DNA of 48,520 bases from NCBI GenBank assembly GCA_029060405.1, contig JAIDUB010000082.1, forward strand, positions 1-48,520, read 5' to 3'. This DNA is from Duncaniella sp. (GTDB lineage Bacteria; Bacteroidota; Bacteroidia; Bacteroidales; Muribaculaceae). The notes beneath the pieces are model-generated. The model did not search any database. It had not been told where the DNA came from and saw only the letters and a program-made list of their open reading frames with translations. The stretch's first letter is position 1. Each line of letters starts with the position of its first letter. Shown here one piece after another: positions 1 through 48,520 of this stretch. A program made the translations under genes and the position numbers.

Positions 1-2
1 GT

Positions 3-299
3 CATATCCATCTCGTAGCCGGATTCGTGGCCGACAAAGATGTCACGACAATATTGCGCATGATAGCCACACTCCCATTGACCGAAGGCGTCTCCCTGTC
101 GCTTTACCTCACGGCGCCGTCCACACCGCGACGGCTGGAAGCCGAATCCCTGCTTGCCCTTGCCGAGAAAGAAGGACTCGCGGCGAAAGCTTATCCTGAC
201 GTCAAGTCGGCTCTGGAGGCAGCCCGGGACAATTCGGCAAAGGATGACCTGATTTTCATAGGCGGCAGCAATTTTCTTATAGCGGATCTGCTTGGCTAA
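3..299 (+). CDS. folC: Folylpolyglutamate synthase / dihydrofolate synthase, C-terminal fragment
   Basis: Partial gene entering from the left edge. The frame is open from base 3 and reads HIHLVAGFVADKDV, like the start of the C-terminal ligase domain of FolC. It ends FIGGSNFLIADLL, the closing FolC motif (GGS-F--ADLL). The enzyme adds glutamate to folates in the cytoplasm. Only about 98 of roughly 420 residues are inside the window, so the ATP-binding domain cannot be checked. The next gene begins 62 bases downstream and belongs to sugar-acid catabolism, so a functional link is unlikely. Confidence 0.85.
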   Translation, partial: HIHLVAGFVADKDVTTILRMIATLPLTEGVSLSLYLTAPSTPRRLEAESLLALAEKEGLAAKAYPDVKSALEAARDNSAKDDLIFIGGSNFLIADLLG

Positions 300-361
300 G
301 AACTTTCACTCCGGCGCAGACGTTGAATAATTAACAGAAATCTCATTAACTTACGCAATAC

Positions 362-1516
362 ATGGAAAAGACTTGGAGATGGTTTGGCCCTACAGACCCC
401 ATAACGCTTCCGATGCTCAGACAGATAGGTGTGGAAGGCATAGTGACTTCACTCCACCACCTGCCCGCAGGTGAGGTATGGACTGAGGACGAAGTAGTGA
501 AAATGCGCGATTATATCGAGGACAGCGGACTGCGCTGGAGCGTGGTGGAAAGTCTGCCCGTGAGCGAAAGTATCAAGTACGGCGGAGCTGACCGCGACAA
601 GCTTATCGACAATTATATCGAGAGCCTGCGCAATCTCGGTAATGCGGGCGTTAAGACCGTGTGTTACAACTTCATGCCTGTGCTCGACTGGGCGCGCACC
701 GACCTCGAGAACCCCAATCCCGACGGGACATCGAATCTGTATTTCAATATGGCCGAAATGGCATATTTCGATATCTACATTCTGAAACGCAAAGACGCCG
801 AGAAATCGTGGGATGCGTCCACACTCGCCCGAGTGGAGGAGCTCCGCAAGAAAATGACTCCCGAGGATGAGAAGCGCCTTGTCGATAATATTATCGTAAA
901 GACACAGGGGTTCGTAGGAGGAAACATATCGGAGAGCGACAACGATCCTGTAGCCAAATTCAGGCAGCTTCTCGACCTATACAAGGATATCGATGCCGAC
1001 AAGCTGCGCGAGAACATGAAATATTTCCTTGAAAAGATAATGCCCGTATGCAATGAATATGACATTAACATGTGCGTGCATCCCGACGACCCTCCCATGC
1101 CTCTGTTCGGGCTGCCGCGCATAGTTACCTGCGATGCCGACATCGAAACATTTCTCAACGCGGTCGACAATCCTCACAACGGACTGACTTTCTGCGCCGG
1201 GTCGCTGAGTGCCGGCGCTCACAACGACGTGGTCGCTCTTGCCAAGAAATATGCTCCGCGCACTCATTTCGTACATGCCCGCATATGCCGTGTGATGCCC
1301 GACGGCGATTTCAAGGAATCGAGCCATCTCGACCCGCGGCTTATTGAGATTGTGCGCACTTTTGAGCGCGAGCGTCCCGGTGTGCCCATGAGAGTAGACC
1401 ATGCGCCCCTCATGCTCGGCGACGAGAAGATGGGCTATAATGCCGGATATTCATTCCACGGACGCATGCTTGCTCTGGGGTATGGTTTCGGGCATAATGG
1501 CAACGGTAAACACTGA
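362..1516 (+). CDS. uxuA: Mannonate dehydratase
   Basis: A 384-residue protein that starts MEKTWRWFGPTDPITLPMLRQ, the typical UxuA N-terminus, and is close to the usual family length of about 390. UxuA dehydrates D-mannonate to 2-keto-3-deoxygluconate in the glucuronate pathway. Metal-ligand regions of the TIM barrel are visible, including CVHPDDPP near residue 239, THFVHAR near 301 and MRVDHAPLM near 342. The next gene, 17 bases downstream, is a short-chain dehydrogenase that fits the preceding step, so the two probably form a hexuronate operon. No clear promoter is visible; TTG and TAACTTAC upstream match the Bacteroidota consensus only weakly. Confidence 0.95.
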   Translation: MEKTWRWFGPTDPITLPMLRQIGVEGIVTSLHHLPAGEVWTEDEVVKMRDYIEDSGLRWSVVESLPVSESIKYGGADRDKLIDNYIESLRNLGNAGVKTVCYNFMPVLDWARTDLENPNPDGTSNLYFNMAEMAYFDIYILKRKDAEKSWDASTLARVEELRKKMTPEDEKRLVDNIIVKTQGFVGGNISESDNDPVAKFRQLLDLYKDIDADKLRENMKYFLEKIMPVCNEYDINMCVHPDDPPMPLFGLPRIVTCDADIETFLNAVDNPHNGLTFCAGSLSAGAHNDVVALAKKYAPRTHFVHARICRVMPDGDFKESSHLDPRLIEIVRTFERERPGVPMRVDHAPLMLGDEKMGYNAGYSFHGRMLALGYGFGHNGNGKH

Positions 1517-1533
1517 AAAATAATCAATCGCTT

Positions 1534-2346
1534 ATGAACGAACTCTTTTCAATCAAAGATAAAGTGGTGGTGATTACCGGAGGAACCGGCGTGCTCGGCC
1601 ACTGCATTTCACGGTATCTGGCTTCGCAGGGCGCTAAAGTCGCCGTGCTCGGGCGTCGTGCCGACGAGGGTAAGGCAATAGTTGGGGAAATAACGAGTGA
1701 CGGTGGCGACGCGATATTTCTCACCACCGACGTGCTCGACGCCACGATGCTCGAAAAGAACCGCGACGATATTCTCGCCCGCTACGGGCGGATCGATGCC
1801 CTGCTCAATGCGGCCGGGGGCAATATGCCCGGTGCCACAATAGCTCCCGCAGGCAACATATTTGACCTTGACATTGACGCTTTCCGCAAAGTGGTGGATA
1901 TCAATTTGTCGGGCACCGTACTCCCCACTCAGATATTTCTCAGGCCTATGGTCGAGGCCGGAAGCGGTTCGATAGTGAATTTCTCGTCGATGGCGGCTTT
2001 CCGTCCGCTTACCCGCGTGGCGGGATATGCGGCGGCCAAAGCCGGGATAAGCAATTTCACTGCGTTTCTTGCCAATGAAGTAGCCAAGAAATTCTCTCCC
2101 TCCATACGCGTAAATGCCATTGCGCCCGGATTTTTCCTCACTAATCAAAACCGCTCGCTGCTCACCAATCCCGACGGCTCTCTTACCGAGCGTGGTACCG
2201 ACGTGATCCGTCAGACACCTTTCGGCCGCTTCGGACGTCCCGAGGAACTTTGCGGTACCATTCAGTATCTCATATCCGATGCCTCATCGTTTGTGACAGG
2301 CACGGTGGCCGTGGTCGACGGCGGTTTCAATGTATTCGCAATGTGA
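1534..2346 (+). CDS. uxuB: SDR-family D-mannonate oxidoreductase (fructuronate reductase type)
   Basis: A 270-residue short-chain dehydrogenase/reductase. The cofactor motif TGGTGVLG is at residues 15-22, NAAGG at 92-96, the catalytic serines at 151-152 and YAAAK with Tyr165/Lys169. Position directly after uxuA suggests it interconverts fructuronate and mannonate with NAD(H). In Bacteroidota this step is commonly done by an SDR enzyme rather than the long-chain UxuB of enterobacteria. The family call is firm; the substrate is inferred from the neighbour. Gluconate 5-dehydrogenase-like activity is the main alternative. Confidence 0.85.
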   Translation: MNELFSIKDKVVVITGGTGVLGHCISRYLASQGAKVAVLGRRADEGKAIVGEITSDGGDAIFLTTDVLDATMLEKNRDDILARYGRIDALLNAAGGNMPGATIAPAGNIFDLDIDAFRKVVDINLSGTVLPTQIFLRPMVEAGSGSIVNFSSMAAFRPLTRVAGYAAAKAGISNFTAFLANEVAKKFSPSIRVNAIAPGFFLTNQNRSLLTNPDGSLTERGTDVIRQTPFGRFGRPEELCGTIQYLISDASSFVTGTVAVVDGGFNVFAM

Positions 2347-2354
2347 CAGTAAAA

Positions 2355-3182
2355 ATGAAAAATTCAATTATAACGTTTTTGGTGGCGGCAATCACCTCTT
2401 TTGTATCTATGGCACAAACGGATTCAACCCTTTATATCGACGGCTCGCAGGGACGTCTTTACACATGCGTCACTCTCCCCGACGGCGACGGCGCTTGTCC
2501 TATGGTGATTCTCTCACACGGCTTCGGTTCCGACATGAACTCCCCTATCATCGCATCTCTTGCCAAGGAGTTGCCTGCAAGAGGTATAGGTGTGGTGCGG
2601 TTTGACTTCAACGGTTGCGGAAAAAGCGACGGTGAATTTCAGAACATGACCGTGCCTAATGAAATCGAGGATCTGATGGCCGTAATATCTTGGACAAGAC
2701 TTCAGCCGCGCACGGAAAGTATATCTCTCACGGGACATTCGCAGGGCGGTGTGGTTAGTGGAATGGCTGCCGGGACTGTAGGTGAAACGCAGATTAAATG
2801 CCTTGCGTTGCTGTCAGCTGCCGCTGTGCTCCGTGAAGACGCTCTGAGGGGCAATACTCAGGGCGCGAGATACAATCCGTGGCACCTTGATCAGCCTTAC
2901 TATATCGTTCCGGGTCGTAATCTCAAGCTTGGCAGAGCATATATACAGACCGCTATGACGCTACCAATTTACGAAACCACCTCGCGTTATTCAGGTCCTG
3001 CTCTCGTGCTTAACGGCATGGCTGATGTTGTAGTGCCTTACACCTACGGCGAACTATATCACAAACTCATGCCGCAGAGCCAACTCCAACTCCTCCCCGG
3101 AGAAAACCACGGACTCACCGAGAATCTGCCTTACGCCACCGGCTTGGTCGCCGACTGGCTTGAGCGACAGCTCAAACCTTGA
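2355..3182 (+). CDS. Secreted alpha/beta hydrolase (serine esterase-like)
   Basis: A 275-residue protein. I chose the ATG at 2355, eight bases after the uxuB stop, because it opens a signal peptide (MKNSIITFLVAAITSFVSMAQ); an upstream in-frame start would run into uxuB and lose it. The nucleophile elbow GHSQGG places Ser129, with Asp224 (GMADVVVP) and His252 (GENHG) completing the triad, and an oxyanion region HGFGSD near residue 55. It is probably a periplasmic or surface esterase or peptidase-like hydrolase. Spacing suggests co-transcription with uxuA and uxuB, so acyl removal from a sugar-acid polymer is possible but unproven. Confidence 0.85.
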   Translation: MKNSIITFLVAAITSFVSMAQTDSTLYIDGSQGRLYTCVTLPDGDGACPMVILSHGFGSDMNSPIIASLAKELPARGIGVVRFDFNGCGKSDGEFQNMTVPNEIEDLMAVISWTRLQPRTESISLTGHSQGGVVSGMAAGTVGETQIKCLALLSAAAVLREDALRGNTQGARYNPWHLDQPYYIVPGRNLKLGRAYIQTAMTLPIYETTSRYSGPALVLNGMADVVVPYTYGELYHKLMPQSQLQLLPGENHGLTENLPYATGLVADWLERQLKP

Positions 3183-3525
3183 GTAATTGCTCCACAACTA
3201 CCGCATTATTGTGTTCGCGGTCATGCGAGGAATATAGCAACGTGACTACAGAATGGGAGGCGATAGTCTGCGCCAACTTATCAAAAGCCGGATTGGATTT
3301 CAGTTCGGCTTTATATTTTTCTACAAACTGAGGCCAACGCCCCTCGGAATCGGCATGAAACCATTCACGCAATTCTGTCGACGGAGCGATATCCTTATCC
3401 CACAAGTCATAGTGAAAAGTTTCGTGCGAGAGTCCGCGCGGCCACAAGCGGTCGATATATACCCTGAATCCGTCGGTTGCTTCGGCCGGAACATAAGCCC
3501 GTTTTATCTTAAGAGTCTGTATCAT
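3172..3525 (-). CDS. DUF488 family protein
   Basis: A 117-residue cytoplasmic protein with the DUF488 hallmark GFRVYIDRLWPRGLS near residues 19-33 and a central DLWDKDIAPS-ELR-W segment. The function of the family is not established. It is convergent with the upstream hydrolase and shares its last 11 bases with the end of that gene. The start MIQTLKIKR is the only good one. It is divergent from rubredoxin, with a 118-base gap. Confidence 0.9.
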   Translation of the reverse strand: MIQTLKIKRAYVPAEATDGFRVYIDRLWPRGLSHETFHYDLWDKDIAPSTELREWFHADSEGRWPQFVEKYKAELKSNPAFDKLAQTIASHSVVTLLYSSHDREHNNAVVVEQLLKV

Positions 3526-3643
3526 GATAAGTTAAATTTATACCTAAAACAATTTAGATCAGGTGAATGTTTTCTTGAACAATCCGGCCGTTACAGATGT
3601 TATAATTGCATATTTATGAACAAACTAAAAAACAAAACGAATT

Positions 3644-3805
3644 ATGGACAAGTACGTATGTGAAGTGTGTGATTGGGTATATGATCCCGAAGTAGGTGAC
3701 CCCGACAACGGTGTAGCCCCCGGCACAAAATTTGAAGATATTCCCGATGACTGGGTATGCCCCGTGTGCGGTGTCGGCAAAGACGAATTCCGCAAGGAGG
3801 ACTAA
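3644..3805 (+). CDS. rub: Rubredoxin
   Basis: A 53-residue protein, the standard rubredoxin length. Two CxxC pairs bind a single iron: Cys6/Cys9 (CEVC) and Cys39/Cys42 (CPVC). Other hallmarks are the aromatic [18 protein letters not shown] segment and DDWVCPVCG. It is a small cytoplasmic one-electron carrier, usually a partner of rubrerythrin or other oxygen-detoxifying enzymes in anaerobes. A rubrerythrin gene lies 4.5 kb away. A strong hairpin follows 25 bases after the stop, so it is likely monocistronic. Confidence 0.97.
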
Positions 3806-3829
3806 TTCAGCATCCACTAAAAAACATAG

Positions 3830-3865
3830 TCACGCGACATAGAGAAACCACTCTTTGTCGCGTGA
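3830..3865 (+). terminator. Hairpin terminator after rubredoxin
   Basis: TCACGCGACA (3830-3839) pairs with TGTCGCGTGA (3856-3865). A second stem AGAG/CTCT lies inside, around a six-base loop. TTGATTTT follows, a weak U-rich tail. Confidence 0.75.
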
Positions 3866-3887
3866 TTGATTTTCAGTAAGTTATACT

Positions 3888-3978
3888 TATTTTCGTAATT
3901 TTCCAAACATTTAAATCGCCATTTTTCGTAATTTTCCAAACATTTAAATCGCCGTTTTTCGTAATTTTCCAAACATTT
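3888..3978. repeat. 33-bp tandem repeat, about 2.8 copies
   Basis: The motif TTCGTAATTTTCCAAACATT recurs with an exact 33-base period: CGTAA begins at 3894, 3927 and 3960. The units differ mainly at their junctions, and the third is cut off after AAACATTT. The array lies between the rubredoxin terminator and the promoter of the HD-domain gene, ending about 35 bases before its -33 element. It could be a transcription-factor array or a slipped-strand minisatellite; nothing in the sequence decides. Confidence 0.9.
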
Positions 3979-4013
3979 GGCATTGTATCATCAGCCCGAT
4001 GACTGTATAATTC

Positions 4014-4044
4014 TTGTCGATTTTATAAAAATTGGCTAACTTTG
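4014..4044 (+). promoter_or_regulatory. Promoter of the HD-domain gene
   Basis: TTG at 4014-4016, a 20-base spacer, then TAACTTTG at 4037-4044, an exact match to the Bacteroidota -33/-7 layout. It predicts transcription from about 4048 and decides the start codon of the next gene. Confidence 0.7.
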
Positions 4045-4065
4045 AATATCGAAATTTTTCAGAAA

Positions 4066-4509
4066 ATGACCGACAATATGATTGATCTTTGCCTTGACAT
4101 TGCAGTCAGGGCGCATCGGGATCAGAAGGATCTCGACGGAAATCCGGTAATACTCCATCCTCTCACGGTGGGATTGAAAGGCAAGAATGCCCACGAGATA
4201 TGCGCCGGTTTTCTTCATGATGTAGTGGAGGATACCGATATCACTTTCGACGATCTACTTGCCGAGGGGGTGGCTCCTGATATCGTGGATGCGTTGCGTT
4301 TACTCACTCACGACAAAGGAGTGGAATATCTCGATTACGTGAGAAGAATAGCAGCATCGGGCAATAAGCTTGCCATTGCCGTGAAACTCAACGATCTCTC
4401 CCATAATCTCGAGCGAGGCCGACGCATGGGCTATACCCGTCTGGTAGCCAAGCACGAATCAGCCCTCAGGGAATTTGAGAAGATACTTTCACCACAATCT
4501 TGCCGGTGA
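4066..4509 (+). CDS. Small HD-domain phosphohydrolase resembling the RelA/SpoT hydrolase domain
   Basis: A 147-residue protein. An in-frame TTG at 4042 would lie inside the -7 promoter element, so I start at the ATG at 4066. Motifs match the metal-dependent (p)ppGpp hydrolase domain: His31 in the ILHP segment, FLHDVVEDT with His51/Asp52 and Glu55/Asp56, and VKLNDLSHNL at 107-115 where SpoT has KLADRLHN. There is no synthetase or TGS domain, so it resembles a stand-alone small alarmone hydrolase. Other nucleotide substrates are possible. Its 3' end overlaps the convergent oxidoreductase gene by 44 bases. Confidence 0.8.
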   Translation: MTDNMIDLCLDIAVRAHRDQKDLDGNPVILHPLTVGLKGKNAHEICAGFLHDVVEDTDITFDDLLAEGVAPDIVDALRLLTHDKGVEYLDYVRRIAASGNKLAIAVKLNDLSHNLERGRRMGYTRLVAKHESALREFEKILSPQSCR

Positions 4510-5449
4510 GATTTCTCTTCTCGGCGAGCATATGAGCCTGTGAGATTTCATCGAGGGTAAACCGCGCTGCAATCACCGGATCGATGCCGCCCTTATCAAT
4601 CAGCTGCATCATTTCCGAAATCTGCATGGGCTGAGGTGCATTGCTGTAAAATCCCGTAAGATACACACCCGAAGGAATCTCCTTGATCGGATCGAAATCC
4701 TTGAGTCCGTATACACCGCCAAGCAGTCCGGTGTGGCACACAATTCCATGCACTGCTGTCACCCGCAGCGAATCGCGGAGCGTGGAAGCACCTATCAGTT
4801 CAAGCACCTTGTCGGCTCCGCGGGGAAAGCGATCCAGAAATCGCAGGCGGAAATCATCTCCCTCCGTTATTACATCGTCGGCTCCGAGTTCTCTGAGAAG
4901 TTCAGCCTTTGCTTGGTTGCGAGTGGTAGAAATCACGGTCGCCCCCATAACTTTGGCAAGCTGCAAGGCTGCGATACCCACGGTGGATGTGCCGCCGCGT
5001 ATGAGTAAGGTATCTCCCGCTTTCAATTGGAGAGAAACTCCCAGAGAACCATAGGCCGTGTAAAATGTCTCGGGCACGGCTGCAAGTTCTTCCGCGCCAA
5101 GTTGCGAATCGACAGCAAAGACGTGGTCGGCCGGCACAAGGCAATATTCGGCATAACTGCCGTCGAAGCTGCGCCCCATTCCGCCCATCAGCGCCATTAC
5201 CCGCTGTCCTTTTCTGAATTGCGTATCAGAAGGATCGGCCACCACTCCCACACATTCTATGCCCGGGATAATCGGCTTCCTGATATATGGCTGAGCAACC
5301 TCAAACTGCCGGAGCAATACTTCCGAATGATTCAGCCCGAATGCCTCCACTTTTATCAAAACCCGCCCGGGCACGACTTTCGGCACGGGAATTTCAGTAA
5401 CTCTCATTTCTTCAGCCTTACACGGCCGAGTCAATACTACAGCTTTCAT
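4466..5449 (-). CDS. MDR-family (zinc-less) alcohol dehydrogenase / quinone oxidoreductase-like
   Basis: A 327-residue medium-chain reductase beginning MKAVVLTRP. The start overlaps the upstream maturase stop as ATGA (5446-5449); a start five codons upstream is possible but less typical. The GroES-like domain has PGIECVGVV, and the Rossmann segment reads LLIRGGTSTVGIAALQLAK. The usual structural-zinc cysteines are absent, as in NADPH:quinone or enoyl reductases. It is the last gene of the peptide/maturase operon, so it may be a tailoring oxidoreductase or an electrophile-detoxifying partner. HxlR-type regulators elsewhere (YodB, QorR) control quinone reductases, which fits the nearby regulator. 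Confidence 0.85.
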   Translation of the reverse strand: MKAVVLTRPCKAEEMRVTEIPVPKVVPGRVLIKVEAFGLNHSEVLLRQFEVAQPYIRKPIIPGIECVGVVADPSDTQFRKGQRVMALMGGMGRSFDGSYAEYCLVPADHVFAVDSQLGAEELAAVPETFYTAYGSLGVSLQLKAGDTLLIRGGTSTVGIAALQLAKVMGATVISTTRNQAKAELLRELGADDVITEGDDFRLRFLDRFPRGADKVLELIGASTLRDSLRVTAVHGIVCHTGLLGGVYGLKDFDPIKEIPSGVYLTGFYSNAPQPMQISEMMQLIDKGGIDPVIAARFTLDEISQAHMLAEKRNLTGKIVVKVSSQIP

Positions 5450-6465
5450 ATTTCTTTCCAGCATTGAGGATCAGGGGCATAGAATGAGCGGTGATAACCG
5501 TAGGCTACCGCCGGACATCCGCGACAGAAACGCAGCAGCTCACACTTGGCGCACTTCTCGAAGCGGTCATACTGCCTGTAACGCTCCATTTCTTCACCAG
5601 TCCACAATTCATATAAAGGTTTCACAAACAAGTTGCCAACCACACTCTCAAATCTCCGGCAAGCCATTACATTGCCGTCGGGTTGGATGGTAAAATGACA
5701 GTCGCCGCAATGACAACCGTCGTATATCACGTCTTCGTCACAGTCAGCCGGGATTCTGAAAAGTCCTTTTTCATGCAGGTACAGCGTCCACAGATGATCT
5801 TTAAGATTAAATACCGTGCCCGAATCCTTGTGTTGCTCGAATTTCGTCCACATCCTGTCGAGAAAATCCCGGTACTCAAGCGGAGAAATATGTGTGCTTT
5901 TTTCCTCAGAAGTAGGACAATAGCGCCCGAATGCAAATACATTGACTCCTTTTTCCACCACAAGGTCAACTATATCGGGAATCTCATCGATATTTGTACC
6001 CGATACAGTGGTCATGACCGCCACGCGGATACCGTTTCGCTTCAGCACGTCGATTTTCCCGACCGTGGTGTCAAACGATCCCGGCTTGCGTATCGCATCG
6101 TGGGTGTCGCGCATACCGTCGAGCGAAAGCTGATATTTCTCACATCCGAGCGACTTCATCATCCGGCATGTCTCATCGGTGAGATGAAACGGATTGCCGA
6201 GAATGGTAAACGGAATATTGCGCTCATGCAGCATGGCGAGTATATCGCGGAAATTGCGATGGAGAATCGGATCGCCTCCGGTGATATAGAAATACGGAAG
6301 GCGGTTCATGCGCCGGCACATATCCGCACATTGCTCTATTACCTCTCGGGCTCGCGGGAGCGGCATCTCGATAATGTGGGGATGTCCTTCCGAGAAAATA
6401 TAGCAGTGCTCGCAGCGCTGGTCACAGCTGTCGGTGATATGCCACTGAAATGCAAAATATTCCAT
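5446..6465 (-). CDS. Radical SAM/SPASM peptide maturase of an ACG-repeat peptide
   Basis: A 339-residue enzyme. The radical SAM cluster motif is CDQRCEHC with Cys14, Cys18 and Cys21. TGGDP at 62-66 stands in for the usual GGEP. A C-terminal SPASM domain has many cysteines for auxiliary 4Fe-4S clusters: Cys251, 253, 256, 269, 305, 308, 314, 317 and 335. Such enzymes install carbon-based crosslinks or other changes on ribosomal peptides. The gene lies 80 bases after a Cys-rich ACG-repeat peptide and overlaps the next oxidoreductase by four bases. I recall an annotated ACGX-type maturase family, and this architecture fits it. The chemistry it performs cannot be read from sequence. Confidence 0.88.
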   Translation of the reverse strand: MEYFAFQWHITDSCDQRCEHCYIFSEGHPHIIEMPLPRAREVIEQCADMCRRMNRLPYFYITGGDPILHRNFRDILAMLHERNIPFTILGNPFHLTDETCRMMKSLGCEKYQLSLDGMRDTHDAIRKPGSFDTTVGKIDVLKRNGIRVAVMTTVSGTNIDEIPDIVDLVVEKGVNVFAFGRYCPTSEEKSTHISPLEYRDFLDRMWTKFEQHKDSGTVFNLKDHLWTLYLHEKGLFRIPADCDEDVIYDGCHCGDCHFTIQPDGNVMACRRFESVVGNLFVKPLYELWTGEEMERYRQYDRFEKCAKCELLRFCRGCPAVAYGYHRSFYAPDPQCWKEI

Positions 6466-6486
6466 TCTTTGCTATGGTTACGTTAT

Positions 6487-6521
6487 ACGCGACTCCGACA
6501 GTAAAAGTGCCGGAGCCGCGT
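6487..6521 (-). promoter_or_regulatory. Minus-strand RNA hairpin between peptide and maturase genes
   Basis: A 14-bp stem with a 7-base loop lies between the peptide stop and the maturase start. Arms are 6487-6500 and 6508-6521. In the minus-strand RNA all 14 pairs form, two as G-U wobbles; on the plus strand the same two would be A-C mismatches, so selection for minus-strand structure is likely. No U-run follows, so it is probably a processing, stabilising or attenuating element that sets the peptide-to-enzyme ratio. Confidence 0.65.
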
Positions 6522-6545
6522 GACAATCTTGAAGTTAAAAAAGAT

Positions 6546-6725
6546 TTACTTCTCTCCTGCGCCACAGGCTGAGCCGCAGGCTGCAGGCTTGGGTTCGGGC
6601 TTATCGTCGCCGGCACCGCAGGCCGAGCCGCAGGCTGCCGAAGGTGTACCGTTTTCAGCTTCAGCGCACAGATAGGCCTGTGCCGTGTGGGGGAACAATC
6701 CGTTGGAAACACGTTTCATAGTCAT
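6546..6725 (-). CDS. Cys-rich ACG-repeat precursor peptide (putative RiPP)
   Basis: A 59-residue peptide. The first 29 residues look like a leader (MTMKRVSNGLFPHTAQAYLC...). The rest carries two identical AACGSACGAG blocks at 30-39 and 48-57, joined by an acidic/proline linker (DDKPEPKP) and ending EK. Cysteines are 20, 32, 36, 50 and 54. A second ATG at 6719 would remove two residues. It is the first gene of a three-gene operon with the radical SAM/SPASM enzyme and an oxidoreductase. I recall such peptides being called ACGX-repeat peptides. No exporter or leader peptidase is adjacent, so whether the product leaves the cell is unknown. Confidence 0.85.
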   Translation of the reverse strand: MTMKRVSNGLFPHTAQAYLCAEAENGTPSAACGSACGAGDDKPEPKPAACGSACGAGEK

Positions 6726-6761
6726 TGTGGTTTTGAGGGTTTAACATTTGGTTATCACGTG

Positions 6762-6792
6762 CAAAAATACACCTTTACATTCACTTTATCAA
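6762..6792 (-). promoter_or_regulatory. Promoter of the peptide-maturase-oxidoreductase operon
   Basis: Read on the minus strand: TTG at 6792-6790, a 20-base spacer, then TATTTTTG at 6769-6762. This is an exact fit to the Bacteroidota pattern. Expected transcription start is near 6758, giving a leader of roughly 33 bases before the first ATG. Confidence 0.75.
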
Positions 6793-6794
6793 GA

Positions 6795-6820
6795 GGTTAC
6801 TATTTATGCATATAGTAACC
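6795..6820. promoter_or_regulatory. Palindromic operator candidate
   Basis: A perfect inverted repeat, GGTTACTAT (6795-6803) and ATAGTAACC (6812-6820), with an 8-base centre. It abuts the -33 element of the peptide operon and lies 129 bases upstream of the divergent HxlR regulator. Dyad sites with GTTAC/GTAAC half-sites next to an HxlR gene suggest this is where that regulator binds. Confidence 0.7.
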
Positions 6821-6919
6821 TTTTTATCACTTTTGCTCAGTCTCAGTCTATTGGGCAGCGAAAATTTTTTGAGAAAAATTTATCTTGTGGCGCAGTGTCG
6901 GAAAGCGATTTTTTATCAT

Positions 6920-6927
6920 TAACTTTG
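6920..6927 (+). promoter_or_regulatory. -7 element of the HxlR gene
   Basis: TAACTTTG lies 21 bases before the HxlR start. I do not see a TTG at the expected 19-20 bases upstream, so only half of the promoter is supported. Confidence 0.45.
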
Positions 6928-6948
6928 CGATGAAAAGCAATGCCTTAA

Positions 6949-7323
6949 ATGAGAAAAAAAGAACTATATAACTCTATTATCGAGATATGTCCGGTGAGAA
7001 ACGTGATAGCACGTTTCGGCAACAAGTGGGCAATCCTCGTACTCCTTGTAATCAGTGAAAACACACAGGTAAGATTCAACGAACTGTCGCGCCTGATACC
7101 CGACATCTCCACCCGCGTGCTGTCATCGACACTCAAGACGCTCGAAGCCGACGGCCTGATAATGCGCACCGTATTTCCTCAGGTTCCACCGCGGGTTGAA
7201 TACTCGCTCACACCGTCGGGGCAGTCGCTCATCCCCATCATCATGCAGCTCACCGAGTGGGCGCAGAGCAATATGAAAACTATCATCGGTCACCGCCGGC
7301 AATTTGAACGTGACACCGAGTAA
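6949..7323 (+). CDS. HxlR-family winged-helix transcriptional regulator
   Basis: A 124-residue single-domain regulator. The family opening is seen as ICPVRNVIARFGNKWAILVL, with Cys14 at the position that is redox-sensing in YodB-like members. The recognition region FNELSRLIPDISTRVLSSTL and the wing VPPRVEYSLTPSG follow. It is divergent from the peptide/maturase operon with a perfect palindrome between them, and two bases upstream of a DUF5131 gene. A -7-like TAACTTTG lies at 6920-6927. I infer that it controls the peptide operon, itself or both, in response to a thiol-reactive signal. Confidence 0.92.
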   Translation: MRKKELYNSIIEICPVRNVIARFGNKWAILVLLVISENTQVRFNELSRLIPDISTRVLSSTLKTLEADGLIMRTVFPQVPPRVEYSLTPSGQSLIPIIMQLTEWAQSNMKTIIGHRRQFERDTE

Positions 7324-7325
7324 CG

Positions 7326-8195
7326 ATGCATGATATCTGGAATCCATGGCATGGCTGCACCCGCGTCAGTGAGGGATGCAGGCATTGCTATATGTATTTT
7401 CTCGACCGCAGCCGCGACCGCGACGGAAGCCGCATCTACCGTACGCAGTCGTTTGACTATCCGCTGAGCAGATCCCGCGACGGAAGCTACAGGATAAAGA
7501 GCGGGGAGCTGATACGGGTGTGCATGACCTCTGATTTCTTCCTCCCCGAAGCCGACCGCTGGCGCGCCGATGCGTGGACTATAATACGGCAACGTCCCGA
7601 CGTGAAATTTTTTCTGCTCACCAAGCGTCCCGAGCGTGTCATGCAGTCGCTTCCTGCCAACTGGGGAGACGGCTGGGAAAATGTGTGGCTCAACGTATCT
7701 TGTGAGGATCAACGCAATGCCGGCAGGCGGCTGCCATTGCTGCTCGAGTTACCTTTCCGCCACAAAGGATTCATGGCTGCACCGCTCATAGGCAAGCTGG
7801 ATGTCGACAGTTATCTTGCCACAGGGGCGATTGAGCAGGTGATTGCCGGCGGCGAGAATTACGATGGTGCCCGTCCATGCGATTTTGACTGGATAAAATC
7901 ACTGTCGGAACAATGCAAGCGCCACGACGTAAGGTTCTGCTTTATCGAGACCGGTACCGTATTCATCAAGGACGGGCGTACATACCGGATGCCCGACAAG
8001 CGTATTCAGGCAGAAATGGCATTTAAGGCCGGAGTGAATCACGAAGGAAAACCGATGAAATTCAAGTTGCACGACCCGCTCGGATTTGAAATCGACGAGA
8101 CGCAGCTCTATCGTCCACACTACCGCGACTCGTGCCTTACCTGCGGCAGCCGCCCCATATGCAACGGATGCAGCGACTGCGGCAAATGTGAATAA
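7326..8195 (+). CDS. DUF5131 family protein (radical-SAM-like, phage Gp37/Gp68 type)
   Basis: A 289-residue protein that starts two bases after the HxlR stop, so the two are co-transcribed. It opens WNPWHGCTRVSEGCRHC with Cys11, Cys18 and Cys21, the family's presumed iron-sulfur motif. LTKRPERV and IAGGENYDGARPCDFDW are also typical. The C-terminus is unusually rich in cysteine (CLTCGSRPICNGCSDCGKC). The family is uncharacterised; the Cys pattern suggests a metal cluster. Its presence beside a radical-SAM peptide system may be meaningful but is not proof of partnership. Confidence 0.88.
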   Translation: MHDIWNPWHGCTRVSEGCRHCYMYFLDRSRDRDGSRIYRTQSFDYPLSRSRDGSYRIKSGELIRVCMTSDFFLPEADRWRADAWTIIRQRPDVKFFLLTKRPERVMQSLPANWGDGWENVWLNVSCEDQRNAGRRLPLLLELPFRHKGFMAAPLIGKLDVDSYLATGAIEQVIAGGENYDGARPCDFDWIKSLSEQCKRHDVRFCFIETGTVFIKDGRTYRMPDKRIQAEMAFKAGVNHEGKPMKFKLHDPLGFEIDETQLYRPHYRDSCLTCGSRPICNGCSDCGKCE

Positions 8196-8200
8196 CAAGA

Positions 8201-8225
8201 ATCGGCAACCTTTGCGATTGCCGAT
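8201..8225. terminator. Hairpin between DUF5131 gene and rubrerythrin gene
   Basis: ATCGGCAA (8201-8208) pairs with TTGCCGAT (8218-8225) in the gap between two convergent genes. On the minus strand it is followed by TCTTGTT, so it may mainly serve rubrerythrin. Confidence 0.55.
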
Positions 8226-8249
8226 CCGGGATATATTTGGGTTATAGAA

Positions 8250-8792
8250 TTAATAATTCTTGGCTTCGATTTCAAAATATGCCTGAGGATGCTTGCACAC
8301 GGGGCAGATTACGGGTGCTTTCTTGCCTACATGAATGTGGCCGCACTCCTGACACTGCCATACGCGGTCATCGTCGCGCGAGAATACGATGCCTTCTTTC
8401 AGATTGCCGAGCAGCTTGAGATAGCGCTCCTCGTGGTTCTTTTCGATATCACCTACAAGTCTGAAAAGCTTGGCGATGTCAGTGTAACCTTCCTCATCGG
8501 CTACCTTGGCGAAGTCATAATACATATCGGTCCACTCGAAATGCTCGCCAGCGGCTGCGTCGACAAGATTAGCCTCCGTTCCGGGAACTTCTCCGCCGTG
8601 GAGCAGCTTGAACCATATCTTGGCATGGGCTTTCTCGTTGGATGCAGTTTCGGTAAATATCTGTGAGAACTGTACGTAGCCGTCCTCCTTTGCCTTCTTG
8701 GCATAATAGGAATATTTTACATAAGCCTGCGATTCGCCGGCAAACGCGATGCGAAGATTTTCTTCAGTCTTTGAGCCTTTAAGTTCTTTCAT
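8250..8792 (-). CDS. rbr: Rubrerythrin
   Basis: A 180-residue protein starting [13 protein letters not shown]; an upstream in-frame start 15 codons earlier lacks family similarity, so I use 8792. The ferritin-like diiron domain shows Glu20, Glu53/His56 (EKAH) and Glu117/His120 (EKNH). A C-terminal rubredoxin-like domain has Cys147/150 and Cys163/166. It reduces hydrogen peroxide using electrons from rubredoxin or NADH systems, a standard defence of obligate anaerobes. It is divergent from the metal ATPase gene. Confidence 0.97.
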
Positions 8793-8886
8793 AACATAAA
8801 TAGTTTTAACGTTTGTGATGATACAACAAGTCAACACGTATTTTTGTTCACGGAAGTTTTGCTACCGGGTTGCATTTTTTTCAACG

Positions 8887-8894
8887 TAACTTTG
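8887..8894 (+). promoter_or_regulatory. -7 element of the metal ATPase gene
   Basis: TAACTTTG lies 24 bases upstream of the ATPase ATG. TTG triplets upstream (8859, 8870) are at 25- and 14-base spacing, not ideal, so the -33 element is uncertain. Confidence 0.5.
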
Positions 8895-8918
8895 CATCGT
8901 AATCAAAAAAACGAAGTA

Positions 8919-10883
8919 ATGGAACATCATCACACTCATACTCACCCTCATCCTGACCACGGATGCGGTAATGACGGCGGCTGTTGTCACAGCCACCACT
9001 CTGCCGGAGCATCGGCATGGACAGCTCCGGTAATATCCGCCGTTATGCTTGTCGCCGGAATGCTGATGACTCATTTCAGCGTAGAGCTTTTCGCCAACCG
9101 CCTGATCGAGCTCGCATGGTACATACTGGCATTTCTTCCCGTGGGACTGCCGGTAATGAAGGAAGCCGCCGAAGGAATAGGAAAGGGAGATATATTCAAC
9201 GAAAATACCCTTATGGTGATAGCATGTATAGGCGCATTCTGCATATGGGAACTGCCCGAGGCCGTAGGTGTGATGCTTTTCTCGTCGATAGGCGAGAGTC
9301 TGCAACACGGGGCTGTAGACCGCGCCCGTGCCGACATATCAAGGCTTATCGACGGAGGTGTTAAGAAAGTCACGGTGATACATGACGGAAAAACGCTTCA
9401 TGTAGAGCCTGAAAATGTGAAGATCGGCGAGACCGTGGAAGTGGGCCCGGGAGCGAGAGTGCCGCTCGACGGAGTGCTTGCCGGCAGCGACGGAATTTTC
9501 GACACCTCGGCTCTTACCGGCGAGAGCGTGCCACGCACTATAGAATGTGGCGGCGAAGTTCTCGCAGGCATGATAGCCTTGCGTAAAAGCGTCAACGTGA
9601 AAGTGACGCGCCTGTACTCCGACAGCGCCATGCAGCGCATTCTCGCAATGGTTGAAAACGCGTCGTCGCGCAAGGCTCAGGCTGAAATGTTCATCCGCAA
9701 GTTTGCCCGCATTTATACACCCGTTGTACTCGTGCTTGCCGCGCTGTTAGTCGCTGTACCGGCCTTGATCGGTGCTCTCTCAACTTACCATTTCGTTTTC
9801 TCGGTGTGGCTCTACCGCGCTCTTGTTTTCCTTGTGATTTCCTGCCCTTGTGCGCTCGTAATCAGTGTGCCGCTGGGATACTACGCCGGCATCGGAGCCG
9901 CTTCGCGTGCCGGGATTCTGTTTAAGGGCGGTAATTATCTTGAAGCTATCACCAAGGTCAACGTCATCGCCATGGACAAGACAGGCACACTCACCACCGG
10001 ACGGTTCAGCGTGGTGTCGGTCGAGTCTCCGGCTATGGAGAGCGATGAGATGCTGGCGCTTATGGCTGCTGCCGAACATGGCAGCTCCCACCCTCTTGCC
10101 GCCACGCTCACTGACTACGCGGCTTCGCTCGGAATCACAATACCCTCCACTGAAAATATGGCGGAAAAAGCCGGTCACGGTGTCAGCGCCCGTATCAACG
10201 GCAAAGAGGTTATGGCAGGTAATGCCCGCATGCTTTCCGACGCCGGCATAGTAATACCCTCGGATGCCGGGAAATCAGCTATGGGCACTATTATATATTG
10301 TGCCGTTGACCGTCAGTATGCCGGTTGCGCCATTCTCGCCGACACAGCCAAACCCGATGCAGCGGAAGCCGTGGAGAAATTCCGCAATCTCGGCATTGAC
10401 AATATCGTGATGCTTTCGGGTGACCGCAAGGAAATAGTGGAGGATTTCGCATCTCGTCTCGGTATTACCGAGGCACGCGGCGAACTGCTTCCGCAGGACA
10501 AAGCCGGATATGTGGAGAAACTCGCCTCGACCGATGGTAATATAGTGGCTTTCGTAGGCGACGGAATGAACGATGCTCCCGTGCTGGCGCTTAGCAACGT
10601 AGGTATCGCCATGGGTGGTCTCGGCTCTGACGCAGCCATCGAGAGTGCCGACGTGGTGATTCAGACCGACGCACCCTCGCGCATAGCAACCGCCATAAAA
10701 ATCGGGCGTACCACCCGAGCCATCGTCACTCAGAATATCGTAGGCGCAATAGCTATCAAAGTATTGATTCTAATATTAGGTGCAATGGGCTATGCTTCGC
10801 TGTGGGGAGCCGTATTCGCCGACGTAGGTGTCGCTCTCCTCGCCGTGCTCAACTCCATGCGCATCATGTGGCGGCGGTATTGA
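8919..10883 (+). CDS. P1B-type heavy-metal ATPase (Zn/Cd/Pb class)
   Basis: A 654-residue membrane pump; I start at MEHHHTH (8919), after the promoter. Motifs in order: TGES 200-203, the transmembrane CPC 309-311, DKTGT with phosphorylated Asp353, the SHP loop (His391) and GDGMND 547-552. Lys614 and Asp635 in the last membrane segments match the ZntA-like P1B-2 group, which exports Zn, Cd or Pb. There is no classical GMTCxxC metal-binding domain. Instead the N-terminus is a short His/Cys-rich tail (HHHTHTHPHPDH...CCHSHH). Usual ZntA proteins are longer for that reason. Confidence 0.93.
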   Translation: MEHHHTHTHPHPDHGCGNDGGCCHSHHSAGASAWTAPVISAVMLVAGMLMTHFSVELFANRLIELAWYILAFLPVGLPVMKEAAEGIGKGDIFNENTLMVIACIGAFCIWELPEAVGVMLFSSIGESLQHGAVDRARADISRLIDGGVKKVTVIHDGKTLHVEPENVKIGETVEVGPGARVPLDGVLAGSDGIFDTSALTGESVPRTIECGGEVLAGMIALRKSVNVKVTRLYSDSAMQRILAMVENASSRKAQAEMFIRKFARIYTPVVLVLAALLVAVPALIGALSTYHFVFSVWLYRALVFLVISCPCALVISVPLGYYAGIGAASRAGILFKGGNYLEAITKVNVIAMDKTGTLTTGRFSVVSVESPAMESDEMLALMAAAEHGSSHPLAATLTDYAASLGITIPSTENMAEKAGHGVSARINGKEVMAGNARMLSDAGIVIPSDAGKSAMGTIIYCAVDRQYAGCAILADTAKPDAAEAVEKFRNLGIDNIVMLSGDRKEIVEDFASRLGITEARGELLPQDKAGYVEKLASTDGNIVAFVGDGMNDAPVLALSNVGIAMGGLGSDAAIESADVVIQTDAPSRIATAIKIGRTTRAIVTQNIVGAIAIKVLILILGAMGYASLWGAVFADVGVALLAVLNSMRIMWRRY

Positions 10884-10935
10884 CGCTTTCAAAAACAATC
10901 AGGTCTTTACAGCCGTTGAAATATGGTGGGAATAA

Positions 10936-10965
10936 TTGAATTTCGGATTATTCTCACTATATTTG
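10936..10965 (+). promoter_or_regulatory. Promoter of the DJ-1 family gene
   Basis: TTG at 10936-10938, a 19-base spacer, then TATATTTG at 10958-10965. The ATG follows 24 bases later. Confidence 0.7.
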
Positions 10966-10989
10966 TATCTGATAAAAATATACTTAATT

Positions 10990-11544
10990 ATGGGAAAGAC
11001 TTATGTGATACTGGCCGACGGTTTCGAGGAAATCGAGGCTCTTGCTACAGTTGATCTTCTGCGCCGTGCCGGAATCGACACGGTTACTCTGTCGATAAAC
11101 AAAACCACTGCCGTGCGCGGTTCTCACGGTATAGAAGTGGCTGCCGACGGTATAATCAACCCGGCCGAGATGACCGATGCCGAGATGATAGTGCTCCCCG
11201 GCGGTATGCCCGGGGCGGCCAATCTTGTGGACTGCGCCGAAGTTGTTGAAGCCCTTCTGGCTCAGCATAAAAAAGGTGGCCGCATAGCTGCCATATGTGC
11301 TGCTCCGGCTGTGGTACTCGCCCAACTCGGATTGCTCGAAGGCAAACACGCCACGGCCTATCCCGGCTTTGAGGAAGGACTGGAAGCGGGCGGTGCAATT
11401 GTAAAGAATCAGCGCGTGGTGAAGGACGGCCATATCATTACAGCCAATGGTCCGTCGTCGGCCGTACCTTTTGCTCTCACCATCATCGAGACGCTGAAAA
11501 ATCAGGAAACCGCCGACGCGGTTGCCGCCCAGATATTGCTATAA
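10990..11544 (+). CDS. DJ-1/PfpI family protein (YajL/ThiJ type)
   Basis: A 184-residue protein; the ATG at 10990 follows a good promoter and opens MGKTYVILADGFEEIEA. The conserved acidic residue (Glu14) and the nucleophile-elbow cysteine Cys103 in AAICAAPAVL match the DJ-1/YajL family, as does VLPGGMPGA near residue 68. Proposed roles in the family are protein or metabolite deglycation, chaperone activity and thiol-stress protection. It ends six bases inside the convergent gene that follows. It adds to the redox-stress theme of this part of the window. Confidence 0.93.
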   Translation: MGKTYVILADGFEEIEALATVDLLRRAGIDTVTLSINKTTAVRGSHGIEVAADGIINPAEMTDAEMIVLPGGMPGAANLVDCAEVVEALLAQHKKGGRIAAICAAPAVVLAQLGLLEGKHATAYPGFEEGLEAGGAIVKNQRVVKDGHIITANGPSSAVPFALTIIETLKNQETADAVAAQILL

Positions 11545-12594
11545 CAATACAGGCGTGAATTCCTTACCGGGACGCAGCAACGCTACGGCTCCGGCAGGCA
11601 ACACACCGCGGTGCCACGTAAGACGCCGCGGTTGCTTTATGTCAAGACGCGCAGCGATATCCATTGCCGCAAATCCCATTGTCCGCCGCAGATTTATCTC
11701 GATACAGGGCATGAGTTGCAGCGAGCCGCCGGCCGCCCGGTGTATCATCATATCAACTCCGAGCAGCCCGATGTATCGCCGGCGCAGTATCCTGTCAAGA
11801 CCGTCACGGATTTTGCCTATAGTCCCTGTCAACAATGACTCGGGTATGAGCGAGCAGATACGGTCGAAAATCTGTTGCTGACCGGCTACGATATTGCCGG
11901 CATACATACCTCTTGCCTCCGCTTCAAAAAGTGAAAGGCCGTGGAATTTCACCCCGTCGGCGCCGGCATAAAACAAAGCGGCCATATCCGTGACCTTGTC
12001 GAGCGGTTTTTCCACAATCACACTCCCCTGCCGATGGATTATACCCTCGATGCGACGGCGCAGGGGAGCGGCGGCAAGGCCGGCTGAATGAAACACACCG
12101 CGCCCGCTGCCCGACCAAGGACTTTTCACAAATCCGTGTCCGTGACGGGCGATAGTGTCCATTGCGACGTCGGCATTATCGGTCACAACAGGCATTTCGC
12201 CGCCATAGTCCGCTTCATGGAGCAGTGCGACTGCCGTGCGGCGGTGACTGAGTTCGCGATATAATGAAAGAGTGGGTTGATCAGGAAGGCACGAATCCCC
12301 TACCCCGGCAAGTTTAAACAGGCGGCACGCATTCCGGCTCCATCCCCACGGGTCAGGCTCGCACGCCACGGCATCAAAACCATCGACGGTGATAATCCCG
12401 AAATTCTCGCGCAGCCAGCTTCGGTCAGCTTCGCCGGCATCGGGAGCTACTACATAATCACCTCTGCCGGCCCACCATGCAGGAAACAGTTCTCCGGCAT
12501 CGTGAAGCGCCTTGGCATGGGGAGATGGAGTGTAATTCAGGCAGTCGATACCCAGCGCCAGATCGTTTTCAGGATTGAAAAGATGTACTTTCAT
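11539..12594 (-). CDS. ATP-grasp-like protein of unknown function
   Basis: A 351-residue cytoplasmic protein without signal peptide. It begins MKVHLFNPENDLALG, a conserved opening I associate with a Bacteroidota hypothetical family. FVKSPWSGSGRGV near residue 154 resembles the lysine and glycine-rich loop of ATP-grasp enzymes. VIVEKPLDK near 193 and MPCIEINLRRTMG near 296 resemble the hinge and the magnesium-binding Glu/Asn. It would thus be a ligase joining a carboxylate to an amine or thiol, substrate unknown. It follows the C1 peptidase on the same strand but a strong hairpin separates them. Confidence 0.65.
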   Translation of the reverse strand: MKVHLFNPENDLALGIDCLNYTPSPHAKALHDAGELFPAWWAGRGDYVVAPDAGEADRSWLRENFGIITVDGFDAVACEPDPWGWSRNACRLFKLAGVGDSCLPDQPTLSLYRELSHRRTAVALLHEADYGGEMPVVTDNADVAMDTIARHGHGFVKSPWSGSGRGVFHSAGLAAAPLRRRIEGIIHRQGSVIVEKPLDKVTDMAALFYAGADGVKFHGLSLFEAEARGMYAGNIVAGQQQIFDRICSLIPESLLTGTIGKIRDGLDRILRRRYIGLLGVDMMIHRAAGGSLQLMPCIEINLRRTMGFAAMDIAARLDIKQPRRLTWHRGVLPAGAVALLRPGKEFTPVLL

Positions 12595-12603
12595 AATCAG
12601 GCA

Positions 12604-12632
12604 GAGGTCGGCACGGAATCCGTGCCGACCTC
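12604..12632 (-). terminator. Hairpin after the C1 peptidase gene
   Basis: A 13-bp stem, GAGGTCGGCACGG (12604-12616) with CCGTGCCGACCTC (12620-12632) and a three-base centre. It lies between the peptidase stop and the next gene's start on the minus strand. There is no T-run, so it may end transcription weakly or stabilise the upstream message. Confidence 0.55.
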
Positions 12633-12649
12633 ATATAGTAATTTATCAA

Positions 12650-13855
12650 TCAGTATTTTATCTTTTTTGCAACCGCTTTAGGAAGCGCTTCCTTGTTCAC
12701 GAGTATGCTGAGTGTCTTGGCAAGGAAATAAGGCTCGGAAACATAGAAATACCCGTCGTAAACCTGATTGGTATCCCATGAATTTTTCACCTTATAATAC
12801 TTGTTGCCTTTCTGATCCTCGGCTTTACCCACGATTACCATACCGTGGTCATCGGTTGTCTCCAGCCGGTCAAACATATCCTGACGCACCTCGGGAGTCA
12901 CCTCTATTTCCTCAACCGGACCGCTGAGGTCGTAGCGCGAAGCCTCGCGCTCCTTATCGGAAAGCTTGACCCAGCGCGACAGTTCGGTACCGTCCATATC
13001 GGCCTCAGTCTTTGCCTTGGGAATCACCGCGTAACCCTCGCGCCACTTGAAGCCGCCTTCACTCACGTCGGCAGCCCATTCCACACTGTATCCGTTATCA
13101 AGAGCGTTGTCAACCACTTCTTTAAACTCATCGAGAGGCAGATTGACGTAGACGTCGTTGGTCCAGTTATCGCAAACTTCAAGGATAAACGGCTTGTAAT
13201 ACGGATGATGGGTAAACGATGTAAGGGCTACATAATCGTCGCGGTTAAGTCCGAGCGACTTCGCATAGCTCTCGGGAGTATAGGTCACACCCTCGTATAC
13301 GAAAGTCTCGGGAATTTTGCCGAGGTAGGCATCGAGAATACCGTCGAATCCTGCCTTCCATGCAGTCGACAGATGTTTGCCCTTATTGTTGTATACAGCT
13401 TTCAGATATGCCGTGAGAGCGGCATCGAGTTCGCCGTGGTCATGCTTCTCCTCGCCGTAATTTAGGCCGGAATATATCTCCTCGGGAATAGCGCCGTAAG
13501 CGGCATACACATTAGGCACATCAACAATCGAGCCTCCGGCTGCGAAATTGGTATTGCCCTGCATGCGCATGAATTTCACCGCCTTGTCCTCATAGCAGTG
13601 ACGCACGGTAAACATCTCGCTCAGGTCAACCTCCTTGCCTGTCTTGCGCAGAATCTCGTCCTCAAGGAAAGATGTTCCGGCAAAACTCCAGCATGTACCT
13701 GACTTGTTCTGGTCCTTGACCGAAGTTGTGGGCACTACCTTGATATCGGTAAAAACGAACCCCGTGACCGAATCAACGGGAATCGAGTCATTGTCAACGG
13801 CCCATGCTCCGAATGCAACTCCGAGCACCAAAGCCGAAAGAATAATTTTTTTCAT
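12650..13855 (-). CDS. Secreted C1-family aminopeptidase (bleomycin-hydrolase/PepC-like)
   Basis: A 401-residue papain-fold peptidase with a signal peptide (MKKIILSALVLGVAFGAWA). The oxyanion Gln and nucleophile are in VKDQNKSGTCWSFAG (Cys55). The His is in DDHGMVIVG near 336, and the Asn in VKNSWD near 357. It ends in a bleomycin-hydrolase-like tail. Classical PepC is cytoplasmic; this one appears exported, as is common in Bacteroidales, and would trim peptides in the periplasm. It starts 40 bases after the rnr stop on the same strand and may be read from it. Confidence 0.9.
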   Translation of the reverse strand: MKKIILSALVLGVAFGAWAVDNDSIPVDSVTGFVFTDIKVVPTTSVKDQNKSGTCWSFAGTSFLEDEILRKTGKEVDLSEMFTVRHCYEDKAVKFMRMQGNTNFAAGGSIVDVPNVYAAYGAIPEEIYSGLNYGEEKHDHGELDAALTAYLKAVYNNKGKHLSTAWKAGFDGILDAYLGKIPETFVYEGVTYTPESYAKSLGLNRDDYVALTSFTHHPYYKPFILEVCDNWTNDVYVNLPLDEFKEVVDNALDNGYSVEWAADVSEGGFKWREGYAVIPKAKTEADMDGTELSRWVKLSDKEREASRYDLSGPVEEIEVTPEVRQDMFDRLETTDDHGMVIVGKAEDQKGNKYYKVKNSWDTNQVYDGYFYVSEPYFLAKTLSILVNKEALPKAVAKKIKY

Positions 13856-13895
13856 ATTTATGTGATAATGATTGGTTAATATTCAATTTGGGATT

Positions 13896-16130
13896 TCAAT
13901 GACGTTTGTGAGACTTGTCATTTTTTGACGAGCGAGAACGGGTCTTTTTCTTTTCCTTTCCGGAACTCTTCAAAGCCTGAGCTACGCTGACCTTTCGCCC
14001 CATCTGATCCTCGTCAGGCCGACGCACCGGTGCATCGGCAAGCACGAAGTCAAGTTGCTTCTTCTCGAGATCGGCACGTGCCACACGCACTCTGATTTTG
14101 TCGCCGAGGCGATAACGGGTATTGTTGCGACGGCCAACGAGACAATGATTTTTCTCATCGAAATCATAATAATCATCGGCAAGGTCACGCATAGGTATCA
14201 AACCTTCGCAAAGATTCTCCTCGATCTCAACATACAGACCCCACTCGGTAACACCCGAAATCATACCGGCATATTCCTCGCCTATATGGTCGCGCATGTA
14301 TTCGACCTGCTTGTATTTGATCGAAGCGCGCTCGGCATTCGAGGCAAGCTGCTCCATATCGGAATCATGCTTGCACTCCTCCTCGAGTTTCTGCAGGTTG
14401 ACGCTTCGGCCCCCGTCGAGATAGCGGGCGAGAAGGCGATGCACGAGCATATCGGGATAGCGGCGTATAGGTGAAGTGAAATGGGTATAGTATTCAAATC
14501 CGAGTCCGTAATGGCCTATATTGTCGGTCGTATAGATAGCCTTGGCCATGGAGCGGATGGCAAGTGTGGCAAGATAGTTTTCCTCAGGTGCGTTCTTGAT
14601 ATCGTTGAGCATCTTGTTGATCGAGCGGTTGACCTCGCGAGGCGAACCGTTAACCTTGATTTTATAGCCGAAAGTGCGCGCTACTTTAGCAAGATCTTCA
14701 AGCTTTGCGGCATCGGGCATATCATGCACGCGATATACGAATGCCTTGGCTTTCTTCTTGCCTTTCACCGCACCCACATGTTGAGCCACGGTCTTGTTGG
14801 CAAGCAACATGAACTCCTCGATAAGCTTGTTGGCATCCTTCGACACCTTGAAATAGACTCCGGTAGGATGTCCATTTTCATCGATATCGAATTTCACTTC
14901 AGCGCGGTCAAATTCCACCGAGCCGTTTTCATAGCGCTTCTTGCGGAGTATCTTGGCAAGCTTGTCGAGTGTCAGGATTTCTTCCACATAGTCACCCAGA
15001 TGTGTTTCTATAACATCCTGAGCCTCCTCGTAAGTGAAGCGGCGGTTGGAGTTGATTACCGTGCGGCATATCTTATAGTCGAGCACACGTGCGTTGCCAT
15101 CCATCTCGAATATCACGGAAAACGCGAGTTTTTCTTCGTTGGGCCGCAGGGAGCACACGCCGTTGCACAGATGCTCGGGAAGCATGGGCACCACGCGGTC
15201 AACAAGGTAAACCGAGGTGGCACGCTTGGATGCCTCGCGGTCGATTATAGTATCAGGATGCACGTAGTGCGTAACATCGGCTATGTGCACGCCTATTTCA
15301 AAATTACCGTTGGGCAACTTGCGGAGCGAAAGAGCGTCATCAAAATCCTTGGCATCCTTGGGATCGATGGTAAACGTAGTCACGTCGCGCATATCCACTC
15401 GCGCGGCAATTTCCTCGGACGTGATACCGGGCTCGATCCTGTTGGCAGCGCGCTCCACCGTTTCAGGATACTTATAGGGCAAACCGAATTCGGCGAGTAT
15501 AGCGTGCATCTCGGTATTATTGTCGCCTTTCTTGCCTATTATATCGATAACCTCTCCTTTAGGATTCTTGGAGCCCTCTTTCCATTCGGTAATCTTCACT
15601 ATAGCTTTATCACCCGTCACTCCGCCTTTAAGTTTCGCTTTCGGAATGAATATATCGGTGGCAAGGAACTTGGAGTCGGTAAGCAGATATGCGAAATGCT
15701 TGTCAACTTCGAGAGTACCGATAAACTGCTGATCAGCTTTTTCAAGAATCTCCACTACCATAGCCTCGGGCTCCACACCGCGGCGACGGGCTGCGATCTC
15801 TACCTTTACTTTATCGCCGTTAAGCGCATGCATCGAATTTCGCTCTGCCACGAAGAGTGTCTCGCCGTCGGGCTCGGTTACGACGGAGTTCTTACCGTTG
15901 GAGCGGCGCACGAATATACCGGTTGTGGCCGATGTGAGACGCGGAGATTTGTACTTACCGGGTGAAACCTCGATAATTTCACCGTTGAAAGCCATATCGA
16001 CAAGTATCATGGCGACCTGACGCTGCTGCGCACGCGTCTTGACGCCGATTGCATGTGAAACCTGCCTGTAATTATATGTGTTGTTTTCCTGCGACCTTAC
16101 AAATTCACTTACTTCATTCTTGATATTCAT
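13896..16130 (-). CDS. rnr: Ribonuclease R
   Basis: A 744-residue 3'-5' exoribonuclease. Cold-shock-like domains occupy roughly 60-220. The RNB catalytic domain has the Asp cluster TIDPKDAKDFDDALS, and a C-terminal S1 domain begins near EEYAGMISGVTEWGLYVEI. The protein ends in a Lys/Arg/Ser-rich tail, as RNase R proteins do. It degrades structured RNA and takes part in ribosome quality control. It lies 99 bases after gyrB, behind a terminator-like hairpin. Confidence 0.95.
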   Translation of the reverse strand: MNIKNEVSEFVRSQENNTYNYRQVSHAIGVKTRAQQRQVAMILVDMAFNGEIIEVSPGKYKSPRLTSATTGIFVRRSNGKNSVVTEPDGETLFVAERNSMHALNGDKVKVEIAARRRGVEPEAMVVEILEKADQQFIGTLEVDKHFAYLLTDSKFLATDIFIPKAKLKGGVTGDKAIVKITEWKEGSKNPKGEVIDIIGKKGDNNTEMHAILAEFGLPYKYPETVERAANRIEPGITSEEIAARVDMRDVTTFTIDPKDAKDFDDALSLRKLPNGNFEIGVHIADVTHYVHPDTIIDREASKRATSVYLVDRVVPMLPEHLCNGVCSLRPNEEKLAFSVIFEMDGNARVLDYKICRTVINSNRRFTYEEAQDVIETHLGDYVEEILTLDKLAKILRKKRYENGSVEFDRAEVKFDIDENGHPTGVYFKVSKDANKLIEEFMLLANKTVAQHVGAVKGKKKAKAFVYRVHDMPDAAKLEDLAKVARTFGYKIKVNGSPREVNRSINKMLNDIKNAPEENYLATLAIRSMAKAIYTTDNIGHYGLGFEYYTHFTSPIRRYPDMLVHRLLARYLDGGRSVNLQKLEEECKHDSDMEQLASNAERASIKYKQVEYMRDHIGEEYAGMISGVTEWGLYVEIEENLCEGLIPMRDLADDYYDFDEKNHCLVGRRNNTRYRLGDKIRVRVARADLEKKQLDFVLADAPVRRPDEDQMGRKVSVAQALKSSGKEKKKTRSRSSKNDKSHKRH

Positions 16131-16150
16131 GAGTGCTGTAGTTATACGTG

Positions 16151-16203
16151 AGTAAAAAGAGAGGGTGTCATATACCTGTGTCCCTCATAGATATATAACA
16201 CCC
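16151..16203 (-). terminator. Intrinsic terminator after gyrB
   Basis: On the minus strand GGGTGT (ACACCC at 16198-16203) pairs with 16163-16168. An inner ATATA/TATAT stem follows one mismatch. Past the stem the transcript reads CTCTCTTTTTACT, a good U-run. Confidence 0.6.
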
Positions 16204-16229
16204 GACAGAGTCAATAGGTTCGGTGCGCC

Positions 16230-18179
<1,950 letters not shown>

Positions 18180-18269
18180 TCAATATCTGTTTTTAGTTAC
18201 TTATTCATATACACACCCGCTGGTTATCAGCCCATTAGCCACACCCCGCGGAGCATGCGAAATATGTAA

Positions 18270-18300
18270 CAAAGTTACGCATTTTTTATGAAAAAACAAA
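18270..18300 (-). promoter_or_regulatory. Promoter of gyrB
   Basis: On the minus strand TTTG at 18300-18297, a 19-base spacer, and TAACTTTG at 18277-18270. The predicted leader is about 93 bases. Confidence 0.7.
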
Positions 18301-18385
18301 GTATTCCCGGCAAACTTTTCAGCGACCGCAAATGTTATAGATTCATAATAATTACTCACGACTTTCAACTTTTACATCTACATCA

Positions 18386-19690
18386 ATGTCAAAACTACGT
18401 CTCCTTCTGCCGGCGCTCGCACTCGGCATGATTTCAACCGATGCTTTCGCATATTCCGCAACTGAAGAACAACGCGACTCGCTGATGGCCAACCACAAGT
18501 ATATATTTTTCGGTGATGGAAGCAATCCGCAGTCTGATTCCATACGCACTCTTGTAGAGAATTTCTACTATGATCAGTTCCGTCATTTTCAGGATCCCGA
18601 TGCACCGTATTTCCTGTTTATGAGCCGCGATGCCAATCTGGCTATGGGAGTGGGCGGAACGGTAAGGATGAGGGGATATTTTGACTGGGGCGGCTCCGTC
18701 AATTCGCCCGGCTTCACACCTGCGATTATTCCCGTAAGCCACGACCCGCTCCACCAGCGTCTGCTCGGAACCACACCGGCAGGTACCGCGCTGTTTTTCC
18801 GGGTCATAGGCCGGAACAAGAAGTTCGGCACATTCCAGCTGTATATCGAAGCCAATTTCAACGGCTACTCAAGCCGCGACTTCCATCTTAAGAAAGCCTA
18901 TGCGATGTTCAACGACTGGACCGTAGGTTATGCTTCATCTACATTCGGCGACGCGGCGGCTGTGCCTCCCGTACTCGATGCCGGCGGAGCCAACATGAAG
19001 ATGGATGCCACTGCCGTGCTCGTGCGCTGGATGCACACGTTTAATAATCGATACGTAGTTGCAGCCTCGGTAGAAACTCCGTCGATGAATATTCAGGAAG
19101 ACGGCACCACCACCGCCGCCCGCTCGCAATATCTACCTAATGTGGCTGCTTTCGCCCAATATCAGTGGAGCAAAGACGAGCATGTGCGTTTGGCCGGCAT
19201 CGTGCGCTCCCTGCCCTACCGCGACATGCTCAACGGCAAAAACCACACTCTCACCGGCTGGGGTCTGCAACTGAGCACGGTATTTCACCCTGCTTATAAA
19301 TGGACCGTGTATGGCACTGTCAACGGAGGATATTCCTACTCTAACTTCGGCGGCGACATGCTTTTGGGCAGATATGATCTTGTGGCTGATCCCAAGACTC
19401 CCGGCCGCCTCCGCACCACACCGGGATTCGGCTACAACCTCGGCCTGCAATACAACTTCACCCCGTCTCTTTTCGTATCCACCTCATTCGGCCAAGGGCG
19501 CTCGCTGCCTTCGGGAGAGGCTGTAGGTACGGATTACAAATATGGTTTCCTGAGTTCCACTAACATATTCTGGAATCCTGTGCCACGCGTGCAGATGGGC
19601 GCAGAATTCTCATTTGGCAAGCGTCAGGATTTCAACGGCGAACACGGCTACGCCCGCCGCATCGGCGCCATGATAGCGTTCTCGTTCTGA
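18386..19690 (+). CDS. Outer-membrane porin of the DcaP-like family
   Basis: A 434-residue protein with a signal peptide (MSKLRLLLPALALGMISTDAFA). A short helical region around EEQRDSLMANHKYIFFGDG is followed by alternating aromatic/polar beta strands. It ends in phenylalanine (MIAFSF), the usual barrel sorting signal. FFRVIGRNKKFGTFQLYIEANF and AYAMFNDWTVGYASSTFGD resemble DcaP-like porins. It would be a trimeric channel for small organic solutes. It is divergent from gyrB; its own promoter is not obvious. Confidence 0.8.
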   Translation: MSKLRLLLPALALGMISTDAFAYSATEEQRDSLMANHKYIFFGDGSNPQSDSIRTLVENFYYDQFRHFQDPDAPYFLFMSRDANLAMGVGGTVRMRGYFDWGGSVNSPGFTPAIIPVSHDPLHQRLLGTTPAGTALFFRVIGRNKKFGTFQLYIEANFNGYSSRDFHLKKAYAMFNDWTVGYASSTFGDAAAVPPVLDAGGANMKMDATAVLVRWMHTFNNRYVVAASVETPSMNIQEDGTTTAARSQYLPNVAAFAQYQWSKDEHVRLAGIVRSLPYRDMLNGKNHTLTGWGLQLSTVFHPAYKWTVYGTVNGGYSYSNFGGDMLLGRYDLVADPKTPGRLRTTPGFGYNLGLQYNFTPSLFVSTSFGQGRSLPSGEAVGTDYKYGFLSSTNIFWNPVPRVQMGAEFSFGKRQDFNGEHGYARRIGAMIAFSF

Positions 19691-19698
19691 CAGAGGAC

Positions 19699-20211
19699 TT
19701 ATTCAAGTTCCATCATATCGAAAAACATCAGCCGGGTATGGTCGTTAGCTATTTTCTCCGACAAAATTTTAAACCCATTCTTTATATAAAAATCTATCGC
19801 TGACATATAAGCATCTACTGTCAGATATCGGAATGCTGAATAATTAGGATTCTCATTGAGCATATTCTTTAATATGCTCATGAGATCCGTTCCTATATTA
19901 TGCCCTCTATATGCAGCTGAAACAGCAAATCTTCCAATTTTTATAGCCGGATAGCTCCCGAATTGCTTCCTGTCAGGAAACGCACCCTTAATTTTCTTCC
20001 ACTGATTGTTTGTAACATCCTGTCGGCTGATCTTATCGTTCAACAGACAAAAGTAAGCAACTATCGTTCCTTCATCTATAAGAAGATAAGAGGTGGCAAT
20101 GCGCTTGTCAAGAAAACCCTTGGCATCCTCGACAAGAAAATCATTCAAATCGCTGTCGCCACAATCAAATCCCTCAAGAATGGAATCTTGAGTAAGTCTT
20201 ATAAGCTCCAT
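19699..20211 (-). CDS. GNAT acetyltransferase, toxin-like
   Basis: A 170-residue GNAT protein. The opening FDCGDSDLNDFL resembles the TacT/AtaT group of tRNA-acetylating toxins, whose N-terminal FDCG-x-LN-FL signature is distinctive. The acetyl-CoA loop is IGRFAVSAAYRGHNIGTDLM near residues 92-111, and the C-terminal YLTVDAYMSAIDFYIKNGF closes the fold. The gene begins one base after the stop of a 56-residue protein that looks like its antitoxin. It could instead be a metabolite acetyltransferase, but the paired layout favours a toxin-antitoxin unit. Confidence 0.8.
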   Translation of the reverse strand: MELIRLTQDSILEGFDCGDSDLNDFLVEDAKGFLDKRIATSYLLIDEGTIVAYFCLLNDKISRQDVTNNQWKKIKGAFPDRKQFGSYPAIKIGRFAVSAAYRGHNIGTDLMSILKNMLNENPNYSAFRYLTVDAYMSAIDFYIKNGFKILSEKIANDHTRLMFFDMMELE

Positions 20212-20212
20212 C

Positions 20213-20383
20213 CTATAAGCATACAGTAATATACTTATTTGCCTTCTTGACTGCTTCCTTCAGCTTACGTGTATTTTCGGCCCTCATTTCCTTACTCAGA
20301 TTCTCTACTTCAAGTCGTAGTTTCTCGAATCGCACAGCATCTTCTCCGGTAAGGAGCGGGGTTTCTGCTATTGGTCTTGCCAT
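20213..20383 (-). CDS. Small antitoxin-like protein
   Basis: A 56-residue charged, helix-prone protein beginning MARPIAETPLLTGEDAVRFE. Heptad-like leucines (FEKLRLEVENLSKEM) suggest a short coiled coil, and a Lys-rich tail follows (RKLKEAVKKANKY). Its stop TAG is one base from the ATG of the GNAT gene, so translation is coupled. Small proteins with an RPI-ETP-L-G-DA start next to GNAT toxins are familiar to me in Bacteroidota. There is no DNA-binding domain that I recognise. It is too short for routine gene calling. Confidence 0.75.
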   Translation of the reverse strand: MARPIAETPLLTGEDAVRFEKLRLEVENLSKEMRAENTRKLKEAVKKANKYITVCL

Positions 20384-20409
20384 ATTAACTTATCTTTATA
20401 ATAACACTA

Positions 20410-20417
20410 CAAATATA
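20410..20417 (-). promoter_or_regulatory. -7 element of the GNAT/antitoxin operon
   Basis: TATATTTG on the minus strand, 26 bases before the antitoxin ATG. No TTG at the expected distance is seen. Confidence 0.5.
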
Positions 20418-20469
20418 TAACAAATTCCCGACTTATTCGGATATTTTTGAAGATATATTCAATATCCCG

Positions 20470-21432
20470 TCATTCAAACTTCATATTCTCCAGTCGGTTT
20501 CCGCGGAGGAAATCGGCTATCGGCATTTTACGTTTTCCGGGAATCTGGAGTTCATCCACTCGATACGCCGTGGCGTTGCCGCAGCCAACGGTCATCCTCC
20601 CATCGGCGATGCGCACTTCTCCGTGGGCCAGCGACGATGTTTCTACCGCCTTACCCGCAAATATCTTCACATCTCCCACCACTGTGCCGTCGGCGCTGAG
20701 CGACGACCAAGCTCCGGGATATGGCGAAAGGCCTCTCACGAGGTTACCGACCGTGCGCGCATCAGCGGTCCAGTCTATGCGACAGGTCTCCTTGAAAATC
20801 TTGGGGGCAGGAGTTGGCTCCTCTCCATGCAGAAGCTCGTCCTGTGGAATCGTCTTGAGATTTCCGGCGATAATGCTTTCAACCGTATCAAGCGTAAGGT
20901 CGGCACCGAGCATCATCAACCTGTCATGTACAGAACCCACGTTTTCATCTGGAGCAATCTCAATGCGCTCCTGAGCGATGATGTCGCCGGTATCTATCTC
21001 ATGCTTGAGGAAGAAAGTGGTAACACCAGTTTCGGTATCGCCATTGATCACAGCCCAGTTGATGGGAGCTGCGCCTCGATAGCGGGGCAGCAGCGAGGCG
21101 TGGAGATTGAATGTGCCGAGCCGCGGCATACGCCACACGACCTCAGGCAGCATCCTGAATGCAATGACGATAAAAAGATCGGCATCAAGCTTACGGAGTT
21201 CCTCCACAAATGCCTCATCCTTAAGTTTCACGGGCTGCATCAGCTTGAGTCCGTGAGCGAGGGCATATTCCTTCACGGGCGACTGATACATCTTGTGCCC
21301 GCGACCTGCGGGCTTATCGGGCATCGTGACCACACCCACTATATTATATCCACCCTCCACAAGACGACTGAGCGATTCCACCGCAAATTCGGGAGTTCCT
21401 AAAAATACAATTTTCAAATCTTTCTTTTCCAT
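20470..21432 (-). CDS. fmt: Methionyl-tRNA formyltransferase
   Basis: A 320-residue enzyme that formylates initiator Met-tRNA using 10-formyl-THF. It shows KIVFLGTPEFAV at the start, VVTMPDKPAGRG near 35, and the catalytic stretch NLHASLLPRYRGAAPINWA with Asn/His and downstream HEIDTGDII. The C-terminal OB-like domain is present. The promoter -7 element (TATTTTTG, 21444-21437) is only four bases from the ATG, implying an almost leaderless message. Confidence 0.96.
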   Translation of the reverse strand: MEKKDLKIVFLGTPEFAVESLSRLVEGGYNIVGVVTMPDKPAGRGHKMYQSPVKEYALAHGLKLMQPVKLKDEAFVEELRKLDADLFIVIAFRMLPEVVWRMPRLGTFNLHASLLPRYRGAAPINWAVINGDTETGVTTFFLKHEIDTGDIIAQERIEIAPDENVGSVHDRLMMLGADLTLDTVESIIAGNLKTIPQDELLHGEEPTPAPKIFKETCRIDWTADARTVGNLVRGLSPYPGAWSSLSADGTVVGDVKIFAGKAVETSSLAHGEVRIADGRMTVGCGNATAYRVDELQIPGKRKMPIADFLRGNRLENMKFE

Positions 21433-21436
21433 ACTA

Positions 21437-21444
21437 CAAAAATA
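21437..21444 (-). promoter_or_regulatory. -7 element of fmt, adjacent to its start codon
   Basis: TATTTTTG on the minus strand ends four bases before the fmt ATG. A divergent -7 element for the glycosidase lies 14 bases away. Confidence 0.5.
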
Positions 21445-21457
21445 GCGATTTTTTCTT

Positions 21458-21465
21458 TAACTTTG
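21458..21465 (+). promoter_or_regulatory. -7 element of the glycosidase gene
   Basis: TAACTTTG, 21 bases before the ATG at 21487. The -33 region would overlap the fmt -7 element and has no TTG. Confidence 0.5.
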
Positions 21466-21486
21466 TACTGACACAACCATACATCC

Positions 21487-23118
21487 ATGAAAATTACCTT
21501 GATTTCAACTATAATCGCCCTCTCAGCCTCTACTTGCGGAGCTGCCGTAAATCCATTTGACAACGTAAGGCTTTACGAACGCTGGCAACGTGAGTTCCGC
21601 GGCCCGGAGGATGGCAATCCATATGCCAATGTAACGTTTGGCGCTAAGTTTATCAACGGAAGTGATACTCTCGATGTACCCGGTTTCTACGACGGGAGCG
21701 GCATCTACGTAATTCGTTTTCTCCCGCTGAAGGAAGGTAGATGGGATTACACCACTACCTCATCGGCGCCGCAGCTCGACGGCATCGCGGGCTATATTAC
21801 CTGCAGCGGAGAGGCCAAAGGTCACGGACCGGTACAGGTAAGCGGCCGACATACTTTCGCATATGCCGATTCGACCCGCTACATGCCTTTCGGTACCACA
21901 GCCTACGCTTGGGCTCATATGACGCCCGATCTTCAGCGCATCACTCTGTCGACTCTTGCCGGGAGTGACTACAACAAGATACGCATGTGCGTGATGCCAA
22001 AGAGCTACGCATTGTGTAAGAAGGAGCCGATATATTATCCGTTTGCGTCAGGGCCGAGTGCCACCGAGGACATGACCCTGACAGCCAGAAGCGGCAAACA
22101 GTTTGACATGACTCGCTTCAATCCGTCGTTTTTCCGTAATTTCGAGCAGGCGATCGACAGCCTCGCCGAACTTGGCATAGAAGCCGACCTGATTCTGTTT
22201 CACCCCTACGACAAAGGCGAATGGGGCTTTGACTCGATGCCGGCCGAAGTCAACGAAGCTTATGCCCGCTATCTCGTGGCCCGTTTCGCGTCGTTTCCAA
22301 ATGTATGGTGGTCGATGGCCAACGAATATGACTACGTGAAATCAAAGACTGAAGACGACTGGCTTAACTTAATCGACGTAGTGGACAGCGCCGATCCATA
22401 CGGACACCTGCTGTCGATTCACGGATCTACCGCAACATATTTTCCTTATGAATCGACTCCACGCATCACCCACACCAGCATTCAGGACGAAGCGCCTGTG
22501 ATGGAGCCGGGACGGGCAGCGATCCTGCGAAGCGTATACCGCAAACCCGTGGTGCTCGACGAGGTATGTTATGAAGGCAATCTGCCCAACCGCTGGGGAC
22601 GGCTCAGCGGTCAGGAAATGATACATCGCATATGGAACGGTGTGCTCGGAGGCACATATGTGACTCATGGCGAATGTTTCCTTCAGCATCCCACCGACAA
22701 CGATACTATCATGTGGGCCGAGGGAGGACGTCAGCGCGGCGAGTCATGGAAACGCATAGGATTCATACGCGATATTGTGGAGTCTATGCCCGCTCCGGTA
22801 GAACCGGCCGATATCACCCGCGACATACGCACGTCGACCGGCGGTCAGGGTCACTATCTCATCTATTTCGGAAAAGAAATGCCCGAGAGCTGGCTTTTCA
22901 ATCTGCCGGCCAAGTGCGCCGGATACGACAAGCTGAAGCCCGGCACCCGCTTCAAGGTTGAGATTATCGATACGTGGGACATGACCGTAACCGAGTGGCC
23001 TGAAACTATGGAGATAGGCAAAGCCGTAGACTACCGCCACTACGACATCAACAACCGCAACATACGGCTGCCGCTTACTCCCTACGTGTTGCTTCGGGTT
23101 ACTGAAATCAATGATTGA
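21487..23118 (+). CDS. Secreted glycoside hydrolase with DUF5060/DUF4038/DUF5605-like domains
   Basis: A 543-residue secreted protein (MKITLISTIIALSASTCGA). The first 110 residues resemble the DUF5060 beta domain (YERWQREFRGP...NPYANV, and VRFLPLKEGRWDYTT). A TIM barrel of apiosidase-like type follows, with likely acid/base Glu280 (WWSMANEYDY) and nucleophile Glu359 (PVVLDEVCYEG). The C-terminus is a small beta domain of DUF5605 type. It would cut a plant or host glycan side chain; the substrate is unknown. It stands alone, without SusC/SusD neighbours. The last 11 bases overlap the convergent polyprenyl synthase. Confidence 0.8.
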   Translation: MKITLISTIIALSASTCGAAVNPFDNVRLYERWQREFRGPEDGNPYANVTFGAKFINGSDTLDVPGFYDGSGIYVIRFLPLKEGRWDYTTTSSAPQLDGIAGYITCSGEAKGHGPVQVSGRHTFAYADSTRYMPFGTTAYAWAHMTPDLQRITLSTLAGSDYNKIRMCVMPKSYALCKKEPIYYPFASGPSATEDMTLTARSGKQFDMTRFNPSFFRNFEQAIDSLAELGIEADLILFHPYDKGEWGFDSMPAEVNEAYARYLVARFASFPNVWWSMANEYDYVKSKTEDDWLNLIDVVDSADPYGHLLSIHGSTATYFPYESTPRITHTSIQDEAPVMEPGRAAILRSVYRKPVVLDEVCYEGNLPNRWGRLSGQEMIHRIWNGVLGGTYVTHGECFLQHPTDNDTIMWAEGGRQRGESWKRIGFIRDIVESMPAPVEPADITRDIRTSTGGQGHYLIYFGKEMPESWLFNLPAKCAGYDKLKPGTRFKVEIIDTWDMTVTEWPETMEIGKAVDYRHYDINNRNIRLPLTPYVLLRVTEIND

Positions 23119-24073
23119 GCGAAAGCACGAGTGAGCGCAAGGCTTCCGTGGCATCACACTGCGGAAGCTTGTCGAGCAGCTTACATGCCTGAGCAGAAAG
23201 ACGGTGTATAGCCTCAAAAGCATAATCTATGCCGCCCAATTCCTTGGCATAAGCTATAAGCGCATCTATTTCGGCTGAATCCAGAGTCTCCTTGCGCGAA
23301 AGGGCGAGCATTTCTTCGTGACGGGGATCGTCGGTGACGGTAAGGGCATGAAGCAATGGAAGAGTCAGCTTACCCTCCCGGAGATCGTTGCCCGTAGGCT
23401 TGCCTATATCATCGCTGCTGAAATAGTCATAGATGTCGTCGCGCAACTGGAAGCAGCGGCCAAACAATTCGGCATACTCGCTCATCACCTCGACATCGGC
23501 ATCGGAAGCGCCTACGGTATAGCACCCCATCCTGACGCACGACACAAAAAGTGACGCGGTCTTATGAGATATCACCTTGTAGTAATTTTCCTCGTCGATG
23601 TTGTGGAAACGCGCGTTGCATATCTGATCCATCTCGCCCACCGAAAGCATCTGACCCAGCCGGCCTATCGTATCTATCACCCTCAGGTCGCGTGTACGGA
23701 TTGCCTCACGCAAGGCACCCGATACGAAGAAGTCGCCTACGAGCACGGCTATATGATTATCCCACACGGCATTGATCGTCTTTCGGCCGTGGCGAGTATC
23801 GGAATCATCCACCACATCGTCGTGAATAAGCGACGCATTGTGAAGAAGTTCCACGGCTGCAGCAGCAGCTATTACATCGGGGGTGACTTGACCAAACATC
23901 TTGGCTGTCAGTATCACGAGCATGGGCCGCAGCTGCTTCCCTTTCGACTCCATATAATTGCATATCACATGATTCATCAATTCATTTGACGAATCAAGTG
24001 TCACGGTCATGCGCTCGTTAAGTTCGCGCAACTCGGGAGCAATGCTCTCTCTTATTTGGGAGACGGTCATCAT
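23108..24073 (-). CDS. ispB: Polyprenyl diphosphate synthase (octaprenyl-type)
   Basis: A 321-residue trans-isoprenyl chain elongase. I prefer the ATG at 24073 over a TTG four codons upstream. The first Asp-rich motif is LIHDDVVDDSD near residue 87, and the second is QLRDDIYDYFSSDD near 213. GKQLRP and GKPTGNDLREGK are also typical. It makes the side chain of menaquinone or a related lipid by adding isoprene units. The medium/long-chain type fits menaquinone in Bacteroidales; the exact chain length is not readable. Confidence 0.9.
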   Translation of the reverse strand: MMTVSQIRESIAPELRELNERMTVTLDSSNELMNHVICNYMESKGKQLRPMLVILTAKMFGQVTPDVIAAAAAVELLHNASLIHDDVVDDSDTRHGRKTINAVWDNHIAVLVGDFFVSGALREAIRTRDLRVIDTIGRLGQMLSVGEMDQICNARFHNIDEENYYKVISHKTASLFVSCVRMGCYTVGASDADVEVMSEYAELFGRCFQLRDDIYDYFSSDDIGKPTGNDLREGKLTLPLLHALTVTDDPRHEEMLALSRKETLDSAEIDALIAYAKELGGIDYAFEAIHRLSAQACKLLDKLPQCDATEALRSLVLSLNH

Positions 24074-24182
24074 TTTGAGGTACAAAATTACAAAATAAAA
24101 AATACTTTTACCTCCTGCAGCGAATTTTTTTCAATAATAATTTTTTTAGCGGCTTCAGCATCCCGCATTAATTATAAAAAAT

Positions 24183-24213
24183 TTGGAAAATCAAGCGGGG
24201 TTTGCTACCTTTG
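24183..24213 (+). promoter_or_regulatory. Promoter of the Fur-family gene, giving a near-leaderless mRNA
   Basis: TTG at 24183-24185, 20-base spacer, TACCTTTG at 24206-24213. The ATG is at 24221, seven bases later, so the transcript would begin a few bases before it. Confidence 0.7.
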
Positions 24214-24220
24214 TGCAACA

Positions 24221-24700
24221 ATGAGCGAAGATAAGTCAAGAGCTAAAGCCGCCGAAGCGTTTGCGCAATATATCGCCGCAAGGCAGTTGCGCGACACCCC
24301 CGAGCGGCGCACGATTCTCGACACGATTTTTGACTTCAACGGACACTTCACCATCGAGGAGCTGGCCGAACGCCTCGCCCGGAGCGACTTCCGCGTAGCG
24401 CGGTCGACAATCTACGCCAACATGGAGCTGATGGTTGACTGCGGAATAGTGAGGAGCCATCATCTGCGCGGGGGAGCGGTGCAATATGAGCGCCGCATAG
24501 GCACCGGACAGCACTTCCACTGCATATGCTCCCGCTGCGGGCGCATACGCCAAATACGCGAACCTGAGATTGCACGTATGCTCAACTACAGGCGCTATCC
24601 GTCGTTTACGGTGACCGATATCGAAGTCTATGTCTATGGCCTGTGCCATAAGTGCCGTAAAGCCCTTGCTGATCCGCGCCAAACGTCAAACAGAAAATAA
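24221..24700 (+). CDS. fur: Fur-family metal/peroxide-responsive regulator
   Basis: A 159-residue regulator. The winged helix includes RDTPERRTILDTIFDFNGHFTIEEL and VARSTIYANMELMVDCGIV. The dimer domain has HFHCICSRC (His98/100, Cys103/106) and a second LCHKC pair (Cys142/145), a structural zinc site. It could be Fur, PerR or Zur; the residues alone do not decide. purA begins 33 bases downstream, so the two may be co-transcribed. The start at 24221 is fixed by the promoter, which leaves almost no leader. Confidence 0.9.
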   Translation: MSEDKSRAKAAEAFAQYIAARQLRDTPERRTILDTIFDFNGHFTIEELAERLARSDFRVARSTIYANMELMVDCGIVRSHHLRGGAVQYERRIGTGQHFHCICSRCGRIRQIREPEIARMLNYRRYPSFTVTDIEVYVYGLCHKCRKALADPRQTSNRK

Positions 24701-24733
24701 ACAACACCAATATATCACATATAAAGAATTAAC

Positions 24734-26008
24734 ATGAAAGTAGATGTACTGCTCGGCCTCCAGTGGGGCGATGAAGGTAAAGGTAAGGTAGTCGACGTGC
24801 TGACTCCCCGATATGATGCTGTTGCCCGATTTCAGGGTGGTCCGAATGCCGGTCACACTCTCGAGTTTGAAGGCAAGAAATATGTGCTCCGCTCCATTCC
24901 CTCGGGCGTGTTCCGCGAAGGTCAGGTCAATATCATAGGCAACGGCGTGGTGCTCGACCCCGTTCTTTTCCGCGAGGAAGCTGAAGCTCTCGAAAAAAGC
25001 GGCGTGGATCTGCGCGGCAACCTCCGCATTTCCAAGAAAGTCCACCTGATCGCTCCCACCCACCGGCTGCTCGACGCCGCCAACGAAAAAGCAAAGGGCG
25101 GCAAGAAAATCGGCACTACAGGCAAGGGCATCGGCCCCACTTACACCGATAAAATATCGCGCAACGGTATCCGTTTGGGCGACATCTACCATAATTTCGA
25201 CGAAAAATATTCGGCCCTCCGCGAGCGCCATCTCGAGCAGCTTCGCCAGCTCGGTGCCGAGCCCGAAGGTCTCCCCGAACTCGAGAAAAAATGGATGGAT
25301 GCCATCGAGTACTTACGCGGCTTCGAAATTATCGACTCTGAATTTGAAATTGACAAGTTGCTCAAGGAGGGTAAAAGCGTGCTCTGCGAAGGCGCTCAAG
25401 GCACTCTACTCGATATCGACTTCGGTTCATATCCTTTCGTAACAAGTTCCAATACTATATGTGCCGGTGCTTGCTCAGGTCTGGGCGTGGCTCCCGGAAA
25501 GATTGGAGAGGTCTACGGTATCTTCAAGGCCTACTGCACCCGCGTGGGATCCGGACCATTCCCCACCGAGCTTTTCGACGAGACAGGCAAGACCATCCGT
25601 GACCTCGGCCATGAATACGGCGCGGTGACCGGCCGCGAACGTCGCTGCGGCTGGATTGACCTTGTGGCTCTGCGCTATGCCATCATGATCAACGGCGTGA
25701 CACAGCTCATCATGATGAAGAGCGACGTGCTCGACGGCTTTGACGAAATCAAGGCTTGCGTTGCCTACCGCATCAACGGCGAGGAAACGCGTCAGTTCCC
25801 CTACTCCATCGAGGAGGATATAGAGCCGGTATACGTAACCCTTCCGGGATGGAAGACCGACATGACACGCTTCACTTCCGAAGATCAGTTCCCCAAGGCA
25901 TTCAAGGACTACATCTCGTTCCTCGAAAAAGAGCTCGACACCCCTATCACCATAGTATCGATAGGCCCTGACCGCGACCAGACAATCATACGGCAGAATC
26001 ATAAGTAA
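24734..26008 (+). CDS. purA: Adenylosuccinate synthetase
   Basis: A 424-residue enzyme of AMP synthesis, joining IMP and aspartate with GTP. The GTP loop GLQWGDEGKGK is at residues 8-18. GGPNAGHT near 35, TTGKGIGPTY near 128 and GAQGTLLDIDFGSYPFVTSS near 220 are all family signatures. The length is standard. The DUF1015 gene follows after 28 bases. Confidence 0.98.
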   Translation: MKVDVLLGLQWGDEGKGKVVDVLTPRYDAVARFQGGPNAGHTLEFEGKKYVLRSIPSGVFREGQVNIIGNGVVLDPVLFREEAEALEKSGVDLRGNLRISKKVHLIAPTHRLLDAANEKAKGGKKIGTTGKGIGPTYTDKISRNGIRLGDIYHNFDEKYSALRERHLEQLRQLGAEPEGLPELEKKWMDAIEYLRGFEIIDSEFEIDKLLKEGKSVLCEGAQGTLLDIDFGSYPFVTSSNTICAGACSGLGVAPGKIGEVYGIFKAYCTRVGSGPFPTELFDETGKTIRDLGHEYGAVTGRERRCGWIDLVALRYAIMINGVTQLIMMKSDVLDGFDEIKACVAYRINGEETRQFPYSIEEDIEPVYVTLPGWKTDMTRFTSEDQFPKAFKDYISFLEKELDTPITIVSIGPDRDQTIIRQNHK

Positions 26009-26036
26009 TCATCTCACATCCTTAAATCTAAATACC

Positions 26037-27281
26037 ATGGCTAAAGTCAAACCTTTCCGCGGCGTACGCCCTCCACGCCACTTAGTCACTCAGGTGGCTT
26101 CCCGCCCCTACGACGTGCTCAATTCTGAAGAAGCCCGCTCTGAGGCCGACGGCAATCCCATGTCGCTCTACCACATCATCAAGCCCGAAATAGATTTCGA
26201 GCCGGGTACTGACGAACATGATGAACGAGTATATGACAAGGCCGTAGAGAATTTCCGCGCTTTTCAGGACAACGGTTGGCTCGTGGCCGACGACAACGAC
26301 CACTATTATATCTATGCGCAGACCATGAACGGTCGCACTCAATACGGTATCGTCGTGGCTGCCAATGTGGACGACTATATGGAAGGCCGCATCAAGAAGC
26401 ACGAGCTTACCCGTCGCGACAAGGAGGAGGACCGCATGAAACATGTGCGTATCAACAATGCCAATATCGAGCCTGTGTTTTTCGCGTTCCCCGACAATGA
26501 AGTGCTTGAAAAAATCATTAAAGATGTCACAGCCGGAGAGCCCGAATATGACTTCACCGCCCCCGACGGCTTCGGCCATCATTTCTGGGTAGTGGACGAT
26601 CCCGGGCAGATCGAAACCATCACCAAGGCTTTCGACGCCATACCGTCGCTTTACATCGCCGATGGTCACCATCGCTCGGCTGCAGCCGCTCTTATAGGTC
26701 ACGAGAAAGCTACCAATAATCCCGACCACCGCGGCGATGAGGAATATAACTATTTCCTTGCCGTAGCGTTTCCCGCTTCGCATCTCAACATCATCGACTA
26801 CAACCGCGTGGTGCGTGACCTCAACGGCCTTACTCCCGAGGAATTCCTCGCCCGTCTTGAGGAGAATTTCATTGTTGAGCCCAAGGGTGAAGAAGAATAT
26901 CGCCCCACCGCCCTCCACAATTTCTCGCTATACCTCGACGGCAAGTGGTATTCACTCACAGCACGCCCCGGTACTTACAACGACGAAGATCCCATAGGAG
27001 TACTCGATGTGACCATATCATCTGACCTTATACTCCGCGATATTCTCGGTATCACTGACCTGCGCAGCGATAAGCGCATCGACTTCGTGGGCGGTATACG
27101 CGGACTCGGCGAACTCAAACGCCGCGTTGACTCCGGTGAAATGAAAGTGGCTCTCGCCCTGTATCCCGTGTCGATGAAACAGCTTATGGACATAGCCGAT
27201 TCAGGCAACATCATGCCTCCGAAAACCACATGGTTTGAACCCAAGCTTCGTTCAGGGCTGGTAATCCACAAACTCGACTGA
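26037..27281 (+). CDS. DUF1015 family protein
   Basis: A 414-residue cytoplasmic protein. It opens VKPFRGVRPP and has SRPYDVLNSEEAR near 22 and YIADGHHRSAAAALIGHE near 206, the signature of DUF1015. In many genomes this gene sits beside serine or purine metabolism genes; here it follows purA. Its activity is not established in my knowledge. It is followed by a hairpin terminator. Confidence 0.92.
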   Translation: MAKVKPFRGVRPPRHLVTQVASRPYDVLNSEEARSEADGNPMSLYHIIKPEIDFEPGTDEHDERVYDKAVENFRAFQDNGWLVADDNDHYYIYAQTMNGRTQYGIVVAANVDDYMEGRIKKHELTRRDKEEDRMKHVRINNANIEPVFFAFPDNEVLEKIIKDVTAGEPEYDFTAPDGFGHHFWVVDDPGQIETITKAFDAIPSLYIADGHHRSAAAALIGHEKATNNPDHRGDEEYNYFLAVAFPASHLNIIDYNRVVRDLNGLTPEEFLARLEENFIVEPKGEEEYRPTALHNFSLYLDGKWYSLTARPGTYNDEDPIGVLDVTISSDLILRDILGITDLRSDKRIDFVGGIRGLGELKRRVDSGEMKVALALYPVSMKQLMDIADSGNIMPPKTTWFEPKLRSGLVIHKLD

Positions 27282-27311
27282 GTATAAAAATATACAATTT
27301 TTCAATAATTT

Positions 27312-27339
27312 AGCCCCGCATGGTGAACATTGCGGGGCT
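27312..27339 (+). terminator. Terminator after the purA-DUF1015 operon
   Basis: AGCCCCGCA (27312-27320) pairs with TGCGGGGCT (27331-27339) around a 10-base loop, 30 bases after the stop. The following sequence TCATGTGTTATT is only mildly U-rich. Confidence 0.65.
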
Positions 27340-27389
27340 TCATGTGTTATTAAGATATACAGATTCTTAACAACAGCTTTTTTACTATT

Positions 27390-27809
27390 ATGACAACTAC
27401 CCGACTCTTCACCGCCATCGCATCAATGATTCTTATCATGACCTCAGCCGCTACAGTAAGCGCCCGCGATCTTGACAAAAATATTCCTGCCCTTGACGCC
27501 TCGGCGATGGTCACACCCCCGGCGTTTCCCGGCGGCGAAGAGTCCATGATGTCAAGCATCATCGACAATCTCACCACATTCCATCTCTCGGCAGGCGAAG
27601 CGCGCGCCGACGTTATGATAAGTTGCACCGTAAGCCGCGACGGCAAGGTCGAGAGTGTGAAAGTGGAAGGCGAGGCATCGCCCCGCATGTCGGCCCGAGT
27701 AAAGAAAGCCGTAGAGAGACTTCCCCGTTTCGAACCAGCCTCCATCTCAGGCCGCGCTGTTGATTATCACCTCAACTTCCCCCTCCTCATCTCAAGCACT
27801 GAAGAGTAA
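27390..27809 (+). CDS. Secreted stand-alone TonB C-terminal-like domain protein
   Basis: A 139-residue protein with a signal peptide (ending near SARD). PPAFPGGEESMMSSIIDNL and then VMISCTVSRDGKVESVKVEG and LPRFEPASISGRAVDYHLNFP follow the TonB C-terminal domain pattern common in Bacteroidota. There is no proline-rich linker or membrane anchor, so it is not a complete TonB. It may bind outer-membrane receptors or act in envelope signalling. It lies between two terminators, so it is a single-gene unit. Confidence 0.8.
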   Translation: MTTTRLFTAIASMILIMTSAATVSARDLDKNIPALDASAMVTPPAFPGGEESMMSSIIDNLTTFHLSAGEARADVMISCTVSRDGKVESVKVEGEASPRMSARVKKAVERLPRFEPASISGRAVDYHLNFPLLISSTEE

Positions 27810-27837
27810 TAGAAACACATTTTAGCAATAAGACCTC

Positions 27838-27866
27838 GGCGGCGATGACTCACACTCATCGCCGCC
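27838..27866 (+). terminator. Terminator after the TonB-like gene
   Basis: GGCGGCGATGA (27838-27848) pairs with TCATCGCCGCC (27856-27866), followed by AATATTTTAC. Confidence 0.7.
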
Positions 27867-27934
27867 AATATTTTACATCTCTAATCAAGGACTATTTGCA
27901 CCGTCGACGCGATTAATGCCTCTCCCTTATCAAA

Positions 27935-27976
27935 TGCCCGGCAGCCGGGTATCAGAAGATACGCAGCTGCCGGGCA
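27935..27976. terminator. Double-stem terminator, probably for asnS
   Basis: TGCCCGGCAGC (27935-27945) pairs with GCTGCCGGGCA (27966-27976). An inner GTATC/GATAC stem has an AGAA loop. It lies just past the asnS stop on the minus strand, and on the plus strand is followed by GAATATTTTT, so it may work in both directions. Confidence 0.7.
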
Positions 27977-27999
27977 GAATATTTTTGTGAGAACGGTTA

Positions 28000-29388
28000 T
28001 CAGAAATCAGCGTGGCCCGGGTAGCGGGGGAAGGGTATCACGTCGCGGATATTGGTCATGCCGGTCACGAAGAGCACGAGGCGCTCGAAACCGAGTCCGA
28101 ATCCCGAGTGAGGCACCGTACCGAAACGGCGTGTATCGAGATACCACCACATATCTTTCATGGGAATGCCAAGTTCCTCGATGCGTGCAAGGAGTTTTTC
28201 GTAGCTTTCCTCGCGCTCGCTACCGCCGATAATCTCGCCGATATGCGGGAACAGTACATCCATGGCGCGCACGGTCTTGCCATCCTCATTCTGCTTCATA
28301 TAGAAGGCCTTGATTTCCTTGGGGTAATCGGTAAGGATGACCGGTTTCTTGAAATGCTCCTCAACGAGATAGCGCTCATGCTCGCTCTGCAGGTCGGTAC
28401 CCCAGTGCACGGGGAACTCGAATTTCTTGCCCGACTCCTCGAGTATCTTCACGCCCTCGCCATAGGTGAGACGCACGAAATCGTTCTCGACCACAAATTT
28501 GAGTCGCTCGATAAGATCCTTGTCATACATCTGCTGGAGAAACTCGATATCGTCCTTGCAGTGCTCGAGTGCATAGTTGATACAATATTTCACAAACTCC
28601 TCGGCCAGATCCATGTTTTCGGTGATGTCCATGAATGCGACTTCGGGTTCTATCATCCAGAACTCCGAGAGGTGACGGGGAGTATTGGAATTTTCGGCTC
28701 GGAATGTAGGGCCGAAAGTATAGATAGCGCCGAGAGCCGTAGCGCCGAGCTCACCTTCGAGCTGACCTGAAACCGTCAGAGCGGTGGGCTTGCCGAAGAA
28801 GTCGGCCGAATAATCCACAGCGCCTTCCTCAGTCTTGGGCAGATCGTTGAGCGGCAGGGTGGTTACCTGAAACATTGCTCCCGCACCCTCGCAGTCACTG
28901 GCAGTGATAAGAGGTGTATTGAGATAGAAGAAACCCTTTTCCTGAAAGAATTTATGTATTGCGAAAGCAAGTGCCGAGCGCACGCGCAGGATTGCTCCGA
29001 AAGTATTGGTGCGGGGACGCAGGTGGGCTATGTCGCGCAGAAATTCAAGTGTGTGACCTTTCTTCTGCAGGGGATATGTTTCCACATCGGCAGTACCGTA
29101 AACGGTGAGGGTATCGGCCTGAATCTCGCAGGTCTGACCTTTGCCCTGCGACTCCACAAGCTGGCCGGTGACGCATATTGACGAGCCGGTGGTGACGGGA
29201 CGCAAGTCGTCGTCGCTGAACTTGGCCATGTCAAATACGATCTGGATATTCTTGATTGTAGAGCCGTCGTTGAGAGCTACAAACTGCACATGTTTGTTGC
29301 CGCGGCGGGTGCGCACCCAGCCTTTGGCCATCACTTCCGTGCCTATGAGGTTGCCTTTGAGAAGGTCTGCTACTTTAGTACGTTTCAT
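28000..29388 (-). CDS. asnS: Asparaginyl-tRNA synthetase
   Basis: A 462-residue class II synthetase, the usual length. The N-terminal OB fold recognises the anticodon ([21 protein letters not shown]). Motif 2 is visible as [26 protein letters not shown], and motif 3 as [16 protein letters not shown] near the C-terminus. The PEVAFMD segment distinguishes AsnRS from AspRS. The gene lies 30 bases after the pseudouridine synthase and is likely co-transcribed. Confidence 0.97.
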
Positions 29389-29418
29389 GAAATTGATATG
29401 ATATTGAGAAATTATGCT

Positions 29419-31134
29419 TTATTCAAACGAACCCATCTTGAGGTAATTCACTTCCTCTTGGGTGAGATAACGCCAGCGGCCGCGGGGAAGATTCTTCTTG
29501 GTGAGGCCGGCGAAATACACGCGGTCGAGCTTTGTGACATGATATCCGAGACTCTCGAATATGCGGCGCACTATGCGGTTGCGGCCCGAGTGAATCTCGA
29601 TACCGGCCTGATTGCGGTCGGTTTCCGTAGCGTAACTGATGGCATCGGCGTGGATGGGGCCATCCTCAAGCTCGATACCGTCGGCTATGCGCTGCATGTC
29701 GTCCTCGGTGATATCCTTGTCAGTCCACACATGGTAGATCTTCTTCTTGACATACTTGGGATGGGTGAGCTTCGAGGCAAGATCGCCGTCGTTGGTGAGA
29801 AGGAGCACACCGGTAGTGTTACGGTCGAGGCGCCCTACGGGATAGATGCGCTCGTTGCATGCGCCTTTCACTATGTCCATCACCGTCAGTCGGCCGTTAG
29901 GATCGTCAGATGTAGTCACGCAATCCTTGGGCTTGTTGAGAAGGATATAGCACTTGCGCTCCAGAGTCACCACCTTGTCATCATATTCGATGGTATCCTG
30001 AGGGGTGATCTTGGTACCGAGCTCGGTCACGACCTCGCCGTTGACCTTTACAAGACCCTGCTTGATAAACTCGTCGGCTTCGCGGCGCGAGCACAGGCCG
30101 GCGTTGGCCATGTACTTGTTAAGACGTATCTGCTCGTCGGGAGCGGGTGCGGTCTCTTCATAAATTACGGGACGGGGACGCGGAGTGAAGCTCTTGCCGC
30201 CCTGAGGCATGCCGAACTGATTGCGCTGATTACCGGGGCGACGGTTATTGTTGCCTCCGTTATTATAGCCGCCCTGCTGCTGACGGTTGTTGTATCCGCC
30301 CTGCCGGTTGTTGTTATAACCGCCTTGACGGTTGTTATTATAACCGCCCTGACGGTTGTTGTTGTATCCGCCCTGACGGTTATTATTGTAACGGGGCTGA
30401 CGGGGTTGATAGCCGCCATTATTCAGCTGCTGCGACTGGGTATTTTCCTCATCAGCACCCTCGGAATTAGAGTTGAACGATTCCGTGCGGGGACGGTTGT
30501 TATACCCGCCCTGATTTCCGTAGCGGTTGTTATTGTAACCACCCTGACGATTGTTGTTGTATCCGCCCTGACGATTGTTGTTGTATCCGCCCTGACGGTA
30601 ATTGTTGTTATATCCACCCTGTCGGTTGTTGTTGTAACCGCCCTGACGGTTATAGTTCTGATAGCGCTGGCGGGGCTGGTAGGTCGACTGAGTGCTTTCG
30701 CCCTCGGCAGCATTGAAGCCTTCGGGACGTGACGATACCTCGGATGCGGCCGGCTCGGCAGCCTCCGACGACTCGTATTGATTATGACGAGGGGCATAGC
30801 CCTGATTATTGTATTGATTATTGTAACGGTTTCCGCCGTAACCGCCCTGATTTCCGTAGCGGTTGTTATAGCCGCCCTGACGGCCATAACCCTGATTGTA
30901 GCCGTTCTGACGGTTGTTGTTGTACTGACGGGGCCCGTTGTTATTGTTTCCGGGACGGTAAGAACGCTGCTGATATCCGTTGTTGTAGTTACGCTCCTGC
31001 TGTTCGCCCTGCTCTGTCGTATCCGAACTTGCCTGACGGGGAGTGATGTCGGAATTTCCTTCGGCCGATACCACGCTCAAATTACGGGATTCCCCTATGC
31101 GCGGACGCCTGCTTTTCTTTTCAATATTGTCCAT
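29419..31134 (-). CDS. rluB: 23S rRNA pseudouridine synthase (RluB/RsuA family) with a long low-complexity N-terminus
   Basis: A 571-residue protein. The C-terminal 240 residues are a normal RsuA/RluB enzyme. An S4 domain (IRLNKYMANAGLCSRREAD) begins at 337, and the catalytic Asp437 is in VGRLDRNTTGVLLLTNDGDL. The first 330 residues are low complexity, dominated by Asn, Gly, Gln, Arg and Tyr. They include nine copies of the 8-residue unit RQGGYNNN (163-203 and 253-283). Such RGG/YN-rich sequence binds RNA or condenses in other proteins. A typical family member is about 240-300 residues. It has a 190-base leader and is followed by asnS. Confidence 0.92.
   Translation of the reverse strand: MDNIEKKSRRPRIGESRNLSVVSAEGNSDITPRQASSDTTEQGEQQERNYNNGYQQRSYRPGNNNNGPRQYNNNRQNGYNQGYGRQGGYNNRYGNQGGYGGNRYNNQYNNQGYAPRHNQYESSEAAEPAASEVSSRPEGFNAAEGESTQSTYQPRQRYQNYNRQGGYNNNRQGGYNNNYRQGGYNNNRQGGYNNNRQGGYNNNRYGNQGGYNNRPRTESFNSNSEGADEENTQSQQLNNGGYQPRQPRYNNNRQGGYNNNRQGGYNNNRQGGYNNNRQGGYNNRQQQGGYNNGGNNNRRPGNQRNQFGMPQGGKSFTPRPRPVIYEETAPAPDEQIRLNKYMANAGLCSRREADEFIKQGLVKVNGEVVTELGTKITPQDTIEYDDKVVTLERKCYILLNKPKDCVTTSDDPNGRLTVMDIVKGACNERIYPVGRLDRNTTGVLLLTNDGDLASKLTHPKYVKKKIYHVWTDKDITEDDMQRIADGIELEDGPIHADAISYATETDRNQAGIEIHSGRNRIVRRIFESLGYHVTKLDRVYFAGLTKKNLPRGRWRYLTQEEVNYLKMGSFE
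30286..30648 (-). repeat. 24-bp coding tandem repeats in the pseudouridine synthase
   Basis: Two blocks, 30526-30648 and 30286-30378, of near-identical 24-base units encoding RQGGYNNN (five and four copies). The DNA similarity implies recent expansion or slippage, so copy number may vary between strains. Confidence 0.85.
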
Positions 31135-31252
31135 AATCGGTAAAATTGTGAGGTAATAAACATATCGGCGAAGCCTCGCGGCTTATTGCCGTAACTGTAA
31201 TTAGGTGAATTTTTTGTTTGTAAATGTTATTTTATAAGTAATTCGTTAAAAT

Positions 31253-31312
31253 TTAATCCATTAATATATAGTAGAGCATAACGCGCGAAACATTAACAAT
31301 ATTTTTTGTCAT
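31253..31312 (-). CDS. Possible 19-residue upstream ORF in the rluB leader
   Basis: ATG at 31312 to TAA at 31253 encodes MTKNIVNVSRVMLYYILMD. It begins about a dozen bases after the predicted transcription start and ends 118 bases before the rluB ATG. It may be a leader peptide, or chance. No codon-usage support can be given at this length. Confidence 0.3.
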   Translation of the reverse strand: MTKNIVNVSRVMLYYILMD

Positions 31313-31328
31313 CTTTGATATTTCACCG

Positions 31329-31360
31329 CAAAGATAGCAATTATCTCCCTCGTTTCCAAA
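31329..31360 (-). promoter_or_regulatory. Promoter of the rluB-asnS operon
   Basis: On the minus strand TTTG at 31360-31357, a 20-base spacer and TATCTTTG at 31336-31329. This predicts a leader of about 190 bases, much longer than for other genes here. Confidence 0.7.
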
Positions 31361-31767
31361 TAAATGATATAAAAAAAGATAAAATATTGTTGACATACAC
31401 ATTGATACGGGATTTATCCATTTGTTACTGAAAACATATCGCGTTAACTTATGTATCAACAATGTAGACACGGTGCTCCGTAAAGTTTCCGAGAAGATCA
31501 GAATTGTAATGTCGGGCAGTGCGTATTTAGCCTCATATTTTCGAGGTGGACGCGATGAATCGCGTCCCTACTCATCACATTATCAGGATTATACAATACA
31601 AACGAATATTCCGGCTTTAAATGCGCATACAGCTCCGGTGGCGTAGGTTGAGTCATTACCACACACGACTAACCCGGTGAGTGATCGAGCGTAAGTTACA
31701 CTAAGGTTTAGACACAGTAAAAGTGTGAGGCAATATAATCGCAGCATGATTTTAAATCAAAAAAACC
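31361..31767. other. Non-coding stretch upstream of the rluB promoter
   Basis: About 400 AT-rich bases with no supported gene. The only clear structure is a palindrome GGACGCGAT/ATCGCGTCC (31548-31567), a short GC-rich dyad in otherwise AT-rich DNA. Confidence 0.6.
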
Positions 31768-32069
31768 AAGAGGCTTTGTCAAAATATGCTATTTCAAAAT
31801 GTGTTCCGGCGTCCGCAGGCCGCCGAGTTCTTCGTAGCCCGGGTCGCCGCAGCTATGCGGAGGTGTCCCCGGGTAAATGAAATTGATCCAATAGGCGCCC
31901 GATAGGCCGCCGAATACAATGGGAATCAACAAGTTATTCAATCGGCGCCCTTGCGGGCGCCGATGCTTAAGTATCAGATAACCGGCGTCGCCTTCGCTGA
32001 GCTACGGCGTCGCCGGTTACGAATAATTCAGCGCCTACGGGCGCTATTTGATTTTTGACACAGCCTCTT
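31768..32069. mobile_element. Palindrome-rich 302-bp element with terminal inverted repeats (MITE-like)
   Basis: AAGAGGCTTTGTCAAAA (31768-31784) and the reverse complement of AAGAGGCTGTGTCAAAA (32053-32069) match at 16 of 17 bases. Ends of the form GAGGCTGTxTCAAAA occur in Bacteroidota insertion sequences. Inside are GC-rich hairpins: TCGGCGCCC/GGGCGCCGA near 31945-31970, AACCGGCG/CGCCGGTT near 31980-32019 and AGCGCC/GGCGCT near 32030-32046. No transposase is present. No convincing target duplication is visible at the edges. I call it a non-autonomous element by inference. Confidence 0.65.
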
Positions 32070-32087
32070 AAATTAGATCCGGAATAA

Positions 32088-34262
32088 TTATTTCACAGGC
32101 GTGAGGAGGAGCGACGCACCGTTGAATTTTGAAAAAGCATCAAGAAGTGTCACGACCTCGGGCCACTGCTCGGCCGAATACACAGGATGGCGAAGCGACG
32201 ACATCACCGTAAGCTCGATTACCGATTTATTGTCGGCCTTCACCGATGCACGAGTGGCAAAACTTCCGGCATTGTTGTTGATCTGCATGTTGAGAGCCTC
32301 GAGACTTTCAGGATTTACAGTATAACCTTCAGGGACGGTAAAGATGATCTGAATACGCTCGTTGGTAGGATACGGCAATATAGCTTCAATCTCGCGGGTG
32401 CGCTGCGACTCTGTAAGTGTCAACTGATTGCCGGCCAGCTTACCCAAGTTTACAAGCAGATTATTGCCGGCCTGCGACACAAGATTCTCAGCCTCGGCCG
32501 TAAATCCGAATTCGGTATTCGGACTGTCGGGCGTGCAACCGATCGAAGTTATCTCGAGGTTGCCCGACTTGCGGAGCTTGGTATCGAGATAAGCTTCCGC
32601 GATAGCTTCGGCCAACTTCGACTTCACTTCGGCCATTTTCTCAGGATCGGCTTTCGACTTATAACCTTTTCCGTCGGTGATACCCAGATATCGCTCAATC
32701 GCGCCATAGTAGGCTTCGGGGAATATCAGGGAACCGAGAGCCGCTTTGCTCGCTCCTTTCAGCACTACCGTGCAGCCTATATTCATCACATCCATATCGT
32801 CAGGATCAAGCGACGCTTCCACGGTGTAGCGGGCGGTATTGACCATCGGCCGGGACTGGGGTAAACGACGTATCACGGGCGAGGTAAGAAATTTGGCATC
32901 GTTTCGGTCAGCTTTAAATACGGCATATTCTTCTCCGGCATACAGGCCCGGTATCTGACCGGGGAGGAATGTGCGGCCTTCGGTCAACATATAAAGCGAG
33001 TCGCCCACCTGAGTTCCGTAACGTACCTGATTATAGCTCGTAAGATGCTGTATGGGAGCTTGCGACCGGGAGGTGGCAAGGGCATGATATGCCGGCTCTT
33101 TAATCTTGAGCTTGGAAAGCATGTCGACAAAATATACCGATGCGGCTCTGTCGGAAAACGAGCGTGATTCTGTCGACAGCACATACAGCAGCGACAGCCA
33201 TGCCGCATCGATATACTCGCGCTGCGACGCTTCGGGATGAGCCTTGCGCCATTGGCGAGCCAATTTCAGCGCCTTGTTTAGCGGCACCTCGGGAAGCGAT
33301 GTATCGAGGATAGAATGCCCTGCATCGGTCATGATCTGCGCCATGGTAGGCAGATTCACGCCACCCACGCGGGCCGACTTGGGATGATACAGCATATTTG
33401 ACGTGTTGTTCTGTATCGTTACGTTGAGATACGGGAGCTGACGCCGTTCATAGAAATAAGGCATCTTCGTATCGATGGCGGCAAGATTGTTGACACTGAA
33501 GCCCACGTGGGTGAGGTCTTTATTATATTCACCTATCAGTCCGAGCAGCGGAGCGCCGTTGTAGGAGGCATACTCAAGGGTGAGCAGCGGCGACAATTCG
33601 CATTCAAACGTAAAATTTTTCGTCGGCATCGACGAGAGCAGATATATCTGAAAAGCCGGAATGCTCACCTCGTCGAGATACATTTCCTCATAATAGAAAT
33701 ACTCGAGCACATCGCCCGGTGCGAGGCCGGGTATTGCAAGCTTGCGCATGGCCTCTTTGTCGTTCTTTCCTTCGGTCACGGTGAAAGCCTCACGCACGTC
33801 CACATCGGTCACCTTGCCGTCGGGCTTATATATCCTCGCGCCGAAAGCGGTATTGGTGGTGGCGTAAGTATAATGCTCGACAGATTTTGAATTTTTCACG
33901 TCAATATCAAACGTGGTGTAATCCTCCACGGCTTTGGAATCATTGAGTTTCACCATCACGCGATACACTCGCGTGCCTATGGTGACGTGTGTTGTCGCCC
34001 TGCCGGTCGAGAGATATTTGCCTATATTGGTATCGCTCTCATACATGGCCGTCAGGAGCGAATAGCGTGCTATGCACACCGTTGACGCACCGCGGAAAAT
34101 CGAGTCGGAAAGATCGGCCGATGGATCAAACTGCGGGAGATCCATAGCCCACACCTTCTCGGCTGCTTTCTTGAAAAATTTCTCATCGTATTTGGCCATT
34201 CCCTTGGGCGGGATGACCATGGCCATCAGCAGGATAATGGCTGAGAGGATTGTACGTTTCAT
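32088..34262 (-). CDS. DUF3857 protein with a degenerate transglutaminase-like domain
   Basis: A 724-residue secreted protein (MKRTILSAIILLMAMVIPPKGMA). The DUF3857 beta domain covers about residues 60-290. A transglutaminase-like core aligns with that of the upstream gene: GDSLYMLTEGRTFLPGQIPG here matches GDSILYLDGTATYTPLGQIP there. The catalytic Cys is replaced by Asp371 and the catalytic Asp by Thr427; the His is retained as His406. It is probably a non-catalytic partner. It starts two bases after the upstream stop, so the two are translated together. Confidence 0.8.
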   Translation of the reverse strand: MKRTILSAIILLMAMVIPPKGMAKYDEKFFKKAAEKVWAMDLPQFDPSADLSDSIFRGASTVCIARYSLLTAMYESDTNIGKYLSTGRATTHVTIGTRVYRVMVKLNDSKAVEDYTTFDIDVKNSKSVEHYTYATTNTAFGARIYKPDGKVTDVDVREAFTVTEGKNDKEAMRKLAIPGLAPGDVLEYFYYEEMYLDEVSIPAFQIYLLSSMPTKNFTFECELSPLLTLEYASYNGAPLLGLIGEYNKDLTHVGFSVNNLAAIDTKMPYFYERRQLPYLNVTIQNNTSNMLYHPKSARVGGVNLPTMAQIMTDAGHSILDTSLPEVPLNKALKLARQWRKAHPEASQREYIDAAWLSLLYVLSTESRSFSDRAASVYFVDMLSKLKIKEPAYHALATSRSQAPIQHLTSYNQVRYGTQVGDSLYMLTEGRTFLPGQIPGLYAGEEYAVFKADRNDAKFLTSPVIRRLPQSRPMVNTARYTVEASLDPDDMDVMNIGCTVVLKGASKAALGSLIFPEAYYGAIERYLGITDGKGYKSKADPEKMAEVKSKLAEAIAEAYLDTKLRKSGNLEITSIGCTPDSPNTEFGFTAEAENLVSQAGNNLLVNLGKLAGNQLTLTESQRTREIEAILPYPTNERIQIIFTVPEGYTVNPESLEALNMQINNNAGSFATRASVKADNKSVIELTVMSSLRHPVYSAEQWPEVVTLLDAFSKFNGASLLLTPVK

Positions 34263-34264
34263 GA

Positions 34265-36091
34265 TTATTCGGTTTTTGACAGTTGAATCTGATTGGATAC
34301 GGCTCGCTGCAGGCGTCGCACATCGGCCACATAGCCGCTTATTTTATCGGCGGGAATATAGTTGTCGGTAAGCGTGATGTCAAACCGCAATCCCACCCTG
34401 CGGCCATCGTCGCTGCGAGTCGGTGCAAGACGTGCGCTGAACCATTGGTTGGAGATTTCGGTCAGTTCGGGAATCGACGCGGCTTCATATCCCCCGGGAA
34501 TATTAAACTCCGTGCTGACCGTAGCCGAAAAAGTATTGCCAAGCATAGCGTCGACGTCGGGACGATCCTTGGTGTCGACCGTGAGCGCACCGATGGATAT
34601 AAACGGACTGAGGTTGACAAACATATCATTGCCGATAGTGCGCACCACATTCGGAATACTCATTGCCGCATCAATTACCGATTTTTCACGCGAGCGGTCA
34701 ACCTGCGCATTGTCTACCCTGCTGCCTTTCACGTTTGACGCCACGTAATCAGTCAGGAGATCATTACGCTTCAATTCATTGGTACCGTCAAGTGCGCCGA
34801 GCAGCGCCCGGTTATAGAATCCGCGCATTTCTTCATGATAATCAGCCTTCACCGTAGAGTCATCCTCAGGCGACAGCGCCATAGTCACCGCTATTTCATA
34901 CCCGTCGGCATCGGCAGGCTCAGTAGGCACACGTCCCACTATGCAGGTATCATCGGTATCTTCCACAAGAGTCTGGCGGCCACGTATTGAAGCAGGTATC
35001 TGTCCGAGCGGCGTATAGGTCGCGGTGCCATCGAGATAAAGTATTGAATCACCCGTGATGGCCGCGGCTATCATGTGGTTGCCCGAGGCGAGCACGGGGT
35101 ATTCAGTCCACTCGGTGGGAATATCTTTCGTCCCTATCCACACAAACCGCCCGTCGATGCCGGCGCCCCTGAGCATGGCTCTGAGAAGTCCCGCGCTACC
35201 CTTGCAGTCGCCGAACCGCTTACGCAGCACTTCCGACGGAAGGTCGGGCATGTGGGAATAAATTCCGTGCTCCACGGCGATATATCGGATATTGTCGTGC
35301 ACGTAGTCATATATCGCGGCTATCTTGGCCGAATCGCTGACGCAGTCGCGGGTAATCTCCCGTGCAAGCTCGGCTACTTTCTGCGCGTCGGGGTCATCAT
35401 TGAGGCGCGTGAGGGAATGGACATATCGGTAAAGATCGTTGTAATCAGCAAATTCGCCCGTAAGATACACCGTAGGAATCGAAAGAGATACGGGCACCCG
35501 ACGCGATACCGGATCGGGAGAAAGAAGATTTTTCACATTATAAGTTATCACGGTCTCCTTTCCGGTATTTTCCACAGTGCGAGTGAATCCCTCGGGCATG
35601 CGGCGATCGACGACTTTAAGCCGGTCGACAAGTGAATTGGGCAAAATAAACGTCACCGTATAGTTTTCCACATCATATCGCTCACCGAGAGCAGTGCGGC
35701 TGAAATACTTGGGGTCTTTAAACGTGCGCTCAAACTTCGCCGTGGCTTTATCGCCCGCCTTTTTCATGGGCAATTCCATTATGCAGATTTTGGAATCGGA
35801 GTAAAACACATCATCATCGTCGGTCATGCCATATTCGGCCTTACCACCCGAGGCCTTGTCGATTGTGATGCGGTCGTTGTAGTATGCCGCGGCATAGGCA
35901 GTGCCTCCTGTGCGGCGGGTGCGGTAGTCGATCTTTATTGAGTTCTTGATTTCCTTTATACCGTCACCATCCTTTGCGGGAATCACCCGATATGTATCAC
36001 TGAGATTCTCGATTACGACATTCTCATTTGAAGCTGAAAGCCTTGGAAGCGCCATCAGCATTAAAGTCAATATTATTATGAATCGTTTCAT
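34265..36091 (-). CDS. DUF3857 and transglutaminase-domain protein
   Basis: A 608-residue secreted protein (MKRFIIILTLMLMALPRLSA). DUF3857 occupies about 25-210. The transglutaminase-like core has Cys296 (RFGDCKGSA), His339 (SGNHMI) and Asp354 (LYLDGTA), a complete triad. A beta-rich C-terminal region follows. Members are periplasmic or surface proteins of Bacteroidota with no settled role; protease or peptide-bond chemistry is likely. It is the first gene of a two-gene operon with its own promoter. Confidence 0.88.
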   Translation of the reverse strand: MKRFIIILTLMLMALPRLSASNENVVIENLSDTYRVIPAKDGDGIKEIKNSIKIDYRTRRTGGTAYAAAYYNDRITIDKASGGKAEYGMTDDDDVFYSDSKICIMELPMKKAGDKATAKFERTFKDPKYFSRTALGERYDVENYTVTFILPNSLVDRLKVVDRRMPEGFTRTVENTGKETVITYNVKNLLSPDPVSRRVPVSLSIPTVYLTGEFADYNDLYRYVHSLTRLNDDPDAQKVAELAREITRDCVSDSAKIAAIYDYVHDNIRYIAVEHGIYSHMPDLPSEVLRKRFGDCKGSAGLLRAMLRGAGIDGRFVWIGTKDIPTEWTEYPVLASGNHMIAAAITGDSILYLDGTATYTPLGQIPASIRGRQTLVEDTDDTCIVGRVPTEPADADGYEIAVTMALSPEDDSTVKADYHEEMRGFYNRALLGALDGTNELKRNDLLTDYVASNVKGSRVDNAQVDRSREKSVIDAAMSIPNVVRTIGNDMFVNLSPFISIGALTVDTKDRPDVDAMLGNTFSATVSTEFNIPGGYEAASIPELTEISNQWFSARLAPTRSDDGRRVGLRFDITLTDNYIPADKISGYVADVRRLQRAVSNQIQLSKTE

Positions 36092-36101
36092 TGGAGTATC
36101 A

Positions 36102-36115
36102 GATTCTCAAGAATC
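36102..36115. promoter_or_regulatory. 14-bp palindrome in the DUF3857 operon leader
   Basis: GATTCTCAAGAATC is a near-perfect dyad lying 11 bases upstream of the 36091 start codon and downstream of the predicted transcription start. It could be an operator or a small hairpin near the ribosome site. Confidence 0.35.
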
Positions 36116-36132
36116 AGCATTACGTATTATTG

Positions 36133-36164
36133 CAAATTTAAGCAATTCGCTTCAAATCCGCAAA
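36133..36164 (-). promoter_or_regulatory. Promoter of the DUF3857 operon
   Basis: On the minus strand TTTG at 36164-36161, a 20-base spacer, TAAATTTG at 36140-36133. The leader would be about 38 bases. Confidence 0.7.
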
Positions 36165-36208
36165 CAATTCTCCAAGAAATATTTCAAATAAACGGAATGT
36201 CTCTTATC

Positions 36209-37732
36209 CTATGAGCGGGCGTTCATCTCCAGCATCGGATCCATGAACTGGCGTGAGTTGCTTAGCCGCGGCACTTTACGCTGGCCGCCAAGTTTGCCTG
36301 TCGATGCAAGCCAGTCATCAAATATGCCTTTCCTGCCGGGCACTATGGTGAGTTCGTCAAGGAAAATTCCTCCCGAGCGCTTGGCCTGATAGTCGCTGTT
36401 GAGCGACTGCAGCGCCAAGTCAAGGCTATGGGCGAAAGCGGCGAGATCGGCGGGCTGACGCTCAAATTCTATCAGCCATTCATGACGGCCGCGCGAGCGG
36501 TCGCCGGCATATACGGGAGCTGCCGTATAGTTGAGCACCGGAGCATTCATCTCTTTCGATACCTGTGCTATGGCCTTATCGGCATTATCCACCATAAGCT
36601 CCTCACCGAAGGCATTGATGAAATGTTTCGTGCGTCCGGCTATCGAAACGCGCAGCGGCTCGAGCGATTCTATCTTTACGGTGTCGCCTATGTTATATCG
36701 CCAAAGTCCGTTGCAAGAGGTAATGATAAGAGCATATACTTTTCCCACCTCCACTTCCCATGCGGGCACGGGGCGTGCGTCGGGACTGTCAAGCTGATCA
36801 AGCGGCAGAAATTCAAAGAATGTGCCGCAGTCGGTCTCAAGCATCATGCCTCGTGCATCGAAATCATCCTGCACGGCAAAGAATCCTTCCGACGCATTAT
36901 AGGTCTCGAGATACCTCATGCGCGACGGGTCGGTGATATGGCGGTATTGCTCGCGGTAAGGCTCCATCGATATTCCTCCGTGGAAAAACACCTCCAGATT
37001 GGGCCATACATCATGGATAGTCGATGCTCCCTTGCGCTCCACGATAAGTTTGAGCACGGTAAGGAACCACGACGGCACGCCCGAAATATTGGTCACGTTG
37101 CGCCTCACGGCCACGTCGACCAGCGCGGGCAGTTTTTCATACCAGTCAGCCAGCAGGGCTATCTTTTTGTAGGGAGTACGGAAGAAATTTACTATCGGAT
37201 TGATATTCTGAATCAGGTTGGCCGAGAGATCCCCCACCCTCACTCCTTCGGGCAGGTCGAGCTCGTTGGCGAAACTGCCGCCGAGTATAAAGCTCTTGCC
37301 CGAAAAAATCCGGCTGTCGGGCACAAGGTCAAGGTATAGCGCCACCACGTCGGCGCCTCCGCGGTAGTGGGAGTAATGAAACGAATCGGCCGTGATGGGT
37401 ATATACTTGCTTTTGCCGTCGGAAGTACCCGATGACTGGGCGAAATTTCTCGTGCGTCCGGGCCACAGTATATCGCGCTCCCCGTTTACCATACGCATCA
37501 CTTCGGCTCGTATGTCGGGATAAGACACGATCTGAGGCTGGGCTGCAACAAAACTTTCGTAATCCTTTACTTTATCGAAATTATGCCGCTCACCCCACTC
37601 GGTTTTTCTACCGCGGGAAATCAGTTTTTCAAGCCATTTTGACTGGATTTCGCGCAGGCGCAAGGCATTCTCGCGCAGGGTGCGTGCTCTGCGGCTTATT
37701 AGTGGTCGGGCTATGGGAGTAAAGTCAATCAT
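36209..37732 (-). CDS. GH3 auxin-responsive-promoter-like family protein
   Basis: A 507-residue protein of the GH3 adenylating superfamily. FAQSSGTSDGKSKYIPIT near residue 98 is the ATP-binding loop, with YLETYNASEGFFAVQDD near 286 and GLWRYNIGDTV near 345. In plants GH3 proteins join amino acids to hormones. Bacterial members presumably activate an unknown carboxylic acid as an acyl-adenylate. It is followed by the DUF3857 operon on the same strand, 117 bases on, with its own promoter. A -7 element TATATTTG lies at 37750-37743. Confidence 0.9.
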   Translation of the reverse strand: MIDFTPIARPLISRRARTLRENALRLREIQSKWLEKLISRGRKTEWGERHNFDKVKDYESFVAAQPQIVSYPDIRAEVMRMVNGERDILWPGRTRNFAQSSGTSDGKSKYIPITADSFHYSHYRGGADVVALYLDLVPDSRIFSGKSFILGGSFANELDLPEGVRVGDLSANLIQNINPIVNFFRTPYKKIALLADWYEKLPALVDVAVRRNVTNISGVPSWFLTVLKLIVERKGASTIHDVWPNLEVFFHGGISMEPYREQYRHITDPSRMRYLETYNASEGFFAVQDDFDARGMMLETDCGTFFEFLPLDQLDSPDARPVPAWEVEVGKVYALIITSCNGLWRYNIGDTVKIESLEPLRVSIAGRTKHFINAFGEELMVDNADKAIAQVSKEMNAPVLNYTAAPVYAGDRSRGRHEWLIEFERQPADLAAFAHSLDLALQSLNSDYQAKRSGGIFLDELTIVPGRKGIFDDWLASTGKLGGQRKVPRLSNSRQFMDPMLEMNARS

Positions 37733-37742
37733 AATTCACCAA

Positions 37743-37750
37743 CAAATATA
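37743..37750 (-). promoter_or_regulatory. -7 element of the GH3-like gene
   Basis: TATATTTG on the minus strand, 10 bases before the ATG. There is no TTG at the expected position. Confidence 0.5.
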
Positions 37751-37794
37751 AGTACTTTTTTCATATTCCCGACCATTTTTTTCGTCTTTTTGAT

Positions 37795-37802
37795 TAATTT
37801 TG
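37795..37802 (+). promoter_or_regulatory. -7 element touching the prmC start
   Basis: TAATTTTG ends three bases before the prmC ATG, so the message would be leaderless if this element is used. The -33 position lacks TTG. Confidence 0.45.
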
Positions 37803-37805
37803 TGC

Positions 37806-38657
37806 ATGACTCTACGCGAAACGGTACAACAGATTGAAAAAAGTCTTTCGCCACGCTATGGCGCGGGCGAGGCGCGGGCCATGGCGGCTATAATAATGGA
37901 GCATCTTAAAGGTTACTCTACGGTCGACTTGGTGCTTTACGGCGACAGGGAAGTTTCCGATTTCATAAGAGAAAAAATCGATGCCATCGTCAAGCGGCTG
38001 CTTGCGGGCGAACCCATACAATATATTATAGGCTCGACCCGCTGGCACGGATTGACAATAAAGGTAACCCCCGACGTGCTGATACCGCGCCCCGAGACTT
38101 CGGAACTCGTCGACATCATCACTGACCGGTTCGGCGGGACGCCTGACCTGCGTGTACTCGATCTTTGCACGGGCTCAGGCTGCATCGCAATAGCACTTGC
38201 CCGCTCGCTTCCGTTTGCCCGCGTTACCGGAGTGGATATTTCCGCCGGAGCTCTCGAGGTGGCGCGCGACAACGGCAAGGAGCTGAAAGTGTCGGTAAAA
38301 TGGCTTAAAGCCGATGTGCTCGATATGTCGATGACCGGCAATTTTGATATAATAGTAAGCAATCCGCCCTACGTGCTTGAAAGCGAGCGTGCAGGGATGG
38401 AAGCTCACGTGCTTGACCACGAGCCGGCTCTCGCACTTTTTGTCCCCGACGACGATCCGCTGCGGTTTTACCGTGCCATCTTGTCAAAGGCGCCGCATCT
38501 GCTGTCGGACTCAGGACGCATTTATTTTGAAATCAATCCTCTGGAGGCAGCTTCGCTTCGCGACATGATGCGTTCACTCGACTGGCAGGATGTATCGGTG
38601 ATAAAAGACATTCACGGTACCGATCGATTTATAACCGCACTCCGCCCGCAGAAATGA
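37806..38657 (+). CDS. prmC: Release factor glutamine methyltransferase
   Basis: A 283-residue SAM-dependent methyltransferase acting on the GGQ glutamine of RF1/RF2. The SAM site is LDLCTGSGCIAIALA at 118-132, and the catalytic NPPY is at 186-189. IPRPETSELVD near 93 is also typical. I use the ATG at 37806 because an upstream TTG lies inside the -7 element. The stop overlaps recX by ATGA. Confidence 0.95.
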   Translation: MTLRETVQQIEKSLSPRYGAGEARAMAAIIMEHLKGYSTVDLVLYGDREVSDFIREKIDAIVKRLLAGEPIQYIIGSTRWHGLTIKVTPDVLIPRPETSELVDIITDRFGGTPDLRVLDLCTGSGCIAIALARSLPFARVTGVDISAGALEVARDNGKELKVSVKWLKADVLDMSMTGNFDIIVSNPPYVLESERAGMEAHVLDHEPALALFVPDDDPLRFYRAILSKAPHLLSDSGRIYFEINPLEAASLRDMMRSLDWQDVSVIKDIHGTDRFITALRPQK

Positions 38658-39163
38658 AAAATTTCCCCACGCCCGAGCAGGCCCTGTCAAGACTTGCGGC
38701 ACTATGCGCCCGAAGCGAACAATGCTCCTCCGATATAGAAAAAAAGCTTGAGAAGATGCACTTGCAGCCGGGCGACGCCCGCCGTATCATGGAGCGGCTC
38801 AAGGAGCTGAAATTTGTCGACGACGAGCGGTTTGCCCGCGCATATGCCCACGACAAACTCGAGTACCAGCTTTGGGGCAGAATGAAAATCTCGCGCGGTC
38901 TGTGGGCCAAGCGTATTCCCCGAGACCTTATTGATGATGCGCTCGACAATCTCGACCCCGACATTTACCGAAATACTGCCGCCCGGGTGGTAGCCTCGAA
39001 GATGCGGCAACTTGGCGATGAAGCCTTCACGCGCGAGGGGCGCGACAAGATATTACGGTTTGCCATGGGACGAGGCTTTGAAGCCGGGCTCGTTATAAAG
39101 ATATTGTCGTATCTCATAAAAAAGCGGCTTGAAGAAAGCCGCGGCGACGATGAAATGGATTGA
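38654..39163 (+). CDS. recX: RecX family regulatory protein
   Basis: A 169-residue protein made of three-helix repeats: ALCARSEQCSSDIEKKLEK, FVDDERFARAYAHDKLE and GRMKISRGLWAKRIP. RecX modulates RecA filaments. It overlaps prmC by four bases and comF by 14, so the three form one operon. recA itself is not nearby, which is common. Confidence 0.9.
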   Translation: MKNFPTPEQALSRLAALCARSEQCSSDIEKKLEKMHLQPGDARRIMERLKELKFVDDERFARAYAHDKLEYQLWGRMKISRGLWAKRIPRDLIDDALDNLDPDIYRNTAARVVASKMRQLGDEAFTREGRDKILRFAMGRGFEAGLVIKILSYLIKKRLEESRGDDEMD

Positions 39164-39866
39164 CGACATCAGAAAATCGATCAAGTCTCTCGTAGATGTG
39201 ATATGCCCCGACGTGTGCACCGTGTGCGGACGTCGCCTTGTTGACTCCGAGGAAATAATATGCCTCGAATGCCTGTTGCATATGCCTGTAACAGGAATCC
39301 ACGGTGGCGGTCTGACACGTCTCCACGAGCGGGTAGCGTCAACCCGTTATTACGTTGACCGAGCCGCATCATTGATGTGGTATTTCCGCGACAGCGATTA
39401 TGCCCGTCTGATCCATGACGCCAAATACAACAATCGCCCTAAGGTCGCACGCTATCTGGCCGATATGATGGCTCGTGAGCTTACAACCCAAGACTTTTTC
39501 GACGGAGTCGACGTGATAATTCCCGTGCCGCTGCACTTCACAAAGATGCTCAGCCGCGGATATAATCAGGCTCAGGTTATTGCCGAAGCCTTGTCGGCTG
39601 TCACGGGTATTGAGGTAAAGAATAATATAGTATGCCGCCACGCCCATTCCACACAGACCCGCAAGGGAATTGCCGCGCGCGATGCCAACGCCCGCGAATC
39701 ATATGCTCTCGAGCGACCCGATGAGCTCGACGGCCTGCATATTCTTTTAGTCGACGACGTCGTCACTACAGGCGCCACTCTCCGCGCATGTCTCGACCTG
39801 ATTGCGCGTAACTGCACGTCGACACGCATGAGCTTCCTCACTCTCGCCGCCGCTCAGCTGCAATAG
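39150..39866 (+). CDS. comF: ComF-family phosphoribosyltransferase-like protein
   Basis: A 238-residue protein. I choose the ATG at 39150 (MKWIDDIRK), 14 bases inside recX, over a TTG seven codons upstream. A zinc-finger-like N-terminus has Cys19, 23, 26, 38 and 41. The phosphoribosyltransferase fold has RGYNQAQVIAEAL and the PRPP loop ILLVDDVVTTGATL near 195-208. ComF homologues are linked to DNA uptake or replication restart, but the precise reaction is unknown. Confidence 0.92.
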   Translation: MKWIDDIRKSIKSLVDVICPDVCTVCGRRLVDSEEIICLECLLHMPVTGIHGGGLTRLHERVASTRYYVDRAASLMWYFRDSDYARLIHDAKYNNRPKVARYLADMMARELTTQDFFDGVDVIIPVPLHFTKMLSRGYNQAQVIAEALSAVTGIEVKNNIVCRHAHSTQTRKGIAARDANARESYALERPDELDGLHILLVDDVVTTGATLRACLDLIARNCTSTRMSFLTLAAAQLQ

Positions 39867-40003
39867 TGTTTTATTTTGTTAAATATTGTAATCAAGTATT
39901 TACATAACCACAATTCAGGCAAAATTGACCACAAAATCAGATATTCAGAATAAAATTATAGTTAAATAGCGTTTAAAAATTTCGTGCTGAGCTCGGTAAC
40001 AGG

Positions 40004-40011
40004 TAATTTTG
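40004..40011 (+). promoter_or_regulatory. -7 element of the FadL-like gene
   Basis: TAATTTTG, 46 bases before the ATG. TTC rather than TTG is at the -33 position. Confidence 0.5.
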
Positions 40012-40057
40012 CAGTGGAAAACGATTCACTACGTTTTTTATTACAATATTATCAGTA

Positions 40058-41449
40058 ATGAAGAAATTTATATTTACAGCAGCATTAGCCGCAACGGTTT
40101 CGCTCGGAGCGATGGCCGAAGGCTATCAGGTCAATTCATTATCGGCAAAGCAGATAGGCATGGGTCACACCGGTGTGGCTATGAACCTTGGCGCCGAAAG
40201 CATGTTCTTCAACCCCGGCGCGCTCGGCTTCATGGACAAGACCCTCGACCTCTCGGGCTCGTTCACAGCCATCATGCCTACGGCCACAGCCACGGTCGAT
40301 GGTAAGAAATTCACCACCGATGCCGGAATCTCCACCCCGATAGGCGTGCACGCCGCATTCTCGATTTTCGACAATTTCAAGGCCGGTATTTCATTTTACA
40401 CCCCCTATGGCAGCAGCATCGACTGGACCAAGGACTGGCCCGGCGCTGTGCTCAGCCAGAGCGTTGATCTGAAGGTGTTCACCATACAGCCCACGCTTTC
40501 ATGGCGCATCATACCGAAACTCTCCGTTGGAGCCGGACTCATGATTTCGTGGGGTAGCGTTGACCTCAACAAGGGTCTCGTGACTGCTTCATCGATGGAT
40601 AAGATGATGGGCGTGCTCCAAGCCACCGGTCAGTTACCGCAGGGCGTTCCCGCTTTCGGCAACACCACTCCCGCCGCCATAAACCTCACGGGAACCTCCG
40701 ACGTAGCAGTGGGCGTGAACGTGGGCGCGATGTATGAAATCAACCGTAAGTGGAATGTAGGAGCATCATTCCGCACTGAAATGAAAATGAAAGTCGGCGC
40801 CGGCACCGCATCAGTAAGCTACGCCAACGCTGTCGCACAGAATATTCTTGAGAATACCGTTAAGGTAATCGATCAGGCCAATTTCAAGGCTTCGATGCCG
40901 TGCCCTTGGGTGCTTAGTCTCGGTACATCCTATAAGCCCATAGAATCACTCATCCTTGCATTTGACGCCCGACTTACCGGCTGGCACGCCTACAAGTCGC
41001 TCGACGTAGAGTTCCTCAACCCCGATCTGGCCAACTTCAACCAGTACATCGAGAAAAACTACCGCAATTCATGGTGCTTCTCGCTCGGCGGACAGTATTC
41101 GGTAAGCAAGCGCTTCGACGTGCGCCTCGGCCTGATGGTCGACACCACGCCCGTCAATAAGGATTACTACAATCCCGAGACTCCCGGCATGACCAAGATC
41201 GAGCCCACGGCCGGACTCTCGTTCCGCCCACTCCCCTCTCTCTCCATCGACCTCGGTTTCATGTATATACATGGCTGCGGCAAGAAAGGCGCAAGCGTCG
41301 TTTATGATGACCTCATCGGCAAAACGATGTATGGCCAGCTCGGACCGGATATGGCCTCGCAGTTCGGATTCTCAACCACCGGGAAATTCACAGCCGATTA
41401 CAAGCTCCACGCCTTCGCTCCCTCAATAGGAATTAGCTACTCATTCTGA
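40058..41449 (+). CDS. OmpP1/FadL-family outer-membrane channel
   Basis: A 463-residue barrel protein with signal peptide MKKFIFTAALAATVSLGAMA. The FadL plug segment is GYQVNSLSAKQIGMGHTGVA, followed by ESMFFNPGALGF. It ends SIGISYSF, the terminal aromatic sorting signal. FadL-type channels import hydrophobic molecules such as fatty acids through a lateral opening. It is monocistronic, with a promoter element upstream and a strong terminator downstream. Confidence 0.93.
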   Translation: MKKFIFTAALAATVSLGAMAEGYQVNSLSAKQIGMGHTGVAMNLGAESMFFNPGALGFMDKTLDLSGSFTAIMPTATATVDGKKFTTDAGISTPIGVHAAFSIFDNFKAGISFYTPYGSSIDWTKDWPGAVLSQSVDLKVFTIQPTLSWRIIPKLSVGAGLMISWGSVDLNKGLVTASSMDKMMGVLQATGQLPQGVPAFGNTTPAAINLTGTSDVAVGVNVGAMYEINRKWNVGASFRTEMKMKVGAGTASVSYANAVAQNILENTVKVIDQANFKASMPCPWVLSLGTSYKPIESLILAFDARLTGWHAYKSLDVEFLNPDLANFNQYIEKNYRNSWCFSLGGQYSVSKRFDVRLGLMVDTTPVNKDYYNPETPGMTKIEPTAGLSFRPLPSLSIDLGFMYIHGCGKKGASVVYDDLIGKTMYGQLGPDMASQFGFSTTGKFTADYKLHAFAPSIGISYSF

Positions 41450-41475
41450 TCTTCTATACTATTATGCAATGTGTG

Positions 41476-41510
41476 CGGCCTGCCGCGGGTTAATAACCCA
41501 AGGCAGGCCG
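41476..41510 (+). terminator. Terminator after the FadL-like gene
   Basis: CGGCCTGCC (41476-41484) pairs with GGCAGGCCG (41502-41510). An inner GGGTTA/TAACCC stem lies inside the loop. TATTATTTTATTATC follows. Confidence 0.8.
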
Positions 41511-41599
41511 TATTATTTTATTATCAGAGCTTACCAACGAGTTGTCGATTGTGACGGAGGCACATCATTGTCATAAACTTCTCAGAGCGATGTCGGTGC

Positions 41600-42000
41600 G
41601 TGAGATGACGAAAGCCATTACATCCCCGAGGGATGGCCAACTTTATAGTCCCGGGTGCTCGTCACCCGGAGTAGCTCAACAGCTCACAACCCAACCTCGG
41701 AGGGGTAAAACAATGCGACGACATGGAGCGGGGGTCGCTGACCCTCGCCGCAGCGGCTACACGCGGCGAAGATCGCGGGCAGTCATGCAGCCGCGAAGCG
41801 GCGACGTCGTCGAAAACCGCGGGTGTGAGCCCGTGGAGTAGCAAGGCAGACATATCTGAGCCGCGGAGCGGCGATGTTGTAGTGGTCGCTCACACGACGT
41901 CGCAGCTCCGCAGCTCATATGGGAGCATCACTCTTTTTCCGCGGGCTTACACCCGCGGTTACCGTCGACATCGGGTCTCCGACCCTCATTAATACCATAT
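41600..42000. repeat. Cluster of short GGGT/ACCC hairpins, non-coding
   Basis: A 400-base GC-rich stretch with no supported gene. It holds at least five short hairpins of the form GGGT-loop-ACCC or close variants: CCGGGTGCTCGTCACCCGG, GGGTCGCTGACCC, GCGGGTGTGAGCCCG, CCGCGGGCTTACACCCGCGG and GGGTCTCCGACCC. CCGCGAAGCGG and CCGCGGAGCGG lie among them. The copy at 41814-41836 and the one at 41939-41960 are inverted relative to each other. This resembles REP/BIME-type intergenic repeats. Confidence 0.65.
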
Positions 42001-42014
42001 TGCAGTTGCCGGGA

Positions 42015-42339
42015 AACATCGCAAAGCGACTATTCTTTACCCACAGAAGTAGACTTCACCTGCTCAGCAGGTGAAAGCATAATAGCGTAGGGTTGAGGTA
42101 ATTACCGAAACCCTACGTCAGGTAAAATCCCCAAATAATGCACGCGCGGGAGCGTGTGCAAGTAGTGATGATCAGCAGTCCCTATTGTCGTTGCGATACT
42201 CGCACACGTTCCTGCGCGTGCGGAATATATAAGTCATTTGTTTCGTGGTGTTTCGGCTGTGGCTCAACCCCACGCCATTATATAGACACCTGCGCTGCAG
42301 GTGACTTCTGTGGGTAAAGTATAGTCGCAAAGCGATGTT
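42015..42339. repeat. 325-bp nested inverted-repeat element
   Basis: The left arm (42015-42073) and right arm (42287-42339) are imperfect inverted copies sharing AACATCGC, TTTGCGACTAT or its equivalent, TTTACCCACAGAAGT and CACCTGC-GCAGGTG. Inside are CGTAGGGTT/AACCCTACG (42086-42117), GCACGCGC-GTGTGC arms (42140-42159 and 42202-42221) and CGTGG-CCACG near 42244-42274. The whole could fold as one branched structure. There is no coding potential that I trust. Confidence 0.7.
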
Positions 42340-42611
42340 CCTACAAGGGTTTATGCATGCCTGAGGATGAAGATATGGTGCGGGGATTGCGGCTAATTAC
42401 AACTTTATGCCCCTCGGTGCAAAGCTCCGCCTCAACAATGCCGTGGGGTCAATTCAGTCAGCGTACCATCTGCTACTATTTATCCCAAAGATCTGCTTTT
42501 CGGCTCAAACATACGTACGACAACAAGCAACTCCCCTTGCACAGGGAAGCTGCTCGGATATTTTTTCAAATAAATGAAAGAGAGCCGGTGCGGCCCGTGA
42601 AATGCCTGTTA
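42340..42611. other. Non-coding stretch upstream of rpsU 3' end
   Basis: About 270 bases between the inverted-repeat element and the rpsU stop. I see no supported gene or strong hairpin. Confidence 0.5.
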
Positions 42612-42803
42612 TTATTCCTCGGTAGCGCGGAGCTGCTGAACGTAAACGGCCTTCATCATTTTCTTGCGATTGGTCACAGAGGGCTTTTCAAAAGCCTGAC
42701 GGCTGCGGAGCTCGCGAACGATGCCGGTCTTTTCAAATTTACGTTTGAATTTCTTGAGAGCTCTTTCGATGTTCTCGCCTTCTTTTACTTGTACGATAAT
42801 CAT
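42612..42803 (-). CDS. rpsU: 30S ribosomal protein S21
   Basis: A 63-residue basic protein. MIIVQVKEGENIERALKKFKRKFEKTGIVRELR is the classical S21 opening with K/R-rich helices. S21 assists initiation through the 3' end of 16S rRNA. Bacteroidota mostly lack Shine-Dalgarno-driven initiation and S21 is implicated in hiding the anti-SD. It has a perfect promoter upstream and is divergent from the response regulator. Confidence 0.97.
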   Translation of the reverse strand: MIIVQVKEGENIERALKKFKRKFEKTGIVRELRSRQAFEKPSVTNRKKMMKAVYVQQLRATEE

Positions 42804-42857
42804 ATCTTTTGCTTGGTTATTTATATGTTGTTATTAATTTTCTTACTTTTAGCGCGG

Positions 42858-42889
42858 CAAAATTACAAATTTGTTTTTTACGGAGCAAA
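42858..42889 (-). promoter_or_regulatory. Promoter of rpsU
   Basis: On the minus strand TTTG at 42889-42886, a 20-base spacer, TAATTTTG at 42865-42858. The leader is about 50 bases. Confidence 0.75.
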
Positions 42890-42991
42890 TTTTTCCGCCA
42901 TTTTTTATGCCATTTTTTAGCTTGGAAGCGTGCATGTGGCTGTCAAGCTACATTTCGGTTACAATTTTACAACTTTTTTTGCATAATTTCT

Positions 42992-42999
42992 TACCTTTG
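42992..42999 (+). promoter_or_regulatory. -7 element of the response regulator gene
   Basis: TACCTTTG, 36 bases before the GTG start. No well-placed TTG is seen. Confidence 0.5.
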
Positions 43000-43035
43000 T
43001 ACTGCAAAAATATAAATCAGGCATTTCTATACACC

Positions 43036-43734
43036 GTGAACGATTCAGATAAAGGCACAATTCTTCTTATTGACAGCGACGAGAGCATCATCACATTGCT
43101 CCGCGATATGCTGTGTGCCGACGGTTTTGAAGTGCAGGAATGTACCACGGCAGAGCAGGCGCTGGTAATGCCGCTCGAAAGTTTCCGCCTTATCATCAGC
43201 GAAATCGACCTTGACCAGATCGACGGTTTTGAATTTCTCGAGCGCCTCAAGGACATGCCCATGACCGCCAATATCCCCCTTATATTCTGTACGGCACGCG
43301 ACAGCGAGAATGACCTCATAGAAGGTCTCAATCTCGGCGCCGACGACTATATTATAAAGCCGTTCTCACTGCGTGAGATGATGGCGCGTGTACGTTCAGT
43401 ACTCCGCCGCCACCGTTATGTGCCGGTTATGACTATAGCGCCTAAGGCTTTTGAGTTCAAGACTCTGAAGGTGGATCTCAGCGGGCATACCGTAAAAATC
43501 GACGGCGCTCCCGTTTCATTCTCCCCCACCGAATTCCAGATACTTTCCATGCTCGTCAAGAATCAGGGCAAGGTATTCTCGCGCGAAGAGATATTTAAGG
43601 AAGCATGGCCCGGAGAAGCCGAAGTATCGAAGCGCACTGTCGATGTCAACATATCCCGTATCCGCAAGAAGCTCGCCCAGTATGGCGCCAACATCGTCAA
43701 CCGCTCGGGAATCGGCTACGGATTTATCGACTGA
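43036..43734 (+). CDS. Atypical OmpR/PhoB-type response regulator
   Basis: A 232-residue protein with receiver (1-120) and winged-helix DNA-binding (130-232) domains. The GTG at 43036 is the only start after the promoter; longer frames run through it. The receiver has [16 protein letters not shown] where LIISDI-MPEMDGFE is expected, so Glu56 replaces the phosphoacceptor Asp. Ser14 replaces one acidic-pocket Asp (IDSDE). Thr86 and Lys108 are kept. The effector has the normal recognition helix ([14 protein letters not shown]). There is no histidine kinase nearby. Glu at this site often mimics phosphorylation, so it may be constitutively active. Confidence 0.9.
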
Positions 43735-43736
43735 AA

Positions 43737-44345
43737 ATGCCCCTTTCATCACTACCTCCATGTGCGGTGGCCGGAATCAACGAAGCCGGCACCGACGAAG
43801 CAGGCCGCGGCTGTCTGGCAGGTCCCGTTGTGGCGGCTGCAGTGATATTACCCGCCGGATTCTCACATCCGCTGCTCAACGACTCCAAACAGCTCACTGA
43901 AGCGCGTCGCGAAAAGCTGCGTCCCATTATCGAGGCCGAAGCCGTAGCATGGGCAATAGGCATCGTCGACAATGAGGAAATCGACCGCATAAATATACTT
44001 AACGCATCCATCCTCGCCATGCACCGCGCGCTTGACCTCCTGAGCGTGAAACCCGGCGCTGTGATTGTCGACGGCAACCGATTCAAGCCTTGGAGCGACA
44101 TACCTTATACTACATACGTGAAAGGAGATGGCCGCTTCGGCAATATCGCCGCCGCATCGATTCTTGCAAAAACCGAGCGTGACCGCATAATGATGAAAGC
44201 TGCCGAAAAGTATCCCGGATATGGCTGGGAAGCCAACAAAGGGTATCCCACTGCTGCTCACCGCGAAGCTATCGCACGCCTCGGTACCACCCCGCTCCAT
44301 CGCCTGAGTTTCCGCCTCCTACCCGAGCCATCGCTATTTGACTGA
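43737..44345 (+). CDS. rnhB: Ribonuclease HII
   Basis: A 202-residue enzyme that cuts the RNA strand at ribonucleotides in [18 protein letters not shown] near residue 14 gives the Asp/Glu pair. [12 protein letters not shown] and [21 protein letters not shown] follow, and [13 protein letters not shown] near the end is also typical. The ATG at 43737 is two bases after the response regulator stop, so the two are coupled. Confidence 0.95.
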
Positions 44346-44382
44346 CTTTATTCATTTAATTGAGAGCAAGTGCGCATATTCA

Positions 44383-44582
44383 ACCTGCAAGTGCAAAATT
44401 AAGCAATAAATTTGAAGAACTCTACGACCGTGGAAGAAAACCCAAGTTTCAGCCTCGGTCTTTTGTTTATTTTTATGATAACTTCTTTAAGCATCTGATC
44501 TGAGATTAAATCGAAGTCTGTACCCTTGGGGATTGCCTGATCAGATTGTTGTGGTACTCAATACAACTTTTCCATGACGCAT
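44383..44582 (-). pseudogene. Remnant of the IS30 3' end
   Basis: About 200 bases closely match 47279-47490 in the same orientation, starting at the same terminus ACCTGCAA. In the minus strand it reads the C-terminal part of an IS30 transposase (HNNLIRQ..., then TDFDLISDQMLKEVIIK). A short deletion after LIRQ breaks the frame, and no 5' part remains. Confidence 0.8.
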
Positions 44583-44971
44583 ATGGTGGAATCTATATGA
44601 ATTTAATATTCATAATAGCCCCACTAATAACATTTTTTCTTATCTTTGCGCATGGATTCGGTGCCGAAGAGTTGGCTCTACGAATCAACAACTTTAATAA
44701 AAGGTGTTATTGAAATTTTATCTTTCATTATCGAACTTGGCGGTTTGAATTGTAGCAAAGATAAGATTGGCAATAGCACCTGCATCGGTGGCTTATACCC
44801 TGTCGTGACCGACAGCTTATATAGCTCTATCGGTGTGGGGCTATTGTTTTATCTGCTACAAGGGTACGCCAAGACCTGATAATGGGATAAAACAAGATAC
44901 ATTCCTCACACCTTTTTCATGTCCGTTCATTAACAGTCCTGCGGGGAATTAGAGGGCAATTTTTTACCATT
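44583..44971. other. AT-rich stretch with one weak open frame
   Basis: About 390 bases with no gene I recognise. A -7-like TATCTTTG (44641-44648) stands three bases before an ATG at 44652. That ATG opens 75 codons ending at 44879 (MDSVPKSWLYEST... with a hydrophobic SIGVGLLFYLLQGY end). It could be a small membrane protein fragment or chance. Confidence 0.4.
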
Positions 44972-45240
44972 ATGGTTTTAGAGAATTATTTGACCTTAGT
45001 ACAAGGAAAAGGAAACAAGTATTGCACTATCACTCTAAATAACGGTGATATATTGGAAGGTGTGTTCATAGGTTTAAGAACTCCCGGACGTCATCTAATG
45101 GAGATCAGGCCTACCGATAAAACAAGAGAACTTTATGACAATCCGACCCCAATCCCGCCTTTGCATCAGGAGACACTTTAGAAGTTAAAAATTTAGGAAT
45201 AGACATCTCAAATATTGAGTACATCAGATTTAACAATTAA
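44972..45240 (+). CDS. Small unknown protein, apparently frameshifted
   Basis: The frame from 44972 gives 69 residues (MVLENYLTLVQGKGNKYC...) ending TAG at 45181. Read one base back from about 45160, the frame continues FASGDTLEVKNLGIDISNIEYIRFNN to a TAA at 45238-45240, four bases before the next ATG. The restored protein would be about 89 residues. CTITLNNGDILEGVFIG has an Sm-like feel, but I do not recognise the family. A one-base deletion, a sequencing error or a -1 slip at CCTTT are all possible. Confidence 0.55.
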
Positions 45241-45244
45241 ATCC

Positions 45245-45499
45245 ATGAGCGTAATTATCAACGTTGATAAGAAGGTTGAAGATATCATTTCCATGCTCTC
45301 GGAAGGCTACACTGAAGACGACTTTCTTAAAAAGTTTCGCGAAGTCTATCCTAAAGATTACGACAAATGTATGAAAAGATTCCTTGATGAAGAGCGTCAC
45401 ACGAAACCGGACAAAACACATCTCATGCGAGACCCTGATCATCACATAAAATGCGCTTTACGCTCATATCTCAGCCGAAAACTTAGCACAAAACAATAA
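45245..45499 (+). CDS. Small unknown protein
   Basis: An 84-residue acidic/basic mixed protein starting MSVIINVDKKVEDIISMLSEGY; I use the ATG at 45245 rather than a TTG ten codons upstream. It has no signal peptide or recognisable domain. FLKKFREVYPKDYDKCMKRF suggests a helical fold. It sits between the frameshifted gene and the BspA-like gene, 24 bases before the latter, in AT-rich DNA. Confidence 0.6.
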   Translation: MSVIINVDKKVEDIISMLSEGYTEDDFLKKFREVYPKDYDKCMKRFLDEERHTKPDKTHLMRDPDHHIKCALRSYLSRKLSTKQ

Positions 45500-45523
45500 T
45501 AATTAAAACAGTCAATCATAACT

Positions 45524-47164
45524 ATGAACAAGCTATTTACAAAATTATTTACCCTATGCGTGATATTATCGTCATGCTTTACAGCACTTGCCTACGAGAT
45601 CGAAGTAGACGGGATTTATTATTATTTTTACTCTCTTTCTGATTCTTCTTGTAGGGTGACTTCTGGAGAAAAGAAATATACTGGTAATATTGTAATACCA
45701 GCTCAGATACAGTATAATAACAAATCTTTAGATGTTATTGGAATTGGATATGGAGCTTTCAGAGGCTGTTCATCTCTTGAATCTGTCGTAATTCCCAATT
45801 CCGTTACAGGTATTGGCTCGTATGCCTTCGAGGACTGCTCTTCTCTGCAATCAGTTGAAATCCCTAACTCCGTTACGAGCATCTATGATTATGCTTTCAG
45901 CGGCTGCTCATCACTACAATCAATCGACATTCCAAACTCCGTCATAAGTATCGGGGAGAGAGCTTTCAGAGACTGTTCTTCGCTGCAATCAATCGAAATC
46001 CCTAACTCCGTTACGAGCATCTTTGATTATGCTTTCAGCGGCTGCTCATTACTACAATCAATCGAAATTCCAAACTCTGTCACAAGTATCGGGGGGTGTG
46101 CTTTCAGCGGCTGTTCTTCTCTGCAATCCGTTGTAATTCCCAATTCTATCACGAAAATCGATTCTTATGTTTTCAGCGGCTGCTCATCACTGCAATCCAT
46201 CGTAATTCCTAATTCTGTTACGAGTATCGGGTATAACGCTTTCGCAAGCTGCTCATCTCTGCAATCCGCCGTAATTCCCAACTCGGTCACGTATCTCTCC
46301 GGATTCAGCGGCTGTTCTTCTCTACAATCAATCGAAATTCCAAATTCCGTTACGAGTATCGGGTATAGTGCTTTCACCGGCTGTTCTTCTCTTGAATCCA
46401 TTGAAATCCCAAATTCCGTCACGACAATTGGTGAAGAGGCTTTTAGGAACTGTCAGAATTTAAAAAGTATAAAACTTAGTGAAAACCTTGAAAAAATCTC
46501 ATTCGGACTTATCCGAGGATGCACATCATTAAGTTCTCTTACAATACCCAAAGCAATAAAATATATAGTACAAGAGTGGTATAATAAAGATACTGGATTT
46601 GAGTGTCATTGGTTATATGGGTGCATCAATTTAAAATCTATGTTTTTTGAATTTAATTCTCATGAATTGGTATTCACAGAGAGAGATAAAACTGCTGCTA
46701 TAGCAATAGACGACTGGACTAATCAATTGGAAAAAATATATTTAGATCGAGAACTTACCGAAAATATTACAAACCTTGATTCATTAAAAGAACTGATCAT
46801 AGGAGAAAATTGCGATAACGTATGCGCTGCTATTAAATATGCACCAAATTTAACCAATATATCAAGTTATGCAATAATTCCGCCAACGATCCCTGCTGCA
46901 GCTAATCGTCAATATCTAAATGTCGAAGTTGTTGTTCCCGTCGGAACTTTAGAAGACTATCAGAATGCCGACGTATGGAAGAATTTCCGTAACATCAGGG
47001 AAATGGATCAGGAAGAAGCAGAGATTGATGATATAATCACTGACGAGCATAAGAAGGAAACAGCCCGTTATAATCTTCAGGGTAAAGAGGTAAATGGAGA
47101 TTATAAAGGTTTGGTAATTATCAGATATTCCGACGGCACTTCACGCAAAGTTATCAATAAATAA
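45524..47164 (+). CDS. BspA-like leucine-rich-repeat surface protein
   Basis: A 546-residue exported protein (MNKLFTKLFTLCVILSSCFTALA). Ten LRR_5 units of 23 residues (one of 21) run from 88 to 315 with consensus IEIPNSVTSIGxxAFSGCSSLQS. Less regular repeats follow. The end, RYNLQGKEVNGDYKGLVIIRYSDGTSRKVINK, resembles the C-terminal sorting domain of Bacteroidales surface proteins. Such proteins bind host proteins or other cells. It is far richer in A+T than neighbours and lies between IS30 copies, which fits transfer. Confidence 0.92.
   Translation: MNKLFTKLFTLCVILSSCFTALAYEIEVDGIYYYFYSLSDSSCRVTSGEKKYTGNIVIPAQIQYNNKSLDVIGIGYGAFRGCSSLESVVIPNSVTGIGSYAFEDCSSLQSVEIPNSVTSIYDYAFSGCSSLQSIDIPNSVISIGERAFRDCSSLQSIEIPNSVTSIFDYAFSGCSLLQSIEIPNSVTSIGGCAFSGCSSLQSVVIPNSITKIDSYVFSGCSSLQSIVIPNSVTSIGYNAFASCSSLQSAVIPNSVTYLSGFSGCSSLQSIEIPNSVTSIGYSAFTGCSSLESIEIPNSVTTIGEEAFRNCQNLKSIKLSENLEKISFGLIRGCTSLSSLTIPKAIKYIVQEWYNKDTGFECHWLYGCINLKSMFFEFNSHELVFTERDKTAAIAIDDWTNQLEKIYLDRELTENITNLDSLKELIIGENCDNVCAAIKYAPNLTNISSYAIIPPTIPAAANRQYLNVEVVVPVGTLEDYQNADVWKNFRNIREMDQEEAEIDDIITDEHKKETARYNLQGKEVNGDYKGLVIIRYSDGTSRKVINK
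45785..46468 (+). repeat. 69-bp coding repeats of the BspA-like protein
   Basis: Ten near-identical 69-base units (one 63-base) encode the leucine-rich repeats. Stretches such as CAATTCCGTTACGAG recur, so unequal recombination could change repeat number. Confidence 0.85.
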
Positions 47165-47173
47165 TTGACTGAC

Positions 47174-47305
47174 ATGGATAACGAATTAATAGCTATCGCG
47201 ATTGATAAATACCTGCGTGATCAATACAATCCTCATCTTATCGCAAAGATTGTCAACAAAGAGATTATCGCAGATTCTACCTGCAAGTGTAAAATTAAGC
47301 AATAA
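47174..47305 (+). pseudogene. Small gene truncated by the IS30 insertion
   Basis: The frame starts MDNELIAIAIDKYLRDQYNPHLIAKIVNKE nine bases after the BspA-like stop. After 35 residues it enters the IS30 end at 47279 and stops eight codons later. The native C-terminus is therefore missing; no continuation is recognised beyond the right IS end. Confidence 0.55.
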
Positions 47306-48237
47306 ATTTGAAGACCTCCACGACCGGGGATGAAAAACCAAGTTTCAGCCTCGGTCTTTTGTTTATTTTGATGATAACTTCTTTAAGCATCTGATCTGAG
47401 ATTATATCGAAGTCTGTACCCTTCGGGATATACTGCCTTATCAGCTTGTTGTGGTACTCAATACAACCTTTTTCCAATGAAGCTTATGGATGAGCAAAGA
47501 ATATTTTGGCTTTGAGACGTTTGACAATGATTAAATGTTTAGCGAACTCACTACCGTTGTCGGGGGTAATTGATCTTATCTTGCCTATATATGGCAGCAG
47601 CATAAGTATAACAGCATTAGCTAAGGCCGTTGCATTTTTTCCTTCAGGTAGTTTCTTCGCTAATATAAAGTTTGTATTCCTCTCTACTAATGTCACGATT
47701 GCACACTTGCCGTCTTTGCCGACTATCGTATCCATCTCAAAATCTTCCGGTGTGGTTCCATTCCGTTCCGCCGGACGTTCGTCTATCACAGTGCGATTTT
47801 GCACTGCTATATACGTCGCCGAGACCTGACACTTACAGTTTTTGAGGTGATGACGACATTGTTTCCAAAGGTCTCCTCCATTTTCTTTGTCTGCACGTAT
47901 GTAAGCGTATATGGTTTCCACGCAGACACTCGGCTTTCCGGTTATACGCAGGTAGCCCGAGATCTGTTCAGGAGACCACTGCTCCCAAGTCATCTTGGTT
48001 CGTATGAAATTACGTACCTCAATGGTTAAGTTACGGTAGTTCCTCAATCTACGTTGACGGTCTGTAGCTTTTACCTGTGCCTGCTGATAGTGGTAGCCAC
48101 GTTGACCACTATTGCGCTTTAACTCCCTGCAGAGTGTCGATTGGGAGACGCCGATGGTCTGTGCAATTTCTTTTCTGCCGGAGTAACATATCTATTGTGT
48201 ATCTTTACTCCGCGGTTAGGTGATTATATTTTTTCAT
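47295..48237 (-). pseudogene. IS30-family transposase, inactivated
   Basis: The gene starts MKKYNHLTAE at 48237. A TAA at 48205-48207 replaces an expected Gln codon, a small deletion shifts the frame near 48175-48185, and a TAA at 47484-47486 replaces the Tyr of FFAHPY. Between them lies the usual IS30 core, with KRNSGQRGYHYQQAQ, the catalytic DFEMDTIVG and TPDNGSEF. The tail LEKGCIEYHNKLIRQYIPKGTDF follows the last stop. Three lesions imply a dead element. Confidence 0.9.
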
Positions 48238-48266
48238 TTTAGCAACACAAAGTTACTTAATCGCAG

Positions 48267-48289
48267 GGAGACTTCGGTCTCCTTTTTTT
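48267..48289 (+). terminator. UUCG-loop terminator inside the IS30 right end
   Basis: GGAGAC (48267-48272), loop TTCG, GTCTCC (48277-48282), then seven T. It is a textbook intrinsic terminator on the plus strand at the edge of the element, able to stop reading through it. Confidence 0.85.
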
Positions 48290-48300
48290 GTGTTGCAGGT

Positions 48301-48520
48301 TTTTTCCGGTTAAAAAATTCCATTGAACTAAGGCTCTCAAAGGTGGCTACTCAGTCACCTCGGCACGCAGTCTTCCCCCCGGGGGAAGAGTAAGAAAATG
48401 TCCGTTGCACTTCTTATTGGAACTTTTGATAAAATATTCGATACACGGCTCTTTCATTTAAACTTAAAGTAACGACATAATCTCCCTTACCCGGTTCAGT
48501 ACGAATCGGGTAAATTTTCA
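48301..48520. other. Right-edge non-coding stretch
   Basis: About 220 bases without a supported gene. A short palindrome CTTCCCCC/GGGGGAAG lies at 48372-48388. Confidence 0.5.

Follow-up and report, generated by a model that had tools for sequence, protein, structure and literature searches.

The window analysed was a 48,520-nucleotide stretch of a Duncaniella sp. genome (contig JAIDUB010000082.1). The first-pass annotation had described a minus-strand trio, encoding a Cys-rich peptide, a radical SAM/SPASM protein and an MDR oxidoreductase, together with a plus-strand pair encoding HxlR and DUF5131 proteins, and the ORF list and family profile scores confirmed all five genes at their positions in the window. 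The two operons had been described as facing each other, which was incorrect, as they diverge. The features of the locus are given below in order of position.

4466–5464, minus strand: MDR-superfamily oxidoreductase, quinone-reductase-like (PF08240/PF00107)
5446–6465, minus strand: radical SAM/SPASM maturase of the ACGX system, 339 aa (TIGR04340)
6546–6725, minus strand: ACGX-repeat precursor peptide, 59 aa, ending ACGSACGAGDDKPEPKPAACGSACGAGEK (ORF; TIGR04341)
6762–6792, minus strand: putative promoter of the peptide operon, TTG (6790–6792), 20 nt, TATTTTTG (6762–6769) (from sequence)
6796–6819, no strand: putative HxlR operator, inverted repeat GTTAC-N14-GTAAC (repeat and conservation)
6920–6927, plus strand: candidate -7 box of hxlR, TAACTTTG (by resemblance to the Bacteroides consensus)
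6949–7323, plus strand: HxlR (MarR/DUF24) regulator, 124 aa, with conserved Cys14 (PF01638)
7326–8195, plus strand: DUF5131 protein, 289 aa, Cys-rich, 2 nt behind hxlR (PF07505)

The precursor peptide contains five cysteines, four of them within ACG units, and its gene lies 80 nt upstream of the maturase gene. The peptide scored 31.6 bits against TIGR04341, above the cut-off of 28, and in a search of its own genome it was the sole match to this model (29.8 bits). The maturase scored 556 bits against TIGR04340 (cut-off 400), and PF04055 and PF13186 were both above cut-off, placing it among the SPASM radical SAM proteins. The CxxxCxxC motif is formed by Cys14, 18 and 21, and the SPASM region contains Cys251/253, 269, 305, 308, 314, 317 and 335; all of these were invariant in 29 of 29 aligned homologues. 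The AlphaFold model of the maturase gave a mean pLDDT of 79.1 and a pTM of 0.83, and a Foldseek search with this model placed SuiB and SkfB nearest, with 5why, which is taken to be CteB, at rank 8. The second-best NCBIfam model of the maturase was SbtM (TIGR04082), with a score of 187.8 bits that fell below the cut-off of 350 and a match spanning only positions 198–504 of 516, so that the window maturase is not itself assigned to SbtM. The same model matched all 29 maturases tested. The ACGX peptide is probably altered by the radical SAM maturase. The peptide and maturase pair is not new, being already named as the ACGX system of NCBIfam (TIGR04341, TIGR04340), in which TIGR04340 is typed 'hypoth_equivalog' and the rows examined for the ACGX models carry no function. 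The first-pass annotation had suggested that the combination with the regulator and oxidoreductase was undescribed, and the arrangement of HxlR, reductase and operator around an ACGX pair was not found in print among the literature matches listed.

The oxidoreductase scored 72.4 bits against PF00107, and its best PDB match was the quinone oxidoreductase 4dup (125 bits). The best NCBIfam model was the PIG3 quinone family TIGR02824, with 201 bits against a cut-off of 296.8, and by this cut-off the protein is only quinone-reductase-like and not PIG3-type. The gene overlaps that of the maturase by 4 nt if translation starts at the ATGA previously proposed, or by 19 nt from an in-frame ATG 15 nt earlier; the ATGA appears the likelier start because the upstream alternative is created by the codons for QCW within the maturase. 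On the plus strand, the regulator scored 101.6 bits against PF01638, with HxlR (7bze) and YybR (4a5m, presumably HypR) as the best PDB matches and further matches to YodB (5hs7) and QsrR (4hqm). The N-terminal cysteine noted in the first pass was present in all 81 cassette HxlR proteins that scored above 100 bits. Such a cysteine is common to HxlR proteins generally, and its conservation is thus no proof of sensing. PMC8063818 describes a reaction of quinones with the cysteine of YodB that is equivalent to Cys14, and PMC7835342 one of formaldehyde with that of HxlR. The DUF5131 protein scored 143.7 bits against PF07505 and gave no PDB sequence match at E 0.01. This family occupied the slot behind hxlR in just 4 of the 46 loci with a divergent HxlR, so it was rejected as a core partner and is regarded as an optional accessory, contrary to its earlier inclusion in a five-gene set.

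The element between the operons that had been termed a "perfect palindrome" is an inverted repeat whose 10-bp arms (6794–6803 and 6812–6821) are perfect but separated by an 8-nt spacer; the extended arms drawn by the repeat-finding tool are 88% complementary. A GTTAC-N14-GTAAC motif, allowing one mismatch, turns up on average 0.61 times per shuffled window, so that the repeat was rejected as significant by itself; it was kept as an operator candidate because it is conserved across loci. Of the 51 divergent loci, 14 contained exact GTTAC-N14-GTAAC (0.0 in shuffles) and 25 contained it with up to one mismatch (0.45 in shuffles). Only some of the loci carry the motif, and the sites of close relatives owe part of their similarity to common descent. 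An operator common to all HxlR groups was not found, and no shared motif was conspicuous in the groups labelled QYPTC, FPxC and Firm. The exact repeat with TTG 3 nt behind it has no other exact match in the genome and is approached at one mismatch in two other places. The Bacteroides promoter consensus is TTTG/TAnnTTTG, and the repeat abuts the promoter predicted for the peptide operon. This promoter arrangement lay directly behind the repeat in 24 of 28 loci, compared to 0.055 in shuffles. The conserved HxlR cysteine and the conserved inverted repeat at the peptide promoter support thiol-based control of the cassette.

Comparison of the loci by sequence indicated that the cassette recurs among related bacteria and in some that are more remote. 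In 92 of 99 loci, as counted by script, the maturase was adjoined by a peptide with three or more CG units, and 497 of 499 core cysteines in the cassette peptides were followed by glycine. Among the 63 loci of relatives with enough flanking DNA, HxlR was present in 53 (one weakly, at 28 bits) and 57 encoded one or more of the redox enzymes MDR, nitroreductase, PNPOx-ferredoxin and ABM, leaving by the cut-offs used 10 loci lacking HxlR and 6 lacking all four redox enzymes. The proposal of the first-pass annotation thus withstood the refuting condition set for it, namely that most relatives would have peptide and maturase without the oxidoreductase or HxlR gene, and its interpretation is supported in part. 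None of 27 control SPASM loci, drawn from the window's order and genome only, carried HxlR or any of the four redox enzymes, and the 2.56 Mb genome has three HxlR genes in total; that HxlR and reductase lie together by chance was rejected on these grounds. The MDR itself was present in 37 of the 63 loci. A nitroreductase often occupies its place, so that a fixed MDR partner is not supported, and one or the other often lies directly behind the maturase. On a quick maturase tree the two exchanged at least 17 times (well-supported branches by themselves require 9 to 11 label changes), and HxlR was found in three arrangements requiring at least three changes. These repeated changes of HxlR position and of reductase indicate that the linkage persists through rearrangement.

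Optional neighbours included cupin, ABM, epoxide hydrolase, FMN reductase, tautomerase and one glyoxalase, all small-molecule or redox enzymes. Typing of the recurrent gene clusters recognised neither a peptide exporter nor a peptidase family; a cluster upstream of four cassettes gave a weak match to an ABC-transport accessory protein (27 bits, cut-off 34.7). Genes for ArsP-type (arsenic) permeases were present in three loci, and a methyltransferase, at a guess ArsM-like, lies with an ArsR-type regulator upstream of the L100 cassette.

This gene context suggests that the peptide helps cells to cope with reactive chemicals. On balance the cassette is interpreted as an HxlR-switched, probably intracellular response to electrophiles or oxidants, in which a Cys-Gly-repeat peptide, modified by the radical SAM enzyme, works together with an NAD(P)H reductase. 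We infer the binding of HxlR to the repeat, the inducer, repression or activation, the peptide chemistry and the cellular role from this context, as follows. The HxlR protein would bind the inverted repeat abutting the -33 element of the peptide operon, and reaction of its N-terminal cysteine with an electrophile or oxidant would alter its grip on the DNA, after which peptide, maturase and reductase would be produced. The maturase may then modify the Cys-Gly repeats, its likeness to SbtM suggesting a thiooxazole-type oxidation of cysteine; according to a review, four hydrogens are lost from the Cys or Sec peptide on which SbtM acts (PMC11002830). The peptide would stay intracellular and serve either as a redox carrier or as a scavenger with multiple thiol or heterocycle sites, and the exchangeable reductase, MDR here and nitroreductase elsewhere, could remove the same class of reactive compound or recycle the peptide.

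Less probably, the reductase is a tailoring enzyme that would oxidise or reduce a group which the maturase has installed on the peptide, instead of a detoxifying enzyme, with HxlR merely controlling a RiPP pathway. MDR and nitroreductase-fold enzymes do tailor RiPPs, as lanthipeptide dehydroalanine reductases and azoline dehydrogenases, and both the frequent position directly behind the maturase and the exchanges between the two families could also reflect a shared peptide substrate. The other optional enzymes, however, such as cupin, ABM, epoxide hydrolase and tautomerase, look directed at small molecules, and for the related regulators YodB and HxlR a response to electrophiles or oxidants is described (PMC8063818, PMC7835342). 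A metal- or metalloid-binding RiPP, with Cu(I) or As(III) chelated by Cys-Gly repeats in thiooxazole or thiol form and a secondary role for the redox enzymes, is considered unlikely. The repeats resemble the EGKCG units of copper-binding thiooxazole RiPPs (PMC12538549), the SbtM model matches every maturase tested, and the arsenic-type permeases in three loci make a metalloid response conceivable, as do the methyltransferase and ArsR-type regulator at L100; yet the usual partner is HxlR rather than a metal regulator, ars-type genes occur in few of the 99 loci, and the maturase belongs to the radical SAM enzymes, not to the MNIOs. The small precursor and the modelled maturase fold, nearest to the RiPP maturases SuiB and SkfB, would fit a stress-induced RiPP that is secreted for antimicrobial action or signalling. 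This is very improbable given that no exporter or peptidase was recognised in the typed clusters, that no immunity gene was noticed in passing and that the Cys-Gly core hardly varies between loci instead of being diversified.

The preferred intracellular electrophile and oxidant response has a bolder extension in the lineages where a SirTM-like sirtuin lies in the operon. This was the case in ten relatives, six of which also encode a macrodomain, and the L087 sirtuin/macrodomain pair was matched in the PDB (5a3a; 8rsi and 5kiv). The peptide could be an encoded counterpart of a low-molecular-weight thiol, an HxlR-switched and radical-SAM-finished thiol or heterocycle agent with swappable NAD(P)H reductases, and in these lineages also the missing target that the sirtuin ADP-ribosylates and the Zn-Macro-type macrodomain releases from ADP-ribose; the two together are judged quite unlikely. 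A profile search of the window's first 14 kb detected no sirtuin ORF, so that the cassette here lacks the sirtuin neighbour of SirTM/GcvH-L redox operons. A search of 395 genomes of the phylum (the window's and 394 others) gave no match at E 1e-25; its query came from a distant lineage and no positive control was hit, so this negative carries little weight. Within the class to which Sporomusa belongs, a sirtuin match was obtained in 47 of 250 genomes. An ACGX maturase lay within 1.5 kb of the sirtuin in 3 of the 30 best-scoring loci fetched. Two of the three, L173 and L174, were the locus of the query and another known beforehand, which leaves only 1 of 28 others (L184). Most such sirtuins have other partners, which weighs against the ACGX peptide as an ADP-ribosylation target. 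If correct, the extension would give sirtuin/macrodomain pairs a candidate target; PMC11490716 describes the targets of such pairs as unknown.

For many of the radical SAM peptide systems that bioinformatics has uncovered, neither function nor trigger has been assigned. For the orphan ACGX system, the regulator, the probable operator and the exchangeable redox enzyme provide a specific and inexpensive hypothesis as to inducer and compounds; if it is true, gut anaerobes and some Firmicutes would possess an electrophile or redox defence based on a peptide.

When the cassette was compared with known systems, the YodB, CatR, QsrR and HypR systems were found to share an HxlR-family regulator with an N-terminal cysteine and reductase targets. 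Their regulons include further reductases besides azoR1, and neither a ribosomal peptide nor a radical SAM maturase is known to us in them. PMC8063818 gives azoR1 as a reductase target in YodB-type regulons and TACT[7]AGTA as the preferred YodB site, the half-sites of which also occur in the window arms at a wider spacing. SirTM/Zn-Macro operons have in common with some ACGX cassettes of relatives the sirtuin and macrodomain pair, whereas GcvH-L was not seen among the neighbouring ORFs scanned in the sirtuin-bearing ACGX loci. RiPPs of the bufferin and bulbicupramide type also contain repeated Cys-Gly units, although their repeat is EGKCG rather than ACGS/ACGA and they are made by MNIO/DUF2063 enzymes instead of a radical SAM enzyme; we know of no HxlR-reductase link for them. 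In PMC12538549, bulbicupramide is without a nearby protease and a possible intracellular role is discussed. The nearest characterised NCBIfam model is SbtM, a thio(seleno)oxazole maturase, from which the ACGX product is predicted by analogy. The window pair has the same adjacency and repeat as the NCBIfam ACGX system, with both members above the curated cut-offs; one difference, judged from the NCBIfam rows examined, is that HxlR, reductase and operator are absent from those rows, while the window cassette has all three.

The five genes claimed at the locus in the first-pass annotation were all found:

4466-5464, minus strand, MDR protein with Pfam zinc-dehydrogenase domains
5446-6465, minus strand, radical SAM maturase (TIGR04340, 556 bits; curated cut-off 400)
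6546-6725, minus strand, ACGX (Cys-Gly-repeat) precursor peptide (TIGR04341, 31.6 bits; curated cut-off 28)
6949-7323, plus strand, HxlR regulator (101.6 bits)
7326-8195, plus strand, DUF5131 protein (143.7 bits)

The two operons are divergent and do not face each other as had been described, while the palindrome called perfect has perfect 10-bp arms but an 8-nt spacer between them. The top NCBIfam model for the MDR protein was the PIG3 quinone family, at 201 bits under its cut-off of 296.8, and the top PDB sequence match was the quinone oxidoreductase 4dup. The genome contains three HxlR genes in its 2.56 Mb. The locus is flanked by genes for rubredoxin (3644-3805) and rubrerythrin (8250-8837).

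The maturase is patchily distributed. Of 393 genomes in the order, 5 (the window's own among them) have one that exceeds the family cut-off, and a five-sequence profile (E 1e-90) recovered it from 29 of 397 genomes in the family. Scanning named genomes gave at least 583 confirmed relatives. The best 80 loci out of these 583 were taken and are labelled mostly Bacteroidota, with some Firmicutes and one Treponema, labels that may be wrong because many are metagenome bins. Altogether 113 loci were examined, leaving 99 once maturases with identical last 300 residues were removed; TIGR04340 matched all 29 maturases checked out of the examined loci (E 1e-20).

Neighbouring genes were counted in the 63 of 99 loci with at least 1.5 kb upstream of and at least 2.5 kb past the maturase, and partner families were named from representatives using Pfam and NCBIfam. 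HxlR was present in 53 of 63 loci (L117 by a weak 28-bit match) and MDR in 37, so that the proposed five-gene co-occurrence held in most loci for these two families but not for DUF5131, found in just 3. Nitroreductase occurred in 21 (weakly in L046 and L147, both also with MDR), PNPOx-ferredoxin protein in 13 (weakly in L039 and L169), sirtuin in 10 (L078 has an 87-residue piece and L110 a broken gene), cupin in 6, and antibiotic-monooxygenase-like (ABM), macrodomain and DUF1848 proteins in 4 each. Rubrerythrin-like matches lay near only 3 of the 63 cassettes, the window counted. One or more of the four redox families (MDR, nitroreductase, PNPOx-ferredoxin, ABM) occurred in 57 of 63 loci; the six with none within the counting limits were L036, L063, L103, L106, L111 and L172, and L106 and L111 carry MDR at greater distance. 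No HxlR was found within the counting limits in ten (L036, L063, L065, L103, L105, L106, L107, L112, L115 and L172), with the gene lying past the limit in L106 and L112. As a control, none of 27 other SPASM loci had any of ten partner families in flanks of up to 1.5 kb; ACGX loci over the same reach on both sides gave HxlR in 54/72 and MDR in 41/72.

The ACGX peptide-maturase pair is already named in NCBIfam. The suggestion that its combination with HxlR is undescribed stood, as no publication on the pair or the HxlR link was found in a search that reached only a small part of the subscription literature. What seems new here is the integration of a radical SAM peptide system into a probable thiol-stress cassette.

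All 99 maturases went into a quick maximum-likelihood tree, for which SH-aLRT was the sole measure of support and 28 of the 96 inner branches were starred. With 55 loci scored as MDR-only and 29 as nitroreductase-only (matches above 100 bits), at least 17 label changes were required, not polarised as gain or loss; well-supported branches alone force 9 MDR-label and 11 nitroreductase-label changes. The position of HxlR (divergent in 51 loci, downstream in 19, upstream in 9) changed at least three times. The partnership therefore outlasts many rearrangements.

The putative operator between the peptide operon and hxlR, GTTAC-N14-GTAAC (6796-6819), was by far the commonest combination of 5-base half-site and spacer, occurring in 14 of 51 divergent-HxlR loci (the next in 5), compared with a largest count of 2 to 4 for any half-site motif in ten shuffles. 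Allowing one mismatch it was present in 25/51 divergent loci against 0.45 in shuffles, although chance probably accounts for a few such sites, for example those in L154 and within the coding end of HxlR in L090. The site was not in excess among 44 loci of non-divergent arrangement, and no shared site emerged for other HxlR groups. In 28 loci with the site (24 divergent, 4 not), TTG followed 1-5 nt behind it in 26, and TTG-N18-22-TAnnTTTG, which we take to be the Bacteroides promoter form, in 24, against 0.055 in shuffles. Mean conservation was 1.73 bits per column in the arms, 0.55 in the spacers and 0.88 in the flanks, of which only the spacer and flank values are unbiased because the loci were selected on the arms; the low spacer value indicates divergence among the loci. 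Where a nitroreductase gene stands ahead of the peptide, in L102 and L085, the site precedes that gene. The exact site-plus-TTG is unique to this locus in the window's genome, with two more places at one mismatch.

The most likely overall mode of action is an HxlR-switched peptide and reductase response. HxlR would bind the putative site that borders the -33 end of the peptide promoter, and attack by an electrophile or oxidant on its conserved Cys would switch the operon, both inducer and sign of regulation being presumed. An N-terminal Cys is present in 81/81 cassette HxlR proteins, and such Cys chemistry is known for YodB (PMC8063818) and HxlR (PMC7835342). The peptide would be modified at its Cys-Gly units, and the presumed product may act intracellularly alongside the NAD(P)H reductase.

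The slot behind HxlR holds DUF5131 in the window, L076, L116 and L155, an FMN reductase in L050, and an epoxide hydrolase-type gene directly behind divergent HxlR in L038, L039 and L169. Together with the tautomerase, cupin and single glyoxalase genes elsewhere in cassettes, these accessory genes fit small-molecule detoxification. Thirty-five gene clusters occurred in at least three loci; non-core ones were typed by Pfam or NCBIfam from one or two representatives each, one being without a match and five taken as antisense ORFs from position alone. Among the clusters typed, no recurrent partner could be assigned to a peptide exporter or peptidase family; neighbours that qualify this are an ArsP-type permease and a neurotransmitter-type symporter (3 loci each) and, from a cluster of 4 loci, a weak ABC-transport accessory match below cut-off. 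The ArsP-type permease lies near three cassettes (L153, L171 and L092), and upstream of the L100 cassette are an ArsR-type regulator and a methyltransferase that, at a guess, is ArsM-like. PanB (ketopantoate hydroxymethyltransferase)-like genes lie near the cassette in L033, L070, L075, L077 and L080 (by Pfam in L070 and L075), in L075 between peptide and maturase. DUF1848, like DUF5131 a family of unknown function, occurs in the operons of L090, L094, L098 and L061.

A script recovered a peptide carrying three or more CG in 92 of 99 loci. Four of the seven misses have less than 500 bases upstream, in L056 and L078 an ORF of this kind lies beyond the script limits, and the last is L036, whose divergent maturase (ORF from 8088, plus strand; 485 bits) scores above the ACGX cut-off, with neither CG-repeat peptide, HxlR nor reductase found nearby. 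Gly follows 497 of the 499 core Cys, and 482 of the 499 lie within [AS]CG. Repeat number varies (3-8 CG units per peptide) and the unit is invariant, which suggests independent binding or reaction sites.

A sirtuin lies inside the operon in L065, L066, L071, L087, L090, L094, L098, L110, L112 and L117, accompanied by a macrodomain in six (L065, L066, L087, L090, L098, L117); around 3704-4613 of L110 the gene is split across several reading-frame pieces. The L087 protein, PDB-checked for its class, matched SirTM (5a3a) at 210 bits and aligns a Gln with the SirTM Gln, at the position of the key His of ordinary sirtuins (PMC11490716). That source also describes SirTM/Zn-Macro targets outside the GcvH-L operon as unknown; the ACGX peptide is a candidate target. 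This proposal is weakened by the reverse test, in which the ACGX maturase was found at 3/30 sirtuin loci, two of them previously known. Unlike the SirTM/GcvH-L operon, these sirtuin-bearing ACGX operons have a SirTM-like sirtuin with no GcvH-L-like gene among the part of the neighbouring ORFs scanned.

The cassette site can be compared with the YodB preference, TACT[7]AGTA (PMC8063818): it also contains TACT and AGTA, but is similar rather than identical because these lie further apart. Cys14, Cys18, Cys21 and the SPASM-region Cys of the maturase are invariant in 29/29 aligned homologues, and its AlphaFold model (pLDDT 79.1, pTM 0.83; several loops below 50, including residues 19-29) was closest to SuiB and SkfB using Foldseek. 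Those enzymes have an N-terminal leader-binding domain, whereas the window maturase starts at the radical SAM core and so seemingly lacks one. The second-best NCBIfam model, SbtM (187.8 bits, far below its cut-off), matched 29/29 maturases tested. According to PMC11002830, SbtM converts a Cys or Sec peptide to a thiooxazole with loss of four hydrogens, and the sequence likeness may offer a lead to the maturase chemistry without implying SbtM membership.
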